From Candidatus Peregrinibacteria bacterium GW2011_GWF2_39_17 (GTDB lineage Bacteria; Patescibacteriota; Gracilibacteria; UBA1369; UBA12473), in assembly GCA_000993615.1 (NCBI GenBank), contig LBWM01000001.1, positions 87,970-151,969 on the forward strand: 64,000 nt of DNA. Direction: 5' to 3'. Within the stretch, counting starts at the first letter, position 1. Each line of letters begins with the position of its first letter. The translations under genes and the position numbers were made by a program. The notes below the pieces were generated by a model that worked only from the letters and a program-made list of their open reading frames with translations, had not been told where the DNA came from and did not search any database. This document shows, in pieces, positions 1 through 64,000 of this stretch.

Positions 1-2
1 TA

Positions 3-275
3 ATGCCTTTAAGAGATGACGAAAGTAAAAAAATTTGGAACCTATTTAATGAATTTCAGCAGCATAAAGATGAGATAGTGGTTTTTTTAGCTACAAAATT
101 AAGATGTGGTGAAGTTGTTGCTCGAAAACTCATTTCCATTGTAGAGCAAACTATTTTGCCGGATGTTAACCAGCGAAATATCAGCCTTTTACAGGTTGTA
201 AATGTTTTAGAGCAGGAAGTATTGCCTTATTTGTCTAATGATAGAACTTTTTCCGAATTATTTGACAGGGATTAA
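3..275 (+). CDS. hypothetical protein, window edge
   Basis: A 90-residue ORF beginning at the second base triplet of the window; the true start may lie upstream and outside it. The protein is hydrophilic, probably all-helical, and has no signal peptide, TM segment or recognisable motif. Its stop lies 18 bases inside the 3' end of ispE on the opposite strand, so the two genes converge with a short overlap. I do not recognise the family. The reading frame is open and its codon use is like the neighbours, which is the only support for it being coding. Confidence 0.5.
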   Translation: MPLRDDESKKIWNLFNEFQQHKDEIVVFLATKLRCGEVVARKLISIVEQTILPDVNQRNISLLQVVNVLEQEVLPYLSNDRTFSELFDRD

Positions 276-1016
276 TTGAAATAACGCGCCACCAGTTCCG
301 GATAAATGAGCTTTCGGGTAATTTTTTTTAATTTCAGGGTAATTCGCAAAGAAATTTTTTTCGAAATCATTATGAAGGAGTTGCTCGATGTTATTCCTAG
401 CCTCTTTTTTTAAAGCGCGAATAAGCGTTAAGGTGTCATTTTGATTTTTACCGCATAAAGATAAATTTAAACCTTCATAAGCGTTTTGCGTAGAAACGGG
501 GATATTAGTCCGGATTATTTCAATCTGATGGTTTAAAAGAACAGGCAAGGGAGTAAGGATTTCCCCGTAATGGCTACCAATCGCGGCTCCTCCGAGAATA
601 AAAAAAGGCACGTCCATGCCTATTTTGGCTGCGCAAGAAAGAAGTTGCTCCACAGAAAGATTAAGCTGCCAAAGCTTGTTAAGAGCTTTAAGTGTGGTTG
701 CGGCATTCGACGAACTGCCACCTAATCCGGCACAGATGGGGATATTTTTTTGAAGCCTGATTTTGACGCCTTTTTTCTGGGAATATTTTTTTTGAAGGAG
801 TTTGGCGGCTTGGTAAATAGTATTTTCTTCATTAAGTGGGATATTTGGATGATCACAGTAAAATTCGATGCATGGCCGCTTGAGTAAATCAAAATTCAAT
901 TCGTCTGTTAAAGATGAAACTTCATGATAAATTGTGGTGATTTGGTGATAGCCGGAAAAATCTTTTTTTAGAACATCAAGAGTGAGATTGATTTTGGCTG
1001 GAGATAAAATTTTCAT
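258..1016 (-). CDS. ispE: 4-diphosphocytidyl-2-C-methyl-D-erythritol kinase (IspE)
   Basis: Fourth enzyme of the MEP isoprenoid pathway: a cytoplasmic GHMP-family kinase that phosphorylates the 2-hydroxyl of CDP-methylerythritol with ATP. The N-terminus SPAKINLTLDVL and the GHMP glycine loop GLGGSSSNA (residues 97-105) are diagnostic, and the C-terminal LSGTGGALF matches the family's third motif. At 252 aa it is about 30 residues shorter than usual; the missing part follows the last motif, so activity is still plausible. It lies 47 bp downstream of ispDF on the same strand and is probably co-transcribed with it, although a promoter-like element pointing the other way sits in the gap. Its 3' end overlaps the hypothetical ORF on the plus strand. 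Confidence 0.94.
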   Translation of the reverse strand: MKILSPAKINLTLDVLKKDFSGYHQITTIYHEVSSLTDELNFDLLKRPCIEFYCDHPNIPLNEENTIYQAAKLLQKKYSQKKGVKIRLQKNIPICAGLGGSSSNAATTLKALNKLWQLNLSVEQLLSCAAKIGMDVPFFILGGAAIGSHYGEILTPLPVLLNHQIEIIRTNIPVSTQNAYEGLNLSLCGKNQNDTLTLIRALKKEARNNIEQLLHNDFEKNFFANYPEIKKNYPKAHLSGTGGALFQLIPVK

Positions 1017-1026
1017 TCATGATTTT

Positions 1027-1070
1027 TTAATTTTATTGAAAAGTTTTTTTCACAGTAAATATGCTATCCT
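1027..1070 (+). promoter_or_regulatory. promoter-like 44-bp element, copy A
   Basis: On the plus strand TTGAAA (1036-1041) is followed after 18 bases by TATGCT (1060-1065) and then ATCCT. The element matches a second copy at 21621-21664 in 36 of 44 positions by hand count, including an inner TGAAA-N6-TTTCA inverted repeat. It sits in the gap between two minus-strand genes and would transcribe antisense to ispDF. Its function is inference. Confidence 0.35.
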
Positions 1071-2275
1071 GGAGGTGGACGGTGGCCCCCCAAAGGGTGG
1101 GGGGGTAGTGTACGTAAAAGGACAATAACTAAGCACTGCAACCCCTCTCCTCTCCCAAAGGCAGTAAGTTCTTCTCCGCTTGTGGCCGTGATGCCAATTT
1201 TGTCCCCTGGTAGCAATAACAATTTTTGTAAACTGCTTTTTATTTGTGGAGTCAGCGGGTCGATTAGGGGAAATTTACCTTCAAATTGAAATCCGACTTG
1301 GTGCAATTCGAAACCTTTTGTGTGCATTTTTATTAAAATTTGTTCCAGATATTTTTGACTATCTTTTATGCCCTTTTTTAGACAAAGGTCATTTGCAAAA
1401 GTGCCTAAAGAACCCTGTCCAAGAGCCTGTGAAACAGCATTGCACAGGGCGTGAAGCATAACGTCTCCATCCGAATTAGCTTTTAATTTAGGGTAATTTT
1501 TAAAGAGCTTACCTCCAAGTGTTAAACCGGTTTTTGTCCGGTCAAAAGCATGGCTGTCTATTCCTATTCCGGTTCGAAATTCATTTTTCCCTTCCAAAAG
1601 AAAACGAGCAAATTCAAAGTCGCGCTGGTAAGTAATTTTAAAATTATATGGGCTGGCTTTAATTATTCTTGGGTAGATTCCTAGTTGTTCAATCAAGCTC
1701 ATTTCGTCTGTTCCCGATAAATTTTTTGCCAGGGCTTTTTCGTAAAGATCCATCCTAACTACTTGTGGAGTTTGCGCCTGCCATAAATTTGACCGGTCAA
1801 TGGTTTCGATTACTTGATCAGTTCTCCTTTTAGGGGGTTTTTTTAGGGATTTGACGGTGTCAACAATAGGATGAGCCACAAAAGCCGCGCCGGTTTTGGC
1901 TCCTGCTTTTAGAACTTGGGTAATTTCCGATGATGTTAAAAAGGGATTTGCAGCATTATGAAAAAGAAGCAGATCCCTAGATTGGATATTTGTATTTTTT
2001 TTGAGTTCGATAAGCCCTTTTTCGGCACTTTCTTGCCTGGTTTTCCCTCCAATCGCCACAATAATTTTTAGCATGCCCCATTCTTTTAATAATTTCCGAA
2101 AAAGGGTTTTTTTATGATCCGGTACAACTAAAACCAGGTTTTTGATTAGGGGATGCTGTTGTAATGCCTGTAAAGCATGCCAAAATAAAGGTTTCCCTGC
2201 GATCATTTCTTGCAATTTATCCGGTAGTTTGGAACGTTTTCCGCTGCCGGCAGCTAAAAGAAAAGCATGATTCAT
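1064..2275 (-). CDS. ispDF: bifunctional IspD/IspF (MEP cytidylyltransferase / cyclodiphosphate synthase)
   Basis: Fusion of the third and fifth MEP-pathway enzymes. The N-terminal half (to about residue 225) is IspD-like, with LLAAGSGKR binding CTP. The C-terminal half is IspF-like, with the zinc ligands in GIDSHAF and in DVMLHAL and the late GRGEGL motif. The start is placed at the internal ATG, because the upstream frame opens only with GTG and IspD normally begins directly before LAAGSGKR. The IspF half is divergent: the aspartates expected in the DALLGA-like and GDIG-like motifs are replaced (N in CNAVSQAL, S in GSLG). The last about 16 residues (Pro/Gly-rich, over a G/C-run hairpin) are not typical of the family. 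Upstream member of an operon with ispE. Confidence 0.9.
   Translation of the reverse strand: MNHAFLLAAGSGKRSKLPDKLQEMIAGKPLFWHALQALQQHPLIKNLVLVVPDHKKTLFRKLLKEWGMLKIIVAIGGKTRQESAEKGLIELKKNTNIQSRDLLLFHNAANPFLTSSEITQVLKAGAKTGAAFVAHPIVDTVKSLKKPPKRRTDQVIETIDRSNLWQAQTPQVVRMDLYEKALAKNLSGTDEMSLIEQLGIYPRIIKASPYNFKITYQRDFEFARFLLEGKNEFRTGIGIDSHAFDRTKTGLTLGGKLFKNYPKLKANSDGDVMLHALCNAVSQALGQGSLGTFANDLCLKKGIKDSQKYLEQILIKMHTKGFELHQVGFQFEGKFPLIDPLTPQIKSSLQKLLLLPGDKIGITATSGEELTAFGRGEGLQCLVIVLLRTLPPHPLGGHRPPPG
1086..1105. other. C-run/G-run hairpin
   Basis: A run of six C and a run of seven G flank a 7-base loop, able to form a very stable hairpin in an otherwise AT-rich sequence. It lies inside the annotated 3' end of ispDF, where it encodes an odd Pro/Gly-rich tail after the conserved IspF sequence. 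It may mark the boundary of a small insertion or an assembly problem; no U-run follows on the minus strand. Confidence 0.4.
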
Positions 2276-2322
2276 GATTAAATCATAACGCACTTTGAGG
2301 CAGGAGATAGGAAGTTAAGTCT

Positions 2323-2351
2323 TGACAAGAGTAATTTTAGTAGTTAGATTA
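2323..2351 (+). promoter_or_regulatory. sigma70-type promoter for the 2433 gene
   Basis: TTGACA followed after about 17 bases by TAGATT, giving an mRNA leader of about 75 nt before the ATG at 2433. The leader contains a small CCCTTGAAGGG palindrome. The -35 is a perfect consensus; the -10 is weaker. End coordinate approximate. Confidence 0.5.
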
Positions 2352-2432
2352 ACCCCTTGAAGGGATACGAGTTTCTTCTGGGCTAGGAGTGTATTCAGTT
2401 AGTAAGCTAATTTAAGTCTTAAATTAAGAAGG

Positions 2433-3272
2433 ATGAATGTACGTACTTTCATAGAAATAGGATTAAGAAAGGGTATTTCTGATTTTTCAGTAGGGCAATC
2501 CCCTAGTCTTATTAACCCAGATTTGACTCAAGTTAGTAGTGCCGCCGCTGTCAAAGTAGGTGCTGTTATTGGCGAAGAGGAACCTCTCCCAGATAAAGAC
2601 GTCAACGGGTGTTATATTTCAGGGCTAGCTATGAAATTGGACGGGGCAGGGAGTATGGAAATCTTAAATGTTTTGCGACAGCTTGAATCGCAATTAACTA
2701 AAAAAGGTTTTCCAACTGTAACCATTACCGTGGAGGGAGTTGCTGCTCGTGCACAATTATTGAGACTCTCGCTGGGCAGGCAAGCATTATCCGGGGAGGG
2801 AGAGCAATTACTTTTCCGGGTAGGATTTTCGCCGTTTGGAGAAGGAGATTGGAACGATAAACTTTCTTGGGTAAGGGAAAAGGTCGCGGAGTTAACATCT
2901 GCTCAAAGCCAGGTCGTAGAAACCAGGCAGCAGGAAGATGAAGTCAGATTAGACACAGAAGAAGCGGAAAAAGCAGCAGAGCCTCAAATATTAAGAGTTG
3001 AAAACATCGCACGTCTTGGCGGTGCAGAGTTAGATACAACTGCCAATGTATGGAAAAGGCCTTTATTGATGTGGCTATCGGATGCTGCTGAAGGAGCCAT
3101 GGTTCAATTTTCCATTAAAGATTTACCCGGAATCTGTCTTTTGCGAAAAACAGGAACTGGGATGATGAATGGAAAGATTTTGCTACATGCGCCGGAGCAA
3201 TTAATACTACCGATTAGATCGGAAGATTGGCTGGAATTTAGCCAAATAGATACCCAAATAAAAGAGGGCTAG
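2433..3272 (+). CDS. hypothetical protein, 279 aa
   Basis: I do not recognise this protein. It has no signal peptide or TM segment, so it is probably cytoplasmic. Residues 1-145 look mixed alpha/beta. A Glu/Gln/Ala-rich, probably helical stretch (about 155-190) links to a C-terminal globular part. The start is supported by AAGAAGG a few bases upstream, one of the few purine-rich ribosome sites in the window, and by a consensus -35 box further upstream. It is a single-gene unit: its own promoter before it, a hairpin terminator after it, and minus-strand MEP genes on both sides. Confidence 0.75.
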   Translation: MNVRTFIEIGLRKGISDFSVGQSPSLINPDLTQVSSAAAVKVGAVIGEEEPLPDKDVNGCYISGLAMKLDGAGSMEILNVLRQLESQLTKKGFPTVTITVEGVAARAQLLRLSLGRQALSGEGEQLLFRVGFSPFGEGDWNDKLSWVREKVAELTSAQSQVVETRQQEDEVRLDTEEAEKAAEPQILRVENIARLGGAELDTTANVWKRPLLMWLSDAAEGAMVQFSIKDLPGICLLRKTGTGMMNGKILLHAPEQLILPIRSEDWLEFSQIDTQIKEG

Positions 3273-3363
3273 ATGGTAATTAGGTGAAAAAGCAAAGATG
3301 TATAGGATTTTTACCCTTGTTTTCATATTAGAAAAATGTTAAGGTGCGCACTCTTAACTATAG

Positions 3364-3388
3364 AAGTCCTTAAAAAAAGGGCTTTTTT
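3364..3388 (+). terminator. intrinsic terminator after the 2433 gene
   Basis: AAGTCCTT pairs with AAGGGCTT (one G-T pair) across a short A-rich loop and is followed by a T-run. It separates the orphan at 2433 from the receiver gene at 3411. Confidence 0.6.
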
Positions 3389-3410
3389 CAAAAATTAAAA
3401 ATTTTTAATT

Positions 3411-4031
3411 ATGGCAACTGCTGACGAATCAATAAGTGACTTAGTTTATATTGATGACAATCCTGATGATCAGAGGCTTGCGAGTCGTACGGTGAGCAGA
3501 ATCAGCGGAAATAATTCTATTAGAACAATTACCCCGCGTGAAACAGGTGCAAGGGACGCAAAAGGCATCGCAGAATTTATGCAAACTTTGCGTTGTCGAC
3601 TTGAGATTCTCGATGGACAGATGGGTTTCACTTCTGGGCCAGAAGTGGCAGCAGCAATGAGGGGGCATTTTTTAAGCCTTCCCGGAGAAGGAGAAATCTT
3701 GGCTGGCGATGATCTTGAGTCTTTTCAGAGCGGAAAACGTCCACTTGGCCTTTTTTATACTGGAGGGTTAGCTACGTCGGAGTCCAGAGATGCGGCCAAG
3801 GAATTACTTAGAGCAAATGTTATAATCGGTTTAGTCCAAAAACCTTCAGACCCCACCGCCTTAAGGCCAATTTTTAGTCATCTTATTGCCTTGGCAAAAA
3901 CCATTGGTAATGATTCGCCACCCTCTGAAACAATTGAATTCCTCGAGCGATTATTTGCGAAAGATGCGTTAGCAGTTTTAGGAGAACAATTTAATTTTCA
4001 CAGGCGTTTGGCTGGGCTTTTTAGGCCTTGA
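3411..4031 (+). CDS. divergent response-regulator receiver-domain protein
   Basis: The 206-aa protein carries the receiver signature in order: acidic pocket IDDNPDD (D15, D16), a candidate phospho-acceptor aspartate at D68 in ILDGQMG, the beta-4 switch threonine T117 in FYTGG, and the conserved lysine K144 before proline in VQKPSDPTAL. No DNA-binding or enzymatic output domain is visible; the last about 45 residues are helical. It is probably a stand-alone phospho-signalling protein. No histidine kinase is encoded nearby, so its partner must be elsewhere. A hairpin terminator precedes it and dxr converges on it from the other strand. The family call rests on motif spacing only; overall sequence is far from standard CheY-like proteins. 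Confidence 0.75.
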   Translation: MATADESISDLVYIDDNPDDQRLASRTVSRISGNNSIRTITPRETGARDAKGIAEFMQTLRCRLEILDGQMGFTSGPEVAAAMRGHFLSLPGEGEILAGDDLESFQSGKRPLGLFYTGGLATSESRDAAKELLRANVIIGLVQKPSDPTALRPIFSHLIALAKTIGNDSPPSETIEFLERLFAKDALAVLGEQFNFHRRLAGLFRP

Positions 4032-4055
4032 TAGGCACTGCTTTGTTTTAAAAAA

Positions 4056-5090
4056 CTACGCCTCATTATTCCGTGGTGTAAAAAAAGAAGGAGTATAAAT
4101 TTCCAGAAAGCTGATTTTACCCTCTAAAAATTTTCGCACTGCTTTTTCATTGGTGCGCACAAATTTTTCTGGATTATCGCCCCCTAAACGACCAATTTGA
4201 TAGCCTAATTCTATGCCTTTGAGTAAGGTTTTCTGGGGTGGGAAAAAGTCTAAAGCAGTTGGCGGCAAGAAAGGCCCTGGAGATCTTTTCCCCACATTTT
4301 CTAGTAAAAATTTATGACGATTTGGATAATTTAAAGCGTAGGAAATAGGAATTTGCATATTGGGGGGAGAGTAGTGCATCAAGGTATTTCCATCTTTTAG
4401 CTGCACCATAGCGTGTACTAAACTTTGGGGGTGAATCAAAACCTCAATTTGCTCATAATCAAATCCGAATAAGTGGTGAGCTTCAATTATTTCAAACCCT
4501 TTATTGACCAGAGTGGCGCTATTAATCGTAATTTCCTTGCCCATTTTCCAGGTAGGGTGTTTTAAAGCATCTTTCACTGTTATTTTTTCTAACTCTTCTT
4601 TGGTTTTGCGCCAAAATGGACCACCAGAACAGGTCAAAATTATTTTTAAAACCTCCTTTTTGGGCACTTTTTGCAGTAGTTGAAAAAGCGCCGAATGCTC
4701 AGAATCGACAGGGATAAGTTGAGTTTTATGAAGTTTAGCCGCTGTCATAATTTCTCGCCCTTTCATTACCAGGGATTCTTTGTTTGCCAACGCAATATTT
4801 TTACCTGATTCTATGGCGGCCAAAGTAGGAATTAGCCCCGCGCTTCCAGAAATTGCCACCAGTGCTAAATCCGCTTTTATGCCAGCGATAAAAGAAGCTA
4901 AATTTGTTCCTTCGGCCAGGATAGTTTCTTTAACTCTAAATTCAGCAGCTTGCGCTCGTAGTAATTTTTCGTTGCGATACGAACTTAGGCCTACGATTTC
5001 AAAATCATCAGGTTGAAGCCTTATAACTTCCAGTGCCTGGATACCGATTGACCCTGTGGAGCCGAGAATAAGAATTTTTTTTCTGGCCAT
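4056..5090 (-). CDS. dxr: 1-deoxy-D-xylulose 5-phosphate reductoisomerase (Dxr/IspC)
   Basis: Second MEP-pathway enzyme; converts DXP to MEP with NADPH in the cytoplasm. The NADPH loop GSTGSIG (10-16), NKESLVMKG, the metal/substrate segment PVDSEHSALFQLL and the flexible-loop region CSGGPFW are all present, as is HPTWKMGKEITINSATL. At 344 aa it is shorter than the usual about 390; the shortfall is in the C-terminal helical domain. It follows ispG by 95 bp on the same strand, so ispG-dxr is a likely operon, separated from ispDF-ispE by two plus-strand genes. Confidence 0.96.
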   Translation of the reverse strand: MARKKILILGSTGSIGIQALEVIRLQPDDFEIVGLSSYRNEKLLRAQAAEFRVKETILAEGTNLASFIAGIKADLALVAISGSAGLIPTLAAIESGKNIALANKESLVMKGREIMTAAKLHKTQLIPVDSEHSALFQLLQKVPKKEVLKIILTCSGGPFWRKTKEELEKITVKDALKHPTWKMGKEITINSATLVNKGFEIIEAHHLFGFDYEQIEVLIHPQSLVHAMVQLKDGNTLMHYSPPNMQIPISYALNYPNRHKFLLENVGKRSPGPFLPPTALDFFPPQKTLLKGIELGYQIGRLGGDNPEKFVRTNEKAVRKFLEGKISFLEIYTPSFFTPRNNEA

Positions 5091-5185
5091 TATTTGCTGG
5101 TTTTATTATTTGTCGTTCGCAAGTTTTTAATAATTCTAAAAAATTTTGGTAATGTTGGATGTGCCGCAAAAGAGTCGAGTGGTGG

Positions 5186-6325
5186 TTAGCCCCTGGATCG
5201 AATCAGAGTAAGAAATTCTTTCACAAGCTCTTTTTCCGGAATATTGCCTTTGAAAAGTTCTCCTTTGTAGTAGATATTACCCTGTTTTTTTCCTCCAGCA
5301 ATGGCGAAATCAGCTTCTTTGGCTTCCCCTAATGCGTTAACAGTACAACCCATAACCGCAATCGTTAGATTTTGAGTGATGCCTTCTTTTTTAACCATTT
5401 TCTTAACTTTTTTAACCATCGCAATAAGATTAATTTCAGTACGCCCGCAGGTAGGGCAAGAAATAATATCTGGTTCTTTGGTGTATAATTTTAGTGATTT
5501 TAAAATTTCTTTAGCTGTAATAATTTCCATTTCTGGTTTATCTGAAAGGGAAACACGAATAGTGTCACCAATCCCTTGCGCAAGAAGTGTGCCCAGTCCA
5601 ACAGCGCTTTTGATTGCTCCTTCTGGTAAGGGGCCAGCTTCGGTAACACCCAAATGGAGAGGTAGATCACACTTTTTGGCAATTTGTTGGTAGGCTTGAA
5701 TCGCGTTTAAAACGCGACTACTTTTTACTGATAAGACTAGATTATAAAAATCTTGCTGTTTAAAAAACTTGAGCCAGCGTAAGGCCGATTCCACCATGGC
5801 TTCTGGACAAGGAGAACCATATTTATCCCATAAATCCTGTTCTAAAGATCCAGAATTAATTCCAATCCGAATACAGGCTTTTTTCTCTTTCGCTTTTTTA
5901 ATAATGGCTTTTAAGTTTTCAAGATAAATTCGCGTGATATGTGAACTTTCCCCAGGGGATTTAAAGATAAAATTAGGCACAATATTCCCAGGGTTAATTC
6001 TGATTTTATCAGCACCATGTTCCAAAGAAGCAAGCGCTAAGCGATAATCAAAATGCACATCCGCGATCAAGGGAATTTTAATTCTTTCTTTAATTTTAGC
6101 GATTGCCCTAGCTGCTTCTAAATTAGGTACAGCCACCCTGACAAGGTCGCAGTTCAAAGCTTCAAGTCTTCGGATTTGTGCTACGGTCTCACGAATATTT
6201 TCGGTCTTAGTTGAACACATTGATTGCATCGCCACTGGATAATCATTTCCCAATTTTAATTTACCGATTGTGGCTGTTTGTGTTTTTCGTCGCCTTTTAG
6301 ATGGATCGTGGTTTTTGAAAAGCAT
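5186..6325 (-). CDS. ispG: 4-hydroxy-3-methylbut-2-enyl-diphosphate synthase (IspG/GcpE)
   Basis: Iron-sulfur enzyme of the MEP pathway that reductively opens the cyclodiphosphate to HMBPP. The N-terminal TIM-barrel part shows VAMQSMCSTKTE and LIADVHFDYRLA. The C-terminal 4Fe-4S part has CPTCGRTEINL and GCTVNALGEAKEAD, supplying the three cysteines and the glutamate. The second motif is normally GCVVNGPGE, so this copy is slightly divergent. The length, 379 aa, is normal. It is the upstream gene of the probable ispG-dxr unit, and its start lies 89 bp from the divergent DUF4012 gene. Confidence 0.96.
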   Translation of the reverse strand: MLFKNHDPSKRRRKTQTATIGKLKLGNDYPVAMQSMCSTKTENIRETVAQIRRLEALNCDLVRVAVPNLEAARAIAKIKERIKIPLIADVHFDYRLALASLEHGADKIRINPGNIVPNFIFKSPGESSHITRIYLENLKAIIKKAKEKKACIRIGINSGSLEQDLWDKYGSPCPEAMVESALRWLKFFKQQDFYNLVLSVKSSRVLNAIQAYQQIAKKCDLPLHLGVTEAGPLPEGAIKSAVGLGTLLAQGIGDTIRVSLSDKPEMEIITAKEILKSLKLYTKEPDIISCPTCGRTEINLIAMVKKVKKMVKKEGITQNLTIAVMGCTVNALGEAKEADFAIAGGKKQGNIYYKGELFKGNIPEKELVKEFLTLIRSRG

Positions 6326-6414
6326 TTGATGATTTTAAATTTCCGAAACAAAAAGGGTTGCTGTAGAATCAAAATGTAACTTTTTCTTCCTAAAAGTTCA
6401 ATCGCTAAATCAGG

Positions 6415-8163
6415 ATGCGTTTTAAAAATTTTTCTCTCAAAAAACCAGGTATTAATTTCCCCCATTCTGCCAGGGCTAAAAAAAAGGTTTGGTATGCGCT
6501 TGGAGCTTTTATTTTACTTTTATTTTTATGGGGAATATCTGCATTAGGGGCATTTCGACCATTTTTATTCAACATACCCCAAATCACCGGGTGGCCGGGC
6601 ACCGAAAGAACTTATCTTCTCCTTTTTCAAAACAACACTGAACTTAGACCAACTGGCGGCTTTATCACGGCCTATGCGCTTTTGAATTTTAAAAATGGAA
6701 TACCCAGCGGCCTTTCTTTTTATGACGTCTATAGTCAAATTGATGATCATCCTTATGTTTCTCCGCCTTATCCGTTGGATGTGCTTTTGGAAAAAGATTC
6801 GAAAACTTATAATGGGCATAGTTTTCGTGACGCTAATTTCAACCCTGATTTTACGGTCGCTAAGGATGATATTTTGCAATTTTTTCATCTTACTTATCCT
6901 GATATTAATCCAAACGGGATGTTTGCTATTAATTTTTCGGTCTTAGAAGATTTAGTTAATTTATACGGGCCTTTTAAAATTGGAAAGCAAGAACTTACCA
7001 AGGAAAATTTATTTGAAAGTTTGGAAAATAATGTTTCGGATATTGATCGCCACAATGTTAATGCTTTAAATACCCGTAAGGATATTATTAAGGAATTCGG
7101 CCAAATAGTTTTAAGAAAAATGGTTTTAAACCCTTGGAAATGGCGAAGTCTTAGCGAATTGCTTGTTCAAGAATTAAACCATAAGGATATTTTACTTGTT
7201 TTTGAAAATAAATTTCTGGCTAAAAAAATAGCCCAAAAAAACTGGGATGGGCATTGGCCAATTAATGACGCTCGGCACAAAATAGATCGTTTAATTGTGA
7301 ACATCGCCAATTACGGAGGGATGAAATCAGATCGATATCTCACTCATGAAGTGCACTACACAATTGAAATAACGAACAGAAAAGATCAAGACGGCAAGCC
7401 TCTTGTTTACGGCGATTTAGAGATTAATTTACGCCATCTAGGGGGCTATAATACGCCCTTAAGTGGTGACTATACGGGTTATTTGCGTGTTTTTTTGCCG
7501 CCAGGCACCTCTTTGATAGAAAGTTTAAGTGGTCAGTCAGGTGACGTTTCTTTGAATGGCTATGCAGGGTGGGGGGATTTTATCACCCTGCATCCTGGAG
7601 AGCAGCAAACTTTTAAATATCGATTTAAGCTAAATGCGGATTATTTTTTGAACGATGCCTATGTGTTAAATATTATTAAGCAGCCAGGTACTTTAAATGA
7701 TTTTTATGATGTAAATATTAAGGCGCCACTGGGGAAGAAAATTTCAGGTAATCAATGGGAAAATCATGAAAATGTGGCTTTTTATCGAGGTTTTCTAAAT
7801 CAGGATCTTGAACTGGAACTAAAATTTTCCGAGGATGAATTCGGGCCGCGCCTTTTTGATCAAAAAAATGCGGCTTTAAATATTATTACTCTATCTTTTG
7901 CCGAATCCCTTGACACTTCCGGAGCCACGGACCCTTTGAATTATCAAATTGCAGATTTAGATGTAAACGAACCAGGCATCACAGATTCTTTGATTATTGA
8001 TTTTATCGAAGTAGATGAAGGCACAATTAGAATTTACACCAAGGGAATGACCATTCAGCCGGAAGAACATTTTAGCGTTTCGATGCGTAATATTCGAGAT
8101 CGAAATGGAAATTATATTAATCCCAATCCGCGAGCGGTAACTGTTGTTCAACGGTTGGAATAG
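6415..8163 (+). CDS. DUF4012 membrane-anchored envelope protein
   Basis: A 582-aa protein with a basic N-terminus, one TM segment (about residues 24-44, AFILLLFLWGISALGAF) and a large extracytoplasmic part. The segment LLLFQNNTELRPTGGFITAY matches the DUF4012 signature, a family common in CPR and Gram-positive envelopes and often near polysaccharide genes. The C-terminal about 100 residues (from SFAESLDTSG to DRNGNYINP) look like a bacterial Ig-like domain of the SbsA/Big_5 type. The function is unknown; a role in surface-polymer attachment is inferred from the relatives. It is divergent from ispG and upstream of guaA. Confidence 0.85.
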   Translation: MRFKNFSLKKPGINFPHSARAKKKVWYALGAFILLLFLWGISALGAFRPFLFNIPQITGWPGTERTYLLLFQNNTELRPTGGFITAYALLNFKNGIPSGLSFYDVYSQIDDHPYVSPPYPLDVLLEKDSKTYNGHSFRDANFNPDFTVAKDDILQFFHLTYPDINPNGMFAINFSVLEDLVNLYGPFKIGKQELTKENLFESLENNVSDIDRHNVNALNTRKDIIKEFGQIVLRKMVLNPWKWRSLSELLVQELNHKDILLVFENKFLAKKIAQKNWDGHWPINDARHKIDRLIVNIANYGGMKSDRYLTHEVHYTIEITNRKDQDGKPLVYGDLEINLRHLGGYNTPLSGDYTGYLRVFLPPGTSLIESLSGQSGDVSLNGYAGWGDFITLHPGEQQTFKYRFKLNADYFLNDAYVLNIIKQPGTLNDFYDVNIKAPLGKKISGNQWENHENVAFYRGFLNQDLELELKFSEDEFGPRLFDQKNAALNIITLSFAESLDTSGATDPLNYQIADLDVNEPGITDSLIIDFIEVDEGTIRIYTKGMTIQPEEHFSVSMRNIRDRNGNYINPNPRAVTVVQRLE

Positions 8164-8307
8164 TTTATGCTTTTATGGTTTTGGATAATAGGCCGTAGCC
8201 TAAAAGGGTAAGATAAGTCGCTTTCGGAAAAAGATTATAAAAGTAGTAGTTAGCAGAGCTTCCTAAATTGCGCTAAAATATATCCATAAAATCCTATTGT
8301 AAAATTT

Positions 8308-10140
8308 ATGGAGGAATCCTTTGATAAAATTGCAGTTATTGATTTTGGTAGTCAATTCGCTCATCTTTTGGCTAATCGAATTCGAAGATTGAAAGTTTAT
8401 TCCGAAATTTTGCCTTCTGATGTGTCAATTGAGCAATTACGCGCCTATAAGGGAATTATTATTTCCGGCGGACCGGCTTCAGTTAATGCCCCTTCGGCTC
8501 CCACTCTTGATCCGCGGATTTACGATTTAGGTATTCCGATTTTGGGTGTCTGCTATGGTCATCAGCTAACGATGAAACTATTGGGTGGCGAAGTTCAAAA
8601 AGGAGTGGTAGGTGAATATGGATTAACGAAATTTGAGGTCATTAAGAAAGTTGGTATTTTAAAAAATTTAAAACTGCAAACATATCAGGTTTACGCTAGC
8701 CATTTCGATACGGTTTCCAAATTGCCGTCCGGTTTTTCTGTCATCGGTAGTACCCCAGATGATTCTTTTTCCGCCACTGCCAACCTTGCCAAGAATATTT
8801 ACACGGTTCAATTTCATCCTGAAGTAACTCATACGGAGTGCGGATTAAAGATTTTAGACACTTTTGTTGAGCTTACTAGAGCCAAAAGAGATTGGAGTAT
8901 TGAGGCGTTTATTAATCAAGAAATTGCCTCAATTATCGAAAAAGTTGGCGATAAAAAGGTCTTTTTGTTTATCTCTGGTGGGGTGGATTCGTCCGTGGCT
9001 TATATGCTATTGGTCAAAGCCTTAGGAGAAGAAAGAATCTATGCCATGTACGTGGATACTGGCTTTATGCGTCAAGGAGAAACCGAGGAAATTCAACAAT
9101 TTCTACGCCAGGCCGGAGTTAAAAATTTACATGTTTATGATGCCAAAGAGGCCTATTTTAAGGCGCTTAAGGATGTTTACGACCCGGAACAGAAACGCAA
9201 AATTATTGGGGATAAATTTTTAGAAATTCAGCGGCAAGTAGCCAGCGAATTAAAACTTAATTCCGATGAATGGATACTGGGACAGGGCACAATTTATCCG
9301 GATACCATTGAAAGCGGGGGCACTAAAAACGCGGATAAAATCAAAACGCATCACAACCGTGTCCCTGAAATAGAAGCCTTAATCCGCCAAGGGAAAATTA
9401 TTGAGCCGCTTAAGGAATTGTATAAGGATGAAGTGCGCTCCGTAGGTGAAAAACTTGGGTTGCCGGACAAAATGGTACATCGGCATCCTTTCCCTGGTCC
9501 GGGCTTGGCTGTACGCTGTTTATGTTTAGAAGAGCCTTTTCCTGATCCCGAAGCCGAGCAAGTTGAAAAAGCAATCAAGCAGGAATGGAGCCAGGAGCAA
9601 GATTTGCAACCCGTGGTTTTGCCAATCAGAAGTGTGGGCGTGCAGGGTGATGAAAGGACTTATCGACATCCGCTTTTAATTAATCCTATTTTTAAGCACG
9701 AGTGGAATTATTTGCGCGAAATTTCCCCAAAAATCACCAATCGTTTTAAGTCTGTTAATCGGGTAATTTTGCTTGTGGCCACGAAAAACAGCGAAAAGGT
9801 CGAAAGTTTTTCCGTGACCCCTGGTTATTTAACCAAAGAGCGAATTTTAAAACTTCAAAAAGCCGATAAGCTGGTGATGAATTTTATTGAGCAAGAGGAT
9901 TTCGAGAATAAGGTTTGGCAATGCCCAACCGTACTTTTGCCCATTAGTATTAACAGTAAAGGGCAAGAATCCATTGTTTTACGCCCGGTTAGTTCCACTG
10001 AGGCCATGACCGCTAATTTTACGGAATTGGATTTTGAAAAGGTGAGAGAATTGGGAAAAGAAATTTTAGCTATTCCCGGTATTTCCGCGGTGTTTTACGA
10101 CCTTACCAATAAGCCACCGGGGACGATTGAGTGGGAATAA
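8308..10140 (+). CDS. guaA: GMP synthase (glutamine-hydrolysing)
   Basis: Converts XMP to GMP with ATP and glutamine, the last step of guanine nucleotide synthesis. A class I amidotransferase domain (nucleophile C82 in GVCYGHQ, histidine in VQFHPEV) precedes the PP-loop ATPase domain (FISGGVDSS) and the dimerisation domain. At 610 aa it is longer than the about 525-aa E. coli enzyme; the extra length is inside the C-terminal half, as in one known GuaA subgroup. The likely promoter is TAAAAT at about 8274-8279. I looked for a purine riboswitch in the 144-bp leader and saw none. Confidence 0.97.
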   Translation: MEESFDKIAVIDFGSQFAHLLANRIRRLKVYSEILPSDVSIEQLRAYKGIIISGGPASVNAPSAPTLDPRIYDLGIPILGVCYGHQLTMKLLGGEVQKGVVGEYGLTKFEVIKKVGILKNLKLQTYQVYASHFDTVSKLPSGFSVIGSTPDDSFSATANLAKNIYTVQFHPEVTHTECGLKILDTFVELTRAKRDWSIEAFINQEIASIIEKVGDKKVFLFISGGVDSSVAYMLLVKALGEERIYAMYVDTGFMRQGETEEIQQFLRQAGVKNLHVYDAKEAYFKALKDVYDPEQKRKIIGDKFLEIQRQVASELKLNSDEWILGQGTIYPDTIESGGTKNADKIKTHHNRVPEIEALIRQGKIIEPLKELYKDEVRSVGEKLGLPDKMVHRHPFPGPGLAVRCLCLEEPFPDPEAEQVEKAIKQEWSQEQDLQPVVLPIRSVGVQGDERTYRHPLLINPIFKHEWNYLREISPKITNRFKSVNRVILLVATKNSEKVESFSVTPGYLTKERILKLQKADKLVMNFIEQEDFENKVWQCPTVLLPISINSKGQESIVLRPVSSTEAMTANFTELDFEKVRELGKEILAIPGISAVFYDLTNKPPGTIEWE

Positions 10141-10208
10141 AGAAATTTTCTTGACTTCCAAGGATAATCTAAGTAAAAATTATTCCTTATCTTTTTAAAT
10201 TTAGAATT

Positions 10209-10691
10209 ATGGGATATAAATCTAAAGATTCTCCGGATTCGAGAGATGTCCCTGATGAAATATGTCAGGTATTTAAAAAAGCCGCACAATCTCAATTTGA
10301 TTTGTACGATTTGTTAAGACATGTAGCCATCTCGGTTTTTGATAGCAATGACGAAGTAGAAAGGGCTATGGTTGAGGGGCAGGAAAATCCTAGGTTTAGT
10401 TATCTCTTACGTGAGGGAATTTTAGCGAAATCTGAAATTGATACAGTCCTTACTTGGGTTTTTGATGGCAATGTTCAATATTCCCAGGATTCAGGTTTAG
10501 TCTTTAGGAAAAGTAGCTGGGGTTTAAGCGATTTTGCTTTTGATCGATTAGCTAAGTTGGGGACTATGGGAACAGATGTTCCCGATGCAGACGCGCCCGC
10601 ATTAGCTACAGCAAGGTCTGATTTCTCAGGCGAAATACTAATAGTTGTTGCAGCCAACGAAGCACCCGAAAAAGAGTCTGAATCCCTATAA
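10209..10691 (+). CDS. hypothetical protein, 160 aa
   Basis: Unrecognised soluble protein with an acidic, helical N-terminal half, a WVFDGN/WGLSDFAFDRLAKLG central part and an Ala-rich C-terminus ending in an acidic tail. There is no signal peptide or TM segment. The leader is AT-rich and ends AATTATG without a Shine-Dalgarno, like other single-gene orphans in this window. Its stop overlaps the stop of the PAP2-kinase gene on the other strand by 6 bp. Confidence 0.6.
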   Translation: MGYKSKDSPDSRDVPDEICQVFKKAAQSQFDLYDLLRHVAISVFDSNDEVERAMVEGQENPRFSYLLREGILAKSEIDTVLTWVFDGNVQYSQDSGLVFRKSSWGLSDFAFDRLAKLGTMGTDVPDADAPALATARSDFSGEILIVVAANEAPEKESESL

Positions 10692-11825
10692 CCATACCAT
10701 TACTCCTCCGGCCACGAGCGGGACTAGAACATTGTCATCGAGTTCAATGCCGATTTTTAGATCCCAGGTTTCTACGAATAAGGCCGCAGCGCTAGCCAAA
10801 AAAGCCGTAGTAAACGGCACAAAAAAGAAGGCAGCCAAAGACGCGGCTCCGATTCCCATCAAGGCGCCTTCTAGGGTTTTTTTTCGATTGTAGGGAAGAT
10901 AAATTTTTCCCAAATAGCGTCCTAAAATATTCGTTGTAGAATCACCTATGGCCATGATTGCAATTGCGGCTAAGGCTATGGTTTTTGGGAAAAGAAGTAT
11001 GCTCAAAAGCGCTCCGAGCACCATGTAAAAAGAACCTCTTCCCGGAAAAGTTTTGCAATGTTTTGGTCGCTCAAAATAAGCCAAAAGATTTTTAATAATC
11101 GGAATTTCGAAACGCAACGAGAGTAAAGATAAAAATCCACCTAAAATTAAAACCCAAAGCAGCATCCTGGGCGAAATTAAATCAAGATAATTAAGAAAAA
11201 TAATTCCAACCCCAATAACTGCATGTCCGATTTGTCGGCGCAGTTCAAATTCGTCTTTAATATGAGTTTGCAACCAAAGCGTTATTTTATATTTATTTTC
11301 TAGATATAAAATTAAATACCCTAGGCCATATCCCAAAAATGCCCCGCCAAGCACGTCGCTGACGTAATGAACTCCCACATAAACTCGACTCCAACCAATT
11401 AAAATTGCAAATAAAAACCACATCCAGCGATAGCGGCGTAATCTGCCTGTAAAAAAAGGCAAAGCTGAAAACACAAAAGCCGTGTGCATGCTGGGGAAGG
11501 AAAATCCTTCGGCTGTTTTTAAGGCTATAATATTCCAGGTTTCGTAAGGTCGAGGGGAGGCAAAAACCCATTTTAACAAAAAACTTGCCTCTAGTGATGA
11601 TAAAAAGGTAAGAGTTATTAAGATAAACGATTCCGTTAGTTTTTTATCCAGAAGCATAATAAAAAAAAGAATTACGCCAAAAAGCAGCCCAAAATCAGTC
11701 AAAAACAGCATCCAGGGATTAAGCCAAGGCATGCGGTGCTCCGTAATTCCAGACAGCAAAGAATGATCTAAGAAAAAAGATAGTATGAGGGCGCAAAACG
11801 ACAAAGTCACTAAATTTTTTTTCAT
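10686..11825 (-). CDS. fusion: PAP2 lipid phosphatase + CTP-dependent polyprenol/dolichol-kinase-like domain
   Basis: A polytopic membrane protein of 379 aa made of two opposed activities. Residues 1-170 are a PAP2 phosphatase with all three motifs: K85-x6-RP (KWVFASPRP), PSMH (111-114) and SR-x5-H-x3-D (S146, R147, H153, D157). Residues about 195-379 resemble the SEC59/DGK1/phytol kinase family of CTP-dependent lipid kinases, with RRQIGHAVIG, AIGDSTTNILGRYLGK (292-307) and KKTLEG (315-320). Inference: it recycles an isoprenoid carrier, dephosphorylating the diphosphate and rephosphorylating free alcohol. The MEP genes and murI nearby suit that role. A diacylglycerol or phytol substrate is possible. 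The ORF is continuous, with no sign of frameshift. Confidence 0.85.
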   Translation of the reverse strand: MKKNLVTLSFCALILSFFLDHSLLSGITEHRMPWLNPWMLFLTDFGLLFGVILFFIMLLDKKLTESFILITLTFLSSLEASFLLKWVFASPRPYETWNIIALKTAEGFSFPSMHTAFVFSALPFFTGRLRRYRWMWFLFAILIGWSRVYVGVHYVSDVLGGAFLGYGLGYLILYLENKYKITLWLQTHIKDEFELRRQIGHAVIGVGIIFLNYLDLISPRMLLWVLILGGFLSLLSLRFEIPIIKNLLAYFERPKHCKTFPGRGSFYMVLGALLSILLFPKTIALAAIAIMAIGDSTTNILGRYLGKIYLPYNRKKTLEGALMGIGAASLAAFFFVPFTTAFLASAAALFVETWDLKIGIELDDNVLVPLVAGGVMVWL

Positions 11826-11845
11826 GAGTCTATTTTATGACAAAA

Positions 11846-12664
11846 TTAACCCATCTGCACTTTTTCTACTTCGGTAATTGGTTTGCCGAAAAAACGCGAT
11901 CCCAAATTTTTAAATTTATCCACATCCCCTGTAGTCATAAAGTGAATTTTTCCCTGTAAATTTTGGGTTAAAATTTTTTCGATTTCCGGATGGCGTTTTA
12001 AATAGTTTTCTAGACTTGAGGCTACTACAAGTCCGGTGTCCGGAATCGCAACTTGTTTATTCATAACTTGTCTAAATTGTTTTTGCATCAGCGGATAATG
12101 GGTACATCCCAAAATTAAGGTGTCAATGTGGCACGATTTAAGAGGTCGTAAATATTTGCGTAGAATCATCTTAGCTTCTGGCTTTTGTTCCCAGCCCTCT
12201 TCAATAAAAGGTACCAACAAAGGACAAGCCTGTGCGTAAATTTTACTACCTGGACGCAATTTTTTTAATTCATGGTTATAGGCCTCGGAATTAATCGTGG
12301 CTCGCGTTCCCACAATTCCAAAATTCCCATTTTTGCTGATTTTTACGGCTTTTTCCGCTAGTGGGAAAATTACTCCCAGGATTTTTTTATCTGTTATTTG
12401 CGGTTGACGCAGATAATCTTCTTGTAATTGACGAAGAGCCACGGCCGAAACCGTATTACACGCCATAATAATTAAACGCACGCCTCGTCCAAATAAAAAG
12501 TCCACCGCTTGCCTGGAATAGGTCAAAATTGTCTCTTTATCATGCCCCCCATAAGGCGCCCGAGCGCTATCACCCAGATAAAGATATTTGTATTGCGGTA
12601 ACTTAGAAGCAAGCGCTTTTAGCACAGTTAATCCGCCATACCCTGAGTCAAAAATTCCAATCAT
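11846..12664 (-). CDS. murI: glutamate racemase
   Basis: Makes D-glutamate for peptidoglycan. The two catalytic cysteines are in MACNTVS (C69) and LGCTHYPL, with the N-terminal FDSGYGGLTVLK and YLGDSARAPYG motifs. Length 272 aa is standard. It ends 20 bp upstream of the PAP2-kinase fusion on the same strand, so the two are very likely co-transcribed, tying the fusion to cell-wall synthesis. Confidence 0.97.
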   Translation of the reverse strand: MIGIFDSGYGGLTVLKALASKLPQYKYLYLGDSARAPYGGHDKETILTYSRQAVDFLFGRGVRLIIMACNTVSAVALRQLQEDYLRQPQITDKKILGVIFPLAEKAVKISKNGNFGIVGTRATINSEAYNHELKKLRPGSKIYAQACPLLVPFIEEGWEQKPEAKMILRKYLRPLKSCHIDTLILGCTHYPLMQKQFRQVMNKQVAIPDTGLVVASSLENYLKRHPEIEKILTQNLQGKIHFMTTGDVDKFKNLGSRFFGKPITEVEKVQMG

Positions 12665-12801
12665 ATCTCAACTCTATCACATTTAGTGGCTATAAGGAGA
12701 AAGTCTACAGCTCAAAGTATTGCTCAAAATACTAAATTATGTTAAAATATTAAGATAGTTTAAAACTAAAAATAAAAGCCTTAAATTTACCCACTTGTTT
12801 T

Positions 12802-13566
12802 ATGGATTTACAGTCCGCCATTCGGCTTGTTGAGGAAAGTCCAAATTATGATGAGTTTTCTAAGATAAAAAAAATTTTCAAGGATCGCATTGAGGATCTA
12901 AAGGAAACTGATTTTACAGAAAAAGGGATCTGCTATTATTATTTATTGCGAATTGTTTTGCGTTCCCATTTAATGTACGAAACCGAAGAATGTCGTACCT
13001 ATTTAGAGGGTATGGACAAGGAATTTAGAGGACAATTTGAAAAATATCAGAAAGATTTTAAGAAATTTGATCGCAATGAAATTTTTGATTTTTTTAAATT
13101 AATGGAGCGTTCTTACGGTTCTCTGGAAATTATTTTTAGGAAAAAGGATTTCTTTGAAGAAGAAAAATATGCATATCAGCAAAAAATGTGGTACCGGCAG
13201 CAAAAATTTTGGACTCAAAGAAGAATTTGGAGCTGGTTTGAATATGCTTTTTTGGGTGCAACCTCAAGTTACGGAAATAGCTTTATTAGGTGGGGTCTCA
13301 CGGCTTTCGTTTTTGCAATAAGCATGGCGGGTATTTATTATTTAAGTGATTTAAGTAAGACCCATGAATCCATGCGTATTGTAGCTTCGGCGTCTCTTTC
13401 CCACTGGTATGATTATGTTTATTTTTCAGTTGTGACGTTAACTAGCTTGGGAATTGGAGATTTTGTACCTCGTGTGCTTGTGGATAAAATGTTAGTTTCC
13501 GCGGAAGTCTTTTTTGGGTTTATTATGCTGGGAATTTTTATTAGCTTGATTCAAAAAAAGATGTGA
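12802..13566 (+). CDS. two-TM potassium-channel-like protein with helical N-terminal domain
   Basis: Residues 1-145 are charged, helical and cytoplasmic. Two TM helices follow (about 165-180 and 230-250), flanking a pore-loop: YDYVYFSVVTLTSLGIGDFVP. The selectivity filter is SLGIGD instead of TVGYGD, so ion preference is uncertain. This is the Ion_trans_2 architecture, TM-pore-TM; the N-terminal module is not one I recognise and could be a sensor. It is divergent from murI, with a TTAAAAT -10-like box about 60 bp upstream. Confidence 0.8.
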   Translation: MDLQSAIRLVEESPNYDEFSKIKKIFKDRIEDLKETDFTEKGICYYYLLRIVLRSHLMYETEECRTYLEGMDKEFRGQFEKYQKDFKKFDRNEIFDFFKLMERSYGSLEIIFRKKDFFEEEKYAYQQKMWYRQQKFWTQRRIWSWFEYAFLGATSSYGNSFIRWGLTAFVFAISMAGIYYLSDLSKTHESMRIVASASLSHWYDYVYFSVVTLTSLGIGDFVPRVLVDKMLVSAEVFFGFIMLGIFISLIQKKM

Positions 13567-13600
13567 TGTGAAATTGCAATGGACTTTTGCCGATGCCTGT

Positions 13601-14227
13601 TTACGTTCCAAATAAAATCAGTGATTTTGTAATCACAAAAATATTACTCAATAATTTCCATAAAATAGAAACTCCGAATAAATTTTGTAAAATAAAAGTA
13701 TCAACCAAAATCACCGCGATAAAATATTTAACTCCATTCATTAAAAAATGCTGATATGCGCCGTAATATTGCTGCGGGATAAAAATGCCGATAATTTTAG
13801 ATCCGTCCAAGGGAGGCAGGGGAATTAAATTAAAAATAGCTAAAATCAGGTTTAAATCGAAAATAGCCCCAAATAATTGGGCTAGAGCCGGGCTTGTCCC
13901 TTGCAGAGAAACATATTTATAGGGCAAGGAAATGGCTAAAGCTAGAAGAATATTTGAAACTGGGCCGGCCAGAGAGACTAAGGCCGAATCTCTCTTGGGG
14001 TGATAAAGGTTATTGGAATTTACCGGAACCGGCTTGCCCCAACCTAATCCCACCAAAAAAAGCATAATTGTGCCAAAAAGATCCAAATGAGCTAAGGGGT
14101 TAAGGGTCATTCGTCCGTGATATTTGGCCGTTGGATCACCAAAATAATTGGCCGCAAACGCATGAGAAAATTCATGAATCGTGATGGCTATAACTAAGGC
14201 GATAATAAAATAAATATCAATTCCCAT
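13601..14227 (-). CDS. site-2-protease-like M50 membrane metallopeptidase
   Basis: A 208-aa polytopic protein with the zinc motif HEFSH (H18, E19, H22) in the first TM helix and the second motif NLIPLPPLDG with the third metal ligand. This is the compact YwhC/rhomboid-sized M50B subgroup without a PDZ domain. Such enzymes cleave membrane-embedded substrates; the target is not indicated here. It converges on the channel-like gene with a 34-bp gap and is divergent from the SLH metalloprotease. Confidence 0.88.
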   Translation of the reverse strand: MGIDIYFIIALVIAITIHEFSHAFAANYFGDPTAKYHGRMTLNPLAHLDLFGTIMLFLVGLGWGKPVPVNSNNLYHPKRDSALVSLAGPVSNILLALAISLPYKYVSLQGTSPALAQLFGAIFDLNLILAIFNLIPLPPLDGSKIIGIFIPQQYYGAYQHFLMNGVKYFIAVILVDTFILQNLFGVSILWKLLSNIFVITKSLILFGT

Positions 14228-14391
14228 TGGCTTTCAGTATATCATAAAATACGGCAGCTAAGATTTTTGTCCCCTCGCAAAAAACCATTTTTTCTTAATT
14301 AAGAAGACCTTATAAAAAAGCTCAAAAGATGTTAATATTTTATTACTCTTATAGTGCTACTTCCTTTTTTAAAGTTTTTTAATTCGCGTAA

Positions 14392-16320
14392 ATGAGCCTT
14401 AAATTACCCCTTTTTTGCGTCAAAACTCTTTTATTTTTTTCGTTTTTATTTATCGGAAGTTTGATTGATAGCCAGGCAACAGTTTATGCTGGTGTTTATG
14501 ATTCAAATTATACCCTGGAAACCGAACATTTCGTAATTGCTTATGAATATACGGAAACGCAGGATCAAGCTCAAAAAACCGCTGATGAGCTTGAAAATAT
14601 CATTTGGGAAAAAGAAATTAATGATTTGGGCTTTAAAAGTCCCTTGAGGCACCAAGGTGATAAATTTCGAGTCTATATTGACGATAACAACGAGGCAATA
14701 AAAAACCCTAAAGTTCTAGGTGTAACAGTGGCGTCTAGCGACGGTGAAATTTATATTGCGGTTTCTGAAAGCATTACGGACTGGAATACTTATATCGATA
14801 CCCTGGCTCACGAATTTTTTCATGTTATTCAATATCGTTATTTGAGTCCAGATGGTGCTAGTTTTCAAGGCGCACCTTCTTCTAGTTTTGAATCTGGGGC
14901 AGTGTGGATAGAAAGCAAGGTTTATCCTGAGATTGATGATTACGCTTCTTATATGAATGTTTTTTTAACCCAGCCAAACGGGTCGATTTTTTTAGGAGCA
15001 CGACCCGGATTATCTTATTGGGAATATTCCTTATCGATCTGGGTTGAATGGGTTCAGGAAAATTTAGGAACACACGTTGTCAATAATTTTTGGCAAGAAT
15101 TATATACTCTTTCTACTCAAGAATACGATATAACCAACTCTTTTTATCCTTATTTAGTTTATAACCGAATTATTTCTTGGGAAAACCACACTTTGTTGGA
15201 ACTTTTTCATAAATTCACTATTGCGAATCTCAATACAGATCAAAATTACGCCATTGGTAAAAATCTAAACGATGTTGTTCCTATTACAACTTACAACGCC
15301 TACCCGGTCTTAAATACTGGTACTAACTACGTTTCTTTATTTGGTAGTCGCTATTTTAATTTTTATCCTGAAAGCTCAACCGGTAATTTGAAGTTTACCC
15401 TTACTGGCGATCCTTTGGTTGGGTATTTAATTAGTTTGGTACCCCTTGATTCCACTGGAAAAATTTTACACGAGAAGGTAGTCACAAAATTAGTAACGGT
15501 TGGAAGTAGTACGGGTACTATTATTCTGGAAAATGCCCAACAATACAGTAAAATTATCGGGATTGTTTCTCCTGTTGATTATCAATTTTCGGATCTAGAT
15601 TTGAGTACGGAAATTTTCCAGATAGATAAAACTTTTTCTTTTGAGGCGGATTGGGTTACCGAAGCGCCGGAGAAGATTATTTTAGATAAAGTTACTATCC
15701 CTACGATTTCCCCATATCCCGATCTTTCTACTACCCACAAAAATTATAAGGCTATTACCTACTTAACAGCTAAAAAAGTTCTTCAGGGTTATCCGGATGG
15801 TACTTTTGGGCCAGATAAAAGTATTAATCGGGCTGAGTTTTTTAAAATTGTAGTGGCTTCTTTAAATATTAATATTGATGCGCAAATTTATAATAATTGT
15901 TATCCTGATGTTCATGAGGAATGGTTTGCCCCCTATATTTGCTATGGAACGGAGCAAGGTTGGATTCAGGGCTATCCAGATGGTACCTTTAAGCCTGAAC
16001 AACCAGTTAACAAAGTTGAGGCCATTAAAATGTTGTTAGAATCCCGCGGAATTTCAATCAGCGATTTAAATCTTCTAGCTTACAATATTCCACCTTATAC
16101 CGATACGCTGACAGACGAGTGGTATTATCCGTATCTTGAAATTGCGTATGGGCTAAAATTATTAGAGGAAACAGGCGAGATGTTTAACCCCGATGCCTAC
16201 CGAAATAGGGCTGAAGTCTCAGAGGAAACTTTTCGTTTAACTACTTTACTAGATGCTCAAAAAGTAACGCCTTATCCTATTTTTTATTGCAGCCTAGTTG
16301 ATGAACAAGTCATTGATTAA
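14392..16320 (+). CDS. secreted SLH-domain zinc metalloprotease-like protein
   Basis: A 642-aa secreted protein. A signal peptide (LLFFSFLFIGSL...) ends near residue 33. The protease-like domain has HEFFH (H140, E141, H144) and a downstream glutamate in VWIES (E174), consistent with a gluzincin active site. The middle (about 330-440) is beta-rich. Three SLH modules close the protein (about 455-625: VLQGYPDGTFGPD, WIQGYPDGTFKPE, then a weaker third). SLH modules bind secondary cell-wall polymers, so it is probably wall-anchored. The second SLH has a cysteine pair (CYPDVHEEWFAPYIC). It is convergent with another SLH gene across a shared terminator. Confidence 0.86.
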   Translation: MSLKLPLFCVKTLLFFSFLFIGSLIDSQATVYAGVYDSNYTLETEHFVIAYEYTETQDQAQKTADELENIIWEKEINDLGFKSPLRHQGDKFRVYIDDNNEAIKNPKVLGVTVASSDGEIYIAVSESITDWNTYIDTLAHEFFHVIQYRYLSPDGASFQGAPSSSFESGAVWIESKVYPEIDDYASYMNVFLTQPNGSIFLGARPGLSYWEYSLSIWVEWVQENLGTHVVNNFWQELYTLSTQEYDITNSFYPYLVYNRIISWENHTLLELFHKFTIANLNTDQNYAIGKNLNDVVPITTYNAYPVLNTGTNYVSLFGSRYFNFYPESSTGNLKFTLTGDPLVGYLISLVPLDSTGKILHEKVVTKLVTVGSSTGTIILENAQQYSKIIGIVSPVDYQFSDLDLSTEIFQIDKTFSFEADWVTEAPEKIILDKVTIPTISPYPDLSTTHKNYKAITYLTAKKVLQGYPDGTFGPDKSINRAEFFKIVVASLNINIDAQIYNNCYPDVHEEWFAPYICYGTEQGWIQGYPDGTFKPEQPVNKVEAIKMLLESRGISISDLNLLAYNIPPYTDTLTDEWYYPYLEIAYGLKLLEETGEMFNPDAYRNRAEVSEETFRLTTLLDAQKVTPYPIFYCSLVDEQVID

Positions 16321-16335
16321 TGGTTGTGGAACAAT

Positions 16336-16365
16336 AAAAAAGGAATCCTCAGGATCCCTTTTTTT
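16336..16365. terminator. bidirectional intrinsic terminator
   Basis: An A-run plus GG and ATCC pair with GGAT, CC and a T-run, giving a hairpin usable from both strands. It lies between the convergent stops of the two SLH genes. Confidence 0.7.
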
Positions 16366-16394
16366 ACTTGATTGCACTCCTTCGTTTAAAAGTT

Positions 16395-18755
16395 TTAAAA
16401 ACTAATATCACCTTCAATTGAATTTTGCCCTAAATAAACCCAGGTACTAGGGTTTCCAGGGTCTGAGGCGGCATAAATATCAACATTTTCGGTGCTATCT
16501 CCAACTTCATTAACTATTATTCCATCCACGTCTGTGGCCAAATCCACATCGGTTTCAAAGACCGCAAATCCCGAGCCCAGTGAGGTATAGCCAAATTCTC
16601 CACTTGAGCTATAATCTGGAGCATTCACCATGGCCTGAATCCCATCATGTCGATTGCAGCGATTATCGTTTTTAAGTACCCAAGTTACCGGAGAAAAAAG
16701 GTAAGAAACAGTTGCCTCTTTTTTTATAATTGTCACCGAATCCACATCTGGGCCTGGATACATTTCGCAAGTGCTACTGGTAGTAACATCGCTTTTACTA
16801 ACTAGGACAAGATAGGGGTAGGTTGTTTCGGAAGCAGGATAAAGAGTTTTGTTATAAAGATGAGAATTGTAGAGAGTTGCCCTGGAAAGCATGGCTGCAA
16901 ATTGAGCGCGATTAACCACGGTATTAGCTTCAAAATAAGATCCGTCATCATGAGGTACACCAGTTATAATTCCCATACAGCCCATTAAGCGAGCCGTGTC
17001 ATAGTACCAAGATGTTGTATCAGTTAAGTCTTTAAAAACAGAGGCGCTACAGGATTCGCCTAAGATATTTTGATAATAACTAAGTAACATTTCCGACCCA
17101 CCTAATGCCCTGGCTATGACCGTGGCTGCTTGGGCTCTGTTTAGGGTTCCGGTTGGGTCAAAGGTCTGATTGTCAGTGCCAGTCATAATTCCTAAGGTAT
17201 TAAGGTCACAGGCTGGCTCTGCATACCATTCACTTTGAGGAACATCTTTGTATTGATTAACGCAGGTTTGAGTATCGCTAATTAAGCCGCGGTAATCCAT
17301 GACCGCTCTTACTAATTTAGCGGCTTGAGCACGAATAACGGGTTGATCGCCATTGAAGCATTGTCCGTTGCCGTTTACGCAAGGCATCCCAGACCAATAA
17401 CTGGAACTAATAGACGGTGCATACCAATCGCTGGAATCTACATCCTCAAAAGTTTCTTCCACGTAATCCTCTTGGTCAGAGTTAAGTTGATCTTCTTGAG
17501 TGGCTTCTTCGTCACTTACTTGGTCGGTGTTTTCGATATCCACAGGAGGATCTTCCGTGTTTTGGTTAGCTTCTTCGGTTGAGCCATCATCAACTTGAGC
17601 AAGATAAGTTAAAATTTGCTCTTTTAAATCATTAAGTTCGTGTTTAGCATAACGAGATCGACCTGATTCTGCCCCTACAAAATTTATTGAATAGCCATCT
17701 TCTGTCCAGTAACCATCGCTAGTAACCACATAAATTATATTTCCTGAAGAATCCACGCTATAGGCTGATTGTCTGAAATTAGCATGGATTTCACCGCCAT
17801 AAGTGTCAGCGTTATCCAGTAAATGATTATCTTGATAATCTGAAGCCACCGTGCCGCTAGGGTAGAACCAAACTCCGTCAAAAATAAGAGTTTGTTCAAC
17901 CGTAAGATTATTTACCGCAACATTTCCTCGATAGTCTTGAAACATGAGCTCACCACCTTTTATGGTGTAAGCGTGCCCAACCAAAACGCTATCCAAAACT
18001 GGAATTTCCCCTCTTCCCCAAAATGCCCCTATTGTATTATAGGTTGGATCCAATCCATAGGCTGAAAGATCTTCGTCAGGCACATACATTAGTCCTAAGC
18101 GCAGGCCTTTATTATTAGCTCCATCAGTTATTACATATTCTCCGTCAAAAACAAGTTCTGGGGTTAACTCTTCAGGGTTTTGGCCTAAAGTGCAGGTTGT
18201 TGCTCCGTTTAAGCAGGATTGGACTAAAGTCGCTAATTCTTGTGCTTCCTTTGTGCTGTAAATCGAACGTCCTGATTCAACAAGGCTAAAATCAGTTTGA
18301 ATTGCTTCGGTCTCGCTATCTTCGGAGTAAACTGTCCAATACCCTTCTCCGATTGGGACTCCTAAGTCATTCATGCGAAAATTAATCACTAAATCACCTT
18401 GAGGAGTATCAGGATTACCCCAATACCATTGTCCGGTAAAAATATAGGTGTCTGCTGTGTCCCCTGCGGTTATATCGCCTAGGACATAAGAATCAACATA
18501 AGGCCCAACATCTCCTTTGCGGTAAAATGCACCGCCAGCTCGCTCAACTCCATTGACGGTTAAGGCTACTAATCCTAATCGCCAAAATTCACTTTTGTCG
18601 TTGGTTAGTAAAATATATTCGGCTGACAGAAAATTATCCGCCGTAATTTGTGACGGAAGGTTATCTCCAAAGGCTGCTGACCCCTGTGTTGGAAGCCATA
18701 AAGCCACTAAGGATACCATTATAAAAAAACCAAGAAAGCGTTTAAGGGAAAACAT
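16395..18755 (-). CDS. SLH-domain surface protein with duplicated N-terminal module
   Basis: A 786-aa exported protein. The signal peptide is LGFFIMVSLVALWLPTQGSA. Two related modules of about 165 residues follow (about 40-195 and 205-375); both contain a WRLGLVAL/LRLGLMYV strand, a GYWT strand and an ESGRSxY segment. An acidic Glu/Asp/Gln linker (about 395-440) leads to three SLH modules (about 440-640) and a C-terminal domain. Each SLH carries a cysteine pair, suggesting disulfides outside the cell. The N-terminal module is unrecognised; a structural S-layer role is inferred. It converges on the SLH protease gene. Confidence 0.88.
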   Translation of the reverse strand: MFSLKRFLGFFIMVSLVALWLPTQGSAAFGDNLPSQITADNFLSAEYILLTNDKSEFWRLGLVALTVNGVERAGGAFYRKGDVGPYVDSYVLGDITAGDTADTYIFTGQWYWGNPDTPQGDLVINFRMNDLGVPIGEGYWTVYSEDSETEAIQTDFSLVESGRSIYSTKEAQELATLVQSCLNGATTCTLGQNPEELTPELVFDGEYVITDGANNKGLRLGLMYVPDEDLSAYGLDPTYNTIGAFWGRGEIPVLDSVLVGHAYTIKGGELMFQDYRGNVAVNNLTVEQTLIFDGVWFYPSGTVASDYQDNHLLDNADTYGGEIHANFRQSAYSVDSSGNIIYVVTSDGYWTEDGYSINFVGAESGRSRYAKHELNDLKEQILTYLAQVDDGSTEEANQNTEDPPVDIENTDQVSDEEATQEDQLNSDQEDYVEETFEDVDSSDWYAPSISSSYWSGMPCVNGNGQCFNGDQPVIRAQAAKLVRAVMDYRGLISDTQTCVNQYKDVPQSEWYAEPACDLNTLGIMTGTDNQTFDPTGTLNRAQAATVIARALGGSEMLLSYYQNILGESCSASVFKDLTDTTSWYYDTARLMGCMGIITGVPHDDGSYFEANTVVNRAQFAAMLSRATLYNSHLYNKTLYPASETTYPYLVLVSKSDVTTSSTCEMYPGPDVDSVTIIKKEATVSYLFSPVTWVLKNDNRCNRHDGIQAMVNAPDYSSSGEFGYTSLGSGFAVFETDVDLATDVDGIIVNEVGDSTENVDIYAASDPGNPSTWVYLGQNSIEGDISF

Positions 18756-18929
18756 AAAATAAAGGGTTAATAATATAAAACTTGATTTTTTTGTTTATTT
18801 TTTAAATTGGTGTTTATCCCACGGGTATTTTATCAGAAATTTTCCCTAAAACCTACGGTATAATTCAAGTTATCTGTATATTTGGACGTTTTAGGCTAAC
18901 CCGAAGTTTCAAATAAATTATAAAAGGTC

Positions 18930-18958
18930 TTGCCAAAGTAGTAAGCTAATAGTATGCT
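18930..18958 (+). promoter_or_regulatory. promoter of rpmB
   Basis: TTGCCA, a 17-base spacer, then TATGCT (18953-18958). The ATG at 18968 is only 10 bases past the -10, so the mRNA would have almost no leader. A second TATAAT (about 18860) lies further upstream. Confidence 0.55.
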
Positions 18959-18967
18959 CCTCCCGCT

Positions 18968-19159
18968 ATGTCTAATATTTGCGAAAAATGCGGTAAAAGA
19001 CCAAGGGTTGGTCACAATGTGAGTTATTCTCAACGTAAAACCAAACGTAGATTTATGCCAAATTTAGTAATTAAGAGAATTTGGATGGCGGCTAAAAAAA
19101 GTTTTATACGCTGCAAAGTGTGTACAAGTTGCTTGCGAACCATGATGAAGAAGATGTAA
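18968..19159 (+). CDS. rpmB: 50S ribosomal protein L28
   Basis: A 63-aa basic protein beginning with [19 protein letters not shown], the typical bL28 N-terminus; [13 protein letters not shown] and the C-terminal lysine-rich region also fit. Cysteines C5/C8 and C49/C52 form the zinc-binding pairs of C-plus L28 proteins. Promoter spacing suggests leaderless translation. It stands alone, followed by a tRNA-Ser gene. Confidence 0.92.
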
Positions 19160-19229
19160 TATTTCGGATGTCTGGAATAATCAAAAGTATTCCCAATATC
19201 TGGTTTTTTGTAGGTATAATTTTTATTAT

Positions 19230-19319
19230 GGAGAGATGTCCGAGTGGTTTAAGGAGCACGCTTGGAAAGCGTGTGTATGGGAAACCGTACCGAGGGTTCG
19301 AATCCCTCTCTCTCCGCCA
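19230..19319 (+). tRNA. tRNA-Ser (anticodon GGA)
   Basis: The acceptor stem GGAGAGA pairs with TCTCTCC. The anticodon stem CACGC/GCGTG encloses TTGGAAA, giving anticodon GGA. It has a long variable arm and a GAGGG-TTCGAAT-CCCTC T-arm, and CCA is encoded. A TATAAT at 19215-19220 places the transcription start a few bases before the tRNA. Confidence 0.96.
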
Positions 19320-19425
19320 GCTAATACAAATCTGCTCAAGACGACCACTTCTTCCGCTTCCCGATGCTCTTTTTTCTGATTCTTTTCTTAGATATTCTTT
19401 TTCAAGCTGTTTATAAAATTTTGCG

Positions 19426-19453
19426 TTGACAAGTTGAATTAGGGTATTATAAT
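19426..19453 (+). promoter_or_regulatory. consensus sigma70 promoter for the 19479 gene
   Basis: TTGACA (19426-19431), a 16-base spacer, TATAAT (19448-19453). Both hexamers are perfect consensus, the strongest promoter I see in the window; the leader is about 20 nt with no Shine-Dalgarno. Confidence 0.72.
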
Positions 19454-19478
19454 ACGATCTTAAAAATAATTTAACAAT

Positions 19479-20438
19479 ATGATATCAGCCTACAGACACC
19501 CAGCGGGCAAGGCAGTTGTAGAAGTTGCAGTAACTGTAAGCCCAGAGGTTAAAGCTGCTGCTGTACAAGTAGTATTGTCAGATGGTGAAGTAGAAGTTAA
19601 CGAAATTTTGAGTGGCCGAATAGGTGAAACTCTTGCATTGGCGCAAAGATTACTTGCCTCAGTAGGTATCATAGATATTAGGGGGCCATTACTAGGGGCA
19701 CAAGAAGGCGATGAGGTTGCTGTTGACGATAAACTCCCCTCAGAACAGGTTGAGATGATTGATGCAAGGTTAATATCTTTAGTTGTTGACCCTGTCAACG
19801 CCCTCTCGGAAGCTCAACGAACTGTAAAAGGCAAAGTTCGTAGCGGTGAAGAAATTGCCAGAGCTATCCCAGATGTTGAGGCATTTTTGGATGCAGTTAG
19901 CCGTAGAAAAGATGGGAAATTCTTTGAACTGAATGAGGCAGGGCAATTGGTAATTGAAGATGGATGTCCAGAAGCCTATGGATTAGGTGATGATTTTCCT
20001 ACAGCAAAGATGAGACAATCATGTATTTGGTATCTTGATGAGCAGGGAGTAACCCAATCTTTGCAAGGCGAAGAGCTATACACGGTAAAGGAGGTAGATG
20101 GAAAAGAATTTGGGGTAAGAGGCAAGGTACAGGTTCTTGAATTAACCGATGCTGCTAAAAAAGTAGTGCCAACTATGGCGAGCGGACTTCCTACCCTCAA
20201 ATGGTGGGATGATGAAGAGCGACATAAGGGCGAATATGCTCGCATGAACACAGGTCATCTTGAACGACGAACATATACTTGGACAGATGACGATTCTCTT
20301 GGCTGTTTGCGCGCTCGTATTGCTAGTTGGGTTGTTAATTATGGGTGCGTGTCCTCGAATGTGTTCCGTTCTTACTATCAGTGTGACTATCTTGGGTCGC
20401 GCGGCGTGCTAAGGGTCAACTTGAACCTTAAATCTTAG
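19479..20438 (+). CDS. hypothetical protein with possible hypervariable C-terminus
   Basis: A 319-aa soluble protein I cannot assign. The N-terminal about 110 residues are Val/Ala/Glu-rich; the middle contains CPEAYGLGDDFP and SCIWYLDEQG. The last about 50 residues are Trp/Tyr/Cys/Asn-rich and end in GSRGVLRVNLNLKS. The DNA of that end is markedly more GC-rich (a CGCGCGGCGTGC stretch at 20398-20409), and most codons before it end in C or T. That resembles the variable region and GC-rich homing site of a diversity-generating retroelement target with a C-type-lectin-like end, but no reverse transcriptase or template repeat is in the window. It has a consensus promoter and a structured 3' UTR. 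Confidence 0.7.
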   Translation: MISAYRHPAGKAVVEVAVTVSPEVKAAAVQVVLSDGEVEVNEILSGRIGETLALAQRLLASVGIIDIRGPLLGAQEGDEVAVDDKLPSEQVEMIDARLISLVVDPVNALSEAQRTVKGKVRSGEEIARAIPDVEAFLDAVSRRKDGKFFELNEAGQLVIEDGCPEAYGLGDDFPTAKMRQSCIWYLDEQGVTQSLQGEELYTVKEVDGKEFGVRGKVQVLELTDAAKKVVPTMASGLPTLKWWDDEERHKGEYARMNTGHLERRTYTWTDDDSLGCLRARIASWVVNYGCVSSNVFRSYYQCDYLGSRGVLRVNLNLKS

Positions 20439-20439
20439 T

Positions 20440-20515
20440 TTTTTTGATATACTCACATCAACTGTGAAAAGTAACCTCGTCTACGATTTTACTTTCAGGT
20501 TAAAATATCAAAAAA
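20440..20515 (+). other. two-tier stem-loop directly after the 19479 stop codon
   Basis: TTTTTTGATAT (20440-20450) pairs perfectly with ATATCAAAAAA (20505-20515). Inside it TGAAAAGTAA (20465-20474) pairs with TTACTTTCA (20489-20497) with one bulge. It starts two bases after the stop, and its last four A residues are shared with the 5' arm of the terminator that follows. Confidence 0.45.
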
Positions 20516-20542
20516 GCCCTACTTAAAATTAATAGGGCTTTT
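20512..20542. terminator. bidirectional intrinsic terminator
   Basis: AAAAGCCCTA (20512-20521) pairs with TAGGGCTTTT (20533-20542), a 10-bp stem with an 11-base loop. On the minus strand a run of six T follows, so it also ends the lipoprotein transcript. Confidence 0.78.
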
Positions 20543-20562
20543 AAGTTACAAAAGTTTTAATT

Positions 20563-20769
20563 TTAGAGCTCAGAAGTGTCACTTTCGACACCATCCAAAA
20601 CAGCCATTCCGTCTTCCCCAGAATTTACATCATCTACTAGGGAATTTAGGTCATTCGATAATTGGGATAAATCATCCTGAGTTACGGTGGTGGTTGATCC
20701 ACATCCGAAACTTAACAAAGCAATCATCAGAACAAGTGCTCCTAGGAAAATTAATTTAATTTTTTTCAT
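20563..20769 (-). CDS. small predicted lipoprotein
   Basis: A 68-aa protein with a lipoprotein signal: basic start MKKIK, a hydrophobic core, then LLSFGCGS, with the cysteine as lipidation site. The mature part is only about 45 residues, acidic and Asp/Ser-rich. No family recognised. It lies 42 bp downstream of the secreted coiled-coil gene on the same strand and is followed by a good terminator. Confidence 0.7.
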   Translation of the reverse strand: MKKIKLIFLGALVLMIALLSFGCGSTTTVTQDDLSQLSNDLNSLVDDVNSGEDGMAVLDGVESDTSEL

Positions 20770-20811
20770 TAGATTTTAAGGTTAGAAAATAACAAGAGAT
20801 AAGAATTTACT

Positions 20812-21486
20812 TTATTGTAAACAGACACTTTCTAATTCAGCCACGTCTTTGGCTAATTTTTCAGCAATACTGGTTAGGCTTTTTACAGAGGCTTTTGTTG
20901 CCTCAATATCTTCATTAGCTAGGGCAGTTTCTAGGGCTGTAATTTCTGTAGCTAATTCACTTCTTAGGGTAGTAATTTCGCTTGTTAGCTCGGTTTGATC
21001 AGGACAAACTGTAACTAGGGAATCTGCATATTGATCAATTTCACTTTGAAATTCTTGAAAATAAGCTAATTGGGCTTCAGCTACATCAAAGGTTGCACTA
21101 GTAAGGATAGCGGAAAGATTTTTTTTGAATTCTGTGTTAACCGGGGCCATTTCTTCGTAAGAAGTAGTAGCTTCAAGAGTGGTTTTATAGGTATTTAGAA
21201 GGGCTAAAACATCTGTTAATGCTTGATTTACGATAGGATAAACTTCAGCGGAGAGATTTCTGTTTGCTAATTTAACCTGGGTTTGTTCAAGTCGATTGAT
21301 CGTGAGATCAGTTAAATTAAGGATTTTGCTTTTGGTAACATCATAATCAACATTAGCTTCCAGCGCTGCTTTGATGTTATCTTGACGGGTTGGAGTGGTG
21401 GTTGTGGTGTCATCTTGAGCGAAAACCAATCCCGAAACCGAAAGAGTAAGGAGGATACCAACCATTAAACGAGAAAATATTTTCAT
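20812..21486 (-). CDS. secreted helical (coiled-coil) protein
   Basis: A 224-aa exported protein with signal peptide MKIFSRLMVGILLTLSVSG and cleavage near VFAQ-D. The mature protein is almost wholly helical with heptad-like Leu/Ile spacing; the part from about residue 165 (LTSEITTLRSELATEITALE) is a likely coiled coil. Cysteines near residues 161 and 222 could form a disulfide. No family is recognised. Its probable partner gene is the small lipoprotein downstream. Confidence 0.7.
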   Translation of the reverse strand: MKIFSRLMVGILLTLSVSGLVFAQDDTTTTTPTRQDNIKAALEANVDYDVTKSKILNLTDLTINRLEQTQVKLANRNLSAEVYPIVNQALTDVLALLNTYKTTLEATTSYEEMAPVNTEFKKNLSAILTSATFDVAEAQLAYFQEFQSEIDQYADSLVTVCPDQTELTSEITTLRSELATEITALETALANEDIEATKASVKSLTSIAEKLAKDVAELESVCLQ

Positions 21487-21620
21487 AGTTTTAAGGTTAA
21501 AAAGTAAATAAAAGTATAAAATGTGAAATAAAAACTAAATGCTTAACTCCTAGAGCTTGCAAAGCTTACACCTAAGCTAGGGAAGAGGCAACTGATCATT
21601 GGGAAAATTTTAATGATTTG

Positions 21621-21664
21621 TTAATTTTTTTGAAAGGTTATTTTCATACCCGATATGCTATCCT
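21621..21664 (+). promoter_or_regulatory. promoter-like 44-bp element, copy B
   Basis: TTGAAA (21630-21635), 18 bases, then TATGCTATCCT (21654-21664), with the inner TGAAA-N6-TTTCA repeat. It matches copy A at 1027-1070 in 36 of 44 positions. Like copy A it lies between two minus-strand genes and points against them. Confidence 0.35.
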
Positions 21665-21676
21665 TGGAAAAGAAAT

Positions 21677-22492
21677 TTATGAATTTCCGATGTTAGACAG
21701 GGGAAGAAGATAAAAACTATTTACCATTGCTTCAAAAATATCTTGAAAAGAATTGTCGGTCGTAGAGGTATAGGTGTAGCTAATAATATAAACAGTTCCC
21801 TCCACAAGCGTAAATATAGACATGACGTTTCCTTGTAAAGTTTCATCGACTGAATAACTGCCGAGGAGGTATGCCCCGTCATAAGAACCCACCTTTCTTA
21901 CTCCTCTTTCAAGCAGTTTATAATCAGGAAGGGCTTTTAGTAGTTGGCCATAAGCTGCGTCTCCATATTGTTCCAGGGTTACCCCCTCGTAAGCAGAGAT
22001 ATCTTCTAGGGAAAATACCACATTTTCCGTAAAATCACCCGGGGAATTTTCTTTAACCGGACTACTAAACATAGCTGGTATTAGTTGGCTAACAGCTGCC
22101 ACTTGCCAATCTGAAGGGTAATCAATTTTGATGCCTAAAGCATTTTGCGTAAAGGTATTAAAACCAATGGTTGTGGAGGCTTGAGTACTGTAATCCTGAT
22201 AATCAAAATTAACCGCCCAATCAGGTATTTCTCCAGGTGTGATGGAGTCTGGGACAGAGGAGTCTGTCGAGGGAGTATTAACATTAGATGTCTGTTGGTT
22301 AAAATACAAACCTCCGCCAACGGCTAAAACAGCCGCTAGAACAATAAAGAGAAGCGATTTCCTGGTTTGGGAAAAGGGGCTATCACCATAAAAAGGAGCC
22401 GGATTTAAGTGAGGATCATTGGGGTTTATTGGTTGTGAATCATTGGGTGGTTTTTTGGAGTTAAAACGTGGTTTTGGCGAGGGGGTATTCAT
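21677..22492 (-). CDS. membrane-anchored protein with PsbP-like domain
   Basis: A 271-aa protein with a Pro/Asn-rich cytoplasmic N-terminus (about 1-45), one TM segment (SLLFIVLAAVLAVGGGLYF) and an extracytoplasmic C-terminus. The stretch LGIKIDYPSDWQV is typical of PsbP-like domains found as surface modules in CPR and Firmicutes, and the rest alternates strands as expected. The function is unknown. It is separated from the next minus-strand gene by 190 bp containing promoter-like element B. Confidence 0.72.
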   Translation of the reverse strand: MNTPSPKPRFNSKKPPNDSQPINPNDPHLNPAPFYGDSPFSQTRKSLLFIVLAAVLAVGGGLYFNQQTSNVNTPSTDSSVPDSITPGEIPDWAVNFDYQDYSTQASTTIGFNTFTQNALGIKIDYPSDWQVAAVSQLIPAMFSSPVKENSPGDFTENVVFSLEDISAYEGVTLEQYGDAAYGQLLKALPDYKLLERGVRKVGSYDGAYLLGSYSVDETLQGNVMSIFTLVEGTVYIISYTYTSTTDNSFQDIFEAMVNSFYLLPLSNIGNS

Positions 22493-22651
22493 GAATGTAA
22501 AATTTCAGAAAATAAAAATTCTTGGAATGCTAATTTATTCTAGCATAGCTTAATTTAAAGTGAGCGAGAAATTTAAAAACAGGCTTTTTAACCCATTAAA
22601 AGCTCGTTATAATGATTAGGCGTAAAATCTGGTTTTCTCCCTTGCTAGTAT

Positions 22652-22741
22652 GGAGAGATGTCCGAGTGGTTGAAGGAGCCGCTCTCGAAAAGCGGTACTC
22701 CGTTTACGGGGTCGAGGGTTCGAATCCCTCTCTCTCCGCCA
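22652..22741 (+). tRNA. tRNA-Ser (anticodon CGA)
   Basis: The acceptor stem GGAGAGA/TCTCTCC is identical to that of the other tRNA-Ser. The anticodon stem CCGCT/AGCGG encloses CTCGAAA, anticodon CGA. It has a long variable arm, a GAGGG/CCCTC T-arm and an encoded CCA end. Confidence 0.96.
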
Positions 22742-22761
22742 GGGTTTTGCGCGTCACTTTT

Positions 22762-24090
22762 TTATTCAATGGGAGTTAATCCGGCATTTCGCATGGCTTT
22801 TTGGAGAGCTTGTTTGGGGTTTGGAGATTGTTTTACGATTTCTAGTATGCATAGAGCTACATCAATTGGAACTTTAGTTTGAGGTGCGTAAGATCTTGCC
22901 TCCAAAATTTCAACAAGCCTTTCGAGGTCTGCTAGTGGAAGGTCTTTTAACCTTGATAGGGCACGATTACGATATTGCTGCCAAGATTCACCTGTCGGGT
23001 TTTCTATTATTAATTGGTTAGCAGATGGTTGTTTTTTGTCTCCGCTAACCCATTCGCAAAACAGTGGTACTCTTTTTTCTAAGTCAGTATTTGCCCAAAT
23101 TCGGATATAAGCCATTTGAGTCTTTAGAGACGAGTCGAAACTTATTCCTTCTTCTGGTATTGATTGATCTGGATTTTTAGCTAATTCATTATTTAAGTTA
23201 AGAATTATGGCATCCTGTTTTTCCCTTGAAATATGGTGATATGTCTCTAATGCAGTGGTTAAACTTTTTTCATAACGGGTTTTTTGTTGACGTTCCTCTA
23301 TAATTTCAGGATCTTCTGCTTGCGAGCTTCCGGTAGTTTTTTTACGCTCACTTTCGTTTTCTGTTACCCATCTTATAAATTTCGTCAACCTTGCCTTATC
23401 GTTGCCAATCCATTCCCGGATAGTGGCAATTTGAATCGGCTTTTCTTCATATTCATTTAGTTTTTCTCCTTCTGGCTGATGCTTATTAAATTCTTCAATA
23501 ACTTTAAAGCGTTGAAAGACCGTGAACCTTTGAAATCTTAACATGTTTTCAGCCAAAACTTCTTCGTGAATTGTAAAATCGCTTACTTCCTCAACAGCTT
23601 CAGTCGCAACTGCGGCAACACGTTGCGAATAATAATCAACGGGAGTTTGGGCTAACGTTACCCCTGCTAAGGTAGCTCGTAGGCGTGATTTAATTTCGGG
23701 GTTGCCCCTAGCAGCAGTTAGTAACTCTGCTACCTCGATTCCCGGGTTTAGTCGCAGATTTAGATCCCATCCCAATGATTGAAACTGCGCTGGTATTAAT
23801 TTAGTTAGCCCCTGATACAAAGTGAGCCATTCTTGTAATTCGCTAGAAGTACTAGTGGACATTTCCATCCCCGTGGCGGTAACAGCTTGATAAGCAGCCA
23901 AATATAGCGATTGCCTTTGCATAGAAGCTTGTGATACCCAGACCAGGATCTCAGAAAGCGCCTGGGCAGGATTATTTTGGTTAACTTGGTTAAAAATACC
24001 CAATATTGCGGCCAAACTTGCCACTTGACCCCGATTAAGACTTGAGGCTTCAGGGGCGGCAGAGGGTGGTGCACAAAAATATCTAGGCAT
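22762..24090 (-). CDS. hypothetical helical protein with internal duplication, 442 aa
   Basis: Unrecognised and probably soluble; no convincing signal peptide or TM segment. It is predicted mostly helical. Two segments of about 65 residues look duplicated: one holding IATIREWIGND...FIRWVTENE (about 230-265), the other MAYIRIWANTD...FCEWVSGDK (about 335-365), sharing the I-x-IR-x-W ... WV pattern. A charged linker with ERKKTTGSS lies between them. It converges on the tRNA-Ser(CGA) gene, its stop 20 bp away. No near neighbour on its strand suggests a role. Confidence 0.7.
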   Translation of the reverse strand: MPRYFCAPPSAAPEASSLNRGQVASLAAILGIFNQVNQNNPAQALSEILVWVSQASMQRQSLYLAAYQAVTATGMEMSTSTSSELQEWLTLYQGLTKLIPAQFQSLGWDLNLRLNPGIEVAELLTAARGNPEIKSRLRATLAGVTLAQTPVDYYSQRVAAVATEAVEEVSDFTIHEEVLAENMLRFQRFTVFQRFKVIEEFNKHQPEGEKLNEYEEKPIQIATIREWIGNDKARLTKFIRWVTENESERKKTTGSSQAEDPEIIEERQQKTRYEKSLTTALETYHHISREKQDAIILNLNNELAKNPDQSIPEEGISFDSSLKTQMAYIRIWANTDLEKRVPLFCEWVSGDKKQPSANQLIIENPTGESWQQYRNRALSRLKDLPLADLERLVEILEARSYAPQTKVPIDVALCILEIVKQSPNPKQALQKAMRNAGLTPIE

Positions 24091-24235
24091 AGTTTGTAAA
24101 TTTTAAATAGTTAGCACGGAGGGAAAGAGTAATATTATAGATTATATATAAAATAGAGCAAGGTCTGTTTTTAAGTCTTCTCTTGCTTATCCTTCTCTGG
24201 TAAACTCCAGTCGCTTTAAAAATCTTACCTGCTGT

Positions 24236-24949
24236 ATGCTCGAATTTTTAATTATCTCAGTTGCGATTTTTGTAGGATTTTTTGTGCAAAGTATTGCTGG
24301 GTTTGCTTCCATGTTGATGGCGATGCCTTTTTTGTTGATGGTTTTAGATTTAAAAGAGGCACTTGCGCTGGGGGCTGTTTTTTTGGCTTTGTTTTCTTTA
24401 ATTTTAATTCCTAAAAATTGGCGACATATTGATAAAAAGATTTTCGGAGAGGTGGGACTCGCCATTGTTTTTGGTTTTATAATTGGATTTCAGGTACTTA
24501 AATATGGTAATCCGTTGATTTTAAAAAAAGTCTTAGGGGTCTTTATTTTAAGTTATGTGGTTTATTCAGCCCTAAAAAAAGGTAGGATTAAATATTTTGA
24601 AAAAAAGGGTGTTCTTTTTGGTTTAGTTGGCGGATTTTTTACTGGACTTTTCTCTAGTGGTGGACCTTTTATCGTTACTTATATTAGGAATAAATTAGAT
24701 AAATCAGCGGTAGTTAGGGGAACAGTTATCGGAGTTTTTGGAATTATTAATTGTGTGCGAATCCCCATGTTAATTCAAAGCAAAATTCTAACTTGGGATG
24801 TTTTTTTTAAGGCTTTACTTGGAATACCAGCTTTCTTACTAGCTCTGTATTTAGGACATTTGTTTTACAATCGGCTCAATGAAAAAGCCTTCCAAAATAT
24901 CATTCTTGGATTATTATTTATATCCGGAGTCTTAATTTTGATTAAATAA
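24236..24949 (+). CDS. TauE/SafE-family membrane permease
   Basis: A 237-aa polytopic protein with about eight TM segments and the family pattern of two related halves: GFFVQSIAGFASMLMAMPF near the N-terminus and GLVGGFFTGLFSSGGPF in the second half. The family exports sulfite, sulfoacetate or other organic anions; the substrate here cannot be read. Its stop codon shares one base with the smpB start (TAATG), so the two are translationally coupled. Confidence 0.86.
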   Translation: MLEFLIISVAIFVGFFVQSIAGFASMLMAMPFLLMVLDLKEALALGAVFLALFSLILIPKNWRHIDKKIFGEVGLAIVFGFIIGFQVLKYGNPLILKKVLGVFILSYVVYSALKKGRIKYFEKKGVLFGLVGGFFTGLFSSGGPFIVTYIRNKLDKSAVVRGTVIGVFGIINCVRIPMLIQSKILTWDVFFKALLGIPAFLLALYLGHLFYNRLNEKAFQNIILGLLFISGVLILIK

Positions 24950-25389
24950 TGGAACTTATTCGCTATAAAAAGGCTTATTTTGATTTTGAAATCCTGGAAA
25001 CCTACGAGGCTGGATTGGTTTTGCGCGGTTATGAAGTTAAGGCTATTCGCCATAAAAATATTAACTTAAAAGGAGGTTACATTCTTTTTAAGCATGGTGA
25101 AGCCTGGGTAGAAAATATTGACATTGGCGCTTATCAAGCTAAAAATCAGCCACCGGAAGACACTCATCATCCGCGTAAGCTTTTGTTGAAAAAAGCCGAA
25201 ATTGCTAAGTTGCTCGCGCATTCCGAAAGTCCGGGATTAACAGTTGTTCCTTTAAGAATTTTACTTAAAAATAATCGCATTAAGCTTGAAATTGGGCTCT
25301 GTCGTGGTAAGAAAAAATATGATAAAAGAGATACAATTAAAAAAAGAGATCTGGATCGCGAAATTAGAAAATCTGTAAAACTAAGATAA
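24949..25389 (+). CDS. smpB: SsrA-binding protein SmpB
   Basis: Partner of tmRNA in rescuing stalled ribosomes. RYKKAYFDFEILETYEAGLVLRG-type N-terminus, EVKAIRHKNINLKGGY, the HPRKLLL segment and the basic C-terminal tail (KKYDKRDTIKKRD) are all typical; 146 aa is normal. I searched the flanks for the tmRNA gene and did not see it. Confidence 0.95.
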   Translation: MELIRYKKAYFDFEILETYEAGLVLRGYEVKAIRHKNINLKGGYILFKHGEAWVENIDIGAYQAKNQPPEDTHHPRKLLLKKAEIAKLLAHSESPGLTVVPLRILLKNNRIKLEIGLCRGKKKYDKRDTIKKRDLDREIRKSVKLR

Positions 25390-25396
25390 AATAGTA

Positions 25397-25456
25397 GGTG
25401 CTAATCACCAACTCTAGGATGCCACATCACTTCTGAGCTCTCCTACGGCGGGTAGG
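25397..25456 (+). other. smpB-nadE intergenic hairpins
   Basis: Two short perfect hairpins: GGTG-CTAAT-CACC (25397-25409) and CCTAC-GGCGG-GTAGG (25442-25456). No U-run follows, so they are not standard terminators. They may be a leader element of nadE; no known riboswitch is recognised. Confidence 0.3.
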
Positions 25457-25483
25457 CAAAACCTTTCTAAAAAATCAAAAAAC

Positions 25484-26233
25484 ATGAACTGCAAAGCAGC
25501 TCACCAAAGAATCCTCAAAGGACTTCAAAATTATCTTAAAAAAAGTGGGCACAATAAGGTCGTACTTGGTTTAAGCGGAGGAGTTGACTCCGCCTTAACT
25601 TTTAAATTGGCCATTGATGCTCTTGGCAATCGGTCGGTTGCAGTTTTGATTATGCCGGAATTGGGGTTAACTGACGGAAAAAATATTGATCATGCCAAAA
25701 AATTAGCTTCGTTTTTTAGAGCTAAAACCTATTATGTGCCAATTAACAACTTAATTACTGATTTTGCTATTACAGCCTGGAAGCCAAATAAAATTGCGCA
25801 GATGAACACTAAAGCGCGTATTCGGTCTGTGCTTCTTTATAATTATGCTAACACGAATAACGCTTTAGTTTTAGGAACTTCCAATAAAAGCGAATTATTA
25901 TTAGGATATGGCACTAAATATGGTGATTTGGCCGCTGATCTTGAGGTGATAGGTAGTCTATATAAGACCGAGGTTTATGCTTTGGCTGAATTTTTAAATC
26001 TGCCGGAGGAAATTTTAAAAAAAGCTCCGACTGCGGAATTAACCGCCAATCAAACCGATGAAAAAGAATTAGGCGCAAGTTATACGATTTTAGATCAAAT
26101 TTTAACTGGGTTAGAATTAAAAAAATCCTTAACTAGCCTGGTCAAAGCTGGATTTTCCCTGGAATTAATAAAAATAATTCAAAAGCGCATTTTAGATAAT
26201 AGTCATAAAAATAAAATGCCGCCGGTGCTGTAA
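25484..26233 (+). CDS. nadE: NH3-dependent NAD synthetase
   Basis: Amidates deamido-NAD to NAD with ATP and ammonia. The PP-loop is SGGVDSA (31-37); NTKARIRSVLLYNYAN and GTSNKSELLLGYGTKYGD are the family's substrate and pyrophosphate segments. There is no N-terminal glutaminase domain, so free ammonia or a separate amidotransferase is needed. With nadM and nadK further along, the window covers the last steps of NAD(P) synthesis. Confidence 0.95.
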   Translation: MNCKAAHQRILKGLQNYLKKSGHNKVVLGLSGGVDSALTFKLAIDALGNRSVAVLIMPELGLTDGKNIDHAKKLASFFRAKTYYVPINNLITDFAITAWKPNKIAQMNTKARIRSVLLYNYANTNNALVLGTSNKSELLLGYGTKYGDLAADLEVIGSLYKTEVYALAEFLNLPEEILKKAPTAELTANQTDEKELGASYTILDQILTGLELKKSLTSLVKAGFSLELIKIIQKRILDNSHKNKMPPVL

Positions 26234-26248
26234 TTTTTTTTAATCTGC

Positions 26249-29200
26249 TTAAGCTATTTTTTCTCGTCTGCGGAAGATTAAAAATCCTAGCAGAATTAAA
26301 GTTATTCCTCCACCCCCAATCGCCAACCAAAAGCCGAGTGAATGCGGTTTATTAATAGCTTCGGAAACTCCAGTTAGCAGAACTTCAAAATTAATATTAA
26401 TTGCCGAGGTATAAAGATTGTCATTGGGGTTAACCGCGTAAATAAATAAATCGTGCAGCCCTTCTTCCAAGGTTTCAGGGGCATTAACAATAAATTCTCC
26501 AGAATCAGTATCAACCAATAAATTAGAGGTTAGACTTTTACTTTGCCAGGTTGTAACTACTTCATAACCTTTTTTGGCAATTCCATAGAGATAGGGCTTA
26601 TTATCGGCTAAGCGAATTAATTTTAAGCGATCCAAGTCGATTTCTACTTCATTTAATTGCTTAGGTTCAATTATTTCCGAAGCTAGGTCAGTATTAATTG
26701 TTATCTCGTAAGGGAGACTCTCTTCTTTAATATTTCCAAAACGATCCAAAGAGCGCACAATTACCAGGTATTCGCCATTGTCGAGATTAGGTTGCGCTAG
26801 AAATTTTCCAGTTTCATCCGTGGCGACATTTTTAGTTAAAATTTGTTCTTCTAATCCAAATAAATTAGCGAATAAGGCAGATAAAAAGCTCATTTCTTCG
26901 CCTTTGTCCTTGGGGATAATGATCATAATCACATTAGAATCTGGTTCCGAAACCCCTTTAAAAATTGGATTTTCATCTGCAAAAGTTGCCATTTCATTAT
27001 TTTCTATATTGGAAATTTTAGTTTGATAGAGTTCTTCTTGGGTTGTCGGGCTGGTGGGGCTGGTTTTATAGTCAAAAATTTCCGCCCCGTCCTTAATGCC
27101 ATCACCATCAGTATCAGGAGAAGTAGGATTACTTCCGTACCGCATTTCGTCTGCATCCGTAAGTCCATCGCTATCGCTATCCGTCATTTCAAAACTGAGG
27201 AGGATTGGCTTATCAATACCTTGAATTTTTTTGGGTTCATTATAAGCAATCTGTTTAAGTTCTGGATATTGTTCTTCCCATTCATCTGGAGCTCCATCCA
27301 AGTCGCCATCAATCGGAATGTTGTAAATATCTAAGGGATCGCTTCCGGAAGCTATTTCAACTGAATCTTTAAATCCATCCCCATCGGTATCCCAAAGGTT
27401 AAATTTAGTCCCATAATCAAGTTCGGCAGCATCGGGAAGTCCATCGCTGTCAGTATCATATTTATTGGGGTCGCTCCCAAATTGAAATTCTTCGCCGTCG
27501 GATATTTTATCATTATCAGAATCCCATTTTCTCAAATTAGTTCCCATTAAAAATTCTTGTTTGTTGGTTAAGCCGTCATCGTCATCGTCATCGTCAGGAT
27601 TAAAATTTTTATTATCTTCAGCGTAGGCTTCTTCATACCAATCAGGGATACCATCCCCATCTTCATCATCAGAGATCAGGCGATACATCGAATCTTCGAT
27701 GGCAGCTTGGCGAGTAGTTGGGGTTATTGGAATTTGTGGAGATAAAACTGGCGGAGTTAATTCAGGTGAGCTGCTAGTTGTTACATTATCGTCAGTCGGT
27801 TCTGATTCTGTTTCTGGTGAGGTTTCCGAATCAATTTCCGGATTAACAATATCTGTAGTTTCGGTAGTTTTTATGGGTTCAGGAGGTTGGGATTGAGTTT
27901 GTTCTTGGGGTTCAGAAGGTTCAGTTTGGGAAACGGAAATAGGGGGAGGAGTTGAAATGGATTCTTGTTCTGGTGGAAGAGTTTGCGGTTCACCAATTTC
28001 ATTTGGTTCATCTTCTCCGGATAAAGAAGAACCGCCCTCTTCGTCTTCAGTTTCTATTTCGCCACTTAAGGCATTAGAAGATGAAGTAGAGGTGGTTGAA
28101 CTTGAACTTGAACTTCCCGATCCGCCGCTTCCCCCGCCGGAAGTAGCAATCTCGGTACTTGCTCCACTGGTACGAATTGAAGCCGAAAGGGGGCCGCTTT
28201 CATTGCCAAAATCATCAATTGCCCACAAAGCTACACTATAGGTAGTGCCTGTACTAAGAGCGGCAAGAGAAGATGAGTTTGTATTCATCGCTAAAAGAGC
28301 AGCATTATTGTCTCCGTCATATTCTGTGGCATCATTAGTTCTATTTAAGACGGCACTATTAGAGGTGCCATACCAAATTTCGTAATGATTAAAATTGGTT
28401 TCACTGCTTACCGCAGTCCATTGGCAAAGAATCGTATTTGTCCCGGTTTCTAATACCAAATTACTCATATTAAGAGGAGAAACATTGTCCAAAGTGAATA
28501 GTTCGGAATTTGCGATATCCCCTATTTCAATTCCATCATATCCCGTCACTCGAACTTGTGCAGTCGCTAAATCACCGGCTGGTACATCGGTTTTAGATAG
28601 CCAGATAAGGGTGACGGTATTTTCTTCTCCACTTGTACTCACTCCTCCAATTGGATAAGTATTGTCATTTTCTATGGTTGGAGCTGTCCCGCTGCTAACG
28701 CTTATATCCGAAGCAGATTCACTCAATGTCGCCTTGGTCCAGCCTGAACCGGTATTGTATTCCACTAAACTTTGCACATTATTCAAATCTGTATCGCTGG
28801 CAGTATAACTAATCGTCACTCGGCCTGTGCCATTAGTGGCAGAGGCTGCGGTCACGGTATTTATGGTCGGGCCTGAATTGGTGATGGCCGAAATTGTGGG
28901 TAAGATTAGCTCGTTTCCGTAACTGTCTAACGCGTATATCGAAAAATAATACGTCAATCCGCTCGTGAGCCCCGTGATTGTGGTCACTGAAGTTGACATC
29001 GTTGTGAGTAGAGGATCGTCCCCATCATCCCACTCCGTCCCATTGCTTTGATTGAAATCGCTATTCGTTGAATACCATATTTCATAATGTCCAAAATGAG
29101 TCTCCGAAGCAACTGGAGTCCAGCTAAATGCAAGAGAAGTAGTAGCCCGAGTGGTTACACTAAAAGATGAAAGCCCACTTGGAACCACGTTATCGATTGT

Positions 29201-32200
29201 AAAGGCATCAGAGGTTCCTGCACTGCCCACTTCTATTCCATCCAATCCAATCACTCGAACTTGGGCATTATTGATATCCGTTGTCGGGGCATCCGTCATT
29301 GCATCCCACACCACGGTCACCGTATTGGCTCCAGCAGTCGTACTCACTGCGCCTATTTGATACGTATTGTCATTTTCGACTGTCGGTACACTGCCGCTAC
29401 TCACCGTGATATCAGATCCCGATTCACTTAACGTCGCCTTAGTCCACTCGCCTCCGATATTGTATTCCACACGGCTCTGCACCGAATGGTCATTGAAATC
29501 ATCCACAACATAAGTAATTCGGATATCCCCTGTCCCATCCGTTGAGATTTGCAAACCAGTCACCGCGGTCATCACTGGTGATCCATTTGATGCCGCCGTA
29601 AGGGTAAGACTCGTTTCATTTCCATAATTATCAATCCCAAATAGTTTCCAGTAATACGTAAGGCCTTCGGAAAGACCGGTCACTATGGTTTCATTGGTGG
29701 CCAAAGTCAATAGGTCCGGATCATTATCATTATCCCATTCCAAGGCTGTGCCGGTTCTAGCCGCAACATCATCGGAAACCGTGCCATACCACACTTCATA
29801 ATGATTAAAATTGGCTTCGCTTGTTGCCGCGGTCCATCCTAAAGTCATGGTCGATGACGTCGTGGAGCTCGATACCAATGAGGCCAATCCACTGGGCGCC
29901 ACATTGTCTACCGTAAAATCACTGGAACTTGTGGCTCCACCTATTTCAATTCCATCATGGCCTGTAACACGTATTTGAGCATTACTCACATTCGCAGTTG
30001 GTGTATCGGTTTGTGATAGCCAAACTACGGTCACTGTCACTGCCCCCGAACTCGTGCTCACGGCTCCCACTTGATAAGGATTATCGTTTTCTACAGTCGG
30101 CGTTGCCCCACTGCTCACCGCCACATCCGCAACCTCCTCACTTAACGTCGCTTTGGTCCATCCACTGCCCACGTTATATTCCACTAAACTTTGCACGGAA
30201 TTATCATCGCCATCATCCACAATATAACTGATCGTCACTCTTCCGGTGCCATTGGTTGCCAAGCTAGGGCTCACCGTAGAAATAGTCGGCAAACGATTCA
30301 ATGTTGATGATATCGCAGATAACGTCGCCTCATTCCCAAAATTATCCACGGCAAATATTTTGAAATAATAAGTCGCCTCTGCTGTTAAGGGGCTGATTGT
30401 AGTTGCCGCCGTAGCCATGGTGGTAAAGTCGGCATCATCGCTATTGTCCCACTCTAAAGCGCTTCCACTACGACTGTTTACATCATCCAATATAGTCCCA
30501 TACCAAATTTCATAATGATTAAAATTATCTTCAGAGCTCAACGCAGTCCACGATAAGTTGATCGAAGTAGAGGTCGCACTCACTTTGGCCAATGAGGCCA
30601 TTCCAATCGGGTCGAGGTCATCAATGGTAAGTGATGCAGATGTCTGAGTCGTGCCATCAACACTTCCATCATTTGGCGTTACCCGAATTTGAATATCGGA
30701 TTGCCTTGTATCATCCAATCCTCCCAGCCCACCATTATTACTCATACTTTTTGTATCCCAGACTACAGTCAAAGTAATTTCTCCACCATCTGTATCAATT
30801 GCATTTGCAGTTCCGATTTGATAAGTATTAGAATTTTCTAAATCTACGGTTCCACTACTAGAAGCAGCAGATACAAGATAAGGGTCTTTCCAGGTACTTC
30901 CTCCGTCATCGCTGTATTCCACTTTTAATTTCGTCGTATCGCTGTCTACATCACTTACGGTCGCAGTAAAAGTCAAATACCCACTCCCATCAGAAGCTAG
31001 ACTCGTTCCCTCCCCAGGAGGAACCACACTTGGAGCTGTATTATTGATGTACGTGAGCGCTAAATTCGAAAGATCTAGCGCATCGCCGGAACTCAACAAA
31101 AAGGAGGCGATCTTTAAAGCCCCAGTCCCCACATCCGTCACCAGCTGTGACAGATAGGCGTTAATTTCATCATCCGTATTCATCTCCGTTAATATCCCGG
31201 CCGTTGCACTCGTCCATAAATACGTCGCTGTATTGAAATAGTACCAGTTCGTTCCGTCCGGTGAGAGCTGATATTTTACGCTACCATTCGTGTTAGGACC
31301 TAATGTTTCGATAAAATTGTAAAGAGATAAATAATCTAATCCAACTGTATTCATCACCCTAACATCGAGTGTAGAACCAATGGTAGTTTCTGGCTCAACA
31401 GTCGCAGACATCGCCATCACATTATACGGCTCGTGGGCATAGTGAGCCTGTACCTCAGCTAAAGACATGCTTTTGTTGTAGACTCTCACTTCATCTAATT
31501 TACCATCAAATTCTTCTCCGGTAGATCTGCGACCAAGAATTAAATTACCGGTTGAAGAGGGAGACACATTTTGCTCATTGTAGGTACCGGCTAGCGCACC
31601 ATCAATATAAACCAAGAAAGAATTGGCTTCACTTTTGTCATGTGTAAGCACCATGTGATGCCACGCGGCGGCTGTATAACTACCAATAGAACCATTACTG
31701 CCAATTCCATCAATATTATAATGTAATGTAGCTGTACCTGATTGTTTCCCAAACAAAAACAAGCCACCGGAAGCTTCTCCAAAAAACCATCCCCAATCAT
31801 CAGCGGCTTCGTCAACCATAACCCAGGTTTCTAAAGTAAAATCATTACTAAATGTAGTATTAATGGGTAAACCGGTAGTCATTTCATGGGTACCGGCCCC
31901 ATTAAATTCGATCGCATTACCAGAAGCAAAATTACTATCTGCACCAAGCCACGCATTATCGAAAGCACCAGTATGGCCATTACCGGAAGAATCAGCGACG
32001 CTTGTGCCTGAACCTTCATCCATTTCCCATTGCGCAACCAAGCTACTATCCCCAGCATAATTATTAGTTTCAACATCATTAAAATCTGACGTAGTTGTCG
32101 CTCCGGGATTGCCATAATCCATATAAATTGTTTTTCCCGCGGTGAGTACGGACGGTATTCGCACCCAAATAGTCGCACTATCGTTCGCTGTATTATCATT

Positions 32201-33814
32201 TGTATAGGTCCAATCTTCGATCCAAAAACCTAGTGGCGTAGTGCCGTCACTATCGTAAAAACGAATATCAGAGCCGTCGGCCTTCGCTGTATCAAATGCC
32301 GCATCCAGGTCGCTACCACCGGAAAAATTAGCATTTATTAAAGCTAAAAAAAGATTGCCGTTTGTTAAATCTGCTCCGTACAGATTACTGATTATTATGG
32401 GTCGACGATTAGTCCAAACTTCGACATTTGTAGAAGCTACACCACCACTCACTGTAATATCAGCACCAGCTGTATAATCTTCGGCAGTGGAAAAATCATA
32501 ATTTGTTTGAGTTATACTAGCATCGGTTATTGTGAAAAATTGGATGCCCTCACTCCAATCACTGTCTCCAATTGCGTTCGTATATCGTACACAAGCGTAA
32601 TAAGTTGTTGATGCACTTAGAGTGCCCCCAATAGTAATAGATGTTTTATTGGTAGAATCATCAAGTGAACTCCAGGCCACACCACTATCTACACTACAAT
32701 CTGATCCGGTTTGCACCTTCCAATCACTGGATGAATGAGTGCCATAGTTAGTGCTTTCAGTATTGGATGGATAAGCGCTGGCACTTAGAGAGCCTCCTGT
32801 TAAAGCAAAAGAAAAAGAATTGGGCAGCGGAAAAGTAATTGTTGGTTGGGTTGGTACAGGATAAACAAGTAAATAGGTGGTTCCGTCAGATCCATCCGTT
32901 TGATTCCCAGCGGTTGTCCCCTTTAATCCTTTGGTTACGGTAATATTTCCCAAAGTAAAACCAGAAGCATCGCTGTAATACACGGCTATGCGTCCACCAC
33001 CACCACCACCACCAGTGCCAGTCCCCGCACTACCCCCATTAGCAGAAATGGTGCTTGAACCGGTTAAAACATTGGTTGTAATATAAATCGCTCCCCCTGA
33101 TCCACCGCCAGCAGTCGTAGAATTTCTACCGTTGGCAGAAATGGCACCATTAACCGTTAATGTCCCAGAAATATCCAGACGGACTTTTCCGCCGCCAGAG
33201 CCACTGTCACTGGTTCCACCGTATCCGCCGCCACCAGAACCTAATAAGACCGGCGCGGTATTTACATCATAAGTTGTGGCTTGAGGGTTGGCTGACATAC
33301 CTCCACGGCCACCGGCGCCACCATGAGCCGCACCACCACTGCTGTATTTACCATAACCGCTGGTAGTTTGTGCACAGATCCCGGTGCTAGTGTTTGGCCC
33401 ATAGCCATTTTCATTTTGTGGTCCACCGGGACAACCCTGATAATCTGCATTAATGGCCCCTCCACTATTGATGGTAAGAGTTGCGGCCGTAATCGTCACT
33501 CCATCCGTATCTTCATCTATGTGTGTTAAGATAACTCCAGTTGAAATAGTCAACGAATTCACGGTCAAGGGATTATCCAAGGCACAATACCCATCACCAC
33601 CGGTATCCGTCATGGTCACATCATCGGCGCTGGTATAACTGGCTTCCGTAATAGCCGTTGGCGTGCCAAAAGTCCCGGAACATTCAATGGTTAAGCTGGC
33701 AGCTTGAACTTCTTGAGGTTTAATTTTAGTTAGCAGGCCGGGTTGAACTAAAAAAAAGAAAAAATTAATTAAAATAAATAAAATAATTTTTTTCTTAGGA
33801 AGGAAAAGGCGCAT
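26249..33814 (-). CDS. giant multidomain surface protein, 2521 aa
   Basis: An exported giant with a signal sequence (residues 8-38) and a C-terminal TM anchor (FWLAIGGGGITLILLGFLIF) plus basic tail. In order: a Gly-rich beta-helix-like region (about 40-320), an FN3-like domain, a DUF2341 domain (about 460-580), a LamG/concanavalin-like domain (about 590-790; WHHMVLTHD, DEVRVYNKSMS), about four units of about 237 residues pairing an Ig-like with an FN3 domain, a Ser/Pro/Glu linker, thrombospondin-type-3 calcium repeats and a last Ig-like domain. Likely cell-surface adhesin or attachment protein; LamG and DUF2341 suggest glycan binding. Paralogue of the gene directly upstream. It converges on nadE with a 15-bp gap. 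Confidence 0.87.
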   Translation of the reverse strand: MRLFLPKKKIILFILINFFFFLVQPGLLTKIKPQEVQAASLTIECSGTFGTPTAITEASYTSADDVTMTDTGGDGYCALDNPLTVNSLTISTGVILTHIDEDTDGVTITAATLTINSGGAINADYQGCPGGPQNENGYGPNTSTGICAQTTSGYGKYSSGGAAHGGAGGRGGMSANPQATTYDVNTAPVLLGSGGGGYGGTSDSGSGGGKVRLDISGTLTVNGAISANGRNSTTAGGGSGGAIYITTNVLTGSSTISANGGSAGTGTGGGGGGGRIAVYYSDASGFTLGNITVTKGLKGTTAGNQTDGSDGTTYLLVYPVPTQPTITFPLPNSFSFALTGGSLSASAYPSNTESTNYGTHSSSDWKVQTGSDCSVDSGVAWSSLDDSTNKTSITIGGTLSASTTYYACVRYTNAIGDSDWSEGIQFFTITDASITQTNYDFSTAEDYTAGADITVSGGVASTNVEVWTNRRPIIISNLYGADLTNGNLFLALINANFSGGSDLDAAFDTAKADGSDIRFYDSDGTTPLGFWIEDWTYTNDNTANDSATIWVRIPSVLTAGKTIYMDYGNPGATTTSDFNDVETNNYAGDSSLVAQWEMDEGSGTSVADSSGNGHTGAFDNAWLGADSNFASGNAIEFNGAGTHEMTTGLPINTTFSNDFTLETWVMVDEAADDWGWFFGEASGGLFLFGKQSGTATLHYNIDGIGSNGSIGSYTAAAWHHMVLTHDKSEANSFLVYIDGALAGTYNEQNVSPSSTGNLILGRRSTGEEFDGKLDEVRVYNKSMSLAEVQAHYAHEPYNVMAMSATVEPETTIGSTLDVRVMNTVGLDYLSLYNFIETLGPNTNGSVKYQLSPDGTNWYYFNTATYLWTSATAGILTEMNTDDEINAYLSQLVTDVGTGALKIASFLLSSGDALDLSNLALTYINNTAPSVVPPGEGTSLASDGSGYLTFTATVSDVDSDTTKLKVEYSDDGGSTWKDPYLVSAASSSGTVDLENSNTYQIGTANAIDTDGGEITLTVVWDTKSMSNNGGLGGLDDTRQSDIQIRVTPNDGSVDGTTQTSASLTIDDLDPIGMASLAKVSATSTSINLSWTALSSEDNFNHYEIWYGTILDDVNSRSGSALEWDNSDDADFTTMATAATTISPLTAEATYYFKIFAVDNFGNEATLSAISSTLNRLPTISTVSPSLATNGTGRVTISYIVDDGDDNSVQSLVEYNVGSGWTKATLSEEVADVAVSSGATPTVENDNPYQVGAVSTSSGAVTVTVVWLSQTDTPTANVSNAQIRVTGHDGIEIGGATSSSDFTVDNVAPSGLASLVSSSTTSSTMTLGWTAATSEANFNHYEVWYGTVSDDVAARTGTALEWDNDNDPDLLTLATNETIVTGLSEGLTYYWKLFGIDNYGNETSLTLTAASNGSPVMTAVTGLQISTDGTGDIRITYVVDDFNDHSVQSRVEYNIGGEWTKATLSESGSDITVSSGSVPTVENDNTYQIGAVSTTAGANTVTVVWDAMTDAPTTDINNAQVRVIGLDGIEVGSAGTSDAFTIDNVVPSGLSSFSVTTRATTSLAFSWTPVASETHFGHYEIWYSTNSDFNQSNGTEWDDGDDPLLTTMSTSVTTITGLTSGLTYYFSIYALDSYGNELILPTISAITNSGPTINTVTAASATNGTGRVTISYTASDTDLNNVQSLVEYNTGSGWTKATLSESASDISVSSGTAPTIENDNTYPIGGVSTSGEENTVTLIWLSKTDVPAGDLATAQVRVTGYDGIEIGDIANSELFTLDNVSPLNMSNLVLETGTNTILCQWTAVSSETNFNHYEIWYGTSNSAVLNRTNDATEYDGDNNAALLAMNTNSSSLAALSTGTTYSVALWAIDDFGNESGPLSASIRTSGASTEIATSGGGSGGSGSSSSSSTTSTSSSNALSGEIETEDEEGGSSLSGEDEPNEIGEPQTLPPEQESISTPPPISVSQTEPSEPQEQTQSQPPEPIKTTETTDIVNPEIDSETSPETESEPTDDNVTTSSSPELTPPVLSPQIPITPTTRQAAIEDSMYRLISDDEDGDGIPDWYEEAYAEDNKNFNPDDDDDDDGLTNKQEFLMGTNLRKWDSDNDKISDGEEFQFGSDPNKYDTDSDGLPDAAELDYGTKFNLWDTDGDGFKDSVEIASGSDPLDIYNIPIDGDLDGAPDEWEEQYPELKQIAYNEPKKIQGIDKPILLSFEMTDSDSDGLTDADEMRYGSNPTSPDTDGDGIKDGAEIFDYKTSPTSPTTQEELYQTKISNIENNEMATFADENPIFKGVSEPDSNVIMIIIPKDKGEEMSFLSALFANLFGLEEQILTKNVATDETGKFLAQPNLDNGEYLVIVRSLDRFGNIKEESLPYEITINTDLASEIIEPKQLNEVEIDLDRLKLIRLADNKPYLYGIAKKGYEVVTTWQSKSLTSNLLVDTDSGEFIVNAPETLEEGLHDLFIYAVNPNDNLYTSAININFEVLLTGVSEAINKPHSLGFWLAIGGGGITLILLGFLIFRRREKIA
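27080..27670 (-). repeat. thrombospondin type 3 calcium-binding repeats (first giant)
   Basis: Tandem copies of the D-x-D-x-DG-L/I-x-D/N motif (DEDGDGIPDWYEEAY, DSDNDKISDGEEF, DTDSDGLPDAAEL, DTDGDGFKDSVEI), about 20-25 residues each, interrupted by a non-repeat insert. Such repeats bind calcium and stiffen stalks. Confidence 0.85.
28150..30610 (-). repeat. four tandem Ig-like/FN3 units of about 710 bp
   Basis: Each unit carries an FN3-like part with NFNHYEIWYGT or a close variant, then a Ca-dependent-looking Ig part with WTKATLSE, ENDNTYQIG and VRVTGxDGIE. FN3 starts recur near 30605, 29895, 29180 and 28475. Units are alike but not identical at DNA level. Confidence 0.75.
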
Positions 33815-33905
33815 AAATATTTAATAAATCAAAACACCGTAATCTTACCATTGCTTCCTTTAAAAACTCAAAGGAAAAAAATTGGGTTAAGGCGGAAAAT
33901 AGGAG

Positions 33906-36900
33906 CTAAGCAGCTGGTGGTTGATTTTTACGAAAAGCTAAATAGAGAATGGTTATTACGCCAAGCCCCCCAAAGCCACCTGCCAGCCACCAAATAAGGG
34001 GGAAATTTTGAGATGTTTGGGGAATTGCGATCGCGCCTTGGGGCAATACTTCAAAATCAATATTAATAGCTGAGGTGTAAAAATTCTGAGCAGGATCTAC
34101 GGCATAAACCAAAAGATCATGATTGCCTTCTTCAAGTACATTCGGAGCACTAACAACGAATTCTCCGCTATCAGTATCAGCCAAAAGGGAAGCGGTATAT
34201 TGCTGACTCGCCCAGGTTGTCACAACTTCATATCCTTTCGAGGTTTTCCCGTAAAGATAAGGGCGATTATTAGCGAGACGAATCAATTTTAAATTTTTAA
34301 CATCAATTTTTTCTTCATCTAATTGTTGCGGTAAAACAGGGTCAATCGTTGTCGAGGAGTCAATGGAAATATTATAAGGAAGACTTTCGTCCTGGATGTT
34401 TCCTTTACTATCTAAGGAACGAACAATAACCGTATAATCACCATTTTGGAGTGTTGGCATTGCTAAAAATTTACCCTTATCATCCGTGGTCACGCTTTGA
34501 GTGATGATTTCCTCATCGACTCCGAAAAGGCTAACCAGGAGTGAAGATAAAAAGGCTTGTTTTTTAGTATCAGCGGATTGGGGAATAATGAGTAAATTAA
34601 GAACCGTGTTGGGCGTAGAAATACCTTTTATGACTGGCGTTTTATCCGCAAACGTAACTTCATTTTTAACATTCGATATTTTAGTCTGGTAAAGGTTTTC
34701 TTTGGATGTGGCTAAAGTCGGATTTGTTTGATAATCAATCACTTCTTCGCCATCACTAATACCATCTTTGTCGCTATCTCCATCCGTGGGATTGCTACCA
34801 AAGCGCATTTCTTCAGCATCGGTTAACCCATCCCCATCACTGTCCGTCATCTTAAATGTCAAAATAAGCGGGTGATCGAGCCCTTGAATCGTTTGTGGCT
34901 TAGTATAAGTAACTTCTTTTAAATTAGGATATTGATTAGTCCATTGATCCGGCGCCCCATCGTCATCACTATCAACCGGCGTGTCAGAGGAACTTAAGGG
35001 GTCACTGCCACTGGCAATTTCTATTGAATCTTCATAGCCATCCATATCCGTATCGAGCAAATTAATATTAGTTCCAGCGCTAATTTCCTGGGCATCGGAA
35101 AGTCCATCGCCATCGGTATCATAACTATTAGGGTTACTGCCTGAATTAAATTCTTGAAAATCAGCTAATCCATCATTATCAGAATCCAGTTTTTGGAAAT
35201 TAGTTCCCAATAAATATTCTTGCTGATTAGATAATCCATCCCCATCATCATCGGCCTGGGGATCAAATGATTGTTTCGTGGAAGTAGATTTTGCTTCATA
35301 CCAGTCCGGGATACTATCTTGATTTTTGTCAGCTGATATTTCTTGATAAGAAGTATTTTCAGTTAAATTTTCTCTTGTTGACGCAATGACTGGCTCATTG
35401 CTGGGCTCATTATTTGTTGTGGCAACTTCCAGAGGTATTTCATTAGAGACTTCTATAGGTGTTTGGATAAGTACTTCTGTGGAATCGAGATTAATGTTCG
35501 AAGGTGTAATTTCAACAATAAAATTGATCGATTCAGATGCCGGTTCGCTTATTACTTCAATATCAGTTAACGGTTCTGTATTGATTGGTGATGATTCGGT
35601 CTCGCCGCTTAAAGAATAGCCCTCTGAATCATTAAGGTTGTCTTCCCCGCTCACGGAAATTGAATTTGGATCAATGGCCGTAGTAAAGGAATTAGTTGCA
35701 TTGGCATTGCTGCTGCCATTACCGCTACTACTACCACCACCTCCTCCACTATTAGCGCTAGTTTCCGTACTACTTCCGCTGGTACGAATTGAATTAGTAG
35801 CAGTGGTGCTACTATTGCCGTAAGTATCAATTGCCCAAAGTTTAATTGCATAGGTTGTTCCAACTGATAGAGCTGGTAGTAGGGTAGTACCAGTGGTCAT
35901 GGTAGTCAGATTGGAGTTATCGCTATCGTCATATTCAAGAGCGGGGCTGGTACGAGTAGAAACATCTGTCGAGTTAGTTCCGTACCAAATTTCATAATGA
36001 TCAAAATGGGCTTCGGTGCTAACGGCTGGCCAGGTAACGCGAATAGTATTTGACTCTGTGCTTAACGATAGATTGCCCAATCCACTTGGTGCGGCATTGT
36101 CCACCTCAAAAGAAGCAGAAGTTTGCGATGTTCCGTCTATAGTCCCATCATTTGGAGTTATCCGAATCTGAATTGTGCTTAAATCGTTTCCAATAATTCC
36201 TCCTTCTCCTCCATTGTTATTTATGCTTTGGGTGTCCCAAACAATTGTTAGAAGCACATTTGTACTATCGGTATCAACAGCATTAACGGTTCCAATTTGA
36301 TAGACATTTGAATTATCCAAATCAACGCTGCCGCTGGAAGGGGTCACAGAAACTAAAAAAGGATCTTTCCAGGTAGTGCCCGCATCGTCACTATATTGTA
36401 CTTTCAATTTAGTCGCATCATTATCTTCATCGCTAATCGTTGTGGTAAAAGTTACATAACCACCCCCGTTCGTGGCTTGCGTGGGGGCAGTGGACAAAGC
36501 CGTTGCGCTCGGAGCTGAATTGTCAGCAATCGTGGTAAAATTTGACGCAAGACTCCAGCTAGTAGAGCCTACGACATTGGTATGTTTAACAAAAGCATAG
36601 TAAGCCGTGCTGTACCCTAAGGCAGTTTCTCCCTCCAATACTCCGCCGAAAGTGCCATTTGTGTCATTAATAACAATACTCGTCAGGTTAGTGGTGTCAT
36701 TATCTTTATGCCAAACTGAGAATAATCCTAAAAGGTCAGTGGTGATTTTCCAGTTGCTGGATAAATGTGGTGCGCCGTCCGATGAATAGTTAGAAGAAGC
36801 AATCGTCGGATTAATTAGAACATCCAGGGCATTACCAGCTGGAGCAATAATAATCGGGCTAACGGGGACAGAAAAATTGTTAGTTGTGGTAAAACTTGAC

Positions 36901-39416
36901 GCAATACTCCAGTTGGTAGAGCCCACGACATTAGTATGTTTAACAAAAGTATAGTAAACCGTGTTGTACTCCAAGCCAGTTTCCCCCTCCAGTACCCCGG
37001 TAAAGGTACCATTTGTAGTATTAACAGCGATGCTTGTTAAATTGGTCGCATCATTATTCTTATACCAAACTGAAAATAACCCTAAGGGGTCAGTGGTGAT
37101 TTTCCAGTTACTAAATAAATGGGTAGCTCCATTGGATGAGTATTCCGAAGAAGTAAGTGTCGGGTTAATGGAAATATCAGTTGACTCATCTGCTGGGGTT
37201 AGAATAATTGGGGCAGTGGGGATAGAATATTGATTTTTTAATAAACTCCCGGTTGCTCCGGCATTTCCGCCTGAGCCTGAACCTCCGCCGGCCGTGTTGT
37301 TTTCGGCAATAGTGGTTGTTAACCAATCAGAAGAATTATTAACGTAGTTGATAGAGATTATTCCGCCGCCTCCTCCTCCTCCATCATTGCTATTACTACT
37401 ATCGCCGCCATTTCCCCCGTTAGTCGTAATGGTTCCGCCTGAGCCACCTATAGTCGTTGTGCTAATATAAATACTTCCACCAGCTCCACCACCTCCACCA
37501 TAAGTACTCACTACATTGCCTGCTGAGCCATTGGCCGAAAGAGTTCCGCTTAAACTAAACGTATCCGTTACCGTAAAATGAAGAATCCCTCCACCTTTTC
37601 CCCCGGCACTACCCATTCCAGATGTATTTCTACTTCCTCCAGCTCCAAATAAAACCGGCTCGGTTGTGCTGTCGTATGTTGCGCCGCCTGTTCCGGTGCT
37701 TTCTCCGGCTCCTCCAACTCCACCATGACCGGCTCCACCATTTGAAATTCCAGTGCCGCTACCTCCGCTAGTACAAACATTACTTTCATTGGGGCCATAA
37801 CCGGGGTCGCTTATGGCCATTGAACCACCGCCACATCCTTTTTCATTAGCCGTAATCGTCGAACCACTATAAATAGATAAATTACTAAAAGTTGCGTTAA
37901 TATTACCCGTAAAAGTACAGTTTTCTCCAAATGGTGATCCCATATTAATGGAAATTCCATCTGTAAATTCCAGTGATTCTGCGATTCCTGTGTCCGTCGC
38001 CGTAAGTGTAGAATTTGTAAAACCCAGGCTTGGGGTTGCAAATTCAATGGTGTCTGTGGAAATAGTTACCCGATCAAGACTGTTAATAGAGCTGGTTGCG
38101 GTCAGAGTTAAATCTCCCACCGAAGAAATAGCCAAGGTATCTTCAGATGATACATTGTTAATAGCCATTGAATCGGCAGTTAGCCCTAAGGAATTTACCC
38201 CGGTTCCAGAGATCGTTGTATTTGATAAATTCATATTATTTGTAGCTTGAATAATTGTATTTGCAGTCGTGACCACGATATTAGCGTTGTTAACATTCCC
38301 TAACACCTGAAGGCTTGAAAAAAGAAAATTATTCCCACTATTTTCTTCGCCGGCTTGAAAGCGAAATCCATCATACATATAAACATCCGCATCCGTGTAA
38401 TTCGTTGAATCCGTATTCCAGTCAACAAAAGCAGCGGTTCCGTTAGTTCCCGCTTCTCCCATGTTAGACGAACTTGCACCGATAACATTAACTTTTGATT
38501 CTAGGGTCGTCGCCAAATTCGTTAATGAAGTTTGATAAAAATAAACGATAACTCGGCCACCTCCACCATTGCCACCATCTAAACTAGTAGTATTTCCACC
38601 CCCGCCACCTTTGGCAGTCAACGGGCCTGTCCCTGAATAGCTTCCGGCTTTAATATAAATAGTTCCTCCAGCGCCCCCTCCACCACCCGCGTCATTAGTA
38701 TTACTTCCAGCTGCCCCGTCGGCAACGATAGCTCCATTATTAGTAAAAGAAGCTTCGCCTCCAAGTGTGGTAATATTGACAAGCCCTCCTCCCGCTCCAC
38801 CGTAACTTTCCGAATATTCATTAGTCATGGCTCCACCAGCCCCAAATTTACTAGGGGTAAAACTATTGTCAAAGGCTGCGCCACCGGCTTGGAGTGTGGT
38901 TTGGCTATCACCACCTTCTCCTCCATGCCCAGCACCTCCACCATCAAGGTCGCCGGTGCCATTACCCGCTGCAACGCAAGTATTGGTAGCATCTGGCCCA
39001 AAGCCAGTAGCATTTGTCGCTAATGTTCCGCCTGCGCATCCTTTACCATTAACATCAATAACTCCGTTTAAAACAAAGCTAGAGGCGGTAATGGTTAATC
39101 CATCGGGATCCTGGGCATCATGCGTTAACCAAACTCCGGTTTCAATAGTTACGGAATTTGCAATAAGAGGGTTATCTAAAGAACAATAGCCGCTTCCTGT
39201 ATAAATAAAAGTAAGATCATCCCCGCTGGTATAGAGTGATTCATCTACTACTGTCGGCACTGAAGAAGTTCCTGAGCACTCAATCGTATAGTTTGCTGCT
39301 TTGGCAATTTGGGAGTTAGTCAAAATGCTAAATTGCCATCCCCAAAAAGTTAGGCTTAATAAAATAAAAAAAGCGATGGGTTTTTTTGTAAACAAGAAAA
39401 TAGGCTTCAAGTTCAA
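33906..39416 (-). CDS. giant surface protein, 1836 aa, paralogue of the downstream giant
   Basis: Same plan as the 2521-aa neighbour: signal sequence (FFILLSLTFWGWQFSIL), ECSGT...SLDNPL N-terminal motif, Gly-rich beta-helix regions, two FN3-like units of about 115 aa, one Ig/FN3 pair, a low-complexity linker, thrombospondin-type-3 repeats and a C-terminal TM anchor (IWWLAGGFGGLGVITILYLAF). Unlike the neighbour it lacks DUF2341 and LamG but has the Gly-rich region twice (about 120-300 and 540-700). The frame has no ATG before the signal sequence, so a TTG start is taken; no Shine-Dalgarno supports it. The two giants are 91 bp apart and probably arose by tandem duplication. Confidence 0.82.
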   Translation of the reverse strand: MNLKPIFLFTKKPIAFFILLSLTFWGWQFSILTNSQIAKAANYTIECSGTSSVPTVVDESLYTSGDDLTFIYTGSGYCSLDNPLIANSVTIETGVWLTHDAQDPDGLTITASSFVLNGVIDVNGKGCAGGTLATNATGFGPDATNTCVAAGNGTGDLDGGGAGHGGEGGDSQTTLQAGGAAFDNSFTPSKFGAGGAMTNEYSESYGGAGGGLVNITTLGGEASFTNNGAIVADGAAGSNTNDAGGGGGAGGTIYIKAGSYSGTGPLTAKGGGGGNTTSLDGGNGGGGRVIVYFYQTSLTNLATTLESKVNVIGASSSNMGEAGTNGTAAFVDWNTDSTNYTDADVYMYDGFRFQAGEENSGNNFLFSSLQVLGNVNNANIVVTTANTIIQATNNMNLSNTTISGTGVNSLGLTADSMAINNVSSEDTLAISSVGDLTLTATSSINSLDRVTISTDTIEFATPSLGFTNSTLTATDTGIAESLEFTDGISINMGSPFGENCTFTGNINATFSNLSIYSGSTITANEKGCGGGSMAISDPGYGPNESNVCTSGGSGTGISNGGAGHGGVGGAGESTGTGGATYDSTTEPVLFGAGGSRNTSGMGSAGGKGGGILHFTVTDTFSLSGTLSANGSAGNVVSTYGGGGGAGGSIYISTTTIGGSGGTITTNGGNGGDSSNSNDGGGGGGGIISINYVNNSSDWLTTTIAENNTAGGGSGSGGNAGATGSLLKNQYSIPTAPIILTPADESTDISINPTLTSSEYSSNGATHLFSNWKITTDPLGLFSVWYKNNDATNLTSIAVNTTNGTFTGVLEGETGLEYNTVYYTFVKHTNVVGSTNWSIASSFTTTNNFSVPVSPIIIAPAGNALDVLINPTIASSNYSSDGAPHLSSNWKITTDLLGLFSVWHKDNDTTNLTSIVINDTNGTFGGVLEGETALGYSTAYYAFVKHTNVVGSTSWSLASNFTTIADNSAPSATALSTAPTQATNGGGYVTFTTTISDEDNDATKLKVQYSDDAGTTWKDPFLVSVTPSSGSVDLDNSNVYQIGTVNAVDTDSTNVLLTIVWDTQSINNNGGEGGIIGNDLSTIQIRITPNDGTIDGTSQTSASFEVDNAAPSGLGNLSLSTESNTIRVTWPAVSTEAHFDHYEIWYGTNSTDVSTRTSPALEYDDSDNSNLTTMTTGTTLLPALSVGTTYAIKLWAIDTYGNSSTTATNSIRTSGSSTETSANSGGGGGSSSGNGSSNANATNSFTTAIDPNSISVSGEDNLNDSEGYSLSGETESSPINTEPLTDIEVISEPASESINFIVEITPSNINLDSTEVLIQTPIEVSNEIPLEVATTNNEPSNEPVIASTRENLTENTSYQEISADKNQDSIPDWYEAKSTSTKQSFDPQADDDGDGLSNQQEYLLGTNFQKLDSDNDGLADFQEFNSGSNPNSYDTDGDGLSDAQEISAGTNINLLDTDMDGYEDSIEIASGSDPLSSSDTPVDSDDDGAPDQWTNQYPNLKEVTYTKPQTIQGLDHPLILTFKMTDSDGDGLTDAEEMRFGSNPTDGDSDKDGISDGEEVIDYQTNPTLATSKENLYQTKISNVKNEVTFADKTPVIKGISTPNTVLNLLIIPQSADTKKQAFLSSLLVSLFGVDEEIITQSVTTDDKGKFLAMPTLQNGDYTVIVRSLDSKGNIQDESLPYNISIDSSTTIDPVLPQQLDEEKIDVKNLKLIRLANNRPYLYGKTSKGYEVVTTWASQQYTASLLADTDSGEFVVSAPNVLEEGNHDLLVYAVDPAQNFYTSAINIDFEVLPQGAIAIPQTSQNFPLIWWLAGGFGGLGVITILYLAFRKNQPPAA
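34750..35320 (-). repeat. thrombospondin type 3 calcium-binding repeats (second giant)
   Basis: Repeats such as DDDGDGLSNQQEYLLGTN, DSDNDGLADFQEF, DTDGDGLSDAQEI and DTDMDGYEDSIEI, in the same order and with the same insert as in the paralogue. Confidence 0.85.
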
Positions 39417-39568
39417 GAGAGAGGGAATTATTAAATAACATAATGCATCCTAAATTAATTTTAAAATAATTTCAATCAAACAAAAAAGAGCGAAGAATAT
39501 CGAATTTGATGCAGTCTTTATTCCTTATAATGAAAGTTGTATAATTGCCTTAAAATAAATTTATTTGT

Positions 39569-40090
39569 ATGTTACGCAAAACCGCTTTGTTTATCGGTCG
39601 TTTCCAGCCTTTTCATTTAGGGCATTTAAGTGTAGTTAAGCAGGCCTTAAAAGAGAATGATTTTTTAATTATTGGAATCGGGAGCGCTGAGGATAATTAT
39701 TTACCAGATAACCCTTTTACCGCCGGGGAACGTTGGGAAATGATTACTAGCGCTTTGGATCAAGAAAAAATTTTTCGTGATCGTTATACGATTATTCCTG
39801 TTAGAAATATTAATAATTATGCGATCTGGGTGGAGCATGTTTCGAAAATTCTTCCTTGCTTCCAAAAAGTTTACACCGGTTCTCCTCTTGTTAAAAATTT
39901 ATTTGAAAATTATGGTCGCAACGAAGTGATTGAGGTACAATTTAAAATACCTACCTCAGCGACTGAAATCCGCAAATTAATGTTGCAAGGGGAAGAATGG
40001 GAAACGCATGTTCCCCGGGTTGTGGCGCAAACGATAAGAGGTTTTAAAGGAGTTGAAAGACTGAAAATTATTACAAATTTTTATCCGTAA
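39569..40090 (+). CDS. nadM: nicotinamide-nucleotide adenylyltransferase, NadM type
   Basis: Joins NMN (or NaMN) with ATP to make the dinucleotide. The nucleotidyltransferase signature GRFQPFHLGH (10-19) and the second motif SATEIRKLM, the ISSTxIR equivalent, are present; PDNPFTAGERWEM is typical of archaeal-type NadM. At 173 aa it matches NadM and not NadD. The leader has TATAAT at 39540-39545. The next gene starts 4 bp after its stop. Confidence 0.9.
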   Translation: MLRKTALFIGRFQPFHLGHLSVVKQALKENDFLIIGIGSAEDNYLPDNPFTAGERWEMITSALDQEKIFRDRYTIIPVRNINNYAIWVEHVSKILPCFQKVYTGSPLVKNLFENYGRNEVIEVQFKIPTSATEIRKLMLQGEEWETHVPRVVAQTIRGFKGVERLKIITNFYP

Positions 40091-40094
40091 AATT

Positions 40095-41513
40095 ATGAAT
40101 CCGCACATTTTTAGGGCTTATGATATTCGCGGGATTGCCCATTTACCTAAGTCTGATCTATTAGTTGACCTAAATTCAGAAATTATTGAGTTAATCGGGA
40201 AGGGCGTTGGGACCTATTTGTTGCGGCATAGTGGTCCTAAAATAGCGATTGGAGGTGATAATCGTTTAAGTACCCCTGATCTTAAGGCCGCTTTTACGAA
40301 AGGCCTGCTTTCTACAGGGTGTCAGGTAATTGATATCGGCTTATCTCCGTCACCTTTACTTTATTACGCTACTTGCAAATTAGGACTGGACGGAGGAATA
40401 AATATTACTGCTAGCCATAATCCAAAAGAATATAATGGGATTAAGATAGTTGGGAAAAAGGCGCATGCTATTTGCGGCGAAGATTTACAGGAAATTTATA
40501 GAATTATCGAGGAGGAAGCCTTTAAGGTAGGAGAAGGGTCATTGATAAAAAGGAATGATATTTTTGATATTTATATCGCAGAATTAAAAAGTAAAATTAA
40601 ACTAGGAAGGCCAGTGAAGGTTATTGTCGATGCTGGGAATGGTGTCACCGGGCCATTCATTCCTAAACTTTTGAGGTCTTTAGGATGTGTGGTGGAAGAG
40701 CTTTATTGTGATCTTGATGGTAATTTTCCTAATCATCCGGCTAATCCTGAAGAAGTAGAAAATTTGGCAGTTTTAATTCGAAAAATGAAAAATAATGAAG
40801 CTGAAATCGGATTGGGATTTGACGGCGATGGCGACCGCATTGGCATTATTGACGAAAAAGGAAATCACTATGCGGCTGATATCCATTTGTTTTTATTGGC
40901 TAAGGATCTTTTAGGGAGAATCCCCGGTGCTTCTATTGTGTTCGATGTTAAAGTCTCTCAGGTTATTCCCGAATTAATTAGGAAGTATGGAGGAAATCCT
41001 ATTATGGCAAAGACAGGGCATTCATTTATTGAGCAAACCATGCACGAAAAAGGCGCTTTGCTAGCCGGTGAAGTGAGTGGGCATCTTTTTTTTGGAGAAG
41101 ATTATTATGGTTTTGATGATGCACTTTTGGCTGCCGCTAAAACCATTGAAATTATTTCTCAAGGTAATAATCCGCTGTCCGCTCATTTCAAGGAAATTCC
41201 AAAAACTTATACTACGCCTGAAATTAAAATTCCTTGTCCTGATGATCGGAAATTTAAAATTGTGGAAAAATTACGCGACTATTTTGTTTCTATTTATGAT
41301 TGTATTACCATTGATGGGGTGCGAATCCTTTTTGATCAAAATACCTGGGGCATTATTCGTTGTTCCAATACGACCCCTAATATTACGATGCGCTTTGAGG
41401 CGTTAACAAAAAAAAGGTTAGGAGAAATAATAAGTATTATTATTCAGGAGATGGGGAAATATCCGGTTGCAGATATCAGTCATTTAAAATCTCTTGAAAA
41501 GAAGTTGCTATGA
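40095..41513 (+). CDS. phosphomannomutase/phosphoglucomutase
   Basis: Alpha-D-phosphohexomutase that interconverts hexose 1- and 6-phosphates for nucleotide-sugar synthesis. RAYDIRG at the N-terminus, the phosphoserine loop TASHNP (S107), the metal loop GFDGDGDR, the sugar-specificity loop GEVSGHLFF and the phosphate loop RCSNTTPNITMR are all present; 472 aa is normal. GEVSGH is the pattern of ManB/AlgC-type dual enzymes. It sits between nadM and a small membrane protein whose ATG overlaps its TGA. Confidence 0.93.
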   Translation: MNPHIFRAYDIRGIAHLPKSDLLVDLNSEIIELIGKGVGTYLLRHSGPKIAIGGDNRLSTPDLKAAFTKGLLSTGCQVIDIGLSPSPLLYYATCKLGLDGGINITASHNPKEYNGIKIVGKKAHAICGEDLQEIYRIIEEEAFKVGEGSLIKRNDIFDIYIAELKSKIKLGRPVKVIVDAGNGVTGPFIPKLLRSLGCVVEELYCDLDGNFPNHPANPEEVENLAVLIRKMKNNEAEIGLGFDGDGDRIGIIDEKGNHYAADIHLFLLAKDLLGRIPGASIVFDVKVSQVIPELIRKYGGNPIMAKTGHSFIEQTMHEKGALLAGEVSGHLFFGEDYYGFDDALLAAAKTIEIISQGNNPLSAHFKEIPKTYTTPEIKIPCPDDRKFKIVEKLRDYFVSIYDCITIDGVRILFDQNTWGIIRCSNTTPNITMRFEALTKKRLGEIISIIIQEMGKYPVADISHLKSLEKKLL

Positions 41514-41704
41514 AAATTACTGTTTTAATTATTTTAATCGGAGGGTTAGGTTTTATGCTTGCAGTCGGGGCATTGGGGGTTTTGCAAGCAATGCGATTTC
41601 GCTATTTAAGCGGGACTTCTCGTCTTGTATCCTGGGTTTATTTAGTCATAACCTTAATTATCAGTATTGGTATACTAATTGTTTTTCGTTCCATAGAATG
41701 GTGA
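41510..41704 (+). CDS. small two-TM membrane protein
   Basis: A 64-aa protein with two hydrophobic helices (VLIILIGGLGFMLAVGALGVL and WVYLVITLIISIGILIVF) joined by a basic loop. Its ATG overlaps the stop of the phosphohexomutase (ATGA), which supports real, coupled translation. No family recognised. Confidence 0.62.
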   Translation: MKITVLIILIGGLGFMLAVGALGVLQAMRFRYLSGTSRLVSWVYLVITLIISIGILIVFRSIEW

Positions 41705-41764
41705 ATAGTGTTAGCTGCAAAGGTTAGGGCAGAGCGTGGGGTAATAGCACTTATTGAGAAAGTT

Positions 41765-43039
41765 TTATTTATTTCCTTTGATAGCCTTAACGATAATTTT
41801 GGCTTCTTCCCCTGTAATTCCCTCTATGGACAGAAAGTCTTTTTCGGATAGACCCTTTAATTGAGCTATTTCCATAAGATTAACTTTTTCTAGTTTTGCA
41901 ATAATTTCCGGAGTAATCTTGGGAAGATCAGATACTTTGGCCACGGATGATTTTTGGGGTGCAGTAGCTTTTTCTCCTTCGGTAGTCGATTTAATGTCCT
42001 CTTGACTCAGGTCGATTACGTCTAAGATGTCAATTTCCCAACCGGTTAAATTTGAAGCCAAACGGACATTTTGTCCTTGGCGGCCAATAGCCAGTGGACG
42101 TTGATCTTGCGCCACGTAAACACCAGCTCTTCTATTGTGGTCGTCTAATTTTATGTGGGTTACTTTTGCAGGCGCAAGGGCTGACGAAATATATTTAGCG
42201 GATTCCTCCGAGTAGGGAATAATATCAATTCGTTCTCCGTTAAGCTCGTCCATAACTGCTTGCACTCTTACTCCTTTTTGCCCCACACATGCTCCAATGG
42301 CATCTACTTTTGGATCAGAGGAGCTTACTGCAACTTTGCAGCGAATTCCTGGATCCCTGGCCACGCCTTTAATTGTAACAATACCTTCTTTGATTTCCGG
42401 AATATCCAATTCCATTAGCTTTTTAACTAAATTGGGATGAGTTCTTGAAATAAGGAGTTGTGGCCCTTTAGTAGTTTTAATAACCTTATCGAGATATAAT
42501 TTAATCCGTTGCCCACCATAATAGCGCTCTCCGGGAATTTGATGTTCAGTCGGCAGAAAAGTGGTAATGCCGCCTAAATCAACGTAAACATTCCTTTCAT
42601 CTACGCGATGAACTAGGGAATTAATCAGTTCATTTTCTCGATCCTTAAACATTTCATACATGGTGTCTCTTTCTGCTTCTTGTAGTTTTTGCAAAATTAC
42701 TTGCTTCGCTGATTGAGCCGCGATGCGACCATAGCTAATCGGGGTGACATCAATTTTAATTGTATCTCCAATCTTAGCTGTTTTTTTATTTTTTTGCGCC
42801 TCTTTTAGAGAGATTTGTTGGTCTTCGTTTTCAATAGTCTTCACTACTTCTTTTATGAGGAAAATCGTGGCAAAAGTTTCTCCGTCGTTAAATTCCACCT
42901 CAATATTTTGGTCACGATTTCCATAATCTTTTCTGTAAGCGGCCCGAAGCGCTGCCTTAACTGTTTCAAAAACGATTTCCTTGGAAAGATTTTTTTCTTC
43001 GCAAAGTTCATTAATAGCCCTTAGAAATTGAGATTGCAT
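41765..43039 (-). CDS. nusA: transcription termination/antitermination factor NusA
   Basis: RNA-polymerase-binding elongation factor. The N-terminal domain (to about 125, with LRAAYRKDYGN) is followed by an S1 domain (about 130-200), two KH domains (DPGIRCKVAVSSSDPKVD, ACVGQKGVRVQAV, AIGRQGQNVRLAS) and a C-terminal helix-hairpin-helix-like part (LMEIAQLKGLSEKDFLSIEG), in the family's order. 424 aa is normal for a NusA with one C-terminal repeat. Confidence 0.97.
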   Translation of the reverse strand: MQSQFLRAINELCEEKNLSKEIVFETVKAALRAAYRKDYGNRDQNIEVEFNDGETFATIFLIKEVVKTIENEDQQISLKEAQKNKKTAKIGDTIKIDVTPISYGRIAAQSAKQVILQKLQEAERDTMYEMFKDRENELINSLVHRVDERNVYVDLGGITTFLPTEHQIPGERYYGGQRIKLYLDKVIKTTKGPQLLISRTHPNLVKKLMELDIPEIKEGIVTIKGVARDPGIRCKVAVSSSDPKVDAIGACVGQKGVRVQAVMDELNGERIDIIPYSEESAKYISSALAPAKVTHIKLDDHNRRAGVYVAQDQRPLAIGRQGQNVRLASNLTGWEIDILDVIDLSQEDIKSTTEGEKATAPQKSSVAKVSDLPKITPEIIAKLEKVNLMEIAQLKGLSEKDFLSIEGITGEEAKIIVKAIKGNK

Positions 43040-43055
43040 AAATAAATTATTAAAT

Positions 43056-43084
43056 AAAAAAACCGCAGGATAACTAAATCCTAC
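43056..43084 (-). terminator. intrinsic terminator of recA-recX
   Basis: On the minus strand GTAGGAT pairs with ATCCTGC (one G-T) around a 6-base loop, followed by a run of seven T. It lies between the recX stop and the nusA start. A TATAAA box on the same strand (43086-43091) suggests that nusA initiates just upstream, so the hairpin may also lie in the nusA leader. Confidence 0.62.
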
Positions 43085-43109
43085 TTTTATAGTAACTAAA
43101 TATAGCTTA

Positions 43110-43619
43110 CTAACTTAATAAATATTTGTCAATGACATCCCTGCAAGTCTCCAAATTAAATCCCCGTGACTTTAGGAAATTAAATATTTTTTGGCGTTGA
43201 ACAAAAGGGGGTAAGGTGTGAAGGCGCAAAAGTTTTTTAAGGATCACTTTTTCGGCAAGGATATTTTCATCCAGGGGATTTTCTATCCAGAATTTTTCAA
43301 TAATGGGATTTGGTATGCCACGGTTTTTAAGTTCTTGGGTCAAAAAGTATTTTCCTCTTGGTTTTAAACGACATCTTTCTTCTATAAAGCGTTTCGTAAA
43401 ATCAAAATCATCCAAATATTTTAATTCAACTAGCTTGTTAATTACCTGAATAGTAATTTCGTCCGATTGCCTAGGATTTAGTTTGAGTAGTCGTTGGGTT
43501 AGTTTTTCTTTTAGGCGCTGCACCGAATAGGATCTTTGGCTCAAAAGGCTTAGTGCACAGGTCATTAATTTTTGATAAAAAGGATTAATTTTTGCGCTTG
43601 ATTTTGGCAAGTGATCCAT
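43110..43619 (-). CDS. recX: regulatory protein RecX
   Basis: Modulator that binds the RecA filament and limits its activity. The helical three-repeat pattern is visible: ALSLLSQRSYSVQRLKEKL, VINKLVELKYLDDFDFTKRFIEE and KPRGKYFLTQELKNRGI. 169 aa is normal. Its ATG shares one base with the recA stop codon, so it is coupled to recA. Confidence 0.92.
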   Translation of the reverse strand: MDHLPKSSAKINPFYQKLMTCALSLLSQRSYSVQRLKEKLTQRLLKLNPRQSDEITIQVINKLVELKYLDDFDFTKRFIEERCRLKPRGKYFLTQELKNRGIPNPIIEKFWIENPLDENILAEKVILKKLLRLHTLPPFVQRQKIFNFLKSRGFNLETCRDVIDKYLLS

Positions 43620-44623
43620 TATTTAGCCATTTTAACTTTTTCCATTACTATTTTGTATAATTCCTTGGTTACTTTTGGGTTTTGTTCTAAAAATAATTTA
43701 GCATTTTCTCGTCCTTGTCCTAGCTTTAATTCTTTATAATTATAGAAAGCACCGGAGCGATGTATGAACTCGTATTGGGTAGCTAGATCTAATAAATCAC
43801 CGCTAGAAGAAATTCCCTTGGAATACATAATATCAAATTCAGCAACTTTAAAGGGTGGGGCTATTTTGTTTTTGACTACATTAACTCGTACGCGATTACC
43901 GGTAAGTTCCTTGCCGCTTTCAGCAGAAGTTTCCACTTTTCCAATGCGACGGATATCCATCCTAACGGAAGAATAAAATTTAAGGGCTTGCCCCCCTGGT
44001 GTTGTCTCTGGATTTCCATACATCACTCCTATTTTCATGCGAATCTGATTGATAAAAATGACCGCTACCTTTGATTTACTAATGGCAGCAGTCAATTTAC
44101 GTAAAGCTTGGCTCATGAGGCGGGCTTGGAGTCCCATGTGCGAATCACCCATTTCCCCTTCAATCTCTGCCCTTGGGGTTAAGGCTGCTACTGAATCCAC
44201 TACAATCACATCAACTGCATTGGAGCGCACCAATGTCTCGGTAATTTCCAAGGCTTGTTCCCCATTATCTGGTTGGGAAATTAAAAGATTATCCAAATCC
44301 ACGCCTATTTTGCGAGCGTATTCCGGATCAAGGGCATGCTCCGCATCAATAAAAGCCGCGCAACCGTTATTTTTTTGAGCTTCAGCAATAACATGCAAGG
44401 CTAGGGTGGTTTTACCGGATGATTCTGGTCCATAAATTTCCGTGACTCGCCCCTTGGGAACTCCACCCCCTAAGGCTACATCAAGGGATAAGGCTCCGGT
44501 AGAGATGGTTTCTATCTGCACAATTTTCGCTTCGCCCATTCTCATAATGGCTCCCTTTCCAAAGTTTTTTTCAATTTGAGAAAGCGCGAGATCAATAGCT
44601 TTATTTTTTTCGTCATTAGTCAT
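43619..44623 (-). CDS. recA: recombinase RecA
   Basis: Strand-exchange ATPase of homologous recombination and SOS signalling. Walker A GPESSGKT (65-72), the catalytic glutamate segment [10 protein letters not shown], Walker [13 protein letters not shown] and loop L2 after [15 protein letters not shown] are all intact; the 334-aa length is typical. It starts the recA-recX unit. The promoter directly upstream is overlaid by a perfect 8+8 inverted repeat. Confidence 0.98.
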
Positions 44624-44659
44624 ATTTGATAGATTTTAAGTGTAAAAGGTGATGGCTAG

Positions 44660-44688
44660 ATCATAGGTGAGTATTTACTCACCGTCAA
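44660..44688 (-). promoter_or_regulatory. recA promoter with operator palindrome filling the spacer
   Basis: On the minus strand: -35 TTGACG (44683-44688), a 17-base spacer, -10 TATGAT (44660-44665). The inverted repeat GGTGAGTA-TT-TACTCACC (44666-44683, plus-strand reading) occupies the whole spacer. A repressor bound here would block RNA polymerase, as LexA does on recA genes; the sequence is neither the CTGT-N8-ACAG nor the GAAC-N4-GTTC type. Start codon about 30 nt past the expected transcription start. Confidence 0.8.
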
Positions 44689-44801
44689 GTAAAAAGTTAA
44701 AACAAGTACCCGCATCTGATATATCACAAGAGCATTAAAAATACTTTTCAAAAAAATTAAAAAAACATGAACGAATTACAGTAATTTTTTTACGGGGAGC
44801 T

Positions 44802-45038
44802 TTATTTTGTAGTTTCTTCTCCTTCTCCTTCCTCAATATGGAAAAAGCTTATAATGCTACGCTTTGTTCCAAAAGCCACATTTTTAGTGCCACATTTTAC
44901 GCAAGTATAAACATATTGGCGCCCTACTCGCTTCACGTCTGTCATTTCATGGCAATCTTTACAATAAAACAGGATACTGTTTGGAAGTCCGGTTGAGGAG
45001 GTAAGTGGACGAGCTGATTTGTCTGTAGGTGCACTCAT
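44802..45038 (-). CDS. small zinc-ribbon protein
   Basis: A 78-aa protein with two CxxC knuckles (C26/C29 in YCKDCH, C46/C49 in TCVKCG) 20 residues apart, so a zinc ribbon. The N-terminus is disordered and the C-terminus acidic (EEGEGEE). The role is unknown; it could bind nucleic acid or the translation machinery. It begins 10 bp after the stop of the upstream membrane-protein gene, forming a two-gene unit. Confidence 0.75.
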   Translation of the reverse strand: MSAPTDKSARPLTSSTGLPNSILFYCKDCHEMTDVKRVGRQYVYTCVKCGTKNVAFGTKRSIISFFHIEEGEGEETTK

Positions 45039-45048
45039 GGTAGGGCTA

Positions 45049-45702
45049 TTATAAATTTAATTGTAAGGGTTGTTCCTTAGCTGACTTATTATTTGTTGGT
45101 GATTCCGTAACTGTCGCAGTTGGGCGTGATGTCCATTGATTTGACATTTGTTCATTTCGATTTAGACTTTGAGTCGTTCTTTTTATGGCTTCTTTATGCA
45201 ATTTAATTAATGGTTCCAAGTGCCCATCAGTTGATAATTGAGAAGTTCGGCTGGTTTCGCGTCGATAGAATTTGTAACCGCTCCAAATTAAAAGGATAAC
45301 TCCCACAAAAGCTAACATCATCCCAAACAAGGTTTGTTTTAGGGTAATATTAACGCCAAATTTAGAATGGAAAAAAACGGAATTTGTAATTAATAGCAGA
45401 AGAAGATCTTGTAGCCCTAAAAAAACAAATAAGGTTTCATTTTTGATTGGTAAAGTTGGCAGAGGCTTTCCTAGTAAAGGAAGAATTATCCAAGCAGCTG
45501 TTATTAGCGCAGATCCTAACATCAAAATTCCGATTAAATAAAGTGGCCCAGTTATCCCAAAATAAGAATTTCCAATATCAAAGTTGTCTACATCTCGATA
45601 CCAGGGTAAAAAAACGCTTAAGGTAATAATACCGGCACTTATTAGTAGCCATTTACGAGTTACATCCAGGCGAGATAAAGTGTATTTTAGAGATTGAGAC
45701 AT
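45049..45702 (-). CDS. four-TM membrane protein, unknown
   Basis: A 217-aa protein with four predicted TM helices (about 20-35, 50-72, 88-105 and 122-142) and a hydrophilic C-terminal tail of about 70 residues rich in Ser, Thr, Gln and Asn. No family is recognised. Its start faces the divergent glycosyltransferase gene. Confidence 0.7.
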   Translation of the reverse strand: MSQSLKYTLSRLDVTRKWLLISAGIITLSVFLPWYRDVDNFDIGNSYFGITGPLYLIGILMLGSALITAAWIILPLLGKPLPTLPIKNETLFVFLGLQDLLLLLITNSVFFHSKFGVNITLKQTLFGMMLAFVGVILLIWSGYKFYRRETSRTSQLSTDGHLEPLIKLHKEAIKRTTQSLNRNEQMSNQWTSRPTATVTESPTNNKSAKEQPLQLNL

Positions 45703-45795
45703 AGTAATAAGATTAAATCATCCCTAAAATACGCTGGTTTGGAATTGAAGACAAGCCACGGTTTGCCCATTTGTCGGAATAAAGTTATCGCCCTT

Positions 45796-46905
45796 ATGCC
45801 GCTTACGATTGCCATTGATATTCGTGAAACATCCCGTATTAAAACCGGCAAAGGTTGGTATGCTTTTTTACTTATTAAGGAGTTATTAAAACAGAATTCT
45901 AAAAATCATTATCTGCTGTATACTCAGAAAAAAAATCCGGAATTTGAAAAATATGCTTATGTCGAGCAACGCGTTTTTTGTCAACGCGGAATCTTTTGGC
46001 ATTTGGCTGTTTTGAGAGATTTAAAAAAAGTTAAACCCAGTTTTTTCTGGGCGCCAACCAGTTATCTTATCCCGGCTTTAGCGCCGAAATGGCTTAAAAT
46101 TGTAATTACGGTACACGATGTCGTGTCATTTATTTTTCCGCTTGGGCACAACAAAAAAGCTCTTTGGTTGGAGAGATTTACTTTAAAATATGCTGTCAAA
46201 AAATCCACTAAAATTGTTACTATCTCTCAAAATACCAAAAATGATTTAAGAGCCCTTTTTAAAATTCCTGAAAGTAAAATTGTGATAATTTCTTGTGCGG
46301 CAAGTAAAATTTTTAAACCTGATATTGAGAATGAAAAGCTGAAATTTGTGCAAAAAAAATATAATCTACCTGCCAAATTTATTTTGGCGGTTGGGACTCT
46401 TGCACCCAGAAAAAATTTGGGACGCTTAATTCAAGCTTATTCTCAAATCGTTCATTCTTATCCTAATATCCATCTTGTTATGGTTGGTGATCGGGGTTGG
46501 GAAATGAGCGATATCTTAAAAGAAATTAAAAATAACCGTAACCAAATTCATTGGATTGGTTATGTTGAAGGGGGCGAATTAGCCGCCCTTTACTCCTTGG
46601 CGGAATTATTTGTATTTCCTTCTTTATACGAAGGATTTGGTATTCCCCCTTTAGAAGCTATGGCCTGCGGTTGTCCGGTCATAACTTCCAATAGTTCCTC
46701 CTTGCCTGAAGTGGTTGGTGATGCGGCGTTGCAGGTTGATCCCTATTCAGTAGCAGCTCTTAAAAAAGCCATAAATCAATTTCTTTCTAATGATATTCTA
46801 AGGCAAGAATTTACTAACAAAGGCTACGAGCGCGTTAAAAAATTTTCCTGGGAAAGAAGTGCCCAAACCCTACTGGCCACATTTCAATCTTTGCAGGGGG
46901 ATTAA
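45796..46905 (+). CDS. GT4-family glycosyltransferase
   Basis: GT-B fold transferase of 369 aa using a nucleotide sugar. The N-terminal domain opens with [18 protein letters not shown]; the C-terminal donor domain has [18 protein letters not shown] and the signature [16 protein letters not shown] with the EX7E glutamates, then [10 protein letters not shown]. The start is the internal ATG before PLTIAIDIR: the upstream frame opens only with TTG and overlaps the divergent gene. It precedes nadK by 22 bp. Confidence 0.88.
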
Positions 46906-46927
46906 AAAGTGATTACAATGGTTAAAG

Positions 46928-47815
46928 ATGGTAAAAAAACCTCAAAAGATAGAAGTTGTTGGCGTCATTTCAAAGGCCTATCTCGATAGGAGTGGATTGA
47001 CGACTTTACGAAAAATTAATACTTTTCTAGAATCGAAAAATATTAAGATCTTGTATGAAAAAAATGCTGCTCGATACCTAAAGGCTAATTTAACTTCAGC
47101 TAAAATTATTATGAGGGAAGCTGATTTTGTAATTACAGTTGGCGGGGATGGAACATTAATTAAATTAGCGGAGAATATTGCTTATAAGGTTGTGCCTATT
47201 TTAGCCGTGAACCAAGGACATTTAGGGGCGCTTACTGAGGTTCAAAATTCAGAAAAAATACTTGAAGTATTGAAAACAGTTTTTAATAGACGGTATCATT
47301 TGGATGAACGGCAAATGTTAAGGGTTACAATTTATCGGCAAGGAGAAAAAATATACACCACCCTTGCTCTTAATGAAGTAGTAATTAATCAAGGAAATTT
47401 TGCAAGACTTATAGATTTAAACGCGGAAATTAATCAGCGTAAAATGGTTCGTTTTAAGGCTGACGGAATTATTATTGCGACCACCACTGGTTCAACTGCT
47501 CATTCTTTATCAGCCGGTGGTCCCATTGTACATCCAAAAATTGCGGCTTTTATTTTTACCCCAATTTGTCCCGCAGCTTTATCCATGCGGCCGATTGTTA
47601 TCCCCAGTAGTCGCCAATTAACTATTACGATCGAAACACATCGAAAATTTAAAGATAATTATGTTGCTTGCACTGTTGATGGTCAGCGAAGTATGAAGCT
47701 GGAATATGGGGATCAGATAAAAATTAGGCGCTCTAAACGCTCTTTTTATTTAGCTCGGATTAGTAACACTAAATATTATAAGGTTTTGCGAGATTTACTG
47801 GCGTGGGGGGACTAA
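46928..47815 (+). CDS. nadK: NAD kinase
   Basis: Phosphorylates NAD to NADP with ATP. The GGDGT motif (72-76), NQGHLGALTE and the nucleotide-binding segment ATTTGSTAHSLSAGGPI are diagnostic; 295 aa is usual. It follows the GT4 gene in a probable two-gene unit and converges on lysS. Confidence 0.94.
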   Translation: MVKKPQKIEVVGVISKAYLDRSGLTTLRKINTFLESKNIKILYEKNAARYLKANLTSAKIIMREADFVITVGGDGTLIKLAENIAYKVVPILAVNQGHLGALTEVQNSEKILEVLKTVFNRRYHLDERQMLRVTIYRQGEKIYTTLALNEVVINQGNFARLIDLNAEINQRKMVRFKADGIIIATTTGSTAHSLSAGGPIVHPKIAAFIFTPICPAALSMRPIVIPSSRQLTITIETHRKFKDNYVACTVDGQRSMKLEYGDQIKIRRSKRSFYLARISNTKYYKVLRDLLAWGD

Positions 47816-47847
47816 GGTAATTCGAAGGGGAACAGTAACGCAGTCCC

Positions 47848-49446
47848 TTAATTAATGGCTTTAAATCTCTCAATCACAAAAGTGCGATCTAAAGCTTCAA
47901 GGAACCAGCCAGCCTGAGGCCCCGAATCTTTTCCTAAAAGTGCTTGATAAATAGCTCCAAACGCTTCGCGGGCTTCCAGGGGTGAGGCTTTTTTGAGTTC
48001 ATGAATCTTGGAATGTAATTCTTCTCCCGACAAGCTTGGATTTTCTTGAAGGAGCGTGGCAATAGCCTGAAGGAATTTTTTTTGTTCTGAATCCAAAGAA
48101 GCGGCACTCACAGGTATTTCTGTTTGAATTTGAAATTTGGCCTGATCAGAAGCAAATTCATCCAACCATCGCCGCGCATACGCTACTCGATCTTCAAGTT
48201 CCTTTTTATCTTCCGGGGTTAAGGTAATGCCTTTTAATTTTTCAACCTCCTTTGTAATCGACAAATGCGGAATTTGGACCATAAAAGCCACTCTGGAAAA
48301 ACGAGAAAAATATCGGGCAGGAATATTTTGTGGATCCATTTGAGCAAAGTAAAACGCGCGTCCTAAATCAGGCGTGTCCGTCTTTTGTCCAAAATAAATT
48401 GCCGCACATTCATCATGATTATCGTACAGGCGAGGGATGGTGTCGCCTTCAATATTAAAATCAATGGGTTGGTTAGGCCGTGTGCGGATCATTAAAAATC
48501 GCAATAACTCCGGCGGCATCATTTCGGAAACTTCCTTTGCCGTGGCTCCCAGTCCCTTTGACGCGCTCATTTTTGCTCCTCCAAATAAGAAAAATTCATA
48601 AGGAATATTAAAAGGGACTTTTGCTCCAAGAATTTCTTTGCAAATTGCTTCACTGACTTCATGCGATCCCCCTGAGGCATTGTGGTCTTTTCCGGATCCC
48701 TCAACATCGACGGGCAAAGCGGCCCATTTTACGGCCCATTCCATTTTCCAAGGTAATTTTCCTCGGCCATTAAAAGGAGAAACTTTGCCTTGATAACCGC
48801 AGCCTTGCGCCCAAGTCACTTTGTTAGGTTCACAGTTGTAGATAGCTTCTTTTCCATTAAATTCCGTTACAGTTGTTGTGCCCACCTTGCCGCATTTTTC
48901 GCAAACAATTTGCAAGGGATTCCATTCTTCTGATTTTTCCGAGCCACTGATTTTTTGGTAAATTTCACGTACTTTATCAGGATGTGCACAAGCTTTTTCA
49001 ATCCATCCATTGTAGCGCCCTTCGTGATAAAAATCACTTGACCAAACAATCTGGGCATTAAATCCCAGTTTTGCAATCACTTCCACAAATTCATTCCCAA
49101 AGTAGCGAGCAAAATTATTGGTTGCGGTTGGGGTAGAAGACGGCTTACCTAGTTCATTTGGCGCTGGTACCGCATTCAGGGGCTTTCCCATATATGGACG
49201 GTACGCATTTTGATCTAAATAGACTGGCAGCCCATCCATTGGATCACAATCATTAATCTCGTAGTAAAAAGTTACTTTTCGTCCTAGTTGAATTAAAGCC
49301 TCAGCCAGTACTCCATGAATAGCCACACCTCGCAATGAACCCACATGTACTCTGCCCGAAGCGGTTTTTTCATCACGAATAATAATTTCTTCCTTATCAG
49401 GAAAAGCTTTGTTAATTTGCTGAGCGACATCGTCAATCCAAAACAT
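47848..49446 (-). CDS. lysK: class I lysyl-tRNA synthetase
   Basis: Charges tRNA-Lys using the class I (Rossmann) fold, unlike the class II LysS of most bacteria. The HIGH-like motif is SGRVHVGSL (about 31-39) and the KMSKS-like motif is AKMSASKG; the zinc-ribbon CEKCGKVGTTTV lies in the insert, and WSSDFYHEGRYNGWI is typical of LysRS-I. The 532-aa length fits. LysRS-I is known from archaea, spirochaetes, alphaproteobacteria and CPR bacteria. It lies 27 bp downstream of dnaB. Confidence 0.95.
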   Translation of the reverse strand: MFWIDDVAQQINKAFPDKEEIIIRDEKTASGRVHVGSLRGVAIHGVLAEALIQLGRKVTFYYEINDCDPMDGLPVYLDQNAYRPYMGKPLNAVPAPNELGKPSSTPTATNNFARYFGNEFVEVIAKLGFNAQIVWSSDFYHEGRYNGWIEKACAHPDKVREIYQKISGSEKSEEWNPLQIVCEKCGKVGTTTVTEFNGKEAIYNCEPNKVTWAQGCGYQGKVSPFNGRGKLPWKMEWAVKWAALPVDVEGSGKDHNASGGSHEVSEAICKEILGAKVPFNIPYEFFLFGGAKMSASKGLGATAKEVSEMMPPELLRFLMIRTRPNQPIDFNIEGDTIPRLYDNHDECAAIYFGQKTDTPDLGRAFYFAQMDPQNIPARYFSRFSRVAFMVQIPHLSITKEVEKLKGITLTPEDKKELEDRVAYARRWLDEFASDQAKFQIQTEIPVSAASLDSEQKKFLQAIATLLQENPSLSGEELHSKIHELKKASPLEAREAFGAIYQALLGKDSGPQAGWFLEALDRTFVIERFKAIN

Positions 49447-49473
49447 GTTAATTTAGTTAGGGCTTATTTAAAA

Positions 49474-50862
49474 TTACGCCTCCATTTCAACCCCTTCAAA
49501 CGCCTCAGCCAGTCCACTATGGGTGCGATCAATATCGTAAAAGCGCATTTGTTCTTTTTTGAACATCAATTCCACTTTGCCGGTTGGTCCATTACGATGC
49601 TTGCGAACATATATATCCGTAATTCCTTGGCGATCAGTGTCTTCTTCGTAATAATCTTCACGGTAAATCATTAACACAACGTCGCTATCCTGCTCGATTG
49701 AGCCAGACTCTCTCAAGTCTGATAATTGAGGGATTTTGCTTGGTCGATTTTCAACCGCACGAGAAAGTTGAGATAAGGCAACAATTGGAATTTTTAATTC
49801 CCGCGCCAGAGCTTTTAATGATCTAGAAATTTCGGAAATTTCTTGCACACGATTAGTAATATTGCCACCAACGCCACTAATACTCATTAGTTGGAGGTAA
49901 TCCAGGATTAAAAGATCTAAGCCGTGTTCCATTTGCAGTCGTCGCGCTTTAGCTCTCAATTCAGCTAGAGCTCCGGAAGTTGAATCATCAATATAAATTT
50001 TGGCGGAATTTAATTCATCCATTACGGAACCGATTCTGGCAAAGTCATCTTCTTCCAATTTACCGGTACGCAATTTCCAGGAATCCACGCTTAAAAGCGA
50101 GCAAAAAAGACGTTCAACCAATTGCTCTTTGGACATTTCCAGGGAAATAACGCCCACGGTGCGATTTAATTTAGCGACATTTTGAGCAATATTAAGAGCC
50201 ATGCTGGTTTTACCCATGGATGGTCTAGCTGCCAAAATAATAAGATCAGAAGGTTGTAGGCCGGATAAAATTCGATCCAAGCTATGGAAACCAGTAGGTA
50301 TGCCTCGGTATTTTTCTTTGCCTTCGTCATCGTGTAAATCCGCTATTTTTTCGTAAGTTTGCGCTAAAATTTCTTTAATATGCACAAATTTATCCTTAAT
50401 AAAATTTTGGGAAACATTGTAAAGCGCTTTTTCGGATTCTTCGAGTAGATTTTCAATTTCCTGGGTTTCTTCGTAGCCCAAACCAGTGATAATTTGACCC
50501 GCCTTAAGCAGTCTGCGAAGCGTTGATTTTTCTTTAACAATGGTGGCGTATTGCACAACATGGGTGGAAGTAATGACCGACTGGGTTAATTCCACTAAAT
50601 AAGTGCGACCACCAACCTGTTCTAATTCATTGTGCTCTTCTAGGATATTGGCCAGGGTAATTAGGTCAATAGGGCTGCGTTTATGAAAAAGGTCTAAAAT
50701 TGCAGCATAGATAATTGAATTTTGTCCATGATAAAAATCATCTGTACGGATCATATCCGCAATCTTAATGATTGCATCCTGATCGAGTAGGAGTGAACCA
50801 AGTACGGATTTTTCCGCATCTAGGTTGTGAGGTGGGACTTTAGCGATGATGGAGTCGTCCAT
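49474..50862 (-). CDS. dnaB: replicative DNA helicase DnaB
   Basis: Hexameric fork helicase. The N-terminal collar domain opens with PPHNLDAEKSVLGSLLLD; the RecA-like motor has Walker A ARPSMGKT, VISLEMSKEQLVERL, LDLLILDYLQLM (Walker B) and VALSQLSRAVENR. The 462-aa length is normal and no intein is present. First gene of a likely dnaB-lysK unit. Confidence 0.98.
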   Translation of the reverse strand: MDDSIIAKVPPHNLDAEKSVLGSLLLDQDAIIKIADMIRTDDFYHGQNSIIYAAILDLFHKRSPIDLITLANILEEHNELEQVGGRTYLVELTQSVITSTHVVQYATIVKEKSTLRRLLKAGQIITGLGYEETQEIENLLEESEKALYNVSQNFIKDKFVHIKEILAQTYEKIADLHDDEGKEKYRGIPTGFHSLDRILSGLQPSDLIILAARPSMGKTSMALNIAQNVAKLNRTVGVISLEMSKEQLVERLFCSLLSVDSWKLRTGKLEEDDFARIGSVMDELNSAKIYIDDSTSGALAELRAKARRLQMEHGLDLLILDYLQLMSISGVGGNITNRVQEISEISRSLKALARELKIPIVALSQLSRAVENRPSKIPQLSDLRESGSIEQDSDVVLMIYREDYYEEDTDRQGITDIYVRKHRNGPTGKVELMFKKEQMRFYDIDRTHSGLAEAFEGVEMEA

Positions 50863-50982
50863 GGGGAGTGAGTAGTTTAGTTTGGAGGGACGGACTCTTA
50901 GTTTTACATAAAATAAAGGAAATTTGCTAGGGGAAATGGGCGGGCTATAACGTATTTCTATTCAGATTAAAACGAGTTTTAC

Positions 50983-51010
50983 TTGCATTAAATAGCTTTA
51001 GTGTTATAAT
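50983..51010 (+). promoter_or_regulatory. sigma70-type promoter for the 51041 gene
   Basis: TTGCAT (50983-50988), 16 bases, TATAAT (51005-51010); the leader is about 24 nt without a Shine-Dalgarno. Confidence 0.6.
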
Positions 51011-51040
51011 AATCGCCTTACTTTAATAACCAATCTAATA

Positions 51041-51628
51041 ATGGCTATAGAAAAACATGGTGAAGATGAGAGTTTTGCATCATTAGGGGCTAATCCTACA
51101 GGTGCGTTTGCAGGATTTCAACAACTTTTCTCTGATCGACTTGATGAGCTTATTAAGGCGGCTACGGCTTCACGATCTGCACAATTAGAAAACGAAGAAG
51201 ACTCCGCAGTACTAGGGCTTGCAGAGATGATTGGTTTTTTGGATAGTTTTAAGAGGGGGGAATTCCCTAAGGCCGCAACGCTTCAAGTGCCTTCATTTAA
51301 TGATCTTCAAGCAATAGATGCTGAGACTCTTAGTCTCATAAATCAACGGGTTGAGCAATTTTTAGCACAAAATCATCTCGATGATTTTCCCTACGCTTTA
51401 GTTTTAGATTCGGCTTATCTCGATACGGCAGCTCAAAATCCTGATTTGGTAAAAATATTGGAATATTTTGGTATTACCCCAGAAGACATCACTGAAATCA
51501 GGGCGCTTTGTGAGGTTAGGGATAGTGTATTTAAAGCAGCCTATCCTGAAGAAAAATCTTATAAGGAGGCGTTTCCTCCACTTCCTGCTGATTTGAACGA
51601 TAAGTTAAGGAAGATAATGGAGCAATGA
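51041..51628 (+). CDS. hypothetical helical protein, 195 aa
   Basis: An unrecognised acidic, probably cytoplasmic and all-helical protein; no signal, TM segment, cysteine-rich motif or repeat. It is a single-gene unit with its own TATAAT promoter. The 237 bp after it hold no gene; they contain short inverted repeats near 51800-51855 that could be a terminator or leader of the next gene. Confidence 0.7.
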   Translation: MAIEKHGEDESFASLGANPTGAFAGFQQLFSDRLDELIKAATASRSAQLENEEDSAVLGLAEMIGFLDSFKRGEFPKAATLQVPSFNDLQAIDAETLSLINQRVEQFLAQNHLDDFPYALVLDSAYLDTAAQNPDLVKILEYFGITPEDITEIRALCEVRDSVFKAAYPEEKSYKEAFPPLPADLNDKLRKIMEQ

Positions 51629-51865
51629 TGCAAAAAACCAGCTTGGGGCGAGCGTTTTTCCATGAGCTCTAGCTTAGGAAACTTGCGTAGTTGTTGCGAT
51701 TCACCAGCTCTATCGTACTTTCGCTGCACATTTCCAAACCTCGTCGTTCGCTGCCTCATTTTTAGCCGTTCAAGGATGCAAAAATTAAATAAAAATCAAG
51801 GACTTCGTTTCGAATTTGCCTATTAAAATTTACATTTTTTTCGAAGTAACTCGAAATAAAATATT

Positions 51866-53011
51866 TCAACCTTCCAAGAATTTTTCATAATTTTCAGGAG
51901 TAATCACTTGAAATGTGCTTCCTTTATAGGTTTCTAAAAATTCCTTGGGTGGCTTTACGGTGCGGTGGGCGTCCCATTTAAACTCATAAGCAGCCAATTG
52001 CCCTCCCTTTTCCTCGATGAAATCGATTTCTTTTTGGGTGTAGGTTCTCCAAAAATAGTGATTGGCTGTTTTTTCATCATATTCAAGCGCTTTGATCCGT
52101 TCAGCAATGCAAAAGTTTTCCCAAAGCTCTCCGGCGTCCTTCCTCAAAGAAAGGGGATTATAATTTTGGATGAGGGTATTTCGAATCCCTAAATCATAAA
52201 AATAAATTTTCCGGCTTTTTGCAACTTCTTTTCTTAAATTTCGACTAAAGGCAGGTAAACGAAACAATACAAAGGCCTCCTCTAAAAGATGGATATATTT
52301 TTGAATCACGGTTTGATCCACGCCTAAATTAATCGCCAATTCGTGATAAGAAACCTGATGGCCGATTTGGAATGCAAGCAGTTGCAATAGTTTGATCAAA
52401 AGGTCGGATCGTTTCAGGTCTTGAAAGGCCAATACATCCTTAAAAAGATAGCTACTGGTGAGTTCTTTCAAGGCGAGTTCAGCCCCTTTTTCATCCGCAA
52501 GAATCGCGGCGGGGTAGGTGCCGTAACGAAGAAAATTTTCCAAAAGGCGATTTTTTTCTAGTTTTGTTTTATGAACGAAAAGTTCCGATACAGAAAAAGG
52601 AAACAATTTTAGTTCAATTTTGCGTCCAGTGAGGGGCTCTTTGATCTTATTGGAAAGATCAAAACTGCTTGATCCTGTAGCCACGACCTGCACACTAGGA
52701 TAGTGGTCCACCAGTATTTTCAACACGAGCCCAATGTTTTCAATGCGTTGAGCTTCATCCAGGATGAGTAATTTGACATTGGACAGGAATTTTTGAAATT
52801 GACCGGCGTTTTTATAGGCGAATTGCTCCTGAACATCAAAATAGTCGCAATTGAAATATTCGGCTTTCCCTGGGTGTTTTTTCAAAAGTTGTTGAACCAG
52901 CGTGGTTTTGCCGACCTGGCGTGGGCCGTAGATGATGATGACTTTTTTCTTATTTCTTCCCTTAAAGAGGTGAGATTCGATAATTTTTGAAATTTTTCGT
53001 TCTATAATCAT
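51866..53011 (-). CDS. AAA+ ATPase with DUF4143 domain
   Basis: A 381-aa protein of the widespread AAA_14/DUF4143 family. Walker A is YGPRQVGKTTLVQQ (about 30-43), Walker B LLILDEAQRIE, sensor VVATGSSSF; the C-terminal DUF4143 part includes a winged-helix region and a nuclease-like end (YFWRTYTQKEIDFIEEKGG, with D/E...K spacing). The role of the family is not settled; members are patchily distributed and often transferred. It directly borders the GC-rich island. Confidence 0.9.
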   Translation of the reverse strand: MIIERKISKIIESHLFKGRNKKKVIIIYGPRQVGKTTLVQQLLKKHPGKAEYFNCDYFDVQEQFAYKNAGQFQKFLSNVKLLILDEAQRIENIGLVLKILVDHYPSVQVVATGSSSFDLSNKIKEPLTGRKIELKLFPFSVSELFVHKTKLEKNRLLENFLRYGTYPAAILADEKGAELALKELTSSYLFKDVLAFQDLKRSDLLIKLLQLLAFQIGHQVSYHELAINLGVDQTVIQKYIHLLEEAFVLFRLPAFSRNLRKEVAKSRKIYFYDLGIRNTLIQNYNPLSLRKDAGELWENFCIAERIKALEYDEKTANHYFWRTYTQKEIDFIEEKGGQLAAYEFKWDAHRTVKPPKEFLETYKGSTFQVITPENYEKFLEG

Positions 53012-53377
53012 ATATTTACATATAATTTTATGAGTTCATTCATGATTTTATCAAAAATAGGCCTTCAAAGCAAACATTTTTATTATCCAAGTTTTATTAA
53101 ATCTCCCCTTTTGGTCATTGGGAATTGGTCATTTGATTTGGGGTTTTGGATGGCGCGCGAGTCAGGAAATACAGATTATTGCACGCGCCACCCGAAAAGG
53201 ATTGGTAGGTTGCCCCATTACGGTCGGGGCAGCATCGCGGGGAGGCGCGAAAGAGGAAAAAACGAGGAAGAGTTGAGGACACGGCCGGCGTAGAGCTGAG
53301 GCCGTGAAGTCGAGAGTTATACATCATGTGGCGGCCCGTCGGATGGGCCGCGTCGCTGTCAGTGCTCGTCGTCTAGT
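53012..53377. other. intergenic, left edge of the GC-rich island
   Basis: 366 bp without a credible gene. The first about 135 bp are AT-rich like the host and include TTGGTCATT twice within 25 bp (near 53111 and 53126). From about 53150 composition turns GC-rich. No tRNA, IS end or target-site duplication is visible. Confidence 0.6.
53331..53351 (-). terminator. GC hairpin downstream of the island gene
   Basis: GCGGCCC and GGGCCGC form a perfect 7-bp stem with a 7-base loop, 27 bp past the stop of the island gene. No U-run follows, so it may be a Rho-type or stabilising hairpin. Confidence 0.4.
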
Positions 53378-54928
53378 CTAGTGGACGAGAGGACTGAAGC
53401 TGTCGCGATCGTAATCGCCGGAGTCGAACCCGGCCGGCGCGTCTTCGATTTCCCCCGGCCAGAAGTAAGCCGGCCATCCGTCCATATCCGGGTCCAGACC
53501 GTCGGCGCCGGGCCCTCCAAAGAGGCCGATGTCGGACATGGAGCCGTCCGGGTCGAGGATTGCGGGGTCACCCGCGTTGACAAACGGAGAGGTGCGCGCA
53601 ATGTGGTATCCGTCCTGAGCGAACTCAATGTCCAGGAAAAGGACCCCCTCTCCAATGGTTCCGTCCAGGTAGCCCCCTCCGAATCCGGAATATTCAGCCA
53701 AGCAGGCCCCACCGAGACAATCCACCGTATTCCCGCTATAGAAATTCAACATGTAAGCCTCTCCTCCATCCTTCACGTAGACACTGCTGTTGGTCATCGT
53801 TTCCGGGATGAGCACGTTAATCATCTCTCCATAGCCGGTCATGATGTACAAATCCGTTCCAATCCCGGCAACCGTCCAGTTGTCCTGCATCAACACGTTT
53901 TCGAGACGTACCGTCCCCCTATAAACCATGATGCCCCCCCCGCCTCCGTAGGCGTGGAGGATGGAGTTGTTCATGAACACCGAGTTGGTTACCACCGCTT
54001 CCGCTCCCTCAGACACGTAGAGTGCCCCTCCGGAACCGGAACCACTGGCACCCGCCTCGTTCGCCACAAAAACACACCCGCCGATGCTGGCGCGAGCACC
54101 TGGATTCAGGTGTATTGCTCCACCATAATGACCTGCAATGTTGCGATAAAAAACGCTGCCTTTCACTTCCACATAGCCGCGTTCTACCCAAACCCCTCCT
54201 CCGTAATTGCTTCCTTGACTGTCCTGGATGGTGAACCCATCCAGGACAAAATCCGTCCGGGAGTTAATGAGTCCATCGCAGCAAGTCTGAGTCCCTTCTA
54301 GGATCGTGGACAGGGCGCTATGGGTTGAACGTAGATTCACCGAATTGTCGACATCGACGCTCTCTGCATAGATCCCCGGGCCCACCCAAATTGTAGTCCC
54401 CTCAATAGCTGAATCCACGGCTTGTTGAATTGTGGGGAAAAAACTGTTCGGCAGTCCCACAAAGGGATCAGGCCCCCCCCCGTAGCTTGCCGCACAGTCC
54501 TTATCGTACTCATCCCCTTCCATGTCCAGAGCGCCCGGATAAAAAGAGGGATCCTCATCGTTGCAGTCACCTCGGCCTGAGGCTATCGATACGTCCGGGG
54601 CGTGACACTCCACAACCCCGCCCTCCTCGTCCCCGAACCCATCGCTGTCCGCGTCGCGGTACCAGGGACTCTCGTCGATCAGTTCGTTGCAGTTGTTGTC
54701 GATTCCGTCACAGGTTTCGGGGACGCTTGGCCCATAGATGACCCCGTCGCAGTCGTCGTCCACCTCGTTGCACAGCTCTGCGGCTCCGGGGTGGACAGCA
54801 GGATCCGCATCATTGCAGTCTCCCCCATCCTCGGTATACCCGTCGCCGTCATCGTCAACGGCCGTCGGGCATGACTCGCCCATGGCCAGTATGGCCAGGG
54901 GCACCAGCAACCAAAGTTGCTTCTTCAT
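53378..54928 (-). CDS. MopE-like metal-binding / beta-helix secreted protein (foreign composition)
   Basis: A 516-aa exported protein. The start is the ATG before KKQLWLLVPLAILAMG, with AAAGGA upstream; the longer frame opens only with TTG. Next come MopE-type putative metal-binding repeats (DDDGDGYTEDGGDCND, ELCNEVDDDCDG, ETCDGIDNNCNELID), then a right-handed beta-helix region with many G-G-A/G-I/V strands (about 160-440), ending in a D-x-D-x-DG segment. Such proteins abound in Myxococcota and related bacteria. Codon use is GC-rich and unlike every other gene here. The cysteine at the signal end (ESC) does not make a good lipobox. Function: surface or secreted, otherwise unknown. Confidence 0.8.
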   Translation of the reverse strand: MKKQLWLLVPLAILAMGESCPTAVDDDGDGYTEDGGDCNDADPAVHPGAAELCNEVDDDCDGVIYGPSVPETCDGIDNNCNELIDESPWYRDADSDGFGDEEGGVVECHAPDVSIASGRGDCNDEDPSFYPGALDMEGDEYDKDCAASYGGGPDPFVGLPNSFFPTIQQAVDSAIEGTTIWVGPGIYAESVDVDNSVNLRSTHSALSTILEGTQTCCDGLINSRTDFVLDGFTIQDSQGSNYGGGVWVERGYVEVKGSVFYRNIAGHYGGAIHLNPGARASIGGCVFVANEAGASGSGSGGALYVSEGAEAVVTNSVFMNNSILHAYGGGGGIMVYRGTVRLENVLMQDNWTVAGIGTDLYIMTGYGEMINVLIPETMTNSSVYVKDGGEAYMLNFYSGNTVDCLGGACLAEYSGFGGGYLDGTIGEGVLFLDIEFAQDGYHIARTSPFVNAGDPAILDPDGSMSDIGLFGGPGADGLDPDMDGWPAYFWPGEIEDAPAGFDSGDYDRDSFSPLVH

Positions 54929-55316
54929 AGGACATTTCCTTTCTTCTTCGCCAGCCCATTCATTCAGGTTCTCTATAGGCTTAGGGCTGGCATCGTTCAC
55001 AAATGAGGCAGATCCCACCATGGGCCTTACCTCGGTTCCTCCAACGTCTTTCTTATTGCTACCAAACAGGTGATAGACGTCGGAGAAGGAGAGAAAAATA
55101 CTCAACCCTTGAGATTTTTTCCCTTTTTCCCCGAGTTTATCCCTATATAAAAAATCCTTTTTTTCAAAGAACCTATTTCACCAAAACCAGTTTGAGAAAT
55201 ACGTTACGGGAAAATTATATAACAATATTGCTTTTTTGCAATAGCAATCCACCCAAATCCTTATTTTTTCATTTTTTTGAAATTTTTTGTTCATGGGTTT
55301 TTGTTATAAAAAAAGC
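54929..55316. other. intergenic, right edge of the GC-rich island
   Basis: 388 bp without a gene I can support. 54929-55100 is GC-rich leader of the island gene; at about 55090-55110 composition returns to AT-rich. The last part carries a TTATAAA box (55304-55310) just before yraN. Confidence 0.6.
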
Positions 55317-55721
55317 ATGTCTTCTTATCTAAAATCGTCTTCGGTATCTGGAAAAACAGGAACCCGTAATTCTTATTGGCTGGGAAAATACGGAGAAGAC
55401 TTAGCGGCTCATTACCTGCGCAGTATAGGTTTTATTATCCTTTTTTCGCGGTTTCGGACTCGTCACGGAGACATTGATTTAATTGCTCAAACTGAAGAAA
55501 TACTGGTCTTTTGTGAGGTCAAGGCCAGAGCTTCGCAGCAATTTGGCAGAGGACTTGAGGCTGTAAATTACCTAAAATGGATTAGGTTATGCAAAGGAGT
55601 TTATGAATATTTGGACCGCACTGAATGGCAGGGGGATTTTCGAGTAGATGTGATTGAGGTTGAATTTTCTTTGCAAAATGAGATGATCAATTTGTGTCAT
55701 CTTAAAGATATTACATTTTAA
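55317..55721 (+). CDS. YraN/UPF0102-family endonuclease-like protein
   Basis: A 134-aa protein with YWLGKYGEDLAAHYLRS and the nuclease-like core HGDIDLIA...FCEVKAR, a PD-(D/E)xK arrangement. The family is widespread and its role uncertain, possibly Holliday-junction-type cleavage. Start: the ATG at 55317 is preferred to the one at 55293, because a TTATAAA box lies between them; the transcript would then be almost leaderless. Confidence 0.88.
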   Translation: MSSYLKSSSVSGKTGTRNSYWLGKYGEDLAAHYLRSIGFIILFSRFRTRHGDIDLIAQTEEILVFCEVKARASQQFGRGLEAVNYLKWIRLCKGVYEYLDRTEWQGDFRVDVIEVEFSLQNEMINLCHLKDITF

Positions 55722-55728
55722 ACTTGTT

Positions 55729-56811
55729 ATGAATTTTCACAAAAAAGCCTTGTTAATTGGAGCCATAACCATGCTGTTGATCTTGGGAATATTTTTATGG
55801 ATGGTGGTTTTAAATAAGGGGGTTTTAAAAATTAGTGCTCAGCCCAAGGGCACTTATTCTGTAACAATAACCGGTGGGCAAACTAAAATTCCAATTCAGA
55901 AAAACTGCGATCTTGATCCTTGCTCGATTTCTCTCCCTATTGGTAATTACAATATTTCTCTCAAAAAAGATGGATATTTAGAAGAGCAGGCTTCTGCCCT
56001 CATTCAGCGTGGCAAGGCAAGTGATTTATCTATAAATTTTATTTATATCCCACATGTCCAGGAATTAGACTCACTCGCTTCTTTAGATTTTTCTGAAAAC
56101 AGTGACCCGGATAATAAACTTTTTCAGTTTAAAATTGATGCTACCTATAATAAACAGCAACTTATTTATACTGAGCCTTCTTCCCAAAAACAGGTAGTCT
56201 GGGCTTATTTTGATCGTCCGCTTCAAAATCCGCTGGTTTTCCCGAATCCACAATATACAGAGGCCTTAGTAATAGATCGAGCAGAGGAAGATGAAATTAT
56301 TTATTTGATTGATGGGGTTAATTTTAGGCGTTCTTATCTTGGTACAATAAAAGAACTTAAATCTGTTTTATGGGATAAAATTAATTCTGATAATAACCAA
56401 ATTTTACTGGAAACTGGAGCAAACCAAAACACATTTTGGTTATTGGATATCAAAACTTCACAAATAACAAAATGGCCAATTGTTACCGATTTTCAGAAAA
56501 TAATTTGGGACAAAGATAAAACTTTAATTTTTGCAACTAAACAGGATTTACCTAAAATTAATGGAGACCAAAAACAAACATCACTAGATGCCTTAGAAAC
56601 TTTGCTAAGTGGGCAGTTTAATGATTTTTCTACGCAATTTTTTATTGGTCAATATACCCCAAAAGACGGCACTTATCGTGTTTTGTATCAGGCTCCTTCT
56701 TCTTTGGAAATCAATTATGAAAATACAAGTTTGAAATACAGTGAAATTGAAAATCGATTATTTTTTACTGATGGGGTAAAATTTTATGAGGTAACCACCC
56801 AAGGGTATTAG
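55729..56811 (+). CDS. membrane-anchored PEGA-like protein
   Basis: A 360-aa protein with one N-terminal TM helix (ALLIGAITMLLILGIFLWMVV), then a PEGA-like domain (about 33-95, with PIGNYNISLKKDGYLEE) and a beta-rich domain that may be a propeller. PEGA domains sit on bacterial surfaces and envelopes. It follows yraN by 7 bp. Its last 54 bp overlap the 3' end of the convergent membrane-protein gene. Confidence 0.7.
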   Translation: MNFHKKALLIGAITMLLILGIFLWMVVLNKGVLKISAQPKGTYSVTITGGQTKIPIQKNCDLDPCSISLPIGNYNISLKKDGYLEEQASALIQRGKASDLSINFIYIPHVQELDSLASLDFSENSDPDNKLFQFKIDATYNKQQLIYTEPSSQKQVVWAYFDRPLQNPLVFPNPQYTEALVIDRAEEDEIIYLIDGVNFRRSYLGTIKELKSVLWDKINSDNNQILLETGANQNTFWLLDIKTSQITKWPIVTDFQKIIWDKDKTLIFATKQDLPKINGDQKQTSLDALETLLSGQFNDFSTQFFIGQYTPKDGTYRVLYQAPSSLEINYENTSLKYSEIENRLFFTDGVKFYEVTTQGY

Positions 56812-57351
56812 GATTAAAAACGGAAAAAGTCGCCAGGAAAGTCGATCAAAAATTACAATTCTTAATGCTTCCAAAAAAGAAATTGGCTGACTGTAATAAG
56901 GTTGGAAAATTAATTGATCCGTATCTTGATAAGCCCTAGCTAATTCTATATTTCCGGAATTATAAGTGTTTGCCTTAATTGAAATTTGAAAGTCCTGATT
57001 TTGCGAATCACTAATCCCTGGAAATTTAAGCGTTGCCACTTTGTCCCATAGAGAAAAAGCAGAAAAGGTGGTAAGGTATTCTTCCCCTGTGCTTATTTGT
57101 TTTAGGCGTAAAGTGTAATGATCGAAGAGAGAAAATGAGCTTTGAGTCTGAGCGAAAATTCTAATTTGCGTTAAATTTTCATCTTGCGCCTTAAAAGTAA
57201 AATTAAAAGTTTCGGAGGGATGAATTATCACTAGATCTGATAATTGGAGATGCACCAAGTTAAGACGAATTGTGCGTAGGATTGTTTTGTTTTGATAAAG
57301 GGTAAGCAAAAAAGGTAATAGTAAGCAAAAAACAAAGATGATTAGCGCCAT
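56758..57351 (-). CDS. bitopic membrane protein, unknown
   Basis: A 197-aa protein with an N-terminal TM segment (ALIIFVFCLLLPFLLTLY), an extracytoplasmic beta-rich domain of about 120 residues and a C-terminal TM segment (LFPFLILIPLGGYLI). The frame upstream opens with TTG at 57399, which would add 16 basic residues. It follows the DUF2142 gene on the same strand and is probably co-transcribed with it. It overlaps the PEGA-like gene tail-to-tail by 54 bp. Confidence 0.65.
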   Translation of the reverse strand: MALIIFVFCLLLPFLLTLYQNKTILRTIRLNLVHLQLSDLVIIHPSETFNFTFKAQDENLTQIRIFAQTQSSFSLFDHYTLRLKQISTGEEYLTTFSAFSLWDKVATLKFPGISDSQNQDFQISIKANTYNSGNIELARAYQDTDQLIFQPYYSQPISFLEALRIVIFDRLSWRLFPFLILIPLGGYLIKFYPISKK

Positions 57352-57411
57352 TTTCTTAAATGTTTTCTTGAATAATTGAGGCGATTTTTTTAGCGGCAAG
57401 TTATTTTGAGA

Positions 57412-58722
57412 TTATAAATAAAAACGCGGAATAACAATGGCTCCGAGAAAGAAAAAATGATAAAAAAGGTAAAAAACAATAAGTCCAACGTAAAAATAAT
57501 TTTTTTGATGTGGCGTTAGCCATTGCTTGATGCCGCTTATAAAAAGATAAAAAAGAGGAGCAATTAAAAGAAAATAATATCGCCCTTGCACAAAACCAAA
57601 ATCAAGAATTGATTGGTGATCAGTTTGAATATTAGTTAGGGTAACTACAACTTCGTAAAATAAAATACAAATTAGGCTATAGGACTCTAAAGATAGGTTA
57701 GGGGTTTTTTTAAAATAGGATTTCATAATTCCGCCTAGGCTAAAAATAAAAAATAGGGCAAAAATTAACAAAAAAACAAAAGGTAAACTACCATCTTGGG
57801 TCCCATATTCCCCCCAAAATCCAGAAAAAAGATGTCCCCATCTTTCAATAAAAAGTACCTGCAAATTAGTCCAGGGGGTTTCCATGAAAAATGTTTTCAT
57901 TCCCGCAATTGGTATGGTGTAATGCGCTACTTTAAATAAAAACCACAAAAAGAGAGGAATCAGTCCCCCTAAAAAAAATAAGGCCCATGACCAACGTAAT
58001 TTTTTGGATATTATGAGCGCAAAAAAGAAGAAAAAAGGCAGAAAAATACCGGAAAGTTTAGTGGTTAGGCCGAGTATGCTTAAGAGGATTGCAAACAGCA
58101 TAAAACGATTGTATTTAGCAAAGACCCCTTTTTGACTTAGGAAACTAGTGGCGGTCCAAAAACTCAGTAAAAAAATAAAATTAAGCAACCCATCATAGCT
58201 AATTGTAATAGTGGAAATAATAAAAATTGGCTGGAAGCCGATCAGTAGCGTAAATAAAATTTGATCTTTTTTATCTCCAAAAAGTAGGGTTGAAATTCTC
58301 GCGATAACGTAAAAAGCCATACTAAATAAAATCGCTCCCAATATTCGCAAGGCATAGAATTGTAATTCCAGGTTATCCGGCATTATCGTCAAAACCAAAG
58401 ACGTTACTAAATAGTAAAGAGGAGAAATCATGAAATGCTCACAACCGTGGTCATAAAAATGGGGATCATCTCGGCGTCCACCCGTTTCCGGGCCAGCATA
58501 AGTACTTAAGGGATTAAAGCGGAGCGCAGCGGTTCGGTATACTTGCGCCATGGCATAAATTTCATTTCGACATTGAATTTGTGATGCTGTTGACCATAAG
58601 CGGACTTGCCCAAAATGAGCACTTTCATCCGTGCCCTGGAAAGGAGGTAAGATAAAAGCCCACAGCAAAGCTAAACTGAAAAAAAAGCAAATCCCCCATT
58701 TTAATTTTATGCTTTTTAACAT
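57412..58722 (-). CDS. DUF2142/GT-C-like polytopic membrane protein
   Basis: A 436-aa protein with about ten TM segments. PPFQGTDESAHFGQV after the first TM helix matches the DUF2142 pattern (P-x-G-x-DE-x-x-H) and the acidic catalytic loop of GT-C glycosyltransferases. It probably transfers sugar from a lipid-linked donor on the outer face. The ATG at 58722 is preferred because the longer GTG/ATG versions overlap the divergent gene start. It pairs with the bitopic protein gene downstream. Confidence 0.78.
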   Translation of the reverse strand: MLKSIKLKWGICFFFSLALLWAFILPPFQGTDESAHFGQVRLWSTASQIQCRNEIYAMAQVYRTAALRFNPLSTYAGPETGGRRDDPHFYDHGCEHFMISPLYYLVTSLVLTIMPDNLELQFYALRILGAILFSMAFYVIARISTLLFGDKKDQILFTLLIGFQPIFIISTITISYDGLLNFIFLLSFWTATSFLSQKGVFAKYNRFMLFAILLSILGLTTKLSGIFLPFFFFFALIISKKLRWSWALFFLGGLIPLFLWFLFKVAHYTIPIAGMKTFFMETPWTNLQVLFIERWGHLFSGFWGEYGTQDGSLPFVFLLIFALFFIFSLGGIMKSYFKKTPNLSLESYSLICILFYEVVVTLTNIQTDHQSILDFGFVQGRYYFLLIAPLFYLFISGIKQWLTPHQKNYFYVGLIVFYLFYHFFFLGAIVIPRFYL

Positions 58723-58762
58723 ACAATAACGCTCAGCCACTTGGCGCGGTAAAAGGATTTCA

Positions 58763-61705
58763 ATGAAAAAATTATATCCAAGCCTTAGCAATTTTACCAT
58801 CACAAGTCTATTAAAATTAATGCTGATTCTTTTTACGGTAAGCGGATTTCTGTTCGCACCTTTAGCGCAAGCTCAAAATTTAGAGTCACCTTTAGAGCAA
58901 GAAGTAGGCAATATTTTTAAGAATTATTTTGAAAAACATGAATTTCAAGTAGTAAATTATCCTTGTGTTGGGGCTCAATCTCAAAATTTCAATTTTAAAA
59001 AGGTTACCCCTAATAAATGGCACAGCTTTAATTTAGATGAATTATCCTTAAAAAATCTAGATAGTGTTTCTTTTGATGTTTTTGTAATCAATGAGGAAAT
59101 AGCCCCCCTAGTTTATGTGGCGCCATTAGATGAAGTAGGACAACCTTTAATTAATGAAGTAATAACATTAGGGGATGATTATACCTTTGCGGGAAGTCAT
59201 TTTTTGAAAAAATATCCTGGTCAGGATGAAGGGAAATGGGCTTGGTCCTGGGGATATCAGCAATTAACTGATGAGCAAAGTTTAATCCCAGCGGATATTT
59301 CCATTCAGTTAAATGACAAAAAGCAAATCGATATGGGTAAAGTTTGCTTAATAACCAGGGATGACGCTGCCAGCCCAGGAAATTTTTCCTTATTTGAAGA
59401 CGCTTTTTCTAAAGGTATGAATTTGGTAATTTTTGACAATGAAGCAATATTGAAATTTTTTAATGTCAGTTTTTACCAAGATGATATCCCGGAAAACAAC
59501 GAAATTATTGTTAATCATAATTATTTAACTTACATTAATGATTCATCTGGATTGTTAAAATCCCCCAAATGTTTGGGGCAAAATTTATATAGTCTTGAAA
59601 AAGATAATTATAGCTTGGTCAAGCAATGGCTTTGTTCGCGAAATGGGAGGAATCAGAATATAACTTTTATTAGTCCTGATTTTTTTGCGTTACCGGAAAT
59701 GACCAGGAATTTTGTTTTAGGATTAATTAGGAGTGGTGGAGATGCGGTAACTATTAGCGAAAACAGTGATCAAGCAGGAGAAAAAACAGTATTTTTAAAT
59801 CGAGTAGGTTTATATAAGTTGGTGGGATTTCTACTTATCATTATAAGCGCAATTTGGGTAATTATTTTTATAAAAAGATTTTTTAAATTTTTCTTAAAAT
59901 ACCGATTTCAAATTTTTCAAATTTATTTCAAATTATTATTAATAAGCGGTTTTTTATTGCTTATCTTATTTGGTTTGCAGACTTGGATCCCAGCGGCTAA
60001 GGAATCCATTTCGAAAATTCCCAATTGGTTTTATCGAGGATATATTATGATTTTTGTTTTAAGCAATTTAGGATTGTTTATAATTACTACCCGAACAAGG
60101 GAAGCTGTCAGGGTAAGGGTAGTAAATCTGCTGCAGAAATTTAATTTTGAAGAAAAGCTAGTTGCTCAATGGGGTAATAGGAGTTTTTTTATTTTCAGTA
60201 TAGTGTGGCTATATGCTTTTTTCTTTATTCCAGGGTTGCAATGGATCCCATTGCTGGGAGTTTTGTTTAGCTATGGTTTATTGCTTGCCATAAAACAAAA
60301 TCCTTTTCGGGATTATAAAGGAGAGAAAGAGTCTTTATTTATAAAGCCTTTAATTTTGTTGCCAATCGTTTTTGTTATTCTGGCTTTATTCCAAAATTTT
60401 AGTCATAATCCGATTTTAAATTGGGAAGCAGCGCAATTTGGGAATCCGCAATCAATCCAGGTTTTAAATCAGGATGGGCAACCCCTCAGTGCCACCTTTT
60501 TGTCTTTAGAGAAGGCAATTTTAATTGGAAACCCAATCATCTTATCGGTTACAAGGCCTACTGCTCTTTTAGGTTTTTTAAACAAAGAAGTATCCCTAAG
60601 TGTTACCCTGGAAAGTAATCAAGCTTTGGATTTAGCCCCTTATAATTTTAAAACAGCTAGCAAGAGAGAATTATTTGCTATTCCCTACTTAGATCAGCTC
60701 AGCTTAGTAGGTAAAAACGAAAAAGAAAATTTAAAACTCTATCGATTTTCACATTCCAGGACAATTTCTCTGCCCAAAAATGGAGGACTTGGTAAGATTG
60801 TAAATCAAATGCAAGAGGAAGATGTTTTGGCAAATTTATTACCTAATAGCCGGGATGAATATTTAAAAACCTCTTTTCAGCTTAATGAATCTGCGTCGCA
60901 GGAAACTATTTGGGATATACCTCTTTTAGGCAGTAATCCTTATGAATTTTATGCTGAATCGGAAAATGGCAATATTTCTATTAATATAAAAATAATTAAA
61001 AATGCCGAAATGGTCTTGGGTACGGAGTTTTTAGATTTTATTTTAATTGATAGGAATAATGCGGTTGTTGATGTTTTACGACAAGAAATTAATTTTAGTG
61101 ATGGAACAGGTGACCAAATTCAGGAAATTAATTATGAAGGTAAAGTAACTCCTGGTATTTACAAAATTAAAATTCAGAAAGAAGACGGCACTCAGGAATA
61201 TCTCAAAGAAGGTGAAAATGTTGGCTATATAATTAGTGCCATCACTATAAATACGCCCGTAATAATGCTTTATACTAATAAAATTTCTTTACCGAGTCAG
61301 GGGCAACTAATTGTAAAAAATATCGGCAAACAAGCCACCATTCACTTTGATGAACAGGGAGAAATTCTAAAAAGTTCAAAGGCTTTGCAAATTATTAATT
61401 TCCCTGAAGGTGGTGGGGATTTTGAGTCAGATGAAAAATTACTTTTTGCTTTATCTGCGGAAAATTGGCATTCACCTTTTAAAGTCTTAGTTACTCAAGG
61501 GATCAGCCCGTTGGCGGATTATTTAGTAACAGAATGGGACACCTTTGATGACGCGATTCAAGATGATAAAATGAATTGGACTTTTACGAACCATTTTACA
61601 GTTCCGGCAAACCAGGATACTTATCAATGGCTCTTAAGTACCCATAATCTCACTCAGCAAAGCTTAAAATGGCTGCTTAGTTCTGTTACGGTTAAATTTC
61701 TTTAA
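58763..61705 (+). CDS. large membrane protein with two extracytoplasmic domains, unknown
   Basis: A 980-aa protein: signal sequence (LKLMLILFTVSGFLFAPLAQAQ), an extracytoplasmic domain of about 300 residues, a block of five to seven TM helices (about 350-545), then a beta-rich extracytoplasmic domain of about 430 residues with Ig-like character. The start has a good AGGA site 6 bases upstream. No family is recognised. The order suits an envelope or polysaccharide-assembly protein: DUF2142 divergently upstream and nucleotide-sugar genes downstream. Confidence 0.75.
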   Translation: MKKLYPSLSNFTITSLLKLMLILFTVSGFLFAPLAQAQNLESPLEQEVGNIFKNYFEKHEFQVVNYPCVGAQSQNFNFKKVTPNKWHSFNLDELSLKNLDSVSFDVFVINEEIAPLVYVAPLDEVGQPLINEVITLGDDYTFAGSHFLKKYPGQDEGKWAWSWGYQQLTDEQSLIPADISIQLNDKKQIDMGKVCLITRDDAASPGNFSLFEDAFSKGMNLVIFDNEAILKFFNVSFYQDDIPENNEIIVNHNYLTYINDSSGLLKSPKCLGQNLYSLEKDNYSLVKQWLCSRNGRNQNITFISPDFFALPEMTRNFVLGLIRSGGDAVTISENSDQAGEKTVFLNRVGLYKLVGFLLIIISAIWVIIFIKRFFKFFLKYRFQIFQIYFKLLLISGFLLLILFGLQTWIPAAKESISKIPNWFYRGYIMIFVLSNLGLFIITTRTREAVRVRVVNLLQKFNFEEKLVAQWGNRSFFIFSIVWLYAFFFIPGLQWIPLLGVLFSYGLLLAIKQNPFRDYKGEKESLFIKPLILLPIVFVILALFQNFSHNPILNWEAAQFGNPQSIQVLNQDGQPLSATFLSLEKAILIGNPIILSVTRPTALLGFLNKEVSLSVTLESNQALDLAPYNFKTASKRELFAIPYLDQLSLVGKNEKENLKLYRFSHSRTISLPKNGGLGKIVNQMQEEDVLANLLPNSRDEYLKTSFQLNESASQETIWDIPLLGSNPYEFYAESENGNISINIKIIKNAEMVLGTEFLDFILIDRNNAVVDVLRQEINFSDGTGDQIQEINYEGKVTPGIYKIKIQKEDGTQEYLKEGENVGYIISAITINTPVIMLYTNKISLPSQGQLIVKNIGKQATIHFDEQGEILKSSKALQIINFPEGGGDFESDEKLLFALSAENWHSPFKVLVTQGISPLADYLVTEWDTFDDAIQDDKMNWTFTNHFTVPANQDTYQWLLSTHNLTQQSLKWLLSSVTVKFL

Positions 61706-61738
61706 ATTTTAATATCTGAAGAATAACATTTTACGATA

Positions 61739-62134
61739 ATGAATGCTTTCGTTTCCCGCTATTGTCAATTCTGGTTAATGAGTTTTGGAATTACTTCCTT
61801 AATTGCCTTAATCCTAGGTAAGGAGGATCGTGGCCTTATTATGTGGATATTCACGAGCTTTTCTTTAGGTGGGGCCATTATTTTGACGAGTAAAGAAAAA
61901 ATAGCAAATTGGAAACAACAATATTTACAGGTTTTTTTAGTAGATTTTTCCAGTGAAGAAATTGCTTGGATTAGCGGGCTTTTTATCGGGATAGAATTAT
62001 TTTCAACTTTACTTTATCTGCAGTTTGCTAATCTTATTTTTAGTTTAATATTGGGACTTTTGAGCGCCCTGGTGTTGCTTTTGTTTATTCTTATTTTAAA
62101 TAATGATCATTCTAATGAAATTAAAAATGATTAA
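61739..62134 (+). CDS. small polytopic membrane protein
   Basis: A 131-aa protein with four hydrophobic segments (for example FGITSLIALILG and ANLIFSLILGLLSALVLLLF). No family recognised. It is 33 bp after the 980-aa gene and its 3' end overlaps the next ORF. Confidence 0.65.
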   Translation: MNAFVSRYCQFWLMSFGITSLIALILGKEDRGLIMWIFTSFSLGGAIILTSKEKIANWKQQYLQVFLVDFSSEEIAWISGLFIGIELFSTLLYLQFANLIFSLILGLLSALVLLLFILILNNDHSNEIKND

Positions 62135-62507
62135 AAATTACGGGATTGAATTAAGCGTTATCGCAGTCGTCATAATTATCCTTTTTTTATTGTCTTGGGT
62201 TTTTATACCAGACATGACTCCTTTAATTTTCCTAAAAGGATTAGCGGGAATCCCTTTGCTGAGTATTGTACCCGGGTGGATTTGGGCGAATCTTTTTTTA
62301 GATAAAAAAGAAAAATTGACTATTCGTCTGGCTTATTCTTTTATGATTTCTATTGTAATTATCGGTTGGAGTGTTTACGCTCTTCGTGCTTTTTTCTTTT
62401 CCTCAATAACTAATTGGCTTATTATTTTAGCCTTAATTTTAGTAATTGGGAGTGGGCTTATTGCTAACTTAATTAAATCTTATTTTATCCCAATACGTAG
62501 TGAATAG
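62103..62507 (+). CDS. small polytopic membrane protein
   Basis: A 134-aa protein with three to four TM segments (IELSVIAVVIIILFLLSWVF, IPLLSIVPGWIWANLF, WLIILALILVIGSG). The start is uncertain: in-frame ATGs at 62103, 62115 and 62127 all overlap the previous gene. PLLSIVPGW resembles the N-terminal part of larger DUF1616-like membrane proteins, so it could be a shortened relative. Confidence 0.62.
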   Translation: MIILMKLKMIKNYGIELSVIAVVIIILFLLSWVFIPDMTPLIFLKGLAGIPLLSIVPGWIWANLFLDKKEKLTIRLAYSFMISIVIIGWSVYALRAFFFSSITNWLIILALILVIGSGLIANLIKSYFIPIRSE

Positions 62508-62560
62508 GGCATTTTAGCTCGATCATTACTTCTTACTCTTTACCATCCGAAATTTTTTTT

Positions 62561-63856
62561 ATGACAACTAAATCCTCTCAAACATTATGTGTTGTTGGGC
62601 TAGGTTACGTCGGTTTACCTTTAGCTGTGGAGTTTGGAAAGACACAACACCCGACTTATGGTTACGATATTTCAAAAGAAAAAATAGCCTTATTAAAAAA
62701 AGGATGTGACCCTAACAAGGAATTAAGCAAGCAGGAATTAAAAGAAACTAAGCTGATTTACAGCGCTGATCCCCAAATTATTTCTAAAGCGGATATTATT
62801 ATTGCGGCTATCCCGACACCGATTGATTCGGCTAAAAATCCAGATCTGCGTCCAATTCAAGGTGCTTCTAAAACTATTGGGGAAAATTTAAAAAAGGGCG
62901 CAATTATAGTGTTTGAATCTACGGTTTATCCGGGGCTTACAGAAGAAATTTGTGTGCCTATTCTTGAACAGTATTCTGGCCTTAAATTAGGGAAGGATTT
63001 TGAGATAGGCTATTCTCCAGAGCGCATTAATCCTGGCGATAAAGAGCATACTCTTAAAAAAACCATTAAAATAGTTTCCGGGCGTACGCCCCAGATACTT
63101 AAAATTTTAAGCGCTTTATATCGTGAAGTGGTAAAGGCCGGAGTTTATGAGGCGCCAAGTATTAAAGTCGCGGAGGCGGCAAAAGTTATTGAAAATATTC
63201 AGAGAGATCTTAATATCGGACTGGTAAATGAACTATCAATTATTTTTAGACGTTTAGGAATTGATGCGCTTGAAGTATTAAAAGCCGCGGAAACGAAATG
63301 GAATTTTCATTCTTATCGTCCGGGACTAGTAGGCGGTCATTGTATTGGTGTTGATCCATATTATCTTACTCATAAAGCGGAAAAGACAGGTTATCATCCG
63401 CAAATTATTTTAGCTGGCCGCCGCGTTAATGATGGTATGGCAGTTCAAGTTGTTGATGGCTTAATCAAAGAATTAATCAAAACCGGCCGCCCCCTTTTAA
63501 ATAATAAGATTTTAATTTTAGGCGTTACTTTTAAAGAAAATGTCGCTGATATGCGCAATTCAAAAGCTCAAGAAATTATTACTTTATTGAAAAATTACGG
63601 CCTATCAGTCGAGGCCTACGATCCACTTGTGGATGCCGTTTCGCTTGAAAAAATATTTGGGGTTAAACCAATTGGAAAGGTAAATTCAAATGTAAAATAT
63701 GACGCCTTTATTTTATTCTCTCCGCACGAAAAAATCTTACAAAATATTGCCGCTATTTTAAAAATGGGTAAGAATCCAGCGGTTTTTTACGATATAAAAT
63801 CAAAGCTTAAGGGAAATTTCATAGGTAAAAGTTCCATCCTATATCAAACTTTATAA
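62561..63856 (+). CDS. nucleotide-sugar (UDP-HexNAc type) 6-dehydrogenase
   Basis: NAD-dependent oxidation of a UDP-sugar to the uronic acid, for polysaccharide. The N-terminal Rossmann motif is GLGYVGLP (13-20); YSPERINPGD and the catalytic cysteine in GGHCIGVDPYYL follow; the C-terminal Rossmann domain has GVTFKENVADMRNSK. The pattern is the TviB/WbpA/WecC subgroup, acting on N-acetylated sugars, and not UDP-glucose dehydrogenase. 431 aa is normal. A GT2 gene starts 4 bp after it. Confidence 0.95.
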   Translation: MTTKSSQTLCVVGLGYVGLPLAVEFGKTQHPTYGYDISKEKIALLKKGCDPNKELSKQELKETKLIYSADPQIISKADIIIAAIPTPIDSAKNPDLRPIQGASKTIGENLKKGAIIVFESTVYPGLTEEICVPILEQYSGLKLGKDFEIGYSPERINPGDKEHTLKKTIKIVSGRTPQILKILSALYREVVKAGVYEAPSIKVAEAAKVIENIQRDLNIGLVNELSIIFRRLGIDALEVLKAAETKWNFHSYRPGLVGGHCIGVDPYYLTHKAEKTGYHPQIILAGRRVNDGMAVQVVDGLIKELIKTGRPLLNNKILILGVTFKENVADMRNSKAQEIITLLKNYGLSVEAYDPLVDAVSLEKIFGVKPIGKVNSNVKYDAFILFSPHEKILQNIAAILKMGKNPAVFYDIKSKLKGNFIGKSSILYQTL

Positions 63857-63860
63857 TTCG

Positions 63861-64000
63861 ATGCTGCCTCTTTTTAGTGTCATTATGCCTGCCTGGAATC
63901 GTGCTTATTGCATAAAAAAAGCAATTCAAAGCGTCTTAAATCAAAAAGAACAAAATTTTGAAATCATTATTTTTGATGCTGGGAGTAGGGATGGAACCGC
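63861..64000 (+). CDS. GT2-family glycosyltransferase, truncated by window end
   Basis: The first 46 codons read MLPLFSVIMPAWNRAYC... and EIIIFDAGSRDGT, the N-terminal nucleotide-binding part and aspartate motif of GT2 enzymes. It begins 4 bp after the sugar dehydrogenase and continues past the window. Confidence 0.87.
   Translation, partial: MLPLFSVIMPAWNRAYCIKKAIQSVLNQKEQNFEIIIFDAGSRDGT

Follow-up and report, generated by a model that had tools for sequence, protein, structure and literature searches.

The closest described systems are the known LexA/RecA SOS regulons, and the locus analysed here shares with them a canonical LexA, a palindromic predicted operator in the promoters of lexA, recA and Y-family polymerases, and a core of SOS genes. 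Operator sequence varies among lineages, and 17 lineage-specific LexA motifs had been reported by 2021 (PMC8565304). The box found here, GGTGAG-N6-CTCACC, is unlike the E. coli box CTGT-N8-ACAG (read as GTGA-N8-TCAC, it shares the E. coli spacing but not the bases) and unlike the Gram-positive GAAC-N4-GTTC, as the initial annotation of this DNA had stated for both. It also differs from the Bdellovibrio motif TTAC-N3-GTAA, the Geobacter motif GGTT-N10-AACC and the alphaproteobacterial direct repeat GTTC-N7-GTTC. A lineage-specific motif at the box of a canonical LexA is a known kind of variation. For the same superphylum, Sanchez-Osuna, Barbe and Erill reportedly asked the same question in 2017 in a study of the DNA-damage-inducible network of Patescibacteria, and the GGTGAG-N6-CTCACC motif may already be contained in that work.

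The recA promoter palindrome and its copy at lexA

The window, that is, the whole 64,000-nucleotide stretch of DNA that was analysed, carries recA on the minus strand with its ATG at 44623. Positions 44660-44688 span the recA promoter from the -35 through the -10 hexamer: TTGACG (44688-44683), a 17-nt spacer and TATGAT (44665-44660). The palindrome GGTGAGTATTTACTCACC at 44666-44683 occupies this spacer. It is composed of two perfect 8-nt arms around TT/AA (GGTGAGTA-TT-TACTCACC) and extends over the entire 17-nt spacer plus the final base of the -35 hexamer. The features of the locus are as follows:

44666..44683, minus strand: predicted LexA (SOS) box of recA, GGTGAGTAAATACTCACC; duplicated exactly before lexA in this genome, and found as a motif before recA and lexA across the order
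44683..44688, minus strand: TTGACG, the recA -35 hexamer, whose final base is also the first of the box; TTGAC precedes 80/80 exact lexA/recA boxes
44660..44665, minus strand: TATGAT, the recA -10 hexamer; 76/79 exact sites have TA...T after the box
43619..44623, minus strand: recA, 334 aa, co-protease sensor of the SOS response; TIGR02012, 540 bits (cut-off 325)
43110..43619, minus strand: recX, 169 aa, whose start and the recA stop overlap; Pfam RecX domains scored above cut-off
43065..43084, minus strand: terminator-like hairpin between recX and nusA; weak, from a consensus scan alone

Because the recX start overlaps the recA stop, recX is probably co-transcribed with recA. The hairpin at 43065..43084 probably marks the end of this unit, although the evidence for it is weak, since the number of such hairpins found was about that expected from shuffled sequence.

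The palindrome alone proves nothing, because perfect palindromes of such size are not rare: the window holds about ten. At up to three mismatches, the recA palindrome was the sole match in the window, with a chance expectation of 0.04. These results bear out the initial annotation, which had described the TTGACG-17-TATGAT promoter with a palindrome spanning its spacer and had found no further copy within the window; the second copy lies on another contig.

A pattern search of the whole genome (G000; 1.31 Mb in 15 contigs, 98% complete) retrieved one further, letter-identical copy of the 18-mer at G000:C6:80517-80534. This copy lies in the lexA promoter, TTGACG-17-TAATAT, at the same promoter position as in recA, and thereby supports the earlier proposal that the palindrome is the SOS or SOS-like box of this lineage. 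The lexA promoter leads into a 54-aa reading frame and then lexA (G000:C6:79598-80260, 221 aa), and a Y-family polymerase gene (448 aa; PF00817, 156 bits) starts 24 nt past the lexA stop. With up to one mismatch allowed in the core GGTGAG-N6-CTCACC, no site beyond those at recA and lexA was found in the 1.31 Mb. Weaker sites with a -35 hexamer present and three mismatches numbered three, vs one control match, and were treated as noise. The core SOS genes behind the box in this genome are recA and lexA, together with the Y-family polymerase by operon position, and the predicted SOS regulon would comprise two operons, recA-recX and small peptide-lexA-Y-family polymerase.

Conservation in the order and variation in the class

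In the order (Candidatus Peregrinibacteria), lexA and recA loci were taken from up to 59 genomes and the DNA upstream of them was scored, with family f15 excluded from the counts that follow. Upstream of lexA, the 12-base core was exact at 36 of 50 loci and matched at 11 or more of its 12 bases at 47 of 50; the corresponding figures upstream of recA were 44 and 46 of 48. An exact core match occurred in 0 of 4900 dinucleotide-preserving shuffles, and the reversed motif used as a control at the lexA and recA loci never reached 11/12. The promoter frame was conserved together with the core: TTGAC stood immediately 5' of all 80 exact lexA/recA sites and TA...T 3' of 76 of the 79 that were aligned, with an order-wide consensus of TTGAC-GGTGAGTRYRYACTCACC-TATAAT, and all 80 exact boxes sit between -35 and -10 without exception. 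The outer arms are constant at these sites, in contrast to the six bases between them, which vary. Some lexA promoters in families f3, f7, f9, f11 and f12 carry degenerate boxes only.

Nearly every relative in the order has the box before recA, and the distribution of the box is not that of a randomly scattered sequence, with two sites in G000 and, summed over 89 order genomes, 292 exact core sites vs 3 for the backward control. The motif with an attached -35 was detected in 16 of 17 sampled order members and in none of the 363 genomes from elsewhere in the phylum.

The genes behind the box in relatives form, at their core, an SOS gene set. The umuDC genes lie directly behind a box in G003 and G029 (one mismatch in each box), Y-family polymerases behind their own boxes in G019 and G044, radA/sms behind boxes in several relatives, rmuC in G013, a PIF1-like helicase in G019, and dinD and Bro-N proteins in many relatives; an AntA antirepressor and a Fic protein are also found in this position. 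The search of the genome and of related genomes of the Candidate Phyla Radiation that the initial annotation had proposed has therefore yielded the box at lexA and recA here, and at umuDC and Y-family polymerases in relatives.

Several further observations concern copies of the box elsewhere. Many lexA promoters of the order (e.g., L008, L012 and L031) carry a second box over the -10/start region, as a rule 23 nt further downstream than the first, which suggests tighter self-control of lexA; at this position the G000 lexA promoter keeps one half-site only. In G003 (L162:1579-1764, 61 aa) and G036 (L172), a short protein stands alone behind an SOS box and weakly resembles the helix-hairpin-helix (thumb) domain of Y-family polymerases. 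G005 contains GGTGAGGTTTTACTCACC four times in identical form (C15:205, C25:6166, C98:263 and C113:9755), in some cases near contig ends, which suggests a repeated element carrying the box.

In several genomes, exact or near-exact GGTGAG-N6-CTCACC sequences precede a multi-copy HNH-nuclease-like family (L155, L156, L159, L164-L165, L168-L171, L176 and L178-L183; L159, for example, is a phrog_119 HNH). Because these boxes have no adjacent -35, some copies may not be LexA operators: either the nuclease genes are under SOS control or the palindrome serves another purpose there. In viral contigs the promoter-box pattern gave 7 matches, and the reading frames around five were listed (L289, L290, L292, L293 and L295). 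We regard the five examined as chance matches, as their neighbours are genes of unrelated phages, most of the sites lie inside coding frames, and the collection is huge.

In other families of the class, the boxes before lexA take other forms: GTGTACG-N2-CGTACAC-like in family f18, the Gram-positive-like GAACAAATGTTC type in f21, GTATAC-N5-GTATAC in f17, and a tandem GGTGA-type box in G429. At L188, L189 and L199, also outside the order's families, the lexA promoter has a GAAC-N4-GTTC box of Gram-positive-like type or what is left of one; the same class contains other box types as well. The LexA reading frames of families f166 and f170 contain many in-frame TGA codons, as expected for TGA-recoded Gracilibacteria/Absconditabacteria.

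LexA as the predicted reader of the box

The lexA product encoded on G000:C6 is the only full-length canonical LexA of the genome (TIGR00498, 188 bits, cut-off 111). It contains the LexA_DNA_bind domain (PF01726, 59 bits, cut-off 23.7) and the Peptidase_S24 domain (PF00717, 107 bits, cut-off 23.3), and its best PDB matches are all LexA repressors. The cleavage bond A108-G109 and the catalytic residues S144 and K181 are invariant among 21 aligned relatives. Within a collection of named records, its nearest relatives, at 53-60% identity, are mostly from Candidatus Peregrinibacteria (e.g., GW2011_GWC2_39_14), with one from Peribacteria and one assigned to the Patescibacteria group alone. The genome also encodes a second LexA-like S24 protein (G000:C12:9593-10159, E 9e-10), which has its own promoter; no SOS box was seen at this gene.

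Family f15 links the box to the protein. It is nested within the order on both the LexA tree and the RecA tree, and in 6/6 of its genomes the recA box reads T[AG]TGAG-N6-[CT]TCA[CT]A, the outer bases having changed from GG to T[AG]; the lexA boxes have drifted likewise. In the same six genomes the LexA recognition helix reads SDGF[IV][VI]HC in place of SDN[SG][IV]LKHL. In the alignment with E. coli LexA, the changed positions fall in the helix that reads the DNA, and the contact role of that helix is established. This co-change supports LexA as the reader of the box, as a strong association rather than proof, because it represents a single evolutionary event.

Since an identical site fronts lexA and the same pattern recurs at both genes across relatives, sequence comparison identifies the palindrome, almost certainly, as the LexA operator (SOS box) of recA in this Candidatus Peregrinibacteria genome. 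We infer that LexA physically binds the box, that this binding represses the promoter, and that DNA damage induces it. A LexA dimer lying across the promoter spacer would block RNA polymerase at recA-recX, and LexA would also repress its own operon of small membrane peptide, lexA and Y-family DNA polymerase. Upon DNA damage, RecA would be loaded on single strands and LexA would cut itself at Ala-Gly, so that both promoters would be freed.

The leading alternative is that a different repressor, of TetR or Xre type or the second S24-type regulator, co-controls recA and lexA through this site. Palindromes of this kind are used by many repressors, and a second S24 candidate is indeed encoded in the genome. 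We nevertheless consider this explanation improbable: the motif accompanies lexA and recA throughout the order and drifts with the LexA recognition helix in f15, the second S24 gene lacks a visible box, and the genes under the box are the classic LexA set. The initial annotation had left the choice between a divergent LexA and another repressor. Its lineage-specific motif has held up, whereas an aberrant LexA has not, the protein being a canonical LexA whose recognition helix is distinct; the option of another repressor has become unlikely in view of the order-wide link to lexA and recA and the helix co-change in f15.

A perfect inverted repeat can also fold, and the palindrome could accordingly be an RNA or DNA structural element of recA and lexA, such as an attenuator or a protein-binding hairpin, rather than an operator. 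The position of the box makes this far less credible still, as each of the 80 exact copies falls in the -35/-10 interval, ahead of the point where transcription should start; in addition, there is no Rfam match, and the six spacer bases are variable whereas the outer arms are not. That the recA copy is a chance palindrome, one more among the ten or so of its size in the window, is virtually inconceivable given the exact duplicate at lexA and the recurrence across the order, and the counts already refute chance.

The small peptide before lexA and the significance of the predicted regulon

Under the LexA-operator reading, the first gene that the lexA box would control is the 54-aa frame between the box and lexA (C6, L370:4797-4961, minus strand), which ends in QSKLF. 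A frame of 53-58 aa occupies this position in families f1 (G000 and G001) and f10 (G010, G022 and G039). Elsewhere among the 89 order genomes no convincing score was obtained, the profile search beyond f1 and f10 giving weak matches only, and comparison with database families gave no match. Codon differences are concentrated at third positions, and dN was below dS in every pair with computable dS, which indicates that the small peptide is a real gene.

The peptide has a single hydrophobic N-terminal helix (one membrane pass), a strongly basic stretch and a net charge of +8 to +12, and seven alignment columns are invariant, two of which are the C-terminal LF. Four of the five tails read QSKLF, QLRLF, QKTLF and QATLF, and the fifth HSTLF; the Y-family polymerase of the same operon carries QATLF near its C-terminus. 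Bacterial clamp ligands bear QL[SD]LF-like pentapeptides. A tentative and rather doubtful reading of these sequences is that the gene encodes a previously undescribed SOS-induced membrane microprotein, whose QxxLF might bind the sliding clamp and tether or withhold it at the membrane during DNA damage. By analogy, the ordinary alternative would be a division inhibitor like YneA of B. subtilis, SosA of S. aureus or SidA of Caulobacter, which the peptide resembles in size, in its one membrane helix and in a LexA-controlled promoter (predicted here). It differs from them in having no detectable family membership and in ending in QxxLF, a pattern of sliding-clamp ligands; we know of no such ending in YneA, SosA or SidA. 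If the clamp reading were true, one operon would hold a replication-level checkpoint alongside the repressor and the translesion polymerase with which the peptide might work.

The predicted regulon is near the smallest possible, with the sensor, its modulator, the repressor and a translesion polymerase in two operons. Across the class, the boxes form a series (GAAC-N4-GTTC-like, GTGTACG-N2-CGTACAC, GGTGAG-N6-CTCACC and TRTGAG-N6-CTCAYA) in which the recognition helices differ as well, and this provides, within one class, natural material for tracing how the recognition code of a repressor shifts. Taken together, these results fix the predicted SOS operator for an order of ultra-small Candidate Phyla Radiation bacteria about whose regulation very little is known, and the candidate damage-inducible genes of its genomes can now be read from sequence.
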